The position numbers and the translations under genes are program-made. A DNA stretch of 64,000 bases, from the NCBI RefSeq assembly GCF_964204865.1, contig NC_135250.1:6634001-6698000 (forward strand), written 5' to 3'. The notes beneath the pieces are model-generated. The model had not been told where the DNA came from, did not search any database, and saw only the letters and a list, made by a program, of their open reading frames with translations. Position 1 is the first letter of the stretch, and every line of letters begins with the position of its first letter. The stretch comes from Styela clava. Taxonomy: Eukaryota > Chordata > Ascidiacea > Stolidobranchia > Styelidae. This document shows, in pieces, positions 1 through 64,000 of this stretch.

Positions 1-3000
1 ACTGATGATTTTCTGTTCGATATCTTTGTTCATTGAGAATCTCGATTGTTGTTTCACTGGTCTTTGACGAATTATACATGGAGACAATTCTTGCAAAACC
101 TAAAAAATAGATATGTTAATATACTTCATTGACTCAATACAAGACTTACTCACAAGACACACCTTCAAATGTAAATTCCAAAAGCTTCGAAAATTCACTA
201 AGCATTCTAAACAGAGAAGAAAGCTTGCATATGCCAATATTTTCGCCATCGAAATTTTATTTTCTCTGAGTTCGGAGATTGAATTGTATTCAAAAATTTT
301 TTCCACCAAGTCCAAGAGTCCAATTCAAATTTTATTAAACTCATAGTCAGGAGCTCCTGTAATTTCCCTATACTCCTCTGGTTTTAACTACAACTTACTA
401 GAAAACTTACAAATGCTCTCGTTGATAAAAGATCGTGAAGATCAACGAGATGTGGATTGTTACACATTTTGGTGATCAGTCGTAACAAAAGTCGAAGCTT
501 ACTACGACTACAGGGAGGAAGTAAGAGAAGACAAAACTGCAATGCTTCTACCAGTCTGTTCGATGCTCCTGAATAAGAAATACACAATCAACCAAATGCC
601 TATTGCTTTTGTTAGTACAAAACCCACAGATGGATGTGCATAAAGCAAGATTGAGCCACTCACTCAGGAGTGAAGAGAACTCATCCTAAAAGCAAAATGA
701 AGATAATCACCAAAATAACAAGAGCTATTCAACACGCAGAAATTTATGATAGTACAGTAGTCGCAATTATTATTTGATGTGAGACTTTTGATACTGTCAA
801 AAAACAGTGAATTCCACAAAACTGAAATTTATGAAAATAATTTCGCCATATTTTCTTTGTCTACGCTCAGATACACTGACAGTAAAAGAATGAAATTCAC
901 TTTTATATACATGCATGCTGAAAATAAGATCATGGAACTTTAACTATAAGTGGAAAAAATACTAATAAAAAAGCTACACTGCGACAGAGATGCCAGGGGT
1001 TGATATGGGACACAAAAGAATCTATATTTCTTCAAATGCAATATAAGCTGAACAGCAATGAAATAAAACCGACCCAATTTATCTTTGTACAGAATTGAAA
1101 AGTAAATATTTTTACCTGTAATTGGATTTGCTTTTGTCCGAGCAGAATCAAACGCTGTGGTAAGAGGTGATGGAGGGACATCACATTGAGGTTGTGAGAA
1201 TGCCTGAAATGAAAAAAAATATATATATACGGTTATATACTGAAATTATGGTTTCATTAATTTGTATATATTTCAATTCTTTCAATCTATTCAGAATATT
1301 ATAAATGTAAAATTAATTATAACATAGAACTCTGGAATACCGAACTGTAAGGATATGAACATCTTCGTTCGGTTTAACCCAGATAATTTTAAAACAAGTC
1401 TAAAAATAAGATATTATACGAAAAATGAATAAAAAAAGGATTGTAATGGAGATTGGAGGATTGAATTTTGTCTGGGAGGAATATCCAATGAATGAAATTT
1501 TGTAGATATGAATTACCTAAGAATAAAATATTGTATCAATACCTCATTAAAATTGTTGCATGATTTTGCACCTGACATCATTGATTTATTATTCCATGAA
1601 AATCTATCATTGATTGATGATTGTCGACCAGCATAACGATCGTTGCCATGATTGTCAAGTGAAACTTCACGCAGTGGGCGATAACTTAATGTACTATGAG
1701 ACCTGAAACATTAATTAGTTATGAATTTAGGTTGAGAATCTTGAGATGTATGGGGGGTGGTTTTGTTGTTGTTGGGGTTTCTAGACAAAACTATTGCGGG
1801 TGGAAACCCTCTCTCCCTTTTGAAATATAAAATAATCAAAAAAATTAAGATCCGTAAATAGCAATTTTTCACAGCTTGAGAGCTTTTTAGACCCTTAAAA
1901 GACTTCGGGGGAAATCCACGTTTTCTGGCCTCCGACTAGACTCGCTAGATGTTACAATTAAAAATTTGCCCCCCCCCCTCCCCTTGTTAGACGACCTGTT
2001 AACAATCTCAGTCTGTTTAATGACGATTGAACCTATAAAATTCCATTTGAACAATAAATTAGGATTGAAAGTCAAATTACCTGGTTAATCCAACATGAAG
2101 TTGAGATTCCGAATTTGCATGTTGTTTGCTTGGAAGCATAGTTTGTGACACATAAGGCAATCTATCTAATCTCTGTTGAATAAAATGTGGATCGATTTTT
2201 TTTGCATTCGTGACGCAGGGTGGTGGAACTTCTCTACGTTCTTTAATTGCAGATTGAGGATGTTGTTTTTTGCTGTTAAATTAGAATGAATGGTTAGTTT
2301 TCACTCCAAAAAAGACTTTGTGTAAGCAGCTACTGACTACATAAAAGATACTGTTTTGAGATGTACCGAAAACCCTACGGTGTGACCACCTACTTACACC
2401 TAGGGTAAGGTGGGCATGTGATTCGAATCTTGGATTTTTACCATGCAATTCCAACATTTCAGGATTAAACCACCAGGCATCACATAACACAATTGAAAAT
2501 GTAGCTCTAGTGTATGATGCTATTGCAAAAATTCTACAGACAATGAATTGCACATAATCCTTTGTGGTTTTGTACGGCTGTCTCAAAATGTTCAGGTGAG
2601 GTGTCTCTCGAAAATGTCGTGTCCCACTAGGTGACCCACCCATTACAAGTGGGACACGTGTTACAAGTGAGACATATGGGACACATTGGACAAGTGGGAC
2701 ATGACATTTCGAGACACTGGTTTTGTACTATAGTGATGTTATTACAAAATTGGTGGTAATTTTTTTTTCAAATTCAAACAAAAAGCAAAATAGAAGGAAA
2801 TAAAAGATAAATTTTGTAATTTAAAATTTTTGCTATTATTCTATAATAATTTTATACTTCCACCCCAAACAAGGCTTTAGACAAGCAGTCGAGACAACTG
2901 ATTATTAAACCAAAAACACAATACCTATCAAGTTGATCACCATTGTTGTTCTGAGCAGGTAGAGCAGGTTTAGGAACAAACGGAGAAAACATCAAATCGT

Positions 3001-6000
3001 TTTCCAAATCTTCTATCGATGGTTTTAAAGAACGTCTCTTGATTGTTTTCTGTTCTTTTATTTTCTGAAACTGCGAGCTCGGTTTTGCTGGTTCTCGTAA
3101 CGTAGCAAGGTTTCCCCCAAGGTACATATTTGAAGCTTTATTTAAACTAGGCTGACTGGCTGAAATTTCCATGTAAACGCCTTCTTTTGACAAATTACTG
3201 TCGATACTATGAATTTGTCGAGAATTAAAACTTCGACATTTTTTCACTGTCGAGAAATTAGATTGAAATCTCGTATTTTGCTTTTGAGGTTTTTTGTTTT
3301 TTTCATAAATTGGTTTCATTGTCCGATACATAGGAGAATCAACGAAATCATCCTTTTTCTCGAAACTTAAATTCTCGTATCCTTCGTTTGTGTTCGACAG
3401 TGGATTGCTTCTATTTTTGCCTGCATTCGAATTGCAATGACCAGTAGCTTCATAATTATTATCTTTCATCAAATCATTTTCCAGTTCATCATGCATCCTG
3501 TAGAAAAATTTTACCAATGAAAGATGAAGTATGTAGTAATTGAAAAGGAATACTGAGTTAATGGCAAGCACTCATGAACACAAAAACAACTTCATCATAT
3601 CGATAAATGAGCACATGTTATAAAATAACATTTTTTCTTGTCATAATTCAATGAAAGTTTGTCATGATTTGTATTACAGAAATAAATGCGTCATGAAGAT
3701 CGGGAACTTCTGGGTTAGTGTAATGGACCAAAATAGAACAATAGGATGAAGATTTTGATTTCAAACCTAACGGCCCTGATTTAATGCCAAAAACAAATGT
3801 ATTTTCCATAGCGAAGTATTCCTGTAAAGTATTTGCTTGCCTGGATCTTTCTTCCTGGCCAATGTGTGAAGAACCTTATAATATAATATATATACTGCAG
3901 AACTATATTCTTTATGCCCACTAACCTTATACTCATGTCGAGTAATAAATTTTCAACGGATCGAGATTTAAATTCTTCATCCAATGGTAAAAATCCAGCT
4001 TCTATTGCTTCATCATCCAATGTTTTGTAATCAAATCCAGTCCTAAAAGTTGAAAAATACACAGAATTCAAAAATAAACATAACATTTTATAGTTTTTTA
4101 GCTTATAGTTTGGTAATTTATCCTTATTGTAAATAATATATATAAAAATCGATTTCTTGTGAAATTCAGTTATTCTGCTCTGATTTGTTGTGCAGCAAAT
4201 GAATACTTGTTATTTGTAGGCAAGAATTTACAAGATAATTTAAATAAGGGAATGCATTTAATATAGTTATAGTATAAGATTTGATAACATCAACATGGTT
4301 GAGTAACCCAACTTACAATTTGTCATGCTGAGAAATCTTCTTTTCTACTTTCGCTTCATTATTATGAGAAGATCTTGGTCTCGGAAGAGTATTACTAAAT
4401 CGTAACTCTGGTAGGGATGCATAGTTTTCTTGTTTTGTTTGAAAACTGCTTTCTTCTGTCAATTCATCGAGTTTTCTAAAACTTGCGAATCTGTCATTCC
4501 ACGTTTCTCTTGTAGCGACGTCTTCAAGCTTCCAGTTCCTTTACAAAAATAATAATTTCAATCAAAAATAATATCCCTATGGTTGCTTTCATACTGTTCA
4601 TATTCGTGCCCATACATACAAAAATGATATGGGATGGAAAAAGACTATACATATCTGTGGCCTTTATTTAAAAAGCTTGTGTACCATAGTACATTTTAAA
4701 AACGGGTAGGATCCGTATATAAATCTTAAAAAAAATTAATAAATCATATAACTTACCATCTCGGCAAACTTCCGAAGTGGGCAGGAACATCCACTAAAGA
4801 AAAACACAAGAATTTATTTAAATTGCTGGCCTGATGATCAGAATACACTAGTATTGCAAAGAGATATTATTTTTAGTTGATTTTACCATATTAGCGTTGC
4901 ATACTCAACTTATTGGGGTTTGAACCCAAGATTTTCACCCAGTGCTCCAACCACGTAACACACAAGATTTTTAAAAATCGCAACACAGCTTTTTATATTG
5001 TATATGTCACTTATTTAAACCTGAGGACTTTACTAATATCATTCAAATATTCCTGAAACAAAATATAAGTCAAATTCAATCTTAGATGAATAAGTTACCT
5101 TCGTTGAAGTTGAGATATTTTGCAGGCATGCTTCCATGTCTCATACTTTTATGATGTCTGATTGCTTTATTTGCATGTCTCATCTGAGCTTGCATGAGTT
5201 TTCTTCTCAATTTCTCAACTTCTTCCTCACTCTCATTTTCTACTTGAGGTGAAGATTTTGCTGAAAAATAAAGAGTATTGAGCGATTTAGGTATCTGAAA
5301 TGAAAACAATAATTCATCTATTTCGACAGCTCAGTGGATTGTGCTAAGCGTTAAGAACATGCACCTTGCACCTCGGATTACCCTGCACAGATCTGCAGGT
5401 CGGAATCCAGTGGGGGACAAATATGGGCAAGAAGAATGCTAAACTCCTCGCCATTGTGTGGCTTCTCTCACCATCAAGTCCATGCATCTCTAAAAATGAC
5501 TGATAAACAATTCCGATACAACATGAACTGTTAATTGGCCATGGGTCTCTATAGCCAATATCATTATAACTTTCCTATTCTCTGGAATAAAATTTGAAAA
5601 AAACGTATCCTCTCTTTCAATACAGGAATAATAAATAACTTATAAATGAAAGAAATGAACCATTCGCAAAAAGTTTTATTTGCCGTCCTTGTTAAGCTTC
5701 TGTCATATAGAATAATGAGAACTAACAAAATAAATTTTTACAAAAATTACCATGAAATTTGTCGGAATGATTCTCTGAGTCATCTTCATCCAACATTTCT
5801 GAATGTACTGTAAATTGAATTATTATTTGACAAAGTCAAGATATTTCCATGGTACTACAATGCATACAATAATAATTGAAGATAAAGCATACCCAATCTT
5901 CAATAGCGAATTCGAGAAATGAGCTAAACTTTTATGAATGAGAAATTTTATTTAACAAGAGAGATATGCTCATATATATGGACACGTAGATTCACATAAT

Positions 6001-9000
6001 TTGATGACGTAATAGCGAAAAAAAAAATTAATAGCCTTCTGGATAAAATTTTTATCTTTAACCACTGAAAATTTCAAAGCAATTGGTTCAGTATTCGAAG
6101 AGAAAAGCGATTTCTTCAAAATGTGTTGACGGAGACAAATAATAATAACAATAACAAAAAAATTTTAAAACGATCGTTTTAAAGTTTCTTCGGTCAACTT
6201 GACTGTTTTGACCTTCCACTGGAAATTCCAAATTCGATTATCAATACAAAATTTGGAATTACAGGCTCATACACTGAAGAATTCAAAATTTCGACGCAAG
6301 GGTATTTGAAATTACGACTCTGACTTGAAAATTATAAAAACATTCCAAACTAGACACCACAGCCCTGATAATGCAACAAGTCATTTTGATCTATTAGGTG
6401 CAAGATACCAGTCATACATACCCCTTAGACAGCTTGATCAATTTGACTTACCAAACACCGTAATGAAAAGTTGGTAGAGATTGTACGTTAGTAGTGGTTC
6501 AGAAAGAGCTTGAAAATATCCACAAACTGCTGAAAAAATATCTCGTTCAAATCCAGGGTAGTTTGGAAGTCCAGAGCTTTCACTGTTTGGCCCTAAAATA
6601 TTTCAAATTAAAAGAAAACTCTAAAGAATATAGTAATATTGGACTATATTATGGTTAAAGGCGTTGGATTTAATTATATTAGGGGCATAGTATGATCACA
6701 GATAAATCGGCGCTCCTTAAGTATATGTAACAGGACGGGGGACACGGAAACGTGGTATGTGTACCAGGTTAGGGCATAATTTTATTCCAATTTACCTTTT
6801 TTTAGTTCTATTATGAGTTCGGAGACTGCCAAGTGACTCCCGTAGTATTTGTACCTAAAATTATGGCCTAACCCTAACCTGATACACATACTATGTTCCG
6901 GTGTCCGCCATCTTGATATGCATTCTCCAAGAGTACCTGCAAATCTATAGAATTAAACATTTGGTACTTTGAAAGTGAAGTGAAAGAAAGTGATCATGAC
7001 TAAATTAATATATTTGCACTAATGTGCACATAAACAGGCCACATATTGAAGTGCAATTTTAATATAAAATTTTCCTATAATTACTGAAATAACATTACAT
7101 GTTGCAAGACATTGCATAGCACTGATAACCCAATATGGCATTTCATGTTCCGTGAAAGTTGATAATTCATCTTTTGTAACATTATGTAGAAGCCATTCTG
7201 TGTGAAGTATTCCACATGGTAGTATTTCTTCTATTGATTTCAAATTGAGGAGTTTTTGAAAGCTGTTTAGAAAATACATAAAAAAAATTGAACATGCTAA
7301 GTTTACTGTACTGCACTCCGAACAATGCTCTGCACAAGAAGAAAAGAAGAATCAATGAGGAGCTTTTCTGAACGGTTACTACATCCTGGATGAGATGGTT
7401 AGTCATGAACAAGATTACATAGAAATTACTCCAAGAAGAAGTAACCATAGAGCCATTCTGTATTAGTCTTACCTTACGATTGAAGAAGCATTTTGAGAAA
7501 TTTATTTCCTGAAATTGGTTAAGACATGATATTTTCTCAAAATTTTGAAGGTACTACGGTAAATGTAATTTAATTAACTAGCCAGAAAGCGAGTAAAATA
7601 TTCTTTTTTTTTTAATTGAAAGACTTTATCAAAATATTGATATTGGATTATGTAATTAATACAAATTCAAAGATTTCAAAAACGACGAAATTAGCGTGGC
7701 CTGGCAGATGAAGTGTTAGGCTCAAATAAGTTGACATTGCCATCACCTCATCCAGAGTGTACAGAGCCATGTTTGAAGCAAAAACTTTCATGTTTCTTCT
7801 AAAAAAGTTCACCATACTACAACATTGTTGAGATATTTTTGTAATAAGCCCATAAGGATAATCTGCCTAAATTTGAATTAAACAAAATGCAATTTGCACA
7901 CAAGATGCACCAAATTGAACCATTAAGCTCTAATGATCTTTCCTGTTAAATCTCTAAAACAATGGAGCAAAACTGTGACATGACCCTTTGATATTAGAAA
8001 TGTGAGATGAAGAGGATATCCTGTTCTTCATGTTAAATTAAGATCATAAAGTTAAGGTATGATTAGTTGGTTGTCAGAATGAAGGCACTATAGCATGCAT
8101 ATTCATCTGTATGCATCGCTATGTAAATTAAAAATAACCATTAATTCCAGGGATGTCAATGAAAATCAAATATTGGAATTTAGGATATACAATAAAGTAA
8201 CTATTTTCCTTTAAAAAGTTGTCATTTTAGGCATTTGACACCTCAACGTCAGACAAAAAATAAACCTCAATTAACGTAATCTCAAACAAATAATAAATAG
8301 AAAATGATAGAAGCAATGTTTATCACAACTTCTGTAAGTACATGAACAGAGGCAGACTAAGGATTTATATTCGGCATTATTTGATTTAATTTTGATGAAT
8401 TCCAATGATTTCTGCCAATTTCTCTGTTGAACATAAAATTTAGAATATGAATTTAATTTTTCCTATTCAAAAATATTATTTCAGGATGTATTCGAAATGA
8501 GCAAATTATTCAATTTCGACCATCATTGTCCAAACTTGGACGAGATAGTCATATTGCAGCAACCTCATCAATTTATCATAGCCTACCCAAACATAAAAAA
8601 ATACCAGCTCACTGTAATATGATATTACAAAAATGGAACAAAAAACAATACCTTGACATATATGCCCTTTGCCACACGCTTGATGTTGTTTTTGGAGATT
8701 CATGCTATAAACAAAAAACACAAATATTACAAACTATTTTATTCTGTTTCAAAATTGAAACCAAAAAATATGCATACATTGTTTTTCTTCATCCGAGATT
8801 GTACTATAAACTTGTTTTTTGCATTAGTGATGTTCTGTTGTCTTGGTGAAGCTTGATTTGTGTTGAGAAGAGCCAATGGTTGCCGAATCACTTTAGAAGG
8901 CGAAACTCCAATGGGAAACCTATATGTTTATATTCAGAAAATTTATGACATGGAAAAATCAGTTGTAACTAGAACTCTAACTGCAAACCAAGATTTAGAA

Positions 9001-10735
9001 AGCTTATATTCAAACTTCAAAACAGTAAAAATTCTAATATGTTAGAATATCATTATTATGTTTGAATAATTCAGAATTTGAACAAAGGATATTATTAAAA
9101 AAAATCAACATTCTTACAATTTGTTCATTCATTCATAAAATCTATGCATTTCTGGGAATTGGGCCTATGCTATCCTACGATATCTATTTATGCTCACATG
9201 TTCATATCAAGTATAAAAAAAGGCCTAAAAACATAGAAAACTACAAATTTCTTCAAAAAAAGTTCTACATCTAGCCCAGCTTTGAAAGCATTTAATAATA
9301 GGCACAACTAATCATCATTCTAGATAATATTTCTACCTGTATAATTGTTTATTATCTGTATATTCTTCTGTTCCCCATTTACCAGAAACCTCTTCAATGA
9401 CATGATTTTTTAAAAATTTACAGAGAAGTCTTATAGTTTGCTCTCTGGTGACCTAAACATATAAATTATATGGTTAATATTATTCTAGAAGGGAAGGTTC
9501 CACTTCCATTAAATAATTGTTATCTGCTTATTGGATAACAAAATGGTATATGTTGTTAATGTTATGAAAGTAAGGAGTAATAAACTTTTATTAAAATTCC
9601 AATGGCAAATATATATCACAAATTACTAATAATGGTTAACACTCAAACCTATGCCATGCATATCACAGCCAGGGGGTCAGAGTTTAAATAGCATTAAGTT
9701 TGAATATGCATATAACAAAATTTTTGTTATCAAAATATGCTTTTCTCAGAGGTATTTCCTGAATGAGGGACGAAAATATTTACAACTTGAGTCGAAAGTC
9801 GAAATCGATTTTTTTTTAATTTCTGGTGTTGTGATCGAAGCTAGAGAGATCGTAAATATTCCCCGATTCCACAGGCCCACAGACTTGAATCATATCAGAA
9901 AAGTGCGGTTTGATGGATTAAAAAAGAGGATTTATGATACATAAACAATCCAAGTAAAAAAAGTTATTTCAAAATCCACTATTTGTACTTTATCATTCAT
10001 AGCTAAACCACAAAAATGGTCTTTCATCCCAGGCTCATAATAGGAATCATGCTTTTACCTGAGCCCCAAAATTGTTGTTTATTTTCAAACAATCATGCAG
10101 CCAATCAGCAGCTTCTGCACCAGTGAAAGTATCATGGAAAACTTTGAACTGGTGCCAGTGTCGTTTGGTGGGCATTCCACATCGGAATAGTCGAACAACT
10201 TCATTCCACTGAAATAAATACATATAAACAGTTTGAAACGCACATAAGGCATACTTTTGATAGATTATCAATAAAACCCATGATATGGAGACATAACATT
10301 CATAAGTTAAAGTAACTTATTACTAATTAAGAGATTCCAAATTGAACGAGTCTTCCATAATCATCTAGATCTAAATGGAGAACAAAGTCGATAGGACAGC
10401 TGGTGGTTGGGTGGGCCACAGCTTCTCGCCTGGTCAACATTCCAAGCAGGGCATGGTTGTTCAGTTATTGGTCCACATGCATTGACTTATTAGATCATCA
10501 CACGTCACACCATCCCGACTATGCCACAAGTGGGAATCACTAAAGCATGACTGAGCTGAACTGTGTTATGCTAACTTGCAAGTGATATGGCCATTACTTC
10601 TCATTTTTCTTGGCTAGATTAAAGTAAATTGAATATATGAAACAGACTATACCCCAAATATGAATCAGAACATTTCCAACTCACCAGTTTAGTGGCTCGA
10701 TAAGGTCCTTGTGATACATCTGTCGACTGAAACAT
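1..10735 (-). CDS. DEPDC1: DEPDC1-like protein (DEP domain plus RhoGAP-like region), C-terminus beyond left edge
   Basis: Spliced gene. Phase-consistent coding exons: 10735-10685 (ATG; ends PYRATKL), 10208-10059 ([16 protein letters not shown] core), 9452-9337, 8919-8778, 8704-8652, an unresolved part, then 7508-7478, 7262-7099, 6592-6452 (PGFERDIF, RhoGAP-like), 5807-5751, 5260-5099, 4793-4757, 4538-4317, 4042-3926, 3497-2925, 2272-2081, 1702-1543, 1203-1116 and 568-411 ([14 protein letters not shown]). A final exon probably begins near 92 and leaves the window. The ATG is chosen because the N-terminus and the first exon junction match the vertebrate DEPDC1 pattern. In vertebrates DEPDC1 is a mitosis-associated, transcription-linked protein; DEP domains bind membranes or partners, and the RhoGAP-like region is thought catalytically poor. 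Residues encoded by 5260-5099 form a charged helix ([15 protein letters not shown]). Unresolved: an exon in 8651-7509 (an open stretch at about 7880-7750 is a candidate) and the exon between 411 and 92. The family is near certain; DEPDC1 versus a common DEPDC1/1B ancestor is not decided. Confidence 0.88.
2600..2720. repeat. Small fold-back repeat in a DEPDC1 intron
   Basis: Left arm 2600-2629 and right arm 2692-2720 are near-perfect inverted copies (GTGTCTC..GTCCCAC). Between and partly within them the motif ACAAGTGGGACA recurs about three times in variant form. No coding content is seen. It looks like a tiny MITE or hairpin-forming satellite fragment; no target duplication was found. Confidence 0.6.
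4895..4965 (-). repeat. tRNA-like SINE fragment
   Basis: Read on the minus strand, this stretch has an A-box-like segment (ACGTGGTTGGAGC) followed by a B-box-like GGGTTCAAACCCC. It lies in a DEPDC1 intron and lacks a convincing cloverleaf, so it is read as a tRNA-derived SINE head and not as a functional tRNA gene. Confidence 0.4.
5322..5560 (+). repeat. Diverged tRNA-derived SINE, family 1
   Basis: The head resembles a tRNA (CAGTGGATTGTGCTAAGCG as A-box region, GGTCGGAATCC as B box). The body (GCTAAACTCCTCGCC, then CAAGTCCATGC) matches the bodies of the copies at 46262-46600 and 53235-53590 read on the minus strand. It lies in a DEPDC1 intron. Confidence 0.6.
6712..6938. mobile_element. Palindromic MITE, family A copy 1
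   Basis: Inverted terminal regions of about 65 bp: GACACGG..GTATGTGTACCAGG on the left and its complement ending GTCCGCCATCTTGATATGC on the right. The central part reads TAATTTTATTCCAATTT..AGTTCTATTA. Related copies lie near 21787, 28007, 32957, 47284 and 52950. It has no coding capacity and sits in a DEPDC1 intron. Confidence 0.7.
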
Positions 10736-11289
10736 GCTGAGCAAAAATCTGTAAATCCTATGCTTCAAGGTTCAATGCCACAAGCTCAGATTATTAACTT
10801 AAAATCTGAAGTTAAAATATGACGTTACTATAAAAACAATTTAGATAAATAAACTTTAGATTCAGTAGATTAACGAGGTTTTGGATGGAGCGTACTTCTA
10901 TCAGTCTAATGTTATTCCGGTTGCCAAATATCAGAAATGGAATCCTTTTAATAGCCTATCTCATAAACACACAGCACGAAACATGAAACAAAGTCAAAGA
11001 ATCAAAACTATGAACTTGGGGCTCCATATTCAATCATGCTCCAATATATGAATATTGTCATCAAATAAAATTCCTGTTTCTATTTCTGTATTTTAAACCA
11101 AAATTACGTCAATTTCAACTTGAACTTATAATTAAATGTTAAATACTGAAATATGCTGATATGATAAGTTTAATAAATTTGAATATGAATAAATAGCAAA
11201 ATATGTTTAAAAGCAAAAAGTGAGGTTAGATCTAGGCCTATAAATAACGACTTTCGATTAAAATGTTTATTTTTCTTAAAATACATGAA
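10736..11289. other. Upstream flank of the DEPDC1-like gene, no gene seen
   Basis: No supported exon, RNA gene or repeat was recognised. The region must contain the 5'UTR and promoter of the minus-strand DEPDC1-like gene, but no clear TATA box or initiator could be singled out. Confidence 0.4.
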
Positions 11290-11757
11290 ATACGGTATCT
11301 GGGTAGGGTCTCGTGTAGTTTCGTACATAATGTACTTCTAGTAGGCATAGCATAATTTTTTGACACGCCAATCCAACCCTCACCTGACTACGCCATTCAA
11401 AAATGACGTCACAATCACGTCAGAGTTTGCCAAATACTCATACGATCGCCCGAAATGGCATCGGCGCCGACGATAAAGAACTGACTAACGTCAGCGATCT
11501 CTCTCCTATCGGGATCGTTGCGACGTGAAAACGAGAGAAATGGCTGTTGGATTTCGGGTTCTCGTCTGTGCGTCTAGGATGACAGTTCGCATAGTTTGAA
11601 GGGCTCTATTACGTTACTGTGACGTCGTAGTGACATAATTTTTGAATGGTGTGGTCAGGTGGGGGTTAGGATTGACACGTTAAAAAATTGTTATGGTACG
11701 CCTACTAGAAGTACGTTAGGTACGAAACTACATGAGACCCATCTGGGTATACCGTAT
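11290..11757. mobile_element. Fold-back MITE with long terminal inverted repeats
   Basis: The sequence begins ATACGGTATCTGGGTAGGG and ends with the imperfect complement. The two arms of about 115 bp pair through AGTTTCGTAC, TACTTCTAGTAGGC and CCATTCAAAAAT. The interior (about 11413-11620) is richer in CpG than its surroundings. No transposase is present. Its superfamily is unknown because no clear target duplication was identified. Confidence 0.75.
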
Positions 11758-13842
11758 AGTTACAGATTATCAGTACCGTACCTACCCTACTGGCAGACAT
11801 GTACTTTTACGGTACCGGTACCTTATAAATTATATATTTATCTAGCCTATATGGAAATCACCAATAGATAGATAGTTTAGACTATTTCAAAAACTTCACA
11901 ATCTGACAATACAAAAATAAAAAATGGAGAATTCTGGAGAGCGAGCAAAACCTTTAAAAAAGTTTGGAACAAGATGAGTACCATGTGCCCGCTCACCAAC
12001 ACGCATTCACAATAACTGAATAACCTAGACAGAATGTATGACAAAAAATAATAGAAACTGAAATAGCCTATGATAATAGTAGAAAAACTGTTCCCGAGCA
12101 TTACCGGTACCCTTGGCGTAACAAACTACCGGTACTTAACTACACTTAACTAGGCTACACAGAGCTAAGAACCCATGCTGCTACATTGCATATCGCAAGC
12201 AAATTTCATTCTTCCATAATTTTCAAAGATGCTATTTTTATTTTAGTAGCTAGGAGGTTACAAAATTATAATTTACACAATACGGTAGAACAAACAACAA
12301 CACGCAACACTAAAATCTGAAAATAAAAACGCCAACCGGGGACCAGCAAGCAAAACAAAACAAGACGAAATGCAGGAATGATGAGATCAAATATACCGCG
12401 CTGAGAGCAATAATTTTGATTTGCTGATTCCGTCACGCGTGAAGAAATTTGCATTGAATGGAACATTCAAACTTGAGGCCGTGCGAAGGAAATGCATTTT
12501 TAAAGTTTGTGGAGTGGGTTTCAAATAATTTTAATATTTTATCGTAATTATGTCATTTTTGCAGAGATTGCAGATCCAGCCTGAAATCCAGTAAATCAGT
12601 GGTTCTCAAACTTTTTAAGCCGCGCCCCCTTTTCAGAATTTGTGAAGTCTCGCGCTCCACCTCAAAAACAACTACCGTAGCTGAAAATAAGCTACAAATA
12701 TCAGATAGGAAGGGGAGAGTATGTTTTATTCGAAATACACGTTGAAAATACGTGGATGAAACGTAAATAATCGGTGTGACTTGTAGTGGAAAAGTGATCC
12801 GGTCAGGAAGACGAACATTGCCTGTGTGATACAGATTTGTGTGAAAAGTCAGCAGAACACGTTTGCATATTCGCGAATAGCAGGTAGCCCATATATTATA
12901 TATCATATTGTCCGTATGTGTGTGGGAGGTAAGATATTGGTGTACTGTCCGCCTTTTCTATAGCTCACTCTAACCTACTTACTCCTATCCAATGATCTTA
13001 GAGATGACCTTGACTTGAAACGTCAGTATAAATCAATTTATTTTATAGCCCCATTTTGAAAAAATTTGTCAATTGTTTCACTACTGTAAAAATCTTTTAT
13101 TTAGGACGTATTATTGTAGTATTTATAACTGCCAGCTCTGGTTGTTTTTCAATAATTATAATTATAAAAAAGTTAAAATTTCATATAATAATGCTCATCG
13201 CGTAATTCACTGTGTTTCTAGATTTGAGAGTGTCCGTCACAAAATGGTATCTGGGAACATTCCCTCTTTCGAAGCACTCCATAGAAAAAAAATCTGTGGT
13301 TGTTTATGACGAGATGCAGGAACTCCAGTAACCTCCTATTACAATCATTATTTGATTCTCATGTACTGTTTGTGACGGGCTGTCTTGGATTCTATACTTC
13401 ACTTTTGGCCTCTTACTGTATTACCTCTTTTTTGAGATCTACTGTGAATCTGATTGTCGTATCAGGTATTTTATGTATTTATTGTATTGTTTTTGGCCCT
13501 CCAAATAATCATTCTCACTTCTGAGCTGACTAGATAGCAAAGCATCCATTGATTTTCCATAGTGCCATATTCAGCCCGTTTACGACTAATTCCCATGATG
13601 TATTTTTTATCGGTAATCCCACCTCTCGAAAAAAACAAACAAACAATTACATTCATTTAAAATTTATTGGAAATCCATTTTACAGTGTCAAAAGTTGAAT
13701 TACGTCCGTGAATAACTCAGAGCAAAGGGGTAAACTATCTGTTGATATTTTACACAAGAGTTATGTATATATATGAGAGCCTATATATATAAAAATATTG
13801 TTGTATTGTTTTGTTTTATATATATTGTTTTATTTCGAATAC
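11758..13842. other. Intergenic region without a recognised gene
   Basis: Open frames here are short and show no splice-supported coding pattern. An isolated hAT-like terminal sequence (CAGTGGTTCTCAAACTTTTT) begins at 12597, but its partner end was not found. AT-rich simple sequence occurs around 13770-13830, just past the stop of the minus-strand homeobox gene. Confidence 0.4.
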
Positions 13843-15305
13843 TCATATTTCACCCGGCGAGATAAACTCTTTAGCGGGAGAATTTTCACGGTTCGACGTT
13901 ACTGGATCTGATTCTCTGACACCAAGCGTAAATCGATTTTTCAAGACGAATTGTGAAGCATAAAAATATCTCAGATATGCAGTGAAGTCGTTGAAATTAA
14001 AGAGCGATCGTGAAGGTGTGGAATGACACTCTGACGTCATTGCCAAAGGACGAATAGGTAACGGTGCAACAGCGCCACTATTATATGTAGATTGAAGATT
14101 CATGCTTTGGATAGTATTGTAAGGTAATGGAGGAGGGAAATAATTGGGCAAGCTTAAGGTCTGCGGCATAACATTATTCCTATTTGGCCAATTGATTGCT
14201 TCGGTAGTATATCTGGAAGCTGATGGTCTTGTGGTATTAATTATTCGATGACTCTCTTTGTCTCCATCTTCACATAATCGCGTTGCTTTAATTTTGGTGA
14301 GTGACTCTACATATTTTGGTGATGCCATGTTACGATGTTGTTTCCGGAATTTGGCTCTTCTGTTTTGGAACCAAACCTATAGAATAGAAGAAGATTTAGA
14401 ATTTTAGGAACAATCGAACAATTTGCAACAATCAGAAAAAAGAATTATCGTATTATCAAATAAATATGGGCATAATGATTAGCCTATTTATAATTTAATA
14501 CTTGTCTCAAGAGTGTAATGTTACCATAGGTATAACCATCTAAACTTATAGTAGTAATGTAATCAAATGTTGTAATAACTACCTGTATCCGTGCCTCAGT
14601 CATACTAATTTTTGAAGCAATTTCTTCCCGACAAAATATATCTGGATAATGATTTTTGGTGAATATATCTTCCAGCAGCGATAATTGTTCTGCCGTAAAG
14701 CTTGTCCGGTTTCGGCGCCGTCCGGATCTCCCGCAGATTCCGTGAAATATTGATGAATTGTCCCGGAAATCTTTGGATTCAACGCTCAAGTATGCAGATG
14801 GCGAGGAGTGAAATACTGAAAAGTATTAATTGAATAAGTATTTTAGATATTTATCGAAAAATAAAATTTAATCCACTATTTTTGTTATTCTGAATGTCGC
14901 ATAACACGATTGGCACGGATGGTGGCCATTTAAAAATACCACATGTAACTTATTAAAATATATAATGCCGCCTGGTAAAATATTATTAATAATAATAATA
15001 AAAAGACTGCGAACACTAAACGTTTAAAACAAAATTATGCGAAATGCTGGCCTTAATAACAAGCAATCACTATGAGTATACTCACCCCAACCTTGTCTAT
15101 CTGGATTTAAAATAGACTTGTGAAGTTCCTCAGAGTCAACAGACTGAGGCATACAACTTGGAACGTTTTCGGAGTGTTCCATTTCGCTGTTGGATTTGTT
15201 GTCAACTTGGTTAACAGTTTTCAAGTCCGACCCTACATCCATTTCACAATAATTTTTCACAAATCTCCTGTGTTCTTCTGTGCTAGTCTCTTCTACGGGA
15301 TTCAT
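13843..15305 (-). CDS. PRD-class (Q50, no paired box seen) homeobox transcription factor
   Basis: Three exons join in frame: 15305-15086, 14815-14583 and 14376-13843, giving 987 nt and 328 aa. The homeodomain is at about residues 106-165: [13 protein letters not shown] begins helix 1, KNHYPDIF follows it, and [19 protein letters not shown] forms the recognition helix with Gln at homeodomain position 50. The intron between positions 46 and 47 is the classic PRD-class position. No paired domain precedes the homeodomain in the 105 N-terminal residues, which are acidic. The C-terminal tail of about 160 aa is Ser/Pro/Asn-rich with an unusual aromatic patch ([16 protein letters not shown]) and no recognisable OAR motif. 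By eye the homeodomain has features of Prop, Phox2 and Prrx/Alx groups, so no symbol is given. It is a nuclear DNA-binding regulator, most likely developmental. Confidence 0.9.
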
Positions 15306-18300
15306 TTATATATTAGCAAGTCATCTCCTCGTTGTATTAAATTTCAAATTGAAATTCCTAATACCATCGATTTCAACATATTTTAAGGTATTTGGTTGCA
15401 TCAGTTTATTCATCGAAAAACCCAATCCAATCCAAGGGCATGCATTTTTTATGAAGATGTTTACAAAATATGGTCTATTAATGGAGAAACAATTAAAAAA
15501 CAATAACGCAATATAGATTGGCCTAAATTTTCAATCTACGAGAAAAAGAGTATACATAATGAGATACGAAAACTGAATATCGGTTGAAGGTGTACTCAGA
15601 AATGTAAGGAGCATCTGCCCGTTACTGATCCGATTGGTGCCGTGCAGAGCAGTCCGGATATCCTTTTATTGCGAGTAAATTTAGAAATAAATTACATACA
15701 GTGAAGAGCATCATTCATGAACCGTCCTTGTTATCCTGTGGAACTAAAAGTTTCACCCTTTTGCCTTTTGAGTTATTGGGTTGGTTCTAAGGTAAAGATT
15801 TGCATCAAAGCACACAAAATTTGAAGCCACCCCGCAAGACATACGAAGCCAATTGCGAGGTTGCACTTGGATGAGAATTTTGTAAGAACATCATTATCAA
15901 GTGGTTGTGGATACAAATGTTATATATAATATATGATTTTATAAGTGTAAATCGAATAACGGAAGTAAAATTACTTTGTAAGAGAGATTAGCCTAATGTA
16001 AAAATTGCCCTAACCTGGTATTGCAAATCACGAACTACACACAACATATCGTGTATTCGTACACACGAACAACAGTCGTCACCCATAAACGTATTTCGCC
16101 CTCACCTGCTTTATTGTTTCAAAAAGGACATCTTCAGACATTGGGCCCCTGTCAACCAGCCTCAAACAGATTTGTATCATAATCCACAGAATTATCTGTG
16201 CGCCTATAGCCACACATCATAATGCTAAGGATTATAAAGTAATATCTAATAGATATGGTTTTACGAGTAAGAAATATAGTTCTGATATGTTCAACTGTGT
16301 GTTAAAAACCGCAGGGTATTGCGATTCGCATCTACAAGTATTCGCCTACGGGGCTAAAATTTCATTCGTATAATTTTTGTAACAAAAATGCACTAATGTT
16401 TTTTTTTCATATGTAGAAAAGCAACGTATCCGAATCTGCGTTCCTCCACGTCATCATATATCGGGATAATGTTACACTAAGTTCTGGTAATTCTTTGATT
16501 AATATAATCTCGTTAAGCACCGCTCGTTATTAAAACTCAATTTTAGAATTATAGAAAAATGATAAGAGTCGAAGATTTTGGTCAGTCTCCTCGGATACGA
16601 GAGAGGATGCACTAACTGCTGTTACAAATACGGAAAGTGGCATTTTTTGCCTGGAAATAGCACTGAACATATTTTTCAGTTTTAATTTGGTCAGGACATC
16701 CCAAAAGCAAACTTTGCCACGAGATGGTGAGCAATACTGAATCGGATCCGCAGCGCAATCGAAACCTTAATTAATAATTACTCTTAAAAGAGTTGCGAGA
16801 GAGGACGCATATAAGTTTATCCGCCCAGATGCTGAAGCAAAACTCCATGAAAGGTCTATTCTATGAACTTTACGGGTGAAGCACGCAGTAGAGTGGACGT
16901 GGAAGTCCACATATCCCAGCTCGACCAAAACTGCTTCACATCGTGGCCTGCCTCATTCACAAAAACGAGAAACTTTCACAGAAACTTTGTCATCGCTGTA
17001 TAGTAAAATGGTTTGGTAATATGACCAATGCTTGTATATCGGGGTTTAAATTCCCAATCACAAAATAACAGCAAACATCGCTTTGCTGAATGGAAGGGGT
17101 ACTTGTTAGCGTCCATGTCACAATAATTCTCATAAATTTGCATTCAATCAAATAAGATATTCTCAAGTTTACGAGAATAGAACAAATATAATGGCCATTT
17201 AGATATATATATATATATGAACTATGCTTATGATTTCTTTCTTCGATTCGTTGCGGTGCCTCAACGGTCGTTTGCATTACGTCATTGTAAACATGTGGTT
17301 AATAGGCTACTCTAGGCCTCAATTATCGGGGGTAAATTAGCAAATTCCCGAAACCAGCGACGTCTATTTAAGAAGGATGCTTTAGTTCCATGATTTCATA
17401 CCTTGAGATTTGAAATTGAATTAATTGTTATCTTCAAGTTAATATGTACAATTCATAGTTAAGAATTACAGTATTCTTTATTATAATCTTTATGTCATAA
17501 ATGTATTAGATAAATAGGTTAATTTAGCATGTCTTGCAGTGGAATGTAAAGTCGAGTGGAAGACTTTGGCAGGTATACAGGCCAAGACTGACTCTTACCA
17601 CAAACTCGAAATCCAATTCAGATTACTATATTTTGTGTTTTGAACAGATATTAGCAGCACCAAGTAAATTGCACGAAAATATTAATATACTGTAAACCCA
17701 CGGATGTGTAAACCTGTCTCGACGATACTTCCTTGTCCACCGATGCTATAATATGAAATAATCAAAGAACGACTAATATTAGCGATTTCTAACGTGGAAT
17801 ACTGGACTGATTGGTCGAATGTCATCAACTACCTACATCCATGGCTCATATAACGAGTTACAATTTGTATATGTTTGCAAAATGTTGGTTTTCTTTGGCA
17901 ATTATATCATAGGCCTATCAGATATGGAAAGCGTGACAAAGAAAGCGTTCAGAAAAAACCTTTCAAAGGGGGTGTCATGAATAGTTTCATCATGATTCCT
18001 TTTTTTACATTAAAACACTTCAGAGTTAGATTTTTTTGAAACTTCAAATAACCGATTTGGTACGTGAATACCTAACGTATTATCTTATGAGTAAAGTTCT
18101 TGTTGGATCAACTGTACAATATCACCCAATCGGTAAATAAGAACTAAAGTATTACTGTATGTTTGAAACTTTAAATGATACGTATACGAGGAAATCCCCT
18201 TTCAAAATAAGTCTACGCCCTCAATTGTAGAGAGTAGGTACGTCTATCTACCACTTGACGACTGAAGAATAAAAAAAATGGGGAACTTTGTTGCGTAAGA

Positions 18301-18960
18301 ACAAGAGTTTTGTGGCACAATTTTTGAGATATCGATAGCGGTACCGATTGTCTTTCGTTGTGGGCGTTGGCCGCTTTGACCAATCAGGATCCAGAGACCA
18401 ATTTTATTATTGTGGTATTTCTTAAAATGTTAGGTGGTTTGGAGAAAGCTGCCTTATACTCACGCAAAAGTGAGTATCTTGCGAACAAAAATAAATATAC
18501 AATATAGTCAATAATTATATTTTGATGTTTTGTAGTTATATCTTTCGAAAGTACGCCTAATTAAAATATTATCGGTCACATATTTTTATGGCATGTTGTA
18601 ATTATTTTATTCCAGTTATGGTACTCGGGAACAGCCCGAGCGCTGAATCATGCTTCCACAACATTCCGGACATTTCCTACAGCGAAAACAAGTATTCGAC
18701 AGGGTTACTAAAAATCCTGGTAAATATACACTAAGTGTTTCCACGGACTGATTCAGATAAAAATATCAAACGAGATAAGCCATGGACAATACGTATGAAC
18801 ACAAACAAAAGACAGGCTAAATATATACCTTTTGAGGCAGGCAAACGACCTGAGGTTGCGCGCTTCAGCCAATCAAACAGTTGGGCTTGTCTCCGCGTCG
18901 TGCTCTTTGTCCGGTTGTCAGTTTGTTCTTGTTTAAAAAAGAGAGTTCGATGAACCGTAA
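15306..18960. other. Intergenic region between divergent homeobox and KEAP1 genes
   Basis: No coding exon could be supported. Around 17030-17060 there is a weak B-box-like GGGGTTTAAATTCCC, possibly an old tRNA-derived SINE. A short TA dinucleotide run lies at 17204-17219. The region must hold promoter DNA for the minus-strand homeobox gene (start 15305) and distal regulatory DNA for KEAP1. Confidence 0.4.
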
Positions 18961-18970
18961 ATTATCATTG

Positions 18971-18988
18971 CACGTGCGTGACTCAGCA
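18971..18988 (+). promoter_or_regulatory. Candidate antioxidant response element with adjacent E-box/XRE-like core
   Basis: The stretch reads CACGTGCGTGACTCAGCA. Positions 18978-18987 (GTGACTCAGC) fit the ARE consensus RTGACNNNGC exactly, and TGACTCAGCA is the core preferred by NRF2 (CNC)-small Maf dimers. It overlaps a CACGTG E-box and a TGCGTG xenobiotic-response-like core. It lies about 570-590 bp upstream of the KEAP1 start codon. Function is inference; the sequence match is direct. Confidence 0.5.
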
Positions 18989-19341
18989 GTCTGCTTTTAT
19001 TTCTTCGTTGTTGATTTCTCTCATTTTCTATGGTTCCCTGTACAAGTTATCGCCATATTTTTCAGACCAAACGCCGAGGGCGGCATAGTGACTGCTTTAT
19101 GTAATTTCCGTAGCTTTTTTGAGGTTTTGGTTACCTACAAATTAGACCGCACGATATCTCAGCTGTTCATCATATTATAGTTATATTGTGTTGTAGTTTT
19201 AGATCAGGTTTATATGACATTAGCTGTGTTAGCCTTCAGGTTTATAAGAGCATGTCATACTGCTGTACTGAGTCCGTACCCTGTATGCAGGGTTTATTAT
19301 TCTGTAACATTGTAACATTTCGGTTGTACCATATTCGTAGA

Positions 19342-19351
19342 TATATAAATA
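19342..19351 (+). promoter_or_regulatory. TATA-like sequence upstream of KEAP1
   Basis: TATATAAATA lies about 210 bp before the KEAP1 ATG and is the best TATA-like match in the proximal region. In AT-rich DNA such a match is weak evidence. Confidence 0.25.
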
Positions 19352-19556
19352 AATGGAAATGATGCATAACTAAACAGGCGGAATGGCTATGTATGTATGG
19401 AATTCTGCGATGAAATGTTATATATCAACTTTAACAAACGTACTGGAATTATACCGAAGCAATATCTGTATATCGTACTACTAGATAGTAAAGTACTGCT
19501 TAAACCCAAAAGCGCAGTACCATTCTACCACTGGCTTCAATCAAACCTACAATACA

Positions 19557-22500
19557 ATGCCTCGAAAGAAGAATTCATCTTCGTGTGAAGTATCAGGAAA
19601 ATGTCCTGGGCAAGTAATTCCGACGATGGACGGAGACAGGTATGTTGATTCAGAGTATGAGTTCATCTTATCGGGTAAACTCGATAAAAAGGTTTGCTGG
19701 TCAGTAATTAAACACAGCCGATTGCGATCGGACCATTTACAGTATATATATAAGTTATATATATCGTTTTTCATAGCGAATCACCGCTGTATTCAAGTAG
19801 CTTTGATATCACATACGTTTTTTGACCTGTTTGCCCCGTTGGGCAACAAATTTATCAGTCTTTGCATTGTGTTCTGTTCTTTTCTGCTGCTTCTGGTAAC
19901 TGCGGTAACATCTGGCGGTACCCACTTCCCACTTTACTGACGAATATGGTGATTTACTAAAAATACACGAAATAGCTGTTTTTCAATCAAACGCCTTCCG
20001 AGCCTGGGATACGTGCGATTGGTGTCGTTAAGGTGAAATTATACTGATTAATCATCAATCTAGTTTTGTACTATTTCCGGATATCGGTTACGTAGGTGCT
20101 ATTTACGTTTGATCGATAAAAGCTTGCATGCAGTTTCACTTGCCGATGCTGCTAATTTTACAAACGAAAAATTGCTTGTCCCGATGTCCAATAATACTTT
20201 TATGGTCTCTAGAAATTAATGCTCATGATGTCACAATGAAACAAAGCTGATGCCTAAATTGTCAAATTGTAAAACGATTTTCATTCAGTATATGACCGAG
20301 TCAATTTGTTATTAAAAAAATGCTAATTAATCTTGTAGTAAAAATATCAGACAAAATGCCAGTCCTGTCGCGATGTTATTAATTTGGCTTTGACTTGCCG
20401 TTTCAAATGACCTATCATTTAATCCATAATAGTGCAAGTAGGCATTACTGTGCTAACAGTGTTCGTAGCTAAAAGAAAGAAAAGTGGCACAAAAAATTCA
20501 TGCATTTCTTCTTGGAGAAATCGCCTGGTTATGACTTTAAAATCTGTGATAGAATCACATATATTACTTTGTAACACACGATAATTTGACCGAATTTGAA
20601 TAAAAATTTCCAACTTTTTCGTTAATCGAAGTATTATCTTTACGTAATCCGGGCGTGGAAAGTACGACAATTTTATGTGTACGATATGGTTAACATTGAA
20701 ACTTTTAATTTTTTTGCTCGCTGCCGAGGAGTTCGCTTATCCCTTTTCGTTTTGCTCGATTCCTAAAACTCATATCACTCCTCAAAATACTTTGCTTGCG
20801 AAAATTCACCACATAATTATATTTTTATATATTTTCCGTGACTCCTAGGTTGGAAAAATACGAACAGAAGGAATATCCAAACGATTCTCTGGCCATCATG
20901 CACGAGTTGCGGTTGAATGGACTTCTTTGTGACGTAACAATAAAACTTGAATACGATGGGAAAAAGCAGAAATTTCACGCACACAAACTAGTGTTAGCAG
21001 CGTGCTCGCCATATTTTAAAGCCATGTTCACTGGTAAATGATATTTTCATGTATAATTTTATACATTAAAAGATTACGGTAACGTAATAATGATATAATA
21101 TAAAATAGATAATAATTTAGTTACTCCCCATATATAGGTACGGTTTCTCAAACATTCATTTCGGTTATGCCGATGTTTTAATATATTTTAATCAACACGG
21201 GCTAATGTTTTTCAACACCTTCCTTAGTGCAATATCATTCGCAAGCTATCGTCATCGCCAGGATCGACAAGGAAATTCAGTTTCTATTTCTAGACGCCAT
21301 TGTGACGTCATCGATGAAGTAATAGGTTTCCAGTATGATTTTTTGACTGGTTTTTTCAGGTGGTTGCCGGGAACGAAATCAACCAGAAGTGAATATGAGC
21401 GAAATTCACCCAGAAATATTCACCAAGTTGCTTGATTTTGCATATACCTCAAGAATATCAATTAGTGAAAAATGCGTATTGTATATAATGCAAGGTGCAA
21501 ACATGCTTCAAATGACCCATGTTTTGAAAATATGCTGTCAGTAAGTGTCATTTAATTAATTCCTAGTATTTCTTAAGGCTTGAAGTTTTTTGTGGTATTC
21601 TTCTACTTCCGTCTCTCTGGGCAATCCAATTTTTGCGGTTGCACCATTTTGTTTATTGTTATATTCTGAGTTTTGTGGTAGACCTGATTTGACTTTTGGA
21701 ATAACCAGAATTTCAAACTGAAAACTGTAATCAGAAACACATACCATCTTTTACCCTTGGTGTGTTTTTGTATTTGTATCCATAATTTCGGTACTTCTGA
21801 AGTATGCGCACCAAGATGTCGCATAACCTGAACCCTAACCTGGTACACAACCTGAGTTCAGGTTGTGCGCCATCTTGGTGCGCATACTTCAGGAGGTCCA
21901 TAATTTCTATGTGCGCAATTAAGGACCTGGCTGTCTTTCCTTTAAAATCTATATAACTACCATCAAAGATTATTTTCTGCTGGTTGAATGTACTACCCAT
22001 GTTCCAAAATTTTAATTTAACACGACGCATTAAAGCCGAAATATTGGCGCCCCGTCATATTTTAGTACAAAGTATAGACGACGGAATGTTCTATGTTGTC
22101 TGTCTGTCGCCCAAAATTTGCCCCCATGTGATGAAACACTCCGTCTAGTACTAGTACATTTTATTTGGCTCCTTTTTGATATATTTTGAAAAATTTATTT
22201 TTAGATTTTTGGAAAAAAAGCTCGACCCTACCAACTGCATCGGCTTGGTACAATATGCAGAACATTTGGGAATGACATGTCTGAAAGAAAAAATTGATAA
22301 ATATATAAGGACACACTTTTGCGAGGTAATTCAGTATTTTTAATATAAGTATGTAGAAATAATATTCGATAATGACTTTTTCAACAGAGAAATCGCCATT
22401 TTCTGTTCAATTACGTCATTTATTCGATCACCTTTATAAACATTGAATATGAATACTTAGCCTTATTATCAATATTAATGTCGCCATTTTAATATGTAAC

Positions 22501-25500
22501 ATTCCATGTTTAATACTCATACAGAGAAGTTAAATATAGTCAACATTCCGCGGTTAGTTATTGTCATATGACCAATATCGCAAATCATATTAGCTTCGGT
22601 TAATGTCAAAAATACATATAATTTCCATTAAATTACTGTAATTTTTATTTAATTCATCTTAGGTCGTTCAGTCCGAAGAGTTCAAAGACATTACACCATG
22701 TCGTTTATCAACAATAATTTCATCAGATGAAATGAATATAAAATGTGAAACTCAAGTTTATAAAGCCGTTGTACAATGGGTCAGTTATGACGTTGAAAGA
22801 AGGCGAGACTACTTTCATATGCTACTTGAAGGGGTGAGAAGATTGTTTTTTGTTATCAAATATAAACCATACTTGATTGGAATGCGCCAATCATCAACTG
22901 ATTTATGATATAACCATGAGTGGTAATTTTGAATAACATTTTTATTCGTTCAAACTTAGAGCAAATTTTGATTAGTTGACCATTAGAGTGAACAATTAAA
23001 CTGCAATGTTCGATTTGAACAATCAGTGTCTTCATAAAGTTCCTATTTTCCGCCAAACGGCGATATTCGCATTGATACACAAGAGGAAATTTTTGGCCAA
23101 TGCATAAAAATATCGGCGTTCAGATTCTCGTCAACCAAATTTCTGCGGTAAAAGTTTTTTCCAAAAAAAAAAATACTTTGAAATTTATTTCATACAACGA
23201 TTTTACACGCTTTTCATTCCGGATAAGGCCAGACGAAACGGAATCTTTGTCCTGGGTGAGGTGCTGGGCATGGGGTTTCAACCCAAAAGTGTAACCTGAG
23301 ATGCCATCATAGCTATGCCCAACGCCTCCACTAATATGGGTCATAACGACTCGATTCTGTCTTATCTTATTTCCATGACGCAGTTGAACTTTCAATTCTC
23401 ACGATAAAATTTTTACTGGTAACATGCAGATGGCTTCACACTTTTTACACCCCTGGATCAGTAATTTTGTTTCGCTTTTAGAGGAGTATTTGTAACCTTG
23501 TTTCGAGCGAATCATCATAGAAAGAAATTTTATTTATAATTCAATTTATTTTTAGGTTCGATGCCACTCTTTGACGCCGACTTTTCTAGATGAACAGTTG
23601 AAAAATTGTCCGACCGTTGCAAAAAACCCGAAATGTATAGAATATATCTCGCTTATTATTAAAGATTTAACATTGCACAAACCGGTTCATACGAAGCCTC
23701 GAACACCTATTATACCTCAGGTGAGCAAAGGAGAAATATGCAAGTTATGACTATCGCAGAAAAGCGTACCAAATTTGTAACATATCCCCTGGCCTGGCCT
23801 GTTATGATATCGCATCTTTTACTCACCACATTTCGTAGTCGGAACATAATTTTAAAATGTGTTTGTTATCAAAAAACACGACAAAAATAGGCCTTTTGGT
23901 AATTTTGGTTTATCATCATATTTACGATCTTCTATAAATTCTACGAAATAATTCTCTCTCTATATATATAAAACATTTTCTCGTAGGGGTCAATTTCCGG
24001 CATTTACTTCCGGGTTCGGTTTTGGGGGCAAATTTTGGGGGTCAATATTTTTTTAATAACAATTATTTAACTGTACAGGTAATCTACGTTGCTGGCGGGT
24101 ATTTACGCCATTCACTGTCCAACATGGAATGTTATAAAGCCGACGAAAAACGCTGGTTAAAATTATGCGATTTACCAATGCCAAGATCAGGAATAGCGTC
24201 GTGCGTCGTACGTGGACTATTTTACGCAATCGGCGGACGTAACAATTCACCTGAAGGAAATATGGACTCCGCATCGTGCGACAGGTTAGTTTTTTTTGCA
24301 AATATAAAAAAAAAATTAAAAAAAAAAAAACGTCATCAGGTGTTGACGTCACAGTATGAAAAAAACATATATCGCCATTTTTATATTGCTGAATGTAAAT
24401 GTCATAGCATTTGACTGTATACAAAAATTGCATCGTCATTGCGTACTGGTATGTTGTATAACTCTGAGCGCAATACTGAAATTATAGCATTGTCGTTTCG
24501 CAAGTTATAAAACCGTTAGTTTTTTTTTATTAATGTCAGTGACATTTTCATAGCTATTAAATATAGGTCGCACTTGATACAATTCTTTCACGTTCGATGA
24601 AGGGAAAACCCAAAATTTGACATCGGGATTAGTATTACTTTCATGAATTAAAATGCATCTATTTAGCTTCATATAGAATTCATAGAATATGTTTAGAATA
24701 GTGAGTGCTATAATTTAACCAACATTTTACATAAAACAGCTTTTGTGCTACTCCTAGACATCGTATATAAATACCGATTACGATTCATAAAATATATCTC
24801 GGGATATAGATCAGAACCCTATGTATGCTTTATCCGAATCAGAGAGATAAAATAGTCAGTGAAAGAACCACAATAGTTTGAGTAGATCGAATTTGTGGCT
24901 GACATAAAGCCCTGTTCGTTGAAAACGCGCCGAATGAAATATGGCTATAATCTTGTGCAACATTATTTGATATATTCTTCCTTTTTAAATTTTGAAACTT
25001 TTTATTCGCTTCACTGTGCAATGTGCATAAAAACTCGTTTTCGTCTGTCGTTCGATCTTCGATGGATTATTAGATATTGCCGTACGAAACTCACAATCTG
25101 GCCTTCGTGCGCAAATTTATCTATAATGTGTTTATGAATATGTATTACAATAATAGTAAATGCGTTGAGAATATCAGTAACGCTACCTATACCCAAATAA
25201 ATAGAAAAATTTCTTCCCAAAACAAAACAAAAATCCTCCCTTGTCCAGGTTGGAAACGCTGGTCTAGTGAATTGGTTTTGATTGAAGTTAATTGATTGAG
25301 TAATTTTGCGGTGGTTATCATAAGAACAAATTTCGGCTATTTTAAATGCAGATTACCAATATATCATTCTTAGCAAGTTTTGAGTTTTTCAATCATTTCG
25401 CCGATTCAATCAAGGATCACGTGCATTCGTGACTACTTTTTATCATTGTTTATTGTCTATGAATTCCACTCCTCCCAATTACCAGGTACAATCCTATGAC

Positions 25501-28500
25501 GAATCAATGGCACACTTGTTCATCTATGAACGCACCAAGAAATCGAGTTGGAGTCGAAGTGATCGATCATATGATATATGCAGTGGGAGGTTCAGACGGT
25601 ACAGACAATCATAACACAGTCGAAAGGTAGGCTTCGAAAATTTTATTGTTCTGTTTTTTCAGTCCAAGGTTATTCTAAATCACGGATTCTGGTGTTTACT
25701 AACACATTTGAATGGTTATTTGTAATTTTTTTCAGCAATTTTTTCCCCTTCCGCTTGTAACATGATTTTTGCATTGAGTTTATTAAACAAAGCCCTCAAC
25801 GCCATCTTGCAATTCTATAGGCTGATAGATGTTTATAAATTTGGAAGGAAAAATAGCTTTTTCTTTTTTTTTAGTGAATTTGTGAGTGACATTTTCATTT
25901 TCCAAATATAATTTATTCCAAAGATTGTGCGCTTCAACGCCGTTATTTATCTCCGGAACATGCTTGATTTGGTACTATCAAACCAAATATTTGATTTACA
26001 CTTACAAGGGATAGTAGTTTTCATTTACTTAGTTTATAGGCTACCATGTCGGTCGTTAAAATTAATTTTTAATATTTCGTAATGTAAAGCGCAAATTAAT
26101 ATTTCGTAATGTGAAGCGCAAATTGCCTATGGTCGGTGATAATTTACTACCATTAAATTAATTCCATGTATAGAATATATCATATATGATCTATGTTAAT
26201 TTTACCAATCTATATCTCGAACACACATGGCCAGGTATGAGATTCAATGATGCTTCCCGTCTACGAAAACATTGAATTTGTTGCTAAGACTCACAGTAGA
26301 TATATGGATCGTGTGTGTGTACCTTCCTTATTTGTATTATTGCAAGTCATTGTGAAAGTGCTATAGACAAAATTTATTCCGGGGATCTTAATTAGTACTA
26401 CTGGCAATTTGTCATTCTTCTTCGAAAATGAGCTTCTAGATAATTCACAACCACGCCTATTTGGGCGGTGCTAGACAGAATATTTCTATCGTAAACATGA
26501 GTTTGTTTTTTCTGACCAAAAGTCACCGTCAGTTTTTGGAAATTCAAATCAAGATGAATATGAATTTTTCACGGAATGTTTTTTTTTTATTAGCGGAGTT
26601 ATGGACAATAACATGAATTTTGTTAAATTTAATATTTCATGAAATATTATCATTATAAATTTAAAATAAAAAGGCTTACTCAAATTTGAAGAGTCCAACC
26701 ATAAAGCGAACATAATAAGCACATGCTTTAATAATAAGTACCATGTTATAGGAAAGTTAACGTAATTTTAGAGATTATGTTGCGTCCGCGTAATAAGTAA
26801 TAGAATTTCAAAGCTGAGTTAACGTATATTATTGCAGTGGTTAACGATAAAATCTACAACGGGACTATTTGTATTTTTAATCTAATATATGTTTTTCCGA
26901 AATGCAGCATTTCATAATATCTATCTCAGATCATAATCCAGTTTTATATAACTAAAAGCAGTTTTTTATTTGTTTTTTAAATTGATTTCACCATGCATAA
27001 AATGCTTGAAAGATTATATTCGGGCCATGTTTAATGTATGATAGCCAACACGCCGAGGAAGGCGAATCGCTTAGCCAGCGTAGCAGTCTGCAGATGGCTG
27101 TCGGCGCGCAAACTGCCACCAATTCGTTCGTTAAAACTGCAAGTCATTGTGATATTTCATTTTACGTGACCGCGCCTGTGGCTCTAATTTCGTGCCTGTG
27201 AACTGCTTGCGTTCGTTTCGGCGTAATGTTATAACAGTTATTAAAATGATTAAACAAATTGTGATTGACGTAACATAGGAAATGTATTATCATCAAGTGC
27301 GGGCCACAGATATGCCATTGCTAAGACGTGTATTTTATTGTGAATGATAATAAAAGCAATATATATTATTAGCATAGGCTCTAAAATAGTGCAGGCGACA
27401 GCTATATGCGTTTTTGTATGTCACGATCACAATTCAGGGTTGGTATTACATAACTAAGATCTACCACCATTTTGATATGCAATTTTTTACGGTACTAACT
27501 ACTAATATGCCTACAAAATTTCGAAAACATTTCAACCAAATTGTTACTAAAAATGTAACAAAAAGCAAATATTTTCTTCGAAATTCCGATGAATCATATC
27601 AAAATAGATAAATAAGGTTAACTGTTACTTTCTGCGTAGTAAATATATATTCCTTGTGTAAGGTGATCAAAGTTTCGCTTTCGTCATCCAAATCTGAAAC
27701 GTATAATTGCTGCCCATTCAACTTCCTACGCGATGACTAAGCGTACGAATTATGGTCGCGTGTACGTAAAAAGAGTGTTTACGTCGAATGTTATGCTATT
27801 CGTTAATCCACATTCTTCAATATTGTTATTGGACACGAAGTGGGCTTATGGGTCGCTTTGATAAATTGTTGTTAGGAACAAAAATCGCCAACCAATTGAT
27901 TTCAAAATGAATGAAGCCGGGGGGAACGCTATTGCTTTTATTTATTCATTTATTTATTTTCAATTTTCTCTGAGTATGTGGAATTCGATATTTCATCCAA
28001 AATTCAGTACTCCCGGAGTGTGTGTACCAGTTTAGGGTCAGACTATAATTTTATTCCGATTTTTCTTATTTTAGTTCTATTACGAGCTCGGGGACTGTCT
28101 GTGTTAGCCAAATGAATATATCCCATAGGCTAGCGTCCCTTTACACAACTTGATGTAAAGTAGGCGATCAACTTAGTTACCTCCATATTGGTACCTTCGT
28201 GAATATATTTGAGCGTTGATCTCTTGTAGTTATTATGATGTGAAACGGAAAATTAAAATGATTTTATGTGTTATGTTTTCCGCCCATACAATCATCGATG
28301 TTATTTCTTCCTACGTATACAACTATGCACCATGGATACAACACGCGTCTAACTACGGTCCAATCATGGCCAAAGCTTAATAATCAGTTTTCTGAACCAT
28401 AAAAATAGTTAGTGAGACGGACGTTTGGACAAAATATGTCGGCTTTTGAAATGGACAAGCAATGGAGATTCAATAGCTTATGGAATAATAGACGAATATT

Positions 28501-31500
28501 GGGAAATATTTGAGATAAATTGTCATTTCCGTTACGATCTTCTCAGCCCAGAAATATTCAACCACATCGACATATATTTTATCATTATTTGTACAATTTT
28601 GCCGGTTTCTAATTCTATGTTACCAGATATATTTTTTTCCGCTAAAAAATAGCATATTCGCCATCATTTATTTTGTGTGGTAACCCAATTATGCCTCATT
28701 TATCTATACAACATGAATAGACATGAGAAAAAATTGCAAATTAAATTCTTAAAACCACCTTTTCGTAATATAGTCCAAATGCTATCATCGCCCATGATAA
28801 ATGGAATAATAATTATTTGACGAAGTGTCTGAATTCTGCAAGAAAGACTAGGCGGTCTTCCTCGGTTAGGATTTCATGATTGTGTCGTCATTGTGTATCG
28901 AAGTGATTGTTTACTCTCGCCAACGCAAGGTCGCATATTTCTTAATCTGTCACGTGATCTTTGTTTAGTAAGGCCAGGTCACATTGTTGTACAGCCGGTT
29001 CGTGCACAGGTCTCTGACCGCGAATATTTTTCGCCTAACCCACCCAGTATGGTTTTTTGTTCTTGTGTATTGCTTTTGTAAAGAAGTATATTCGTGAGAG
29101 ATCGCTTTTCATTAGAATACACCAAATTTTCGGATCGTGTAAATTCTGTACTTTGCAAACATTGGGTAATATTTCTCAATATGGCTACACACAGGTGACT
29201 CACGAATACCTTGTAAAATATCTTCATGTATATTATTATTGAAATTAATATTTATTACAAAGTGAAATTCTAGTATACGATCAATTACGGATCGTGTCCG
29301 AAAAATTTGCCACAGGAAATTTCGCCGTAGGAAATCTCGCCGCAGGAATTTCGCCGCATAGGGAAATTCGCCGCATGAAAAATCGCGCAAGAGCATTTTG
29401 CTGTAAAACAAGTATTTGTGATAAAAACAGTTAGGTTTATAGGGTTAGGGTATGCTGTTAAATAACGAATCTTTTTTAAATAAAAAGTTACTTCCAAAAT
29501 CTAACTATTTTTATCACAAATACTTGTTTTACAGCAAAATGCTCTTGCAGCGAATTTTCCTATAATAGAACCATTACTGATACCGATAATTTTAGAAGCG
29601 GTGGCTAGCGCTATGGTTAGTAACATCAAGACACACAAACTATCACCTATTTTTAGGTTGAAAAGGATTATTTTTGAACATTTTTGATTTAAATAACTTT
29701 GCGTTTTCGCTGTGAAACTTACAGCCGCCATCTTTCATTTTATAGAAGTTCACTCAAATCAAGATCCTGGTCTCTCAAGTAACAGTATTTCGAAATAGTG
29801 TTCAATTATTTCACAATTTATATTGCTTCTTTTGTTCGTGGCCACGATTTGAGATATGCTGTAATCCAAACACATTTCGACTTTGATATTATAAAATCAT
29901 GAACAAGATGGATTAAAACAGAAAACCGATCAAAAGGAAACCAAATGTATCAGATTCAGAAGTATTAAATTTTTGAGCGAAATGGAGTTTGAAAATTATT
30001 ATTTTTCATGGTATAAAACAGAGATGGACAACAATTTTCATATTAGGATATATTTAGGCAATAACAGTGTCATTGTATTGTAGCAATATATCCAACATGG
30101 TATGCTGCCGCCATTTTGATTTTGGAATTTTTGCAAAATTCTTTCGGCCACCCCCTTATCAAACAATATGAAACTAAATTTAATCGTGTTAATAATTTTC
30201 TTTTTACTCACATCCTGCGCGTCTGGTTTTCCTTAGAAACCACAGACGATGACAAGCAAAAATTATATTTTGTTAATTCTTAACCGAGCCTCGAGCAATT
30301 ATTTGTTTTCATCAAAAGTAAACAAACTGATTGTTTTGATAAAGGGGTTTTCCATTTTCTATTTTCTATTTCGTGATGCCAAGTCGTGATCGTCAGCAAA
30401 CTTCAATTCAGTGGATCGTATTATTTGATTTTCGATATATATTTGAATAATCCTGATTAACAATTTATAGTTTATGATATATTGTTTTGAAATTGATATT
30501 TGATTCTTTGGATCCATTGTGGAATTCCCCCGCCACTATGCAAAATAATGTCTGATTTGGGTGTGGGCGGTGGTGTTTTTCTCAAATCTCACACTTTTGC
30601 ATCAGTGGGGAATTTCTACAAAACATCCGATTCTTTCTTTAGTTATCGGTATCTTCAAGCTTATGATATCCCCTATGGAAAACCTTGTATTTTTAACCAA
30701 ATATTCTAATTATATACCGTTAGGATATAATACCGTGTTTAGGCCATTTTTATAAATCATTCAAAAATTGGGACAAGGTACATGTGGCGCACTTATTTCG
30801 TACCGCTGACTACGTTTAAGTTCTTTTCTCAGCTAGCCGACCTAAGTAGTTAAATATGTGAGGCGCTTATACCCTATTCCCCAAATTTCAACGAAGATTT
30901 CTTCTGAATTTCGTTGTTATGAAACCCCACCACTTAAAAATAAAATGAGATCTTGAAAGAGTCCATTTGTATTCGATGACTGTGATGTTGAATAAAAGAT
31001 ATCATATTTCGAAACATTCGATTTAAAATGTGAAAATTTGGCGTTTTCATTGCTCTTCAACTCAATATCAAAATACATTTCCTACTTCGCGTGTATTGAG
31101 ATGCGGTCAGACGATCTACATCAAAAGTTATTATTGACAATGTATTTGATATCCGTGGTTATCCGATTTTGTGGTCTTTATGTGATAAATTAAATGCGGA
31201 AAGTACTACATACATTTTTAAATGACTTTTTATGGTGTTTTTTTTTGTCATCAAACATAACCAACAGCCATAAATTGTCAATCGGGCACGAGCGGGAGTG
31301 GTCGTTTATTAACCGTTGCCACGAAATACAAAAGTACTTTTATGTGTACAACATGTCGCTCGTCACGCAGATTTTTATTTTACGTGTCACAGATAACGTA
31401 AGATGACGTATTCATTTTCGAACGGGGTTGTGAATTGCGCGCCAAAAATTGTCTATACTGTTAGAACGTAGCCAACCATGAATGAGTTAAGTACCATTCG

Positions 31501-34500
31501 CAAATCAATTTTATTTAGTTGAAGAGGCTTATTTTAAAAATATTTGGTCATTTTGAAGTGTACCAAATTGCCCGACGTTTTTTAATTTTACGTAGCGCGC
31601 GAATATAAATCAAAATTGAAGATTAGTTTGGAATGTAGTTGGTACCGTATGTGAGACATCAGTTGCATCATGAATTCCAATGTATATGCTCACTTCAAAG
31701 CATTTATTCAAATTTTCATGTCTATTCGAACCAGTGATATGTAATCACATATTATTCATTTCGAAAAACCATGTTTCAAGTCGGTTGTTCGAGAACAATT
31801 TGGTGTTTTTCCAGGGCCCATTTATAAGAGAAAATGGGAAGATCCAAAATAAAGATTTTCCTTCAAAAACATTCCTCATTTCCTAATTTACCTGCATTGA
31901 AGCGTAGTTGCTTACTGAAATAGAGAACAATGCCAATGGTAGGGTAGGGCCTTGGTGGACAATCCTGACAGAACGCTTCTCTGCCGACCCATATTCGCAA
32001 AAATAGCAAAATTTGTAATGTATTATGAAAACTCCACAACATATGAAATGAAAAAATGAAAGTACTGAAAATTTGAAATCCAGTTGCTACATTAGTTTGC
32101 GAAGAAATGCGATTTTTGACGACAACAATTTGCCTAACGATTCATAGGTTCATTTCGTGTCCAATCCGATGATGCATATATTCAAGAAGGGTTTAAGATA
32201 TAAGTGACCGATGTACATTGCATATGTACGTGTCACCTGTTTATGGTTTTTGACGGTCGGTCTATTAAAAAAACACGCATACGTATAAGTATCCCAATTG
32301 CGATAATCCTGTTTGAAATATGTAAACTACATATGTTTCTAGGACGTTAATATGTGTCCTAGTTGATGTTTCTGATTTCGGTTCAAAAGAATTGGCCAAA
32401 TGTTCAATAACCTCTGCTTTTTGCATATATGAAACATCTCGTAGAAACGTATTTTGTTACGAGTAAAATATGGCAACCCTTTTTTTATGGCCCTCTATTA
32501 CTTGAATAGTCAAATACGAGTGGATACGCAAGACACCCTTTATACCTTAACCGCTTAACGACAGGTAAACCTTATGTAAGGAGCTTAACCCAAACCAAAA
32601 CATGTACAATATTCATATATGACCAAGCATGTTCATATATAAATAAGTAGCATTATGACGTAAACAGTATCTGCTTTACATCACATACAAGGTCACATTT
32701 AGTTTGACTTATTTGGAATGTTTACACCGTTGCTATCACTACCGTCCGATTTTATTTTAAAGCAATTCCTGCTATCTTTTGCTGTATGGTTTGCCAAGTC
32801 CAATCCCTTTGTTGAGCATTGCGTCATCAGAATGCTCCAGAAATGAAACCTAACGAGATATGGTTATTTGAGTGTACTTGTTGACCTCGAGTTATACTAT
32901 GTATTGCTATTGTACATGCCCTATTTTTGTACTTTTGTTTATCTTAAGGCCTTTCATTTCGATACTCCCGTAGTGTGTGTACCAGGTTAGGGTTAGGCCA
33001 TAATTTTATTCCGATTTTTCTTATTTTAGTTCTATTACGAGTTAGGATTACTGTCTGATATTACTGTCTGTGTTAGCCGAGTGAATATACCCCTGCCCAT
33101 AGGTTTCAGTCACTTTACGCAACTTGTTGAGTAGGCGAACTAAATTTGTTAGCTTGACTCAATATTGGTACACACACTTCTGGAGCGCCTTCATTTCGGC
33201 ATTCATATTGTTGTTGTTACCGTACATTATTATGAGCGTAATACGGTTTTTGGACATCATAATTAGCATAACAGACGATAAAATAATTGATGAAAGTAAA
33301 TGAATAAACTGTTTATGAAATCAGAAGGCCTACATAATTTAAGTTGTTGGGTTGTTCATAATGGAACAAAATAATTAATCATAGTCCTTTTTGTTTTCAG
33401 ATATGACCCGCAAAAAGACACTTGGACCATGGTAAAATGTATGAAAACGAAGCGTATCGGCGTAGGATGTGCAGTAGCAAATCGAATATTATATGCAGTC
33501 GGTGGATTCGACGGCCGAAATCGTTTAAAATCAGTCGAAAGATACGTTCCCGAAACAGATGAATGGTGTTTTGTTGCCTCAATGAACACTCCAAGGAGTG
33601 GAGCAGGTGGGTCTTTTGTAGGACATTTTTACAGGTCTTTAACGATGAGGTTACTTACATGTTTCGAGCCTTTTTTCTTAACTCCTTATATTCCTTCCTT
33701 GAACAAATATTTACATCAAGAAAACTTTTTGAAATACGTAGGTTAACGTGCGTAATTACCACTTTAACGACGTCAAAATATCCTATTTAGTATGCTTTAA
33801 AATACGTTGTTAATATTTTTGATAACATTGTTTATTTGTTACATCCAGGCGTCGTTGCTATCGGTAACTACATTTACGCCGTTGGTGGATACGACGGTAC
33901 GCAGCAGCTGAATTCAGTTGAAAGATATAGCGTAGTAGACGACACTTGGCAACCTATTGCCAGAATGAGGCATAAACGATCAGCACTTGCAGTAACTGTA
34001 CACGAAAATAAGATTTTTGCATTAGGTGAGTGAATGGTAATACTTGTTTTAATATTGGACTGGAGGTATAGGTGGTGATTTCTAAGGTACTCTGGATTCC
34101 GGGACAATTTAAAAACGACTCCGATTCTTGGATCCGGGTTGGGAAAGTTGTTGACTCCGTTGTTCGACTCCGACTCCGAAAGTTGTTGGTGCAAATTTTG
34201 ACTCTGACTTCAGCTCTGACAATTTACAATCGACTCCGACTTTTTTTGGATTCGGATTGAAACAGTTTTTGATTCCGACTTCGGGCTGGTGGAAATTTTG
34301 ACCTCCAGCTCCGAGAAAATGAAATTGTGATAATAAAACCTAATAAAAAATGAATGCCTTCTTTGACTATATTGGCATCATAGGGTAAAAATGTTTGGGT
34401 TTAAATCCCATGTCCACCACCTTGCCCAGGGTGTAATAAATTGGTTAGGTAATTCGAAACCGGAATGATTCCGATACCTTCAAATCATAGCAGCTCGCAA

Positions 34501-34793
34501 CCCACAGAGGAAGCTTACACATGACCTTGTTTGGAGTGAACGTGTAGAAAGGTACCTCTGTACCAAATACCACAATTTAAGGCCCCACCATGCAATACTG
34601 ACTTGTGTCGACTAAACTAAACTTTCAATCTATATTCAATTACACAGGTGGATACGACGGTTCCGATTTCCTTTCCAGTGTTGAGTATTTTGATCCCGAT
34701 CGGGGCGAATGGCGAGAATTAACCAATAATATGAGCCCGGGAAGATCTGGTTCTGGAGCGGCCGTCGGATTTCAACCTTGCGTTCAAAGATAA
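19557..34793 (+). CDS. KEAP1: KEAP1: BTB-BACK-Kelch substrate adaptor for CUL3, redox sensor controlling NRF2
   Basis: Eleven exons join with consistent phase: 19557-19639, 20849-21033, 21360-21540, 22205-22325, 22663-22833, 23556-23720, 24079-24284, 25486-25626, 33401-33606, 33849-34025 and 34648-34793 (1782 nt, 593 aa; human KEAP1 is 624 aa). Order: short basic N-terminus, BTB (about 40-150), BACK/IVR (about 151-300), six Kelch repeats (303-590). Cysteines corresponding to human Cys151, Cys273, Cys288 and Cys297 are present at 128 ([12 protein letters not shown]), 250 (VRCHSLTP), 265 and 274. NRF2-pocket residues are kept in [58 protein letters not shown] and GRSGSG. In the cytoplasm KEAP1 presents NRF2-type factors to the CUL3 E3 ligase until its cysteines are modified. 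The ATG of exon 1 was chosen because its phase joins exon 2; the first 28 residues are otherwise uncharacteristic. Intron 8 (7.8 kb) is far longer than the others and carries several MITEs. Human residue numbers are from memory. Confidence 0.96.
21787..21897. mobile_element. Short palindromic MITE, family A copy 2
   Basis: A compact hairpin: CTTCTGAAGTATGCGCACCA at the left and TGGTGCGCATACTTCAGGAG at the right. The inner part contains AACCCTAACCTGGTACACA, shared with family A. It lies in KEAP1 intron 3. Confidence 0.75.
23225..23345 (-). repeat. tRNA-derived SINE, family 2 copy
   Basis: Read on the minus strand it has an A-box-like head (TAGTGGAGGCGTTGGGC), a B-box-like GGGTTGAAACCCC and then CCAGCACCTCACCCAGG. 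The last two segments match the plus-strand sequence near 34400. It lies in KEAP1 intron 5. Confidence 0.5.
26071..26124. repeat. 27-bp tandem duplication in KEAP1 intron 8
   Basis: Two adjacent copies of a 27-bp unit starting AATATTTCGTAATGT at 26071-26097 and 26098-26124 differ at one base. It is probably a simple replication-slippage duplication. Confidence 0.8.
28007..28215. mobile_element. MITE family A, longer variant copy 3
   Basis: Begins ACTCCCGGAGTGTGTGTACC, contains ATAATTTTATTCCGATTTTT and AGTTCTATTACGAG, then GTGTTAGCC, and ends with CCATATTGGTACC. The longer variants at 32957 (same orientation) and 52950 (reverse orientation) share the middle part GTGTTAGCC..CCCATAGG. It lies in KEAP1 intron 8. 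Confidence 0.65.
29292..29572. mobile_element. Fold-back MITE, family B copy 1
   Basis: 281 bp, flanked by near-perfect 8-bp duplications ATTACGGA (29284-29291) and ATTACTGA (29573-29580), as expected for hAT-type insertion. The left arm carries repeated variants of TTCGCCGCAGGAAA. The arms pair through CAAGAGCATTTTGCTGTAAA and CAAGTATTTGTGATAAAAA. The inner part reads TAGGGTTAGGGTATGCTG. The second copy is at 36572. It lies in KEAP1 intron 8. Confidence 0.85.
32957..33195. mobile_element. MITE family A, longer variant copy 4
   Basis: Starts ATACTCCCGTAGTGTGTGTA, shares CATAATTTTATTCCGATTTT and GTGTTAGCC with the copy at 28007, and ends AATATTGGTACACACACTTC. It lies near the 3' end of KEAP1 intron 8, about 200 bp before exon 9. 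Confidence 0.65.
34070..34320. repeat. Degenerate ACTCCGACT-rich repeat in KEAP1 intron 10
   Basis: The motif GACTCCGACTCC and degraded forms (TTGACTCTGACTT, TTGATTCCGACTT) recur about ten times. Such runs are typical of subterminal repeats of hAT-like elements. Termini were not identified. Confidence 0.5.
34355..34605 (+). repeat. tRNA-derived SINE, family 2 copy
   Basis: Contains GGGTTTAAATCCCA (B-box-like), then CCACCACCTTGCCCAGG, matching the reverse-strand copy at 23225-23345, followed by a unique tail. It lies in KEAP1 intron 10. Confidence 0.5.
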
Positions 34794-36571
34794 CGAAAAA
34801 CGGCATGTGGTTCGTATCTACCACATATATCCTATCTGAGAAGGCGCTTTCGAACCGACTCACCGAAGCGCATATTCACGAATCAAGGCAAGTGATTCAG
34901 ATGAAAATCAGCAATATGTAACGTATGCAGTTGTAAAATTTAAAAGCGGAATTTCCCGCTTCGATCGAAACGGACGATCAAAAAAAGAGCGACAAACGAA
35001 ACGAGCAACTGGGGCTCAAAGTTGGAATACCAATCCCGACTTCAGACCTATTTAATGATTTTGGAAACTGAAAAGCTGATAAACCTAGGCAGGACTATCA
35101 AGCATCAATTATGACTTTTGAAATTGGACAGGAAGTGTACTTATGGAAAGCTTTGCTGAATTGCTCCTGATTTTCTGACTGGGGTTGTTAAGTTTTTTTT
35201 AAAAAAAGCGTTTTTTCTACTTCACTAATAGACCCGCTGGAGGATACGCCCTGATAATTGAAAATTCATGACTACGTTCTTTGGAGTCGCTACAAGGCTG
35301 TCCATTTTTTCAAACTTTCTCCGATCCCCACGATAATTTCACCCTGAATTTTGCTAGGGATGATAATTCGCTGTCACACTTTCATGTGACATTCGGTGCA
35401 ATTATTTTACCATTGAATTAGAATTTTGCAGACCATGTATACATTCGTGTTCCTATATTGGAGCATTTCTCTCTTGTATCAATGCGTTTTATCGACAGCG
35501 ATATTAGAAGTCGTCATTTTAAGATCTGTTTTAATCTGATTCTGTCATCGAAACATTACTACGCACCACGTTAACCCTGAGAAAGACAAATTAAATATCT
35601 TGAACATCCCGATTTGGCATCCCTCTTGTACCATAGTAATGACTTTCCCAATAAAGCCATTCCCATTAAAAATAGAACAAACCTATTCGCTCAACAAAAT
35701 TTTTGGCAGACGCGTTGAATGAGTTTTAAACGAAAGGTGTATTCTTATTTTATGTACGTTGTATTTATTATGCTTTTACTACGTTTACAACGTTGTTTTT
35801 AATTTCTCGCGCACTTTTTCATAACGCAAAGAACGTATCATAAAACGGCAGTAGCCATTTTTTTTTTATTTAAACCAATTTCGCAGGTTGAAAACTCATT
35901 CCCACGAACTCATCTGGAAGGTGTGATAAATAAAGGCCAAACCGGAAAGCTTCCAGTACATCCAAAAATAGTGTTTTTCTCATTATTTGTTTGTTGTAAA
36001 TGTGTGAGAATGCCTCAAGAAATAAGTATTATTAATAACTAAATTATTTCTGCTTTTTTCCATAAACTATGGATTTGTGAAGTATTCTTGATTGGAAAGT
36101 GCAAAAAATTATTATTCCCACAGAGTCAAATTAGTCATTAACAATTCACAACCCAAACCGATTTAACTAAATACATGTAGACTCAAGTATTTTGATATCG
36201 ATCAATAATTATCATGCGAATACAGCATGGAGGTATTTTTCTTACAACACATATTTCGATGGCTTTGGGTTTGTCCAAAAACTCTACATACCTCCAAATT
36301 CAATATAATATTGCTGGCTATTGTATCGACCGTTCTGTTCAAAAATTTGTAAATTCAAATTTTCACATAGTATTTACTGTACAAATATTTATCTTAAAAC
36401 GAATCAAATGTTATTTATTCATACTAGTCTTATTTTGAATTTATATGGCACGTCGTATTGTTCTAACCGCATAATAATTTCCCGCACCATCCGACAGCAC
36501 CAGATATTTTAATGCTGCAAATCACAACAGTTTTCGTCCCAAATCTGTAAAGTTGTTGGTAATGTCCTGAG
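34794..36571. other. KEAP1 3' flank, no gene recognised
   Basis: The KEAP1 3'UTR presumably occupies the first part, but no single polyadenylation signal stands out. Nothing else is supported up to the MITE at 36572. Confidence 0.35.
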
Positions 36572-36849
36572 GCGTGTCCGAAAAATTCGCCGCAGGAAAT
36601 TTCGCCGCATAGGACAATTTGACTATGAAAAATCGTCGCAAGAGCATTTTGCTATAAAACAAGTATATTTGTGATAAAACAGTTAGGTTTATAGGGTTAG
36701 GGTATGCTGTTAAATAACGAATCTTTTTTAAGTAAAAAGATACTTCCAAAACTTTACTGTTTTTATCGCACATACTTGTTTTACAGCAATATGCTCTTGC
36801 GGCGAGATTTTCTACGGCGAAATTTCCTGCGGCGAATTTTCCTAGAACC
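36572..36849. mobile_element. Fold-back MITE, family B copy 2
   Basis: 278 bp with a perfect 8-bp target duplication GTCCTGAG at 36564-36571 and 36850-36857. The inverted arms include AAAATTCGCCGCAGGAAATT, and the arms and centre match the copy at 29292 closely. No ORF of interest. The TSD length suggests hAT transposase mobilised it. Confidence 0.9.
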
Positions 36850-37739
36850 GTCCTGAGATACTCAGTAGATAACACTGAAGCCGTAACTATATTTATTTAT
36901 ATGTACACTAAGTTTAAAAGAGTTTGTTTATTAGAGAAATATTACATTACGGAAAACAGCACGTTATGGAAAGATTGAACCTATTTCACTGGCAAGCTCA
37001 GAGCTTGTTTTTATTATTTTACTGCTAACCAGTCAAGACATGGGTCTGTTGAAGCTATTGGTAAATATTGACGCGCAGACGTATTAAATATCGCTTATAT
37101 TTTTTTTAAATGTTTAGTCAATCCCTCTGTTATAATTTCTATTTGTCATTTTACTGATCTTGTGGATTTAATTTTAAGAAAGTCTTTTTTTTTCATTTTT
37201 TATTCCTGACTAAACGAGAAGATGTTGAAAATGTTTTCTGTGGAAGCCAGTGTCCTCCACGTTTATGATTTGCCAACAATATTGATGGATGTTTGTAGTT
37301 CAAGTTTCTTCTTGCCTTTGCTTTGAACTACCACATTTTGAAATCGGTATATCCACCCATGAAGTTCCATATATATACCTTCGCACTGTGATTATTATTA
37401 GCATTTCATATGCACGTGCGATATTAAAAATTGAATAAACCTATTAAAATATGAATGTGAATAAACGTAGTTGTTATTCTCCTCGGACAAGATTTTGGGA
37501 AGGCTAATGGTAGCCTAATCCACAAGTCTGAAGATTTTTTGTGAGATTTTTTGGATCATAAGCATTATCGGTGGTATCGCAGGGGGCATCGCCGACTGCG
37601 CGAGAGTTGAAGAGGTCCAAGTTAACGTGACTAATAGACTGATAAATGATGGTGAATTCCACATGAGGTTGGGGAAAACGCGAAAAATTCTTCGCCATAT
37701 GGGTCCATCGACGGTAACCGAGCAGGCAAACGTTGATAG

Positions 37740-38769
37740 TAGGGATGGGCCGGGATTCGGATCCGGACTCGGATTCGAGTCGAATCCAGGCATTTTTTGG
37801 ACTCGGATTCGAGTCCGCGTCATTTTTACCGAGTCTATAATCAATTCTGTTTTTACTAATTTACGCCTATGTTTGTACTTTTGCTTCTATAAATCCCACT
37901 ACATAAATTGACAAGGTAAAATTCAAGGTTAGATCTGTAACAATATCCATCGTGTGCATTATAAACACTCCTAATAAAACGACGACAGATATCCAGATGA
38001 TATAACGCAAGTTAAAAACTATTGATCGCTTATAACAATGATGTTGCGCCAGTCGCCTTCAAATTATCTATCCTTTTTGGTGTACATGTGGTACACAATA
38101 AAATATGTGTTATTGTAATATTTTTGAGTTTTTGATTCGCGTAAAATGAAACATGCTCTGGATCAACCCAATGTGGAATCTCATCAATACCTCTTTTAAA
38201 TCGAGTTTATTGCGTGCAATCCTTTCGCTAAAAAGGCAATGGAAAGCATGGAGAGTTTTAGAACGTTTACATGAACTACTAAATTGCAAGCAGACGTACC
38301 ACGTTGTATTAACGACGAGTGGCATTTCTCTACCATATGCGCACATGACATAATAAATTTACGGCTAGAAATATTTGGAATTATGGGAAAGCATTGTAGT
38401 CGAAAGCTTTTTATTTTTTATATTGACATTTAAGAATTTCTGACTAGCCGCCCAGAATTGACGCAAGGTGGGCTGAAAATCCAGTTCACAGCCTAGGCGC
38501 ACATTGATCCACGTTTACGTTTGTATTATGGCCGCCAAAAAAAAGAAAAAATATATATTTAAAATGATTCAACAGCTATTTGCGAAACCATTAGGCAAAA
38601 CATATGAACTACGACGTATGTTTGCGAGCGCACGATGCTGTAGCATGGTCAAAAACACGTTTTTCTGCTTTCCATTATGACGTCACGGACTCGGCAGATT
38701 CGATTCGAGTCCGTGACCTATTACTCGGATTCGTCGAATCTCTGTAATGCTGGACTCGTCCCATCCCTA
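37740..38769. mobile_element. Non-autonomous hAT element, family C copy 1
   Basis: 1030 bp, starting TAGGGATGGGCC and ending TCCCATCCCTA, flanked by a perfect 8-bp duplication GTTGATAG (37732-37739, 38770-38777). Subterminal repeats of GGACTCGGATTCGAGTC type occur at both ends. TAGGGATG termini are typical of hAT elements. Interior open frames are short, and no transposase motif was recognised. Confidence 0.9.
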
Positions 38770-38777
38770 GTTGATAG

Positions 38778-40874
38778 ATGCCAACCTCATTATCATATCA
38801 TAAGTTGTAATCTTATATCACGCGTCTCTCACCCACGTTTAGATGCCTGGCGCCTCGTACGTTTGCCTATAGCAGTTAACCCCCAAATGTACCCCATTTC
38901 ATGTTAAAAACATGAAAACAAAGTTAATTTTTCCCAAAATTCGAACAAAGACTCCCGTTTCAATCAAATTAATTCACTTTTAGGAAAATAACAAGTTTCG
39001 TCCGGCCATTATCAAATTGAAATATATTTTATCACGATATTTAAACACTAATTATGTATATGTAAGTTCCCATCCGTACGATATTCATAATTACGCATAT
39101 TGAGATAATAGGAGTTTCTGTTTATAACGTGAATCACGAGCTCACGTTTACAGTATTTAATTAGATTTAGGATCAACGTATAAATACGACTCAATATCTT
39201 TCAAAGTTAAGCTAGTCTGGATAAATGTTTTAAGATTTGTATTCTGTGTATCGTGCAAATCTGAGAATAAAATCAAACAGAGTTTTCTAAAGTTTCTTCA
39301 TTAACGTGGGCATTGAAGCTGAAGGGTGAACGGGCGATTGGCAGTTCTGAGACGGTCTACGAAATAGCAATATACGGTGACATCACATTCATTTACCAAT
39401 TATATATGCTATATGCCTATATCGCAAAGTCATAACGGAACTTACCCAAAAAACACCAGCTAATGTGACAAAGATTCAGTTGAAGTCGAGATACCCAGAT
39501 GGAAATATTGCGGTAGAACTTTCCACCAAGACGTCCCATAGAATATGCTCTACATATAAAGACTTTGGCCATCATCCCACCAATAGACTATCAATACTAC
39601 ATTTGAAGATAGCCTAATCGTCACTATACCCCTACATTGAACTGCGTACATTGAACAGCATATTCAAATATATCAAAAATATACTAAATTAGAAAATGTT
39701 TCAAAGATCTTGCTTTCCTCTGCAGTCTCCGAGAGCTTGGCTAAATTATGATATAGCCTTCAATTCAAGAACAATTGCAACCTGAATTTAACTTAACGAC
39801 TGTCGCGCGTTTTTGGTATTTATTGAACTTGTAAGTCGGTAATACTGACAAATATTTTATATATCTCATCATTGGCGGTGAAAATAGTTGGTCTTCATCG
39901 ATAGTTTGAATATATTGCTGCCAAGTTGTATTATGTGCAACTTTAAAAATATGATTATTGTCACATATTTAGTCATTGTAGAAATACAAATGGGGTGGAA
40001 GCACGCTCAATATAACAATTATCATCCCCATATAATAAAACATGATTAAATTTTAGTTTGATTTTTAAAACAATACAGCGATGCTCAAATATATGGACAC
40101 GAAATCCAAAACAAAATATCAATTAATCTCCGCGTTTCGCATAGCGTCGGGTTTCGGATGCAGCCGTCACGGTTGGCGGATTAAATACCGTGTTCCTATA
40201 AGAACAAAAATATAGCAAAATTTTGGATAAAATATCAGATCTCATAAAATTCATAGAAAATTCAGGAATAACTAAAAGTAATAAATAGCCTTCTAGCAAA
40301 AAATACAATCTTTATTACCCACTTAAAATGTCAAAGTCAAGCGATTTTTTTCATGCCACCAAGAAGAAAAATACCAACAAGTACAAAATAGCAAAAAGAC
40401 CACAGGTTCACTTCTTGTCTCTTCATTAACATTGTTTTATCGCAAGTTTGAATTCACTGTGACTCATACTTTTCCAGTTCACTGATTTTATGAAATATAT
40501 GACTCGGAACCATTCAATGCTCGGGACTTGAAACAGCATCGAATCATGTAAAAATAGCACTTCGATATAATTAGAAGGAAATTCAACTCATTTATATCGC
40601 ATGTTTAGTGAAGGGTCTCAGTCTAGGTTAAATAATCCAAAAGTTAATTTAAATTTAGAAGCTATCCGAAAATATATATACGGTAATAATCACTAGATAT
40701 CGCACTTTCGGAAGTTTTCGGATTTCGGGATGGTCTCCAACGGCTGACTGCCCTTCTCGTTTATTCGTGAGCGTGGTAGTTGGTTTGGTTTTGCGCACTT
40801 GTTCGTATCTGCTTGAATCGCTGTTACAATTCTGTTAAATTTTCTTCATATCACTCTATAAGTATCAAAGAAGT
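38778..40874. other. Intergenic region upstream of 14-3-3, no gene seen
   Basis: No coding exon, RNA gene or repeat could be supported. The last 150 bp before the 14-3-3 ATG should contain its 5'UTR and promoter; no convincing TATA box was seen. Confidence 0.35.
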
Positions 40875-41642
40875 ATGAGTGTAAAATCAAGAGCAGATTA
40901 TGTCTACAAAGCCAAGCTTGCTGAACAAGCAGAGCGATATGACGACATGGTAAATGCGATGACAGAAGTGGTAAAAATGGACGACGAATTATCAGTGGAG
41001 GAACGGAATCTGCTTTCGGTTGCTTATAAAAATGTAATTGGAGCCCGTCGTGCGTCGTGGAGAATAATAACTAGCATAGAAGGAAAAAATGAATACGAAG
41101 CTGATAAAAAACACAGCATGGCCAAGGAATACCGAGTGAAGGTGGAACAGGAATTACAAGACATCTGTACTAAAATTCTGAAAGCCTTGGATGACCACCT
41201 CATTCCTAAGTCTAAAACAGCTGAATCCAATGTATTTTACTACAAAATGAAAGGTGATTACTATCGTTATCTGGCAGAATTTATGCCTGGCGCTGAGAAG
41301 AGTGCCGAATCAGAAAATAGCCTTGCGGCTTACGAAAAGGCACAAGAAGCAGCATCTAAAGATTTGGACGTTACTCATCCGATTCGCCTTGGTCTTGCTC
41401 TAAATTTTTCGGTGTTTTACTATGAAATTTTAAAACAACCAGATATGGCGTGTAAGCTCGCAAAGTTAGCTTTTGATTCAGCTATTAAAAAATTAGATAC
41501 TCTCGCAGAAGATTCTTACAAAGATTCTACCTTGATAATGCAGTTGCTTCGTGACAATTTAACGTTGTGGACCTCTGATGACAATTCTGAACAGCCATCG
41601 GAAGGTGGTGATGTCGACGATGCACCGCAAGATGAAGCTTAA
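40875..41642 (+). CDS. YWHAE: 14-3-3 protein, epsilon type, intronless
   Basis: A single open frame encodes 255 aa, the normal 14-3-3 length, covering all nine helices. The phosphopeptide-binding set is intact: Lys52, Arg59, Arg131 and Tyr132, in [17 protein letters not shown] and [15 protein letters not shown]. The family signatures [11 protein letters not shown] and [19 protein letters not shown] are present. The epsilon-like [20 protein letters not shown] supports the subtype. 14-3-3 dimers bind phosphoserine/threonine partners in the cytoplasm. The acidic tail ([12 protein letters not shown]) is lineage-specific. The coding region has no intron although every other host gene in the window is split, so it may be an old retrogene; no poly-A tract or target duplication survives. 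The reading frame is undisturbed, so it looks functional. The symbol denotes orthology group only. Confidence 0.95.
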
Positions 41643-41679
41643 TAGATCAAGTCGAGTAATATCACAAAAATATTAATGG

Positions 41680-41701
41680 AATAAACTGATAAAGCAATAA
41701 A
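41680..41701 (+). terminator. Polyadenylation signals of the 14-3-3 gene
   Basis: Two AATAAA hexamers, at 41680-41685 and 41696-41701, lie 40-60 bp after the stop codon. They are suitable for cleavage just downstream. Confidence 0.55.
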
Positions 41702-42745
41702 CATTCAATTATGCTATAGGCTATTGCACTGTACCACACTAACTGGCCCATTAGACTTTGTATTCGCATGTTATCAAGATGTATTACTAGTTGACCAATT
41801 AAATTACCAACAAAAGATTGTAACTAAGTCATTACATATACCTATTATGAGTCTACTATATCAGTATATGGCTGTATATATTTTTTACTGTCTAGTCGGT
41901 GTTTTCTATGGATACGACTTGGAACTGATAATTATGGTCTATTCTCTGTACCGTCATTTTTTTGTTACTTTTTTTGAGTTTTAGCAGGTATAATTTGTCA
42001 AATGAAACATGAATATTGTTTATAATTGAATTATTTTGTTTCCTGATCTTTGGGGCTTGTTGCTTTTGGTTTATAAACAGTATGAGGTATGGCCTGATAG
42101 TGAAAGCTCAAATTCATTATCTGTTAATACTTTGGTGGTGCAGTACTTGAAAGCGTAGTCAAATTTATTCAGCATTATTTTCAAAATTATGAACCGAGTT
42201 ATGTATTGTAATGGCTGTATTTTGCTGTTTGTCTATTTAATTTTCATTGGTCATCCCCAGATTTTAGGTGAAAAAAGTGGACATGAAGTTGTTGGTAACT
42301 TTGTCGAAGAAGCAATTCATGTTTCTATTGCTTCCTTTTTTTTTTTAAGTCTTCTATTGGATGACCAGCTGCTCAAAGATAAATATATTTCTTTATTTCG
42401 AACTTGTATACCTGATAATTGTGGCACATTAGTACATTTGCACAAGAGAATGGTAATGCATCAGTTGCATGCACTGTGTGAATGAATTGACAGCTATTAT
42501 TTATGCTATTAAATTAATTGGTTAGATATAATTATTTTGGCATTACTCGCTTATGATATGTTCGCAATCTGCAAGTTTGTGGTTTCAACCTTAAATTGGC
42601 AAAGGAGTGAAATTTGATTCTCGCAAATGCATTGAAATAAAGGCTTACTGTAAACATGGATGTAAATTACAACCTTCAATCTGACTGAGATTAGGTAGAA
42701 CTTCAGATAGAGCCTTCATCTTGCTATTATCCGCGACTCTTATTT
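41702..42745. other. Intergenic, no supported gene
   Basis: An open frame of 98 codons at 42189-42485 has no recognisable domain and no conserved neighbour, so it is not called. No repeat was recognised. Confidence 0.35.
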
Positions 42746-42753
42746 GTTCCAGT

Positions 42754-43379
42754 TAGGGATGTAAGCTTCATATGGCTTCTGCACGACGTAGCGGCGTTGT
42801 ATAAAAGTCGACCAAACGCGTTTATTTTTCTGGCTTTTTCCCCCCAAGTCGTAACACTCCTGGTGTATTGGTCACAGTATTAGAAGACATAGCGATTTTG
42901 TTCCGCTACTCAAAATGTTAAGGTTGAGAAATCTGTTTATGAGCTCTTCAAAGTACGTAAATAATATTGTATTTATTTATAACAACATTATTCTTTATTA
43001 AAAACGTACGTCCGGGATGTTAACATCCTATCATTGCATCGTTCAAAATGTTAGTGTACGGATGAATTTAGGAAGTCTCTTTCAGATGAAAACAGTCATC
43101 CGGTATAGTTTGCAAACAAAAATTTATGTAAAAAGTAAATATGTAACTTTATGCGTACCTTTGCGTAACAAAAAATAAATTTTCGTTTCGTTTTATAGTT
43201 GATGTATTATTTCCTGCAAGCTTCAATCATTCTTCAGTTCTTTGTTGTTACTTAATCACAATTTATACTATAGTTTTACCAATTTGGAAGAAACTTAACA
43301 ATATTATGATGTTATATTCAGTAGAATCAGATTCGGAAATATTCGAATCGGAACATTCTGATTCGAAATTACATCCCTA
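42754..43379. mobile_element. Non-autonomous hAT element, family C-like copy 2
   Basis: 626 bp, starting TAGGGATGTAA and ending TTACATCCCTA, with duplications GTTCCAGT (42746-42753) and GTTCCAGC (43380-43387) differing at one base. Near the right end ATTCGAATCGGAAC and TCTGATTCGAA resemble the subterminal repeats of the element at 37740. No transposase. Confidence 0.85.
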
Positions 43380-44013
43380 GTTCCAGCGACTCTGCATTTG
43401 ATCCGTGATTTATATGGTATTTATGTATTTTAGTTATTGAGAAAGGCTATATCATCTTTTAGGTATAAAAGTTCGTAAACGTTTGCCTCTATCAAGTCTT
43501 AATAATGCAATCCAGGCCACCGGCAGTTCATGCAGTGGAAGCGTCTCAGTTCTAGAATAGGCTTATTTAACATGGCGAGTGTAGTTTCATTGTTTTTCAA
43601 AAGCGACTTTCGCCTACACCTACACCAATGATTCTCACCCGTCAAGGATATAATACGATTTATTTCGGCATTCAGGAATAGGTCAAACGATGTTTTTGGC
43701 GAAATTTGAGTCGCATCAACTCTTGTTTTTTTGCTATTTGGCGTGAAATGAAAAACAGTCTACTTCTTCTACGGCAGTGGTTATCAACCTGTGGAAGATT
43801 TTTAGGTAAATTATTGCAACATTCAACTTTTTAATTGGCTAAATTATGCCGACAACGCTTTATCTTCCAAACTGTATGTATTCGCTGAACGGCTTTTATG
43901 AATGTTTCCCCGGGCATCAATTTCCTTGTTTATTTCCATAATTAATCAGAAAAAAGTCAACAATGACGTAACAATCGCAATTTCTGCAGTCGCTCAGACC
44001 AAAGCGTATATAT

Positions 44014-44907
44014 CAGTGGTTCTTAAACTTTTTCGAGCGCGACCCAAATCTGAGTTTTATGAATACTCGCGACCCAATCCTAAATAACGCAAAATGTGTT
44101 TTTAATGTTAGTACAGTTTGACTCAAATACAGACAACTATTTATTAGAAACAGTCCATTGACTCAGTGAGATTGATGAAACTGAAATTTCCTTTTCCTTA
44201 TATCTTCAATACACAGCTCTATTTTACTTAACGCAATACGCAAGTTGTCACGGGTATCGAGGCGATTGCGAGCTTAGTTTTGATAACCGTCAGTGCCAAA
44301 TATCCTCGCTCGCACAAGTGCCTTGTCGCGAATTGTAGCAGAAAAGGCGTCCGCTGTCCGTCGCAAACACGACATCCTAGCTGGCCTTCGGTATCTCTCG
44401 CAACATACAACTTTTTACTCATCAAATGTGCACACACTGCTTCGTTCGCGGTAAATGGTGCCTCGAGATGAAGTCACATTTTCTCTAGATATTGAATAAT
44501 CTAATGTCGAGAAGCGAGCTTTTTTATTGCGTCGTCTATTACAATTTACATTACCAAAAAGACACCCATTTTTGGTTATTTTAATCCACTAAGACGACAT
44601 TCCACGCGGTCAACACAACGACAAGCGACGTGCATGGTTACCGATACCATAAAAATAATACACGTGACTGGCATATCAGAATTGTGATGTAACAATGACC
44701 TCAAGACAGTTCTTTCCGTGAATGAAATTTTATATTTCATTATTTGCAAATACCCCAGAGTTTAAAAGCTAAATTGAAACATTGGGAAAGCTGAAAATTC
44801 GTCCTTCTCCTCTTAGATTGCCCTTGCATTGACGACCTTGTCGCGACCCATTTTTAAACCTTCCGCGACCCATGTTTGGGTCGCGACCCATACTTTAAGA
44901 ACCACTG
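44014..44907. mobile_element. Degenerate hAT element with transposase remnant
   Basis: 894 bp with ends CAGTGGTTCTTAAACTTTTT and ACTTTAAGAACCACTG and a perfect 8-bp duplication GTATATAT (44006-44013, 44908-44915). Both ends carry repeated TCGCGACCCA motifs. It is an internally deleted derivative of an autonomous hAT, since part of a transposase C-terminus remains on the minus strand. Confidence 0.92.
44228..44437 (-). pseudogene. hAT transposase C-terminal remnant
   Basis: The minus-strand reading includes RHLCERGYLALTVIKTKLA, which resembles the conserved segment (Leu-Cys-Glu, Gly-Tyr/Phe, Leu-Thr, Ile-Lys-Thr-Lys) of the hAT dimerisation region found in Charlie/ZBED5-like transposases. Only this fragment of about 60-70 residues is left within the 894-bp element, and it cannot be active. 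Confidence 0.7.
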
Positions 44908-44915
44908 GTATATAT

Positions 44916-45572
44916 AATATAAGCGAGGCAACGCTCAGACAATGGACGCCATCTTGTGCCTATTGTTCTCGACGGCGTCTTATGAGAAGTTCCAACACAA
45001 TTATTGAAACATACCTATTATTTTCACTAATATTTTAGATAGAAAAATTTTGACGGTCGCATTTTGAAGTAGAATCTTAGCCGCACATGCTTATATCCTT
45101 TCATGTTGGCCAAATTACATTTATAGTACATTAAATTGTCTTTGAAAAGTATACCGGTTCCGAGTTACTTCCGAATTAAATTGGTCATTTAATCGTCATA
45201 ATTAACCATTTGACAATGTTTTCATTATGATGTCATAGATGAAAAGTTGTGTTTATTCGTCGAAGTTACTGGCCGACCCAACTTTGCTTCAATGGCCGTT
45301 TCTATTTTCTAGTTAACATTTTTCTTCTGTCAAGCTCCATAATGCCCTACTGCTCAGCTTTTATTAATAATTTTAAATACTTTGCATTAATTTTCCGAAG
45401 ATGACAAGTGGCAACACTCTAAGATTTAGGTGAATTTTAGTCTAATAACTAGAATTTTAACTAGAATATAATTGGTCTCTAAGATTTTAGATTATTTCTT
45501 AACTCTGCGATAACGTATTTGGGAAAAAGATGAGACTTTGATGAAAATTCAACATTTGGAAAATAATCTCTT
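44916..45572. other. Intergenic, no supported gene or repeat
   Basis: AT-rich sequence after the hAT derivative. Nothing with coding, RNA or repeat character was recognised. Confidence 0.3.
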
Positions 45573-45770
45573 TTGGATAATCTTTCTCCAAAATATCAGA
45601 CACTTGTAAAAATTGTAGAGCATTTGAAGCTAAAAGACAAACTTAATTTGAATATGTTTAACCTTCTTGATCAAAAAAATCAAATTGCCAAAATCAAATT
45701 TGGCACGATTCAAAGCACTAAACTGTTCACAGAATGTAGCTTGATTGGGTCAATGTTAAATAAACATTGA
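45573..45770 (+). CDS. Hypothetical small ORF or terminal exon
   Basis: 65 codons rich in Lys, Leu and Asn (LVKIVEHLKLKDKLNLNMF), ending just upstream of AAATAAAC. The composition looks more protein-like than neighbouring frames. No family was recognised and no splice partner was found, so it may be chance. Confidence 0.15.
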   Translation: MDNLSPKYQTLVKIVEHLKLKDKLNLNMFNLLDQKNQIAKIKFGTIQSTKLFTECSLIGSMLNKH

Positions 45771-46261
45771 ATGAAAAATACATGAAGATTTTTTAATATA
45801 TCTTTTTAGCTTGTATATAATGTGTAGTTCATTGTTTTATATTGTTCTTTTCTGCAAGTTACAAAATAAATGATGACGGTAATCTATGTCCTTTTTTTGA
45901 AACTTTTCATAGCTGGCAACCCTACTACTACCTGACAGCCTTCGTAATTTTGCCGGTGCGACCAAACCACAAGACGCCGAAAATCGACGACTGCCTGGCA
46001 TTATTACGTAACAAGACGATTTGAGCAGAACTAACACCAACGTTATAAGATGTGCATTACTGATTTTGCAATGCAGCTTTTGGTTTTGAGGCTTAAATTT
46101 CTAAAGTCTAACCGCTTGGGCCCTCCCGCGACCGCGGGGGTTTCGGGGGTGGATGCTACGCCACTGCCTGTATCCGTACCCACTCTGGCTCAGCAACCCA
46201 ATAGGCACTGTGTTAGAGAAGTAAGTGGGTATATTGTATTGTATATAACAGATGTGAATGG

Positions 46262-46600
46262 GCCCTTAATCATATAGCTAACATCGGCGTCTCGTCCGGT
46301 TACCCGACCATGTCTGGTATGGGATTAGTTAGCAGGTTATTATTTGTTTCAGACGCATAGACTTGATGGTAGAGGACGCCGTAACCAACCAGTGGTTACG
46401 TAAACCACCCTGCGGCGGCGAGGATTCCAGCAATCCTCTCGCACCTAAATATCCCCCACGGGATTCGAACCCACTCACGGTAATCAGTGGAGCGGTGACG
46501 AGCGTATTCCTGACGCTTAACACCATGCGCCACACTTCTGACAGCGTACGACTAACGCCACCTTACTAGCCTGTAGCAAGAGTCTGGTTTAGCAAGCTTT
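46262..46600 (-). repeat. tRNA-derived SINE, family 1
   Basis: On the minus strand the head (about 46535-46460) reads GTGGCGCATGGTGTTAAGCG (A box) and then GGGTTCGAATCCCGTGG (B box). The body includes GCTGGAATCCTCGCC and ACCACTGGTTGGTTACGG, and continues to GGTAACCGGACGAGACG. It matches 53235-53590. It inserted next to the left end of the hAT element. Confidence 0.8.
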
Positions 46601-47283
46601 CCCTAGAGTCACATTTACAAACTCCCCAAAGAAGAAGAAGAAGTCTGGAATATGCCAAAGTTGTTAAAATCTGATTTTCGCAGTGGTCGGAGATAGAGAT
46701 GTACCGATACCACTTTTTTCACCGATACCGATACCGATCCGATACCAACGAAAATGACCCGATACCGATACCGATACGCCGATATTCAAAATTGCCGATA
46801 TTACCGATATTCCGATACCGATATTCTAATAATATGTAACAACATCAATGTGTATATATGTACATAATGCTCTCTGGCTTACGAGACGATTGGGATAAAA
46901 TACCTGTATGCATGCAGTATTTACAGTGAATAATATTTCAACTTGAAAGTCGGATATCTCAGAACACGGGAACGTGTCAAAACTGCTAACGGTTTATTAA
47001 AATACTTGAATTAATTGCATCATAATTTGCATTCCAAAAGTGTACGTATACAGAGATAGGGGTCAATCCGGCTAATTATAGTAAAATGTAATAAACGACG
47101 TAAAAATACCATCATAGATAAATTTGATAATAATTTGAATTTAAAAAGCTCAAAGCGGCAATAAAACGTCATGATACTAGACGACATAATATCCGTTCAT
47201 GCTTCCTGGTCGCAAGGATAGGGGACCCCGTCCTCGTTAGGTTCGTGGCACCGCCCGTAATGTGCTAATTTGGGCACCGTGAT

Positions 47284-47506
47284 GGGTACACCCGAAGTAT
47301 GTGAACCAAGATGGCGGACACCGGAACGTGGTATGTGTACCATAGGACCATAATTTTATTCCAATTTTAGTTCTATCACGATTTCGGGGACTAGCCAAGT
47401 AACTCCCGTAGTATTTGTACTTAAAATTATGGCCCAACCCTAGCCTGGTACACATACTACGTACCGGTGTCCGTCATCTTGGTTCACATACTTTGGGAGT
47501 ATCCCG
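47284..47506. mobile_element. Palindromic MITE, family A copy 5, nested in the hAT element
   Basis: The arms read CCCGAAGTATGTGAACCAAG and its complement near 47490, continuing through GGCGGACACCGGAACGTGG. The centre holds ATAATTTTATTCCAATTTTA. It is the best preserved copy of the family for the outer arm sequence, and it must be younger than the hAT insertion. Confidence 0.85.
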
Positions 47507-47659
47507 TGATGCGCTGCGTTCGCTCTGACTCCCTAATCTCTAAACCACACTGACAATCATCAAATTCTGACTACAACAAAAACTACACTGCCTTTCAAAA
47601 AAGGCCATTTTTATTTATTTTATCACAACAACGAATTGACATCTGTCATTCAAGATACT

Positions 47660-49648
47660 TTAATACTGAAATTCAAAATATCTCAGATTATGATTTGAAA
47701 ACATTAGCTCCTCAGCAGTATCAGGTGATAGTCTGTTTCGATGAGGCGTATAAATATTTCCGCCAATGCTAAATAGTCTTTCACTTTCGACAGAAGATGG
47801 TGGGCAGGAAAGATATTTGTTTGCCAGAGAACTCAAGCAAGGAAATATCGATTTATTTTGTTTACACCAGTATATGGGATTCTCGTCTTTTTCGATTCGG
47901 CGACATGAAACATATCTCTCAATCTCTGAGAATAATGTCAAAGATTCGCTTCTAGACGATTTCTTATTAGTGGCATGATCCTCAGTTTCCATCACAAGAC
48001 AATCATAACATTTTTCGAAATCCAAATCACTAAAGTCGTCTTCACGCGGAGGCAAGTTACCGTTATCACTTCCCGACTCCGTCCCACTTGAGCATGATGT
48101 TTCACTTTCGCCTGTATGAATTGCAGCGTCTAATTTGCGTTTCTCGAGCGTCTCCAACAATCTTTGGCGGATGGTACCTCGATGAAACTTCGAAGTTTCG
48201 ATAAGGCGTTCCGCCCCAAAAAGGACGTCTTTATGCCTTGGGTCGAGGAATGTTGCGAGAATACAATTGTAGCTATCCATGTACTTTTGAAATCTTAGTT
48301 TTGCCGAAGTTTTGAATGAAGTCAGTGTCCCACCAAGACCATGAAATCTCGGTCCAGAAATTGCTACATCCAACAAGTGCATGATATATTTAACCTGTGG
48401 AATTATTTCTGATATCGTACTTGAACGAGCACTCAGTCGAACAGTAACTTTGTGGAATATTTCAAGGAGTTTCACTAATTTACCCATTAGATTCCACTTA
48501 TTAGCATCGATTGTTGGTAAGTTAGGAGTATCGAGTACATAATTTGCAATAGCTACCTTTTGCTCAAACATTCGCTCCAACATGAGGTAGATACTATTCC
48601 ACCTTGTCGGAACGCTGTTGAGGAGCTTATGCTGCGGCAAGCCATGCTGCTTTTGAAGTTTGGTGAGTTTGTTATTAGCCAGCGCTGAATGACTGAAGTG
48701 ACTAACGATTCTTTTGCATTGTTCAAGCAATTCTTTAATTACATCTTGCTCCAAAATAGAATCCTTAAGGACTAGTTGGAGCGTATGCAGGAAACAAGGC
48801 AGAGCATCATAGCCCGTGTCCGCTATACCTCTCACCATATTTGATCCGTTGTCTCGCGCAAACACGTGAACTTTATAGCTGGGAATGTGGAATTCATGTA
48901 ATACCTGATAGATAATATTTGTGATATTTGCAGAAGTGTGAGAATCCGGAAAATGAATTGTGCGTAGCACAATGACGTTATCTTGAAAATGTTCATCGAT
49001 CGTATGGGCAGTAATGCTTAGAAACGGCGTGTTGTTTATACTTGTCCATATATCGCTGGTAAAACTTATATTTTCTGAATGCTGGACGATCATTTGAACT
49101 TTCTCTCGAACAGATTTATAGATTGACGGAATCACAGTTTCAGAAAAATATTTGCGACTAGGGATATTGTATCTGGGTTTTGTATGGCCCATTAAACGTT
49201 TAAAGCCCACGTCTTCAACTATTGAGAACGGCTGACAGTCCGTTGCTATCATTTCTCCAATTAGTCGGTGTAAAACCTTGGCTTCAGAGCTGTTTATGTC
49301 CCACAATTTCGATCTTGAAAAACCTTCTTCTACGCTGAGCTGTGATTTACGATCGCGGTTTGTTTCTCCAGATTCCGACTGAAATCGTTTAAAGTACGTC
49401 TCAACACTCGTACCTGTGTGCCTTTTGGCCTCTTCCTCTCGAATTCTTCTCTTTTCTGCCTCGAAATCTTTTGGGTGGTAAATTTCAAGGTGCTTTTTCA
49501 AATTTGAGGTGGTAAACGATTTTGAGGATTTCCCGCCTCTGGACACAATGCCACCACACAGCTCGCATTTAACCTTACATTCATCTTCTTTTACAACTTC
49601 AAAGAATTTCCATACCACACTACGCGATGGACCAGCCATTTTCGCCAA
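47660..49648 (-). CDS. hAT-family transposase (BED zinc finger, ZBED type)
   Basis: An uninterrupted frame of 662 aa, full length for this family. The N-terminal BED finger spans about residues 9-60, with Cys28, Cys31, His53 and His58 (CELC..HLEIYH). An RNase H-like core follows with acidic candidates in FTSDIWTS and FARDNGSNMV. The C-terminal dimerisation block contains WCKQNKSIFPCLSSLANKYL, SSVESERLFSIGG and HRNRLSPDTAEELMF. It cuts and pastes the host element, acting in the nucleus. No stop or frameshift interrupts it, so it could still be active. It is not a domesticated host ZBED gene, because it lies within recognisable ends and target duplications. Confidence 0.95.
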   Translation of the reverse strand: MAKMAGPSRSVVWKFFEVVKEDECKVKCELCGGIVSRGGKSSKSFTTSNLKKHLEIYHPKDFEAEKRRIREEEAKRHTGTSVETYFKRFQSESGETNRDRKSQLSVEEGFSRSKLWDINSSEAKVLHRLIGEMIATDCQPFSIVEDVGFKRLMGHTKPRYNIPSRKYFSETVIPSIYKSVREKVQMIVQHSENISFTSDIWTSINNTPFLSITAHTIDEHFQDNVIVLRTIHFPDSHTSANITNIIYQVLHEFHIPSYKVHVFARDNGSNMVRGIADTGYDALPCFLHTLQLVLKDSILEQDVIKELLEQCKRIVSHFSHSALANNKLTKLQKQHGLPQHKLLNSVPTRWNSIYLMLERMFEQKVAIANYVLDTPNLPTIDANKWNLMGKLVKLLEIFHKVTVRLSARSSTISEIIPQVKYIMHLLDVAISGPRFHGLGGTLTSFKTSAKLRFQKYMDSYNCILATFLDPRHKDVLFGAERLIETSKFHRGTIRQRLLETLEKRKLDAAIHTGESETSCSSGTESGSDNGNLPPREDDFSDLDFEKCYDCLVMETEDHATNKKSSRSESLTLFSEIERYVSCRRIEKDENPIYWCKQNKSIFPCLSSLANKYLSCPPSSVESERLFSIGGNIYTPHRNRLSPDTAEELMFSNHNLRYFEFQY

Positions 49649-50605
49649 TCACTCAGGACAAATGCCGTTGAACCAGGAGAGCGGCGAGTAGACAGGTTTT
49701 AGCAGGCACGGGCAGATTCGTTTTACTGATTCAAACATCACATTATGACGTAACAAAACAAATCGACCAAGCGTCAAAACATTCAAGGTGCACAGATACA
49801 CAGGCCATAAATACTATTTCGATGATGTTTCAATTACCCATGTTAATAAATCATTACTGGCGAAGTTCATATTTGGGTTATGCTTGAAGTGACCCCTTGC
49901 GGCGAGCCGCCTGTAAGTGGGTTTGCAGAAGCCGAAAATATTATATATATGATTTCAGCTCCCAAGAACCGTAAACTAACTTGTACCTCAAAACATTCTA
50001 CATGAGATCTGAGAGCTGAATATATCGGTAATATCGGTATATTTTTAACCGATACCGATACATCACCGATACCAAAAAAATGGCCGATATTGCCGATACC
50101 GATACATCGGTACATCTCTAGTCGGAGATGGAAGTATAAATTTTCACAACCCGGAATCGGAGAAAAAAAACTATTCTAGGTCAACCGATTGCGAATTTTC
50201 TTCCAGTTGGCGGCCCAGGTGCTTACCATTCACTTTTATCTTGTTTCGTGCATTGTGCCTCGTTTTCCATTGACGAACAAAACAAAACTGATAGTGCACG
50301 TAAAAAAGCATCTCTTATCAAGTTGACAACGATGCCAAACAAGTATTAAATTGCAGTCTCCATACACATTCAAAATATTGTATTATATTTTAATAATAGT
50401 ATTAAACATTATTAATAGGACCGTAAGTATTATACTAACGGACAGGTAACATAAAAAATGTCCTTACACGCCCTATCGGATAGACGACTGAGAGAATTTA
50501 TAGGCAGGGTTGCGGCGAATGGCCTGCATTCATGCTTTGGAGTTATTGCAGATCACCCAATTCAAAAGCATAAGCTGACGAAGTCACTTCATACAACAAT
50601 GCACT

Positions 50606-53600
50606 TCATTTGTTCTTGAAAAATCCAATTTTCCTGAAGTACTTTACCAAAATAGGCACTGACACAAATGTAATTCCAATTCGAACAGGAGCAAAAATCT
50701 GGAAGACATTTTAGACAATAATTTTATTATATGGGTTATTCAAATATTTGATACATATTGAAACGGAATACTCAGTCCCATGTATTATCAACAACTGAAG
50801 GCAGCGCTTAGTGGGCTGAAGAAAGAAATGTGAATAAGAGACCATGCACTTGTGAAATGTGAAAGAAATCCATGACGCCCATATTACCACTGGTACTATT
50901 AGTCTCCACCAGGGTGATTTCGGACTTTGCTTCTACAGAACTAAATATGGCATTAGCATTTGTTTACTAATGAAAAAGACTTTGCGGCTGTATTGATTTT
51001 ATCAAGTCGGTAAAAATCGGTAAACATCAAACACGATAATCTCAACGGCATTTTCAGAACAAGAAGACGGCGATGAACACCTCACGGCGAAGACTCGTTA
51101 TCGCACCATTTTTGCGTTTTCCCCCTTTACGATCTAGTTAGCGTATAATAATAATTATTTGTGCCGACTGGTGACATTCCGATAAACTGGTTGCAACAAG
51201 CTTTAATTTTAAAAGTCGTGCCTTGCTTCAATTTACATTAAATGATTTTCGCGACATCATTTGCGATTAATTTGGATCCAATATTATTCGTGATTAATTT
51301 TAGTACTCTTACTGCACCATTTTTCGAAAAACGATGTTATATATCGCAAAACAAGGCGAACTGTCACATTTATTTTCACTTCCGAAAGATTACATATTTT
51401 TCGTTGTTCAAGTCGAAGTCCGTTTCTATCGTTCAAGATCGACATACGTTTGATCGAGTGTGTGTGGTATTTCAGTCGACGATAAATTAAAAAACTTATT
51501 GAGTTTAGTTTAAGTATTCTCGGCACTAACATTAATGATTTAATGCCGCTTGATATATATTTTTGTATTTAACCGTTTATTATTAAAGTGTATAAAGCAA
51601 GTTTTAATTTAGCATATCAGCATTTAGAGATTACCGTACACACATTTTGAACAATTCAAGGGAAAAGATATTGTAATGTTCTTAAATTTCATTGTCCTGG
51701 GAAATGCCTGTTTTTACAATTTAACAACTAAATCCATCAATGTGGGAAAATTACCACTATTCAAATAAGTATAAAAATGAAATAGAATTCGGTATTCTGG
51801 ATTCGATTCAACTATTCTAGAATAGTAAATATTATTCTATATTGCCCATCCCTAATTAGGCGTTTCGCACATTGTGTGTTTACAATCAACAGTCATGTAC
51901 ATACATCCTGTCCACTATATGTATCTATTATGAATCATCAAATATGCATGCAAACATTATAAACAATCGGGTGACTGTTTATTTCTTCCAAATTTAACAG
52001 CATTCAACTTACCTTATGCACTGCATATGCAATCATAAAAGTGCTAGCTCCAGTTGTAAATGAAGAGCTTTCAACTCCAAACCAATTAAACAATGATGCC
52101 ATATCAACACCCCTGAATAATAATTTTCCAATTTATGTAACAAGAACAATAAAAATAAGCTTTTTAAGTAGTTAGAAATGTATTCCATGAATGATGATCT
52201 ATTGCAGTGATTGCCAAACTGTTCCCTAGTTAACTAAACCCATACCCAAAATGGACTGGTAACTGGACGAGAGTAGTCTGTGGTTCGCCATATGATTAAA
52301 CTGTCTTGTCAGATTTCTTCCACCGCTCTGCCCCCATTAAATATGAAGTTCCCATCCACTGGTCTAGTATTTCCAGCATTGTTCAGTCCACCATGTGAGA
52401 AATTAAACAAAACATGTAAGCAAGTGTTTTTCCTTGTCTGGTCAGCATTGGAAAACAAATGAAAAATCCTTTTTCTTTTGCTTCTACTTACATGTATACT
52501 AGAGAATAGAAGAATCCCAATGATGCAAGTGATATAGTAATGTGGAAAGCCATTCCAAACGCACCATATTGAGTTGTTATTATTTTAAGTCTATCTTTTG
52601 AGGTAACTTTTTGAGTTGTAGTGGATTTTTCATTGTCTGCTTCAGGACTGTTCGATTTATCGTTCTGAGTGGAATAACATTTGATGCTAGTACTGCATAG
52701 GCAAGGTAGTGAAGTCAATTCAGATGAAAAATGAGTCTTTTTCACAACTAATCGTTTCAAAGAAGTTCCTGTGTAAAATGTTTTGATTCAGAAAATTTCA
52801 CAAAAACGTATACTTCATCACCAAACAAATGTGTTTCAAAAAGCCATAATGATGTAAAATAATGAAGCAACTAAGTTACTATCTAGGTGCATGGTTTACA
52901 GAAGCCCTGGTCCATATTATGGCTAAATGGTATCTATTGTCAAAATGGTGCTTCTGAAGTATGTGTACCAATATGGAGGTAACTAATTTTGTTGGTCTAT
53001 TTTACATGAAGTTGTGTAAAAGGACTGAAACCTATTCGCAGGAAGATATTTAATTGGCTAACACAGACAGTCCCCGAACTCGTAATAGAACTAAAATTAA
53101 GAAAATCTGAATAAAATTATGGTCTAACTCTAACCTGGTACGGTACACATACCGGTACTATGGCAGTACCATCAAAAATATATGGCATTCAATAAAATAA
53201 GCAAAGTGGCCTCGTTGTGTAATGTCTGATAATTTATAGGATAGGATAGGATTTACATATTTATCCCGGGGGAGAGGAAAGCCGATAAGACGGCTTATCC
53301 ATATGGCAAACCACGGCCTCTCGTCCGGTTACCATTCCAAGTCGGGTATGGGATTAGTTTTACTGTATTGTTTGTTTTCGGAAGCATGGACTTGGTCGTG
53401 GAGGAAGCCGTACCGGTAACCGACCAGCGGTTACGTGAACCACCCTACGGCGGTGAGGAGTCCAGCAATCCTCTCGCACATAACCATCCCTGCATGGGAT
53501 TCGAACCTGCGAACCCACGCAGAGTAATTAGAGGTGCGGTGGCGAGCGTATTCCTAACGCTTAGCCCGTTGAGCCACACCGCCGCGCCATATAAACAGAC

Positions 53601-53913
53601 AGGGGGGGGGGGGGGTATGTACAGTTAGTATAACACACCAATGAGCATAGCATGGAAATTTATGAAAAAAGAATCCTGAAATATTACATATCATCGGGAT
53701 AAATATGTAAATCCTATCCTATATCATGATAAGATATACTGATATATGAGACATGAGAGTGATATGGCTGAATGATAGATCAGTGGACTAAAATAACAAT
53801 GAGCAAAGAAAACACATACGTAACTTACCTAATCTTGACTGGAGGTCTGACTGAATAGATATCCATCCTCCTCGTCGGAAGCAAGCACTCCACAGACTAC
53901 GAGTATTATACAT
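50606..53913 (-). CDS. FAM210B: FAM210-type (DUF1279) mitochondrial inner-membrane protein
   Basis: Four exons in phase: 53913-53829, 52768-52492, 52112-52013 and 50698-50606 (555 nt, 184 aa; human FAM210B is about 190 aa). The N-terminus MYNTRSLWSACFRRGGWIS is Arg-rich and amphipathic, as in mitochondrial presequences. The DUF1279 region begins at TTQYGAFGMAFHITISLASL (first membrane segment), continues with FYSLVYMGVDMASLF and GASTFMIAYAVHK, and ends with IFAPVRIGITFVSVPILV (second segment) and KYFRKIGFFKNK. FAM210 proteins sit in mitochondria and affect metabolism and translation there; the exact biochemical role is unsettled. FAM210B is suggested by length and simple layout, but an unsplit FAM210A/B ancestor is possible. 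Intron 3 holds an isolated TAGGGATG-type hAT end at about 51854, and intron 1 holds a SINE and a family-A MITE. Confidence 0.9.
52950..53165. mobile_element. MITE family A, longer variant copy 6 (reverse orientation)
   Basis: Starts TGCTTCTGAAGTATGTGTAC and CCAATATGGAGGTAACTAA. It carries GGCTAACACAGACAGTCCCC and ends in TAACCTGGTA..ACACATACCGGTACT. It is the reverse-complement form of the elements at 28007 and 32957. It lies in the first FAM210 intron. Confidence 0.65.
53235..53590 (-). repeat. tRNA-derived SINE, family 1 (best copy)
   Basis: Read on the minus strand: head GTGGCTCAACGGGCTAAGCG (A-box region), then GGTTCGAATCCC (B box), then a body through GAGAGGATTGCTGGACTCCT, ACCAAGTCCATGCTTCC and GGTAACCGGACGAGAGG. 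It ends in a short repeated ATCCT tail near 53240. It lies in FAM210 intron 1. Confidence 0.85.
53602..53615. repeat. Run of 14 G residues
   Basis: An uninterrupted G14 tract immediately beside the head of the SINE. It is unusual in AT-rich DNA and could fold as a G-quadruplex or reflect a sequencing length error. Confidence 0.9.
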
Positions 53914-53929
53914 TTCGAGTCGTTGAAAA

Positions 53930-54693
53930 TGAACTGAAATCCAGAGATCAGACACCCGGCGAATGCATCATTTGCATAAATTCATTGTTTGTGTTTTTGG
54001 GGTTAAAGGTTAAATATAAAACCTGTTCCAGTTTAGTGGTCATCAACGACTAACATACCGTGGTCATGTAAGTTCATTTTGAGTACATGTGATTTTCAAA
54101 ATTCAATAACGTGGAACAAAAGTTTAACATTATTCATGATACCCTTTTATTTTTTATAAAAAAAATTCGGCATTACCGACTGTTGCATTTCTTTTTGTTG
54201 CTTTTGCAGTTTCGAGGACATTCTTCCTTACTTAATTTACTATTTTGTCGATAATCATGTTTAAAGAACTTGATAAACTTTGTTTTTGCCGGGATTTCAA
54301 TCTTTTTTCTGCCTACAACCAGAATCACTATCGCCCAAGCTTCACATTAGAGTTTTTATCCTCTAATATCAATAGGATTGTTTGCACTCCCAAGTTTACA
54401 TTAGCAAATCAACCCAATTCACTCAAAGAAAGTGTTAAAATTACGCATATTATCACAAGCTAATATGAGTATAACAGTAGGTTGGAGTAATTGCATAGCA
54501 TGAGCGCGAAGCAGAACTTTTCACTGGATCACCACCTGTATTATGGTAATTTGTGAAGTAATATTGTTTCGTTTGGATCTATAAAATTGCGCTAGCTATG
54601 CACATCGGTAAGATAGGTCACAAAAAACGCTTAACTGGAGTTGAGACTGTGTGGGAGCAGTCGTTTTTAAATGTTCCACGAGAGGCCTATGTA
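53930..54693. other. FAM210 upstream flank, no gene recognised
   Basis: Presumably includes the FAM210 promoter. A 72-codon plus-strand frame at 54245-54463 shows no recognisable features. No repeat was identified. Confidence 0.3.
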
Positions 54694-57678
54694 GGGGAGA
54701 TGCGGGTGACTTGAGCCACGAGGATACTTGTTCCACCCCCAAAATGAGCAACATGCATTACTAATAGAATGCTCGCGCGCCCTCTGTTGGTAGGTTGTGT
54801 CATTACTTTATATTTGGCTGTGAGAAGCAGACGTTCTGTAGCTCTGGTGGAAAACAGTTAATGTAAAAGCCGGAATCGCAGCAAAAAGTGAATTTCATGG
54901 TTTCAGGTAATATGTTTACTATTAATAATATTACAAGTCGTGGTTTAATCACATTAAGTCATTGTGTAGTCTATGTTGTGATGCTCTAATGGAGACTATT
55001 GCAGCGCACGTCCAGTAGTCATTCGGCAGTAGCGGAGCTCAAATGGGAAGATGGCCGATCATGGGAGGGTTGATCCAGTGGTCACCAGGAGGGTTGCTCC
55101 GTGGCTCAACGCTCCTGCATTGGATATATTTTTCATCACATTTTTTCTTTACCAGACGACGCCGCAAACATACAAAAGAAAATCAACCCGTGGAAGTGAT
55201 CCGGCATTAGTCGAAAGGGCGACAGAAGCGGTAAAAGAGGGATGCAGTATTAGATCGGCAGCGAGAACATTTGATGTGGACCGAATGACGCTTAAGCGAC
55301 ACATGGATAAACAAAAACATGACCCGCTTGGTACAAGCGGCTACAAGAATTGCAAGCTCAAGAATATGATATTCAGTCCTGAAATGGAAGCTGAACTAGC
55401 TAGTCACATCAAAACACTTGCAGCAAACTACCATGGCCTATCCAAAGATAAATGCCGATGTTTGGCGTATGAGTTTGCAGCAAGAAACGGTGTTGATGTG
55501 CCACAAAATTAGAAAATCAACAAAAAATCTGGTCAAGGGTTTTGGCTTGGATTGAAAGCACGCGATAACCTTGCAATTCGAAGTCCAGAAGCTACTTCAT
55601 TAGCCAGAGCAACGGCGTTTAATCGCCATACAGTGGGACAGGACAGTTCTACAAAAACCTTGCCAAAGTAATGGACCAACACAAATTCGAGGCACAAGAC
55701 GTATATAACATCAACGAAACAGGGTGCCATACGGTGCAAAAGCCTGAGAGCATTGTTACGGAAAAAGGGGTTAAGCAGATTGGTTCTGTCACATCAGGTG
55801 AGAGAGGTGAGCTGGTAACCGTAGTCAATGCGATCAACGCTGCTGGTGGATTTATTCCGCCCTACATGATATTTCCTCGTGTCAATTATCGTAATTACTT
55901 CATACCAGGTGCGCCACTGGGATCTGACGGTGCGGCCACCAGATCAGGTTGGATTAACGAGGAAACGTTTGTAAACTATCTCGATCACTTCATTAAGCAT
56001 ACACGCTGTATACCCGACAGAAAGGTATTGCTCATCTTAGACAATCACGAGGCCCACGTTTCACTGACAGCTGTTGACAAGGCAGAGGCGAACGGATTTG
56101 TGGTGTTGACCATCCCTCCACACACGTCCCACAAACTCCAGCCTTTAGACAAGACTGTTTATGGATCATACAAACGAGCCTACGCGCGCGCGATGGATAA
56201 TTAGATGAGGTCCAATCCGGGTAAGACTGTGTCTATATACGATATAGCTCATTTGGTGAACGAAGCTCACATCTGCGCATTTGTACCGCGTAATATCCTA
56301 GCTGGCTTCCACAGCACTGGTATTATGCCTTTCAACAGCGACGTATTCTCAGATGAAGACTATGCGCCATCTTCAGTTACAGATCGCGAAAATCCAGTTT
56401 GCTCGGCAGTAGACAATGTTGAAAGCGTGTCAGGTTTACAGAGAAATCCCGATACTCCCACGAACCAAAAAGATAACACAATTCAATCAGCAACTGGCGT
56501 TGAGAGCAATACTGGTTTGATTAGAGCAGTGCAGACTACCAACGCGGAGACTCCTTATGTGTCTCCGAGTGATATACTACCTTTACCGAAAGCAGGGCCA
56601 AGAAAGGTGAAAGCTTCAATATGAAAAAAGGTAACACAGGAATTTTGACAGACACGCCAGTTAGAGATGAAATAGCAGCAAAATCAGTGGCTAGGATAGA
56701 AAAAAATAGAGCAAAGAACTTCGGTCGGGCTAAAAAATGCTCTTTGCAAACAAGAAAACAGTTAGAGTGAGGGTAGCACCATCCGGATGTAGCACTTCTT
56801 CGAGCGATAGTGAATCTAACGAGAATGTATTGTGCGACGATACTGATGACTCAGAGGAGGAAGATCAAAATATTATCGAGGGCGATTTTGTCATAGTCAA
56901 AATTAGTGGAAAATCTCGAATTGTTCACTACGTCTCAAGAGTTGATGCTTTCGAAGGAGTGTTTCTCCGCCGGGTTTTAAGCGTAAATGGCCGAACTACT
57001 TTTATTTTGGATGTCGAAGATGAAGCACTTTGGTCGAAGAAAGACATTGCAAGAAAGTTACCAATCCCTAGCATTATTGGAACTTCACGTCGCACCCAGT
57101 TCACGTTCTCTTGTGACCTCGATGAATGGAATCTTTGATTTTCACATACTCTGTCACACGCTATTTCAACTTATGAATAAACGTTTCTTTTCGATTTCTA
57201 GATGCTGCCAAGGTGTAATAAGAAGGCTTCGGTGGTATAATTCGTTTCCATTCTGTATTGACTGACAAAAATAAATAAGATTATAGATGCATTGCCTCCT
57301 ATTTAAGATTAGCTAAGTTAAAGTTGCCCAGTTGCCTCACGGTTCCGATACAGAAGTATTTGCATCTTACATTTGTGAAAGATACTCTCCCGATTGCAAC
57401 TTAAACGCTACTTCCCGTGCCATTCTGCATGTAGCGGCTCAACTCTCATCAATGGTATGCACAACTCTCCTCAACATGCAGGAGACTTGTGACATCTGAC
57501 ACCCCTTTTTAAAACTGGCATAACTCAGAAACAGGGTCGGTTGGATTAAAAGAGACATAACTGTAATATAGCAGAGGTAATGACCTTCGGATGATATGAG
57601 CGTCTTCAAATTGCTACGAACGATTGAGGAGATATAACTAAATATATAAAAAATGGCTCATCTCTCCCGCATCTTCCC
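54694..57678 (+). mobile_element. Defunct pogo/Tigger DNA transposon
   Basis: 2985 bp with terminal inverted repeats of about 25 bp: GGGGAGATGCGGGTGACTTG at the left and, on the other strand, GGGAAGATGCGGGAGAGATG at the right. TA dinucleotides flank both ends (54692-54693, 57679-57680), as expected for the Tc1/mariner-pogo superfamily. It carries a broken transposase. Confidence 0.9.
55051..57138 (+). pseudogene. pogo/Tigger transposase pseudogene
   Basis: The N-terminal part (55051-55512) shows a helix-turn-helix DNA-binding region (SIRSAARTFDVDRMTLKRHM). The DDE core lies at 55671-56204 (LLILDNHEAHV and KLQPLDKTVYGSYK retained). The C-terminal parts are at 56205-56624 and 56737-57138, the last being Ser/Glu-rich and then a conserved tail. 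Damage: TAG at 55510, a frameshift near 55640, TAG at 56202, a stop at 56622 and a further frame change. The first catalytic Asp of the usual DETG motif reads Asn (NINETG). It cannot be active. Confidence 0.9.
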
Positions 57679-57991
57679 TACCTATTGTATATACTTATTT
57701 ATGTATCCCCCTTTTAGTTCCTCAAATGTAATTTATCCCCAAAGTGATAGTTTGTGTATCTGATGGCATGGATTAGGCGGTTAGGCCTACATACTATCCC
57801 TGGGATATAAAGATCTAACCGTGTAACCGTTCCCTAAGAGTGAACGTAAGTGGTTAAGCGCGGACAGAAGGTTTATTCAACCATCATACGAGCGTTGATA
57901 TGGGTCGAATCGACACTATTGTTAAAAAAGTCGCTTTTGTTCAAACCGATTTCGTCAATGCAAATGTGTTTGCATTAAGATAGGCAATTTA

Positions 57992-60900
57992 TTAATATAT
58001 TTCATCAATAGCATTTATTTCGGCAAGTTCAGATAAAACATCCCAAACTGGTACATTGTTTGTTCTCGTTTGCATGGCAATTTCCGACCATGCAGATTCC
58101 GGGGAATAGATAAAAATTGAGCTCTGTCTGCAAATTTCATTTTCTACTAGAGCTATGAGTTCGTGTGTATCTCTCCAAATGACTGAACACTTTTCTCTGG
58201 GATAGTGTGAATCGATGAACCGATATAGGTCAACTTTATTGAAAAGTTGAACTTTCCAGCATCGCTGATCACCGTAATATGAAATTTCGTCGGCTTTTCC
58301 TTCTTTTTTCAAAATTTTACGAAATATTTCTCGTTGGAAGTCGCTGTCTTTTGTCATAAATTTGATCTAGAAATGGGATATTCAACCTATTTTTATAATG
58401 CACTGTGGTGAATAAGTTCATATACACGACGACAAGTGCGGCGGTTGAAAAGATATATACATATTTGAGAAAATGGGGCAAAATATAGATGCATATAATT
58501 AACAATTAAAACAGCCAAAAAAGAATAGAAATGAAAGAAACTTGATGATTTGCGTAAAGAGAATAAATGAACATTAGTAGAAATTATTGTTACAGCTATC
58601 CGTCAAAAAAGAAGGAATGAAAATCACTTGAAACTGGTAAGTGATCAATGACTTATCTGGTGGGGCATAAATTTTTTACAAGCTTTGTCGAGGCCACCAA
58701 TAGAACTTGATTGTGAATCTAAATAAATTAATCTAGTACTTACCGTTTCGTAGTCGGTTGTCGCAGTTGCTAAATAGACGTGCACGACTTGAGTCACATC
58801 ACAATTGGAATATTTCGAAACCTGTACGAATAACCGAAATATAGTATACTGTACTAAATACAGCGAGAGCCTATTGTAGATTCGGTTGTTATTTTATTTT
58901 ATATCCGGTCCAGAACAGATCTAGTTCAGCATATCACAAATGGCTATCAATTATAAGTTGAAATGACAGTGAGAAATCTTGTTCATGCTCATACCGTGGG
59001 GCTATGCCAGTGGTTTCTCCGTTTGAAGAATAAATTAATTATCAGGTTGGGAAATTGACTCACTAAAACTAAATTTTATTTTGTTATGAGTTTCAAAGCG
59101 CTCCCCCGTGCCATATCAACGATCACCTTAGGCTATCGATTTACTGATTCGGATTTTTTCTCAGACACATTCAAATGAATAATTTCCTAATATTGTAATG
59201 TAATAGAATTTACGAAAGTCGTTGATTACCCGTGAACATACTTACTCCACGCGAAGAAGTTATTTATGATTACCATTGTTCGACACGGAGCTGTGGGAGA
59301 ACTCATACATATTTTTTCTCATATTCAGTTTAAAATTCTTTACCTTGCTAGAGGTGAAATTTTTGCTTGCTAAGATAATGACTTCTGAGAGGTCACGAGA
59401 TTCCACTTTTTCTATTTGGGCGCAAAATGGATATTTATGGAAGCAAATAAATTCATGATTGTATCTGAAAAACAAATTCCTCATCGAGTTAACAATTTCA
59501 ATTAAAATTTTGTTTGCCATGGGGAGTTGCATTGTATGGTCGATCAATGAATTGGAAGTTAGAACTAACTACTAACTACCTTCCTATTTTTGTCATTTTT
59601 ATTGAAAAATCAAAAAAGAAAAACATCTACTCCTTCGTCATTCGTCTTCATGTAGTTCTCGTTCTAGATTATTCTCTTTGGCTGAATGCTAACGAAAAAA
59701 AATAACGAAAAACACAGAGGACGGAAATTATGATAAGTTGGAGCCAGAGATTGACCGATATCATAACTTCTCGTTCATATCAAATATAATCGATAACATC
59801 GATTATTGAAATGGACGATGCTATTCTATCATGTTGAAATGACCAATATCGACGATTATGACAACCTATAATATATATATATATTGGTAGCTAACTTAGC
59901 AATTTCTGTATTTGCCTCGATAAAGAACACATACTAACCTCCAGTGCATCGCTATATATTCATCACCTTGCATAACCTTTCCAATGAATTCCTTTGCTAT
60001 TTCACGAATATATCTTGGTCTTTTCGTAAATATTTCAACCAGCTTGAATTTTGTTCGACTATTTGCTCCGATTAAATCTTCATGTGTGAGAGAGTTGATA
60101 TCATTGATTGCCTTGTCCAATATTGCTTGATCAAAGCCATCAAAATCATTTGTGAATGTTTTGTATGTATCTATTAAAACCGCACACGGCAAGTCCGACC
60201 TGCGTTATAAAATTTAAGTCTTCATTTAAAAAATGTTAATAATTCAGCAAAATAATAACCACAAATGAATAACACAAATGAATGAATATAACGATCAGTA
60301 GAGGTTGCGCGAGACTAACTCCCAATCCTTTCTCTATGCCTTTGCGCTAGTGGATCCGTATGCATGTAATGCAAGGATGCTGTAGCAGGAATAAAATACT
60401 ATAATATGCAATTCAAGAGTCCTGCTGCACACTAACACAAATATATTTCTGTAACGTTTCGTCTGACCAAAATCAGACTTCCTCAGACAAGCAGTTTACA
60501 ACAATGACAAGAAAAGAGCAATCATGCAGTTTAAATATGGCGATAAATAAATTTGTTTGAAATTAATTGTGAGCAAACAATGAAAAAAACAATTATTGAT
60601 ATTCAGACACAGATTGCGAAATAAAAAAATGCAATCGGTTCTCAGCATGGAATATTTGTTCCGCGGCGTGCTTGATTTCACAATAAGTTTCACTAGAACA
60701 TTTATCAATGTGTTCTAGGCTCAGATCTTGATAGCCAGGGTCCTTATAATGTGGTTCTTTTAAAGGCGTTGAATTCTTTTTAGTATTGCTTCTAAATTCT
60801 TTTCTTGTGGTAGTTGTCGAGTCCGGAGTTTGGCAGGATCCATTCGGATACAGAAGTCACGCGAAAAAGGCTAATATAACGATCAGTAGAGGTTGCGCGA

Positions 60901-63900
60901 GACTAACTCCCAATCCTTTCTCTATGCCTTTGCGCTAGTGGATCCGTATGCATGTAATGCAAGGATGCTGTAGCAGGAATAAAATACTATAATATGCAAT
61001 TCAAGAGTCCTGCTGCACACTAACACAAATATATTTCTGTAACGTTTCGTCTGACCAAAATCAGACTTCCTCAGACAAGCAGTTTACAACAATGACAAGA
61101 AAAGAGCAATCATGCAGTTTAAATATGGCGATAAATAAATTTGTTTGAAATTAATTGTGAGCAAACAATGAAAAAAACAATTATTGATATTCAGACACAG
61201 ATTGCGAAATAAAAAAATGCAATCGGTTCTCAGCATGGAATATTTGTTCCGCGGCGTGCTTGATTTCACAATAAGTTTCACTAGAACATTTATCAATGTG
61301 TTCTAGGCTCAGATCTTGATAGCCAGGGTCCTTATAAAGGCGTTGAATTCTTTTTAGTATTGCTTCTAAATTCTTTTCTTGTGGTAGTTGTCGAGTCCGG
61401 AGTTTGGCAGGATCCATTCGGATACAGAAGTCACGCGAAAGAGGCTAATATAACGATCAGTAGAGGTTGCGCGAGACTAACTCCCAATCCTTTCTCTATG
61501 CCTTTGCGCTAGTGGATCCGTATGCATGTAATGCAAGGATGCTGTAGCAGGAATAAAATACTATAATATGCAATTCAAGAGTCCTGCTGCACACTAACAC
61601 AAATATATTTCTGTAACGTTTCGTCTGACCAAAATCAGACTTCCTCAGACAAGCAGTTTACAACATATTGAATTGCATATTATAGTATTTTATTCCTGCT
61701 ACAGCATCCTTGCATTACATGCATACGGATCCACTAGCGCAAAGGCATAGAGAAAGGATTGGGAGTTAGTCTCGCGCAACCTCTACTGATCGTTATATTA
61801 GCCTCTTTCGCGTGACTTCTGTATCCGAATGGATCCTGCCAAACTCCGGACTCGACAACTACCACAAGAAAAGAATTTAGAAGCAATACTAAAAAGAATT
61901 CAACGCCTTTATAAGGACCCTGGCTATCAAGATCTGAGCCTAGAACACATTGATAAATGTTCTAGTGAAACTTATTGTGAAATCAAGCACGCCGCGGAAC
62001 AAATATTCCATGCTGAGAACCGATTGCATTTTTTTATTTCGCAATCTGTGCCTGAATATCAATAATTGTTTTTTTCATTGTTTGCTCACAATTAATTTCA
62101 AACAAATTTATTTATCGCCATATTTAAACTGCATGATTGCTCTTTTCTTGTCATTGTTGTAAACTGCTTGTCTGAGGAAGTCTGATTTTGGTCAGACGAA
62201 ACGTTACAGAAATATATTTGTGTTAGTGTGCAGCAGGACTCTTGAATTGCATATTATAGTATTTTATTCCTGCTACAGCATCCTTGCATTACATGCATAC
62301 GGATCCACTAGCGCAAAGGCATAGAGAAAGGATTGGGAGTTAGTCTCGCGCAACCTCTACTGATCGTTATATTAGCCTTTTTCGCGTGACTTCTGTATCC
62401 GAATGGATCCTGCCAAACTCCGGACTCGACAACTACCACAAGAAAAGAATTTAGAAGCAATACTAAAAAGAATTCAACGCCTTTAAAAGAACCACATTAT
62501 AAGGACCCTGGCTATCAAGATCTGAGCCTAGAACACATTGATAAATGTTCTAGTGAAACTTATTGTGAAATCAAGCACGCCGCGGAACAAATATTCCATG
62601 CTGAGAACCGATTGCATTTTTTTATTTCGCAATCTGTGTCTGAATATCAATAATTGTTTTTTTCATTGTTTGCTCACAATTAATTTCAAACAAATTTATT
62701 TATCGCCATATTTAAACTGCATGATTGCTCTTTTCTTGTCATTGTTGTAAACTGCTTGTCTGAGGAAGTCTGATTTTGGTCAGACGAAACGTTACAGAAA
62801 TATATTTGTGTTAGTGTGCAGCAGGACTCTTGAATTGAATGAATATATACTGGAATTTATGATACATAAATAATTAACAGCTACGAAAATTTAAGTATGT
62901 AATATATTCGTTTATAACATCTCAACAATATTATTATTATTACCTATAATTATATTTAACGTCGTCCACACGCATGGCTCGTTTAATTTTTGCCATTCTC
63001 CGCACTGGAAATGAAGGAGGTTCACACGCGCGATCGTGTTTCTTCAGCATTTTCATTTCCGTGAAACCATCTGTACCGAGTACAGTATCATGTGTGCTCC
63101 CTAGAATCATTCCGCTTGTTTTTTTGAGATAAGAGAAAAAATTGCATTCCGCGTCTTGTTTCTGATAAAAATTTGAGCAGAAAAAATACAATCAGATTGT
63201 TCTGTTCAAAGTTTCATTCACAAATGAGCATGGTTATCGAATATCCCACTACTCTCTCAAGAGCGTTGCTGAAAACGCATTTGGTATTGGAATTTTGTGG
63301 AAATTACTAAATTAGGAAATAAAATGTCGCCTTATCGAGCGATGAATGATAACACAATTTACCTGAAATCCGACATCAAATTTCAAATAGCACAGTTCCT
63401 GCATTTTATCAACCGTAACCATAGAAACTAAGCGTGAAAGAAAGTTGAGATCAACCCTTCTTGAAGCTGGCACTTCACTTTCGTGAAACGTATCTCTGTC
63501 CATTCTATGGGGTAAAAACTGAGGAACGACAACTGTTCTATCAAATAAAAGGTATGAAATTATGACGTTAAGTGCCTAGCAAACAGTTGCCCAAAGTCGT
63601 GAGATTAGATGCCCTAATGTACGTACAATCTTTGGTCATCATTAAATTTAGGTAATTTCACCAAACGGACATGTCTCAAGATGAGTCATTATCGCAACTA
63701 ACGTGAGTCAGTTCAAGTCTAAAATCAGGTGGTTGAGTCAACCATAAGTGAAATTTCTCAATTACAGTATACGTCTTCATGCGTGCGCTATACTCGACCG
63801 GTATCAGTAAGGTATTTGCAAAATATTGTGTCTGCAACCGAATAATTAATTCTTAAAAAAAATGTGAAACTGCTGATGAATATTTTTAACATACCTATTC

Positions 63901-64000
63901 GTTTCAATTCCAATGAATATTGCTTCCTGAAATGAAATTAGTTCATTGCTCGGCCCATTTTGATTTGCTGGATATATTATTCGGGCTGGATTCAATTGAA
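57992..64000 (-). CDS. O-fucosyltransferase-like glycosyltransferase, N-terminus beyond right edge
   Basis: Seven phase-consistent exons: 64000(open)-63895, 63537-63363, 63161-62944, 60199-59939, 59464-59344, 58821-58744 and 58366-57992 (stop). The first visible exon contains a GDP-fucose-loop-like GPSNELISFQEAIFIG followed by TNRTVVVPQFLPHRMDRDTF, the typical start of the O-FucT fold (PF10250). EYIAMHWR supplies the conserved His-x-Arg of the donor site. The C-terminal ALVENEICRQSSIFIYSPES..W resembles the conserved Glu-x-Glu-Ile-Cys and Ser/Thr motif that binds GDP-fucose. Such enzymes sit in the ER or Golgi lumen and transfer fucose to protein or glycan acceptors. The N-terminal signal or anchor is not in view, and the acceptor cannot be predicted. 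POFUT1 and POFUT2 do not fit obviously; it may belong to an invertebrate or plant-like O-FucT branch. The third visible intron (62943-60200) is almost filled by the palindromic array. Confidence 0.72.
61829..62065 (+). CDS. Small ORF within the palindrome unit (78 aa), unknown
   Basis: Encodes MDPAKLRTRQLPQEKN through a Lys/Glu-rich helical stretch to a Tyr-Gln end. The mirror copy is at 61417-61181, minus strand, with one residue different (Ser for Pro near the end). Units at about 60840 and 62403 carry the 14-bp insertion, which brings an in-frame TAA about 28 codons in. No family was recognised. It may be a fragment of a retroelement protein, and expression is doubtful. Confidence 0.3.
   Translation: MDPAKLRTRQLPQEKNLEAILKRIQRLYKDPGYQDLSLEHIDKCSSETYCEIKHAAEQIFHAENRLHFFISQSVPEYQ
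62170..62209 (+). other. Repeated hairpin motif, hammerhead-core-like
   Basis: GTCTGAGGAAGTCTGATTTT followed by GGTCAGACGAAACGTTACAG. The inner stem GTCTGA/TCAGAC has a six-base loop. The flanks CTGAGGA and GAAAC resemble the conserved core of hammerhead ribozymes. Other copies: 62758-62797 (plus) and 60449-60488, 61037-61076, 61611-61650 (minus). There are deviations: an extra A before the stem, only a weak outer stem, and no loop for stem III. Confidence 0.35.

Follow-up and report, generated by a model that had tools for sequence, protein, structure and literature searches.

The window (the whole 64,000-nucleotide stretch of Styela clava DNA that was analysed) contains a block of two inverted arms built from tandem units. 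Self-comparison of the window gave inverted arms of 1173 nt each (60406-61578 and 61668-62840), 89 nt apart and with 2 mismatches. One of these (60408/62838) falls in the flank, where pairing extends by chance, and the true arms therefore differ at 1 of ~1170 positions (61195/62051). The initial annotation was thus right to describe a near-perfect palindrome with nearly identical arms. Unit positions (u) refer to the 588-bp unit at 60285..60872 (u1-588). The left arm (60285..61665, sense on the minus strand) comprises this 588-bp unit, a 574-bp unit (60873..61446) and a partial unit, u370-588 (61447..61665), all on the minus strand. A 2-nt filler, TA (61666..61667), forms the centre junction, which lacks microhomology. 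The right arm (61668..62837, sense on the plus strand) then runs through a partial unit (61668..61799), a mirrored 574-bp unit (61800..62373) and a shortened 588-type unit (62374..62837), all on the plus strand. Outer and inner ends both differ between the arms: the left arm ends outside at u582-588 (site A) and inside at u370, the right arm outside at u462-467 (site B) and inside at u457. The unit content of the right arm is contained in that of the left.

A 12-bp direct repeat, TGAATGAATATA, is found at both outer ends of the block (left copy 60279..60290, of which the 6 bp AATATA already belong to the arm; right copy 62836..62847), a length reached by 0 of 20,000 random place pairs. As the block lies between these two copies, inside an intron, it arrived by insertion. 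The host intron (60200..62943, minus strand, 2744 bp, GTAATA..ACGCAG, hence GT..AG) keeps the frame across and measures 187 bp without the insert, confirming the placement of the array first proposed. That the gene encodes an O-fucosyltransferase-like protein, as was also proposed, is faintly suggested by a match of the hand-joined protein to PF10250 (E=0.02, below the cut-off).

The order of unit variants is mirrored between the arms, with the unit carrying the extra 14 bp outermost, as had been noted; the T/C difference at unit position 6 is mirrored in the same way and serves as a second marker. The 14 bp had been taken for an insertion. The other fetched copies that align across this site (e.g. 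L009, L010, L012, L016) retain them, so that the 574-bp form appears instead to have lost them by a deletion, flanked by TTA. In genome-wide searches the 574-type deletion junction (up to 1 mismatch) was found at this locus only, once per arm, and the C variant at unit position 6, likewise once per arm, at no other place in the assembly. The 588-bp unit has 3 bases that are absent from the 9, 12 and 16 other insertions covering them. An array that could have supplied the RNA did therefore not come to light, and one has to assume either a source outside the sample or gene conversion between the arms.

Each full unit has a hammerhead-like motif, CTGAGGA-A-stem II-GAAACGT; in the block as a whole it occurs at 60454..60486, 61042..61074 and 61616..61648 on the minus strand and at 62172..62204 and 62760..62792 on the plus strand. 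Judged by its letters, the core is that of a Penelope-like element (PLE) of Anolis: core and GAAACGUH are common to the unit motif and the RNA of this element (PAc), with a core-to-GAAA distance of 20 nt in PAc and 19 here. The unit motif is one base longer than the classical hammerhead core, and an Rfam search returned no hammerhead, only weak ceN33 chance matches. Genome-wide, the motif gave 647+656 matches with up to 2 mismatches, against 0+0 for a reversed-pattern control. Literature matches to the motif letters were mostly primers; the motif pattern found no relatives in viral and prokaryote contig collections, nor the peptide in viral contigs, as expected there.

The same 377-Mb genome holds a PLE (L041) with a 960-aa frame that contains RVT_1 (1.5e-9) and GIY-YIG (4.1e-5) domains. 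Over 214 bp, u359-570 of the unit matches this element at 89.7%; the region at the start of its ORF is matched by u8-118 at 76%. Three further loci (L033, L036 and L039) carry a GIY-YIG frame with the motif downstream, L033 matching u335-577 at 83%. Unit and enzyme-bearing PLEs of one genome (L041, L033) thus have a pseudo-LTR (pLTR) in common, which by its sequence includes a putative minimal hammerhead motif. The block also shows the target-site duplication (TSD), inverted pLTRs and 'tail' on one arm that characterise PLEs. The block itself contains no ORF with reverse transcriptase (RT) and GIY-YIG domains, no frame exceeding 87 aa, and a Pfam search with the longest unit frame gave no match; with both domains present in its partner L041, the block can be called a non-autonomous relative only.

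Nineteen independent two-armed insertions, with target duplications of 9-15 bp, were recovered among the fetched loci. When the PLE is included, every two-armed insertion with a TSD of 9 bp or more, 20 in all, is arranged head-to-head and pairs an A end with a B end, so that 19 others share the plan of the block (18 of this family and the PLE with enzyme genes). Site A corresponds to unit positions 576-588 (past 570 in the PLE, whose A end aligns to u570 only) and site B to 424-472, falling at 462-472 in 16/19 insertions. For arms choosing independently at even odds, such pairing in 20/20 has a probability of 9.5e-7; two arms and a TSD were required for selection of the 20. Of 1090 control placements, 6 had a TSD of 9 bp or more. 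Copies of one insertion were merged (L013-L015, L045, L049, L051, L059, L061 and L068 with L012, L018 or L047), and neither the 20 nor the inner-end count includes L054 (inward-pointing; its second match is weak, 37 bp) or the mixed loci L062 and L063. The ten class-B loci (L019-L028), which repeat the L018/L045/L049 structure, were left out of the end-position table; an opposite arm was seen in 3/10 (L020-L022; in L022 24 bp only).

The plan was found on ten contigs. Of 30 non-duplicate loci with matches in both orientations, 2 are mixed, 1 points inward (weak) and 27 are head-to-head. A 9-bp TSD is missing from 8 of these 27, and only 3 of the 8 show a clear A/B arrangement. A 27-locus motif sample included 14 head-to-head and 10 one-armed loci. 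Among the first 100 motif places of the matches listed, opposite-orientation neighbours within 1 kb numbered 15 outward-pointing pairs and 0 inward, the 15 representing no more than 12 separate insertions, because several are duplicates of the same one. At the centre, the 19 insertions show a short overlap or filler in 17 cases, a 24-nt overlap in L018 and a 296-nt spacer in L046. Inner ends lie within 13 unit positions of each other in 7/19 TSD-bearing insertions and 20-281 positions apart, counted round the unit, in the other 12. Four of the seven near-symmetric insertions (L042, L043, L044 and L078) have inner ends in a cluster at u360-373, a putative RNA 5' end, where the left arm of the present block also stops; a TATTTAA lies at u336. 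In a comparison asking if partner arms share one RNA, the partner was the closest relative for 8/34 arms, and so not consistently.

We read the block as one insertion of a non-autonomous PLE relative, composed of two cDNAs primed at either side of a staggered break (probability about 0.85). The unit would represent a PLE pseudo-LTR with a hammerhead-type motif, together with what is left of an ORF start. A PLE protein acting in trans would cut the target with a 9-15 bp stagger, and both exposed 3' ends would prime reverse transcription of the element RNA. One cDNA would begin at site A of the template and its partner ~120 nt further upstream, at site B; extending towards each other, they would be linked by end joining, giving head-to-head arms of unequal length with the target duplication on either side. 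The RNA template in this case may have been a tandem multimer, with a 574-type followed by a 588-type unit, which would account for tandem units in both arms and for the long palindrome. The other copies with the same two-armed plan suggest that copying proceeds from the two sides of the cut simultaneously. Observed are the target duplication, the plan common to 20 insertions, the pseudo-LTR that the unit and an enzyme-bearing PLE have in common, and the junction types; the remaining steps are deduced from these. Against this reading stand the missing source array, the Rfam result and the extra base of the motif, the way in which the 20 were selected, the loci that are one-armed, inward-pointing, mixed or lack a 9-bp TSD, the inconsistent kinship of partner arms and the alignment of the PLE's A end to u570 only. 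We would give even odds to the stronger proposal that a palindromic insertion is the normal product in this PLE lineage, the integration complex obligatorily priming both strands with a different RNA start for each (A, B), and every complete insertion consisting of two independently made cDNAs joined head-to-head.

The initial annotation had proposed that an existing array was duplicated in place in inverted orientation. On this view a tandem array would first have been inserted, and template switching at a fork or a DNA repair event would later have produced the inverted copy. The single real mismatch in ~1170 positions and the coverage of the right arm's unit content by the left would suit such an event, as would the deletion and C variant confined to this locus, which other readings explain too. 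However, one target duplication brackets both arms together, and the right arm stops at site B like other insertions, so that copying would have to end exactly at the old junction; the filler at the centre is likewise without microhomology, and 19 other insertions repeat both the head-to-head layout and the two end regions. The palindrome probably did not arise by in-place duplication, and we see very little chance for this route. The locus-only markers, together with the A/B ends and the TSD, are accounted for if changes in the 574-bp unit arose in one arm and spread to the other by gene conversion after the PLE insertion. This is a version of two arms laid down at insertion, not an alternative to it. 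Conversion has left no direct trace and becomes superfluous if one RNA from an unsampled source array gave both cDNAs; we hold it possible, at slightly less than even chances.

Folding back of a single cDNA that then copies itself is improbable. Self-priming on an antisense template has been proposed for Penelope of Adineta vaga, in the available part of that source (PMC3846280), and the seven insertions with inner ends at most 13 unit positions apart would agree with it. Yet the 12 with more distant inner ends would not, the four of seven at u360-373 are as run-off at a common RNA 5' end would give, and snap-back does not predict differing outer ends. The initial annotation had also raised an assembly or chimeric-read fold-back. 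The block has different flanks and arms that end unequally, and the target duplication and recurrence of the plan on other contigs make this the least credible explanation, unlikely in the extreme.

In L1 twin priming, two primers at one break produce inverted segments with a TSD, as a variant outcome in which each part derives from its own stretch of a single RNA; here, in contrast, both arms copy the same 3' stretch. A foldback or TIR DNA transposon was rejected, as the termini differ (A and B) and the relatives of the unit are PLEs. Metazoan non-LTR retrozymes are, like the block, small non-autonomous tandem repeats with low GC and TSDs >4 bp, but in the parts of the report available they have a canonical type I hammerhead, units of 150-450 bp and circRNA (PMC7229834), whereas the block has a PLE-type minimal motif, negative Rfam hammerhead models, 588/574-bp units and inverted arms. 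Closest in layout is EN+ Penelope of Adineta vaga, described in the available part of its source with direct and inverted pLTRs, the latter head-to-head, an 8-10 bp TSD, an optional 31-bp 'tail' on one inverted pLTR and spacers of captured DNA (PMC3846280). The block and its family share these features, the equivalent of the 'tail' being ~120 bp here; the block has tandem pLTR-type units without RT/EN where Penelope has an ORF between pLTRs. Inverted PLE ends of which one arm bears a 'tail' have thus been published before. New is the A/B pairing, which in 20/20 tabulated two-armed, TSD-bearing insertions differs from Penelope as there described.

PLE transposition was called relatively little known in a 2024 paper, the available part of which reports that PAc (Poseidon, Anolis) protein cuts and extends both target strands in vitro, with internal starts at two adjacent sites (PMC11167929). 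Poseidon PAc and the block family have in common AT-rich sites, tandem copies and the hammerhead core and, on the reading proposed here, internal RT starts at two places beyond the ribozyme or ribozyme-like motif as well as cutting and extension of both target strands. For PAc no start-site difference between the strands is reported, and starts lie at +111-118 of the ORF (PMC11167929); here they would lie ~70 and ~190 nt beyond the final base of the core, as computed from arm ends. With ~1300 motif copies, a good share of the sampled ones two-armed with clean target duplications, steps of transposition can be read from DNA: where the cDNA starts and stops on each strand, and how the two are joined. 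Were two-sided priming obligatory, the genome would hold possibly hundreds of natural priming records, and PLEs would give rise to intronic hairpins. A single retroelement insertion can yield a kilobase intronic palindrome without later rearrangement; that the intronic RNA would form a long hairpin, as initially claimed, follows from its sequence.

Inverted-repeat analysis confirmed the near-perfect palindrome described in the initial annotation, with arms of 1173 nt, an 89-nt spacer and 2 mismatches, one of which falls outside the true arm end. Read in sense, the left arm (60285-61665, minus strand) begins with a partial unit, followed by a 574-bp and then a 588-bp unit, and the right arm (61668-62837, plus strand) repeats this order, ending within a 588-type unit, in agreement with the mirrored order claimed for the units. 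Unit positions (u1-588) are those of the reference copy at 60285-60872. The block formed by both arms lies in an intron (60200-62943, GT..AG) across which the reading frame continues. The sequence TGAATGAATATA is present at 60279-60290 and 62836-62847, the two outer ends of the block, where its copies overlap arm sequence by 6 bp (left) and 2 bp (right), and no 12-nt repeat arose by chance among 20,000 random place pairs within the window. The same annotation had proposed duplication in place; the 12-nt repeat at both outer ends instead favours insertion over copying in situ, and the block is most likely an insertion. Removal of the block and one TGAATGAATATA copy leaves an intron of 187 bp.

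Each of the five motifs in the block consists of CTGAGGA, an A, GTCTGA..TCAGAC and GAAACGTT. A descriptor scan found none elsewhere in the window, and the chance rate with a stem of at least 6 is 0.017 per 64 kb, estimated from 300 random sequences matched in dinucleotide composition. In the RNA of PAc, an Anolis Penelope-like element (PLE), PMC11167929 gives CUGAGGA, a U, GCC..GGC and GAAACGUC, with pairing judged by eye; both motifs thus have an extra base relative to the classical hammerhead core. The PAc ribozyme is described there as cleaving, but only with protein present. Rfam called no hammerhead on the motif; we term it hammerhead-like on the basis of the PAc comparison and of reviews that attribute minimal hammerhead variants to PLEs. 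Since the host gene, whose O-fucosyltransferase-like label is tentative, is on the minus strand, the intron RNA carries two antisense motifs followed by three sense motifs. In the fold predicted for it, the two arms pair with each other over 1170 bases, with an MFE of -2244.6 kcal/mol.

The unit was linked to PLEs through other loci of the same genome (376.6 Mb, 379 contigs), which yielded 52 GIY-YIG matches at E <= 0.001. Three loci (L033, L036 and L039) contain a GIY-YIG frame followed by the motif and unit-like sequence. At a further locus, L041 (C18:15230500-15238999), RVT_1 and GIY-YIG lie in one 960-aa frame, and identity to the unit is 90% over u359-570. L041 too is a palindrome: its 2315-bp arms stand head to head and are 99.74% identical, a tandem copy is present in addition, and the 13-bp duplication TAAAATGCAAAGA flanks the whole. 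Its right end lies at u468, within site B, one of two unit regions where outer arm ends fall; its left end lies beyond u570, where the unit alignment stops, in the region of site A. Because of these sequence links, the unit is best read as the pseudo-LTR of a PLE plus a remnant of the ORF start, enzyme genes being absent. GIY-YIG matches at L031, L034 and L035 lie within frames of 1771-2839 aa that also include a stretch judged helicase-like by eye; these are probably giant elements of a different kind.

The initial annotation had pointed to the genome for further fold-back copies, and these were found: in a table of 48 loci, 30 matched the unit in both orientations once copies of the same insertion were merged, and 27 of the 30 are head-to-head, the others being one weak inward-pointing locus (L054) and two of mixed orientation (L062 and L063). 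The table comprises the window (WIN), loci drawn from the best DNA matches to its block (L009-L018; 40 of 3085 candidates were scored), L042-L051, whose selection for two nearby motifs biases the sample to two arms, and L054-L080, 27 of 100 listed motif places, none of which has a second motif close by. This last set takes in 14 of 15 places on C1, where the remaining one falls in L022, along with the 13 places among 22 on C3-C5 whose loop is TTTTGG; it yielded 14 head-to-head, 10 one-armed, 2 mixed and 1 inward-pointing loci. Among the 100 places listed, close motif pairs of opposite orientation pointed outward in 15 cases, at most 12 distinct insertions, and inward in none.

Target-site duplications (TSDs) of 9-15 bp flank 19 of the 27 head-to-head loci (WIN, L009, L010, L011, L012, L016, L017, L018, L042, L043, L044, L046, L047, L048, L050, L056, L060, L069, L078), while at least 9 bp was duplicated in 6 of 1090 control placements. 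All 19 have one A end (u576-588, trimmed to the duplication) and one B end, at u462-472 in 16 and at u452 (L043), u445 (L018) or u424 (L050) in the rest; counting L041, the pairing holds in 20 of 20. Among the eight without a TSD of at least 9 bp, the A/B ends are clear in L066, L074 and L077, and in the other five (L055, L057, L071, L072, L076) one end of the alignment lies at u506-541, outside both sites. For Adineta vaga Penelope, PMC3846280 describes inverted pseudo-LTRs in head-to-head order, one with a tail, together with 8-10 bp duplications and captured spacers, and inverted pseudo-LTRs with short 3' extensions are mentioned in a curation guide (PMC8969392). In vitro, PAc is described in PMC11167929 as having two reverse transcription starts, with both strands extended. 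We found no statement in the literature searched that one start of each kind is paired per insertion, although this may be in print.

At the centre, 17 of the 19 TSD-bearing insertions show a 1-6 nt arm overlap or 1-17 nt of filler. The overlap in L018 is 24 nt in BLAST terms, and the centre of L046 (1051-1346) is 296 bp of other DNA without unit match, resembling the captured spacers described for Adineta vaga (PMC3846280). In 12 of the 19, the inner ends of the two arms are separated by 20-281 unit positions; in the other 7 they fall within 13 positions of each other. Of 54 inner ends in the 27 head-to-head insertions, 15 fall in u360-373 (binomial ~1.6e-12 against a uniform unit, a value that is too small because loci chosen by motif, at u387, favour upstream ends and nearby copies may share descent). 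TATTTAA at u336, ~30 bp upstream, is spaced as a TATA box would be, and we read the cluster as a putative RNA 5' end. The window's left arm runs from site A to this inferred end across three uncut motifs, so the template RNA was probably not self-cleaved; as a parallel, PMC11167929 reports PAc insertion unaffected by ribozyme mutants.

Sequence markers at this locus complicate this reading. The 574-type deletion junction has only two genome matches at up to 1 mismatch, one in each arm. Of 15 near-exact unit-to-unit junctions, 2 carry a C at unit position 6, likewise one in each arm. The 15 are confined to few places, with 4 in the window, 3 on C8 (from two insertions), 7 in the C14 group and 1 on C16; tandem junctions are present in diverged class-B loci (L019-L028) too. 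The 588 unit also has three bases absent from the 9, 12 and 16 other sampled insertions covering them. Such markers have three possible sources. Both cDNAs may derive from one RNA whose source array is absent from the assembly, or the changes may have arisen here and spread from arm to arm by conversion, both of which are compatible with a two-armed insertion; alternatively, the marker-bearing part of the palindrome may have been copied as DNA.

Larger repeats carry related insertions. The class-B PLE-derived palindrome, structured as L018, L045 and L049 and with a TSD resembling their CGCTAATTTATTA, gives five matches at ~8.3 kb spacing around L019 (G000:C10:17636542-17670468), with similar runs at C2:27104777-27129565, and seems to have multiplied through copying of a larger unit. 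L012-L015 (C14:12464000-12533500) represent one two-armed insertion within a ~21-kb-spaced repeat of four copies, the fourth with one arm visible. Elsewhere in the window are a 14-3-3-like sequence in one open frame (40839-41642, plus strand; by eye), a long 662-aa open frame resembling a hAT/ZBED-type transposase (47660-49648, minus strand; by eye) and Pogo/Tigger-like transposase pieces (55033-56624, plus strand; DDE_1 at 6.7e-18 for 55623-56204).
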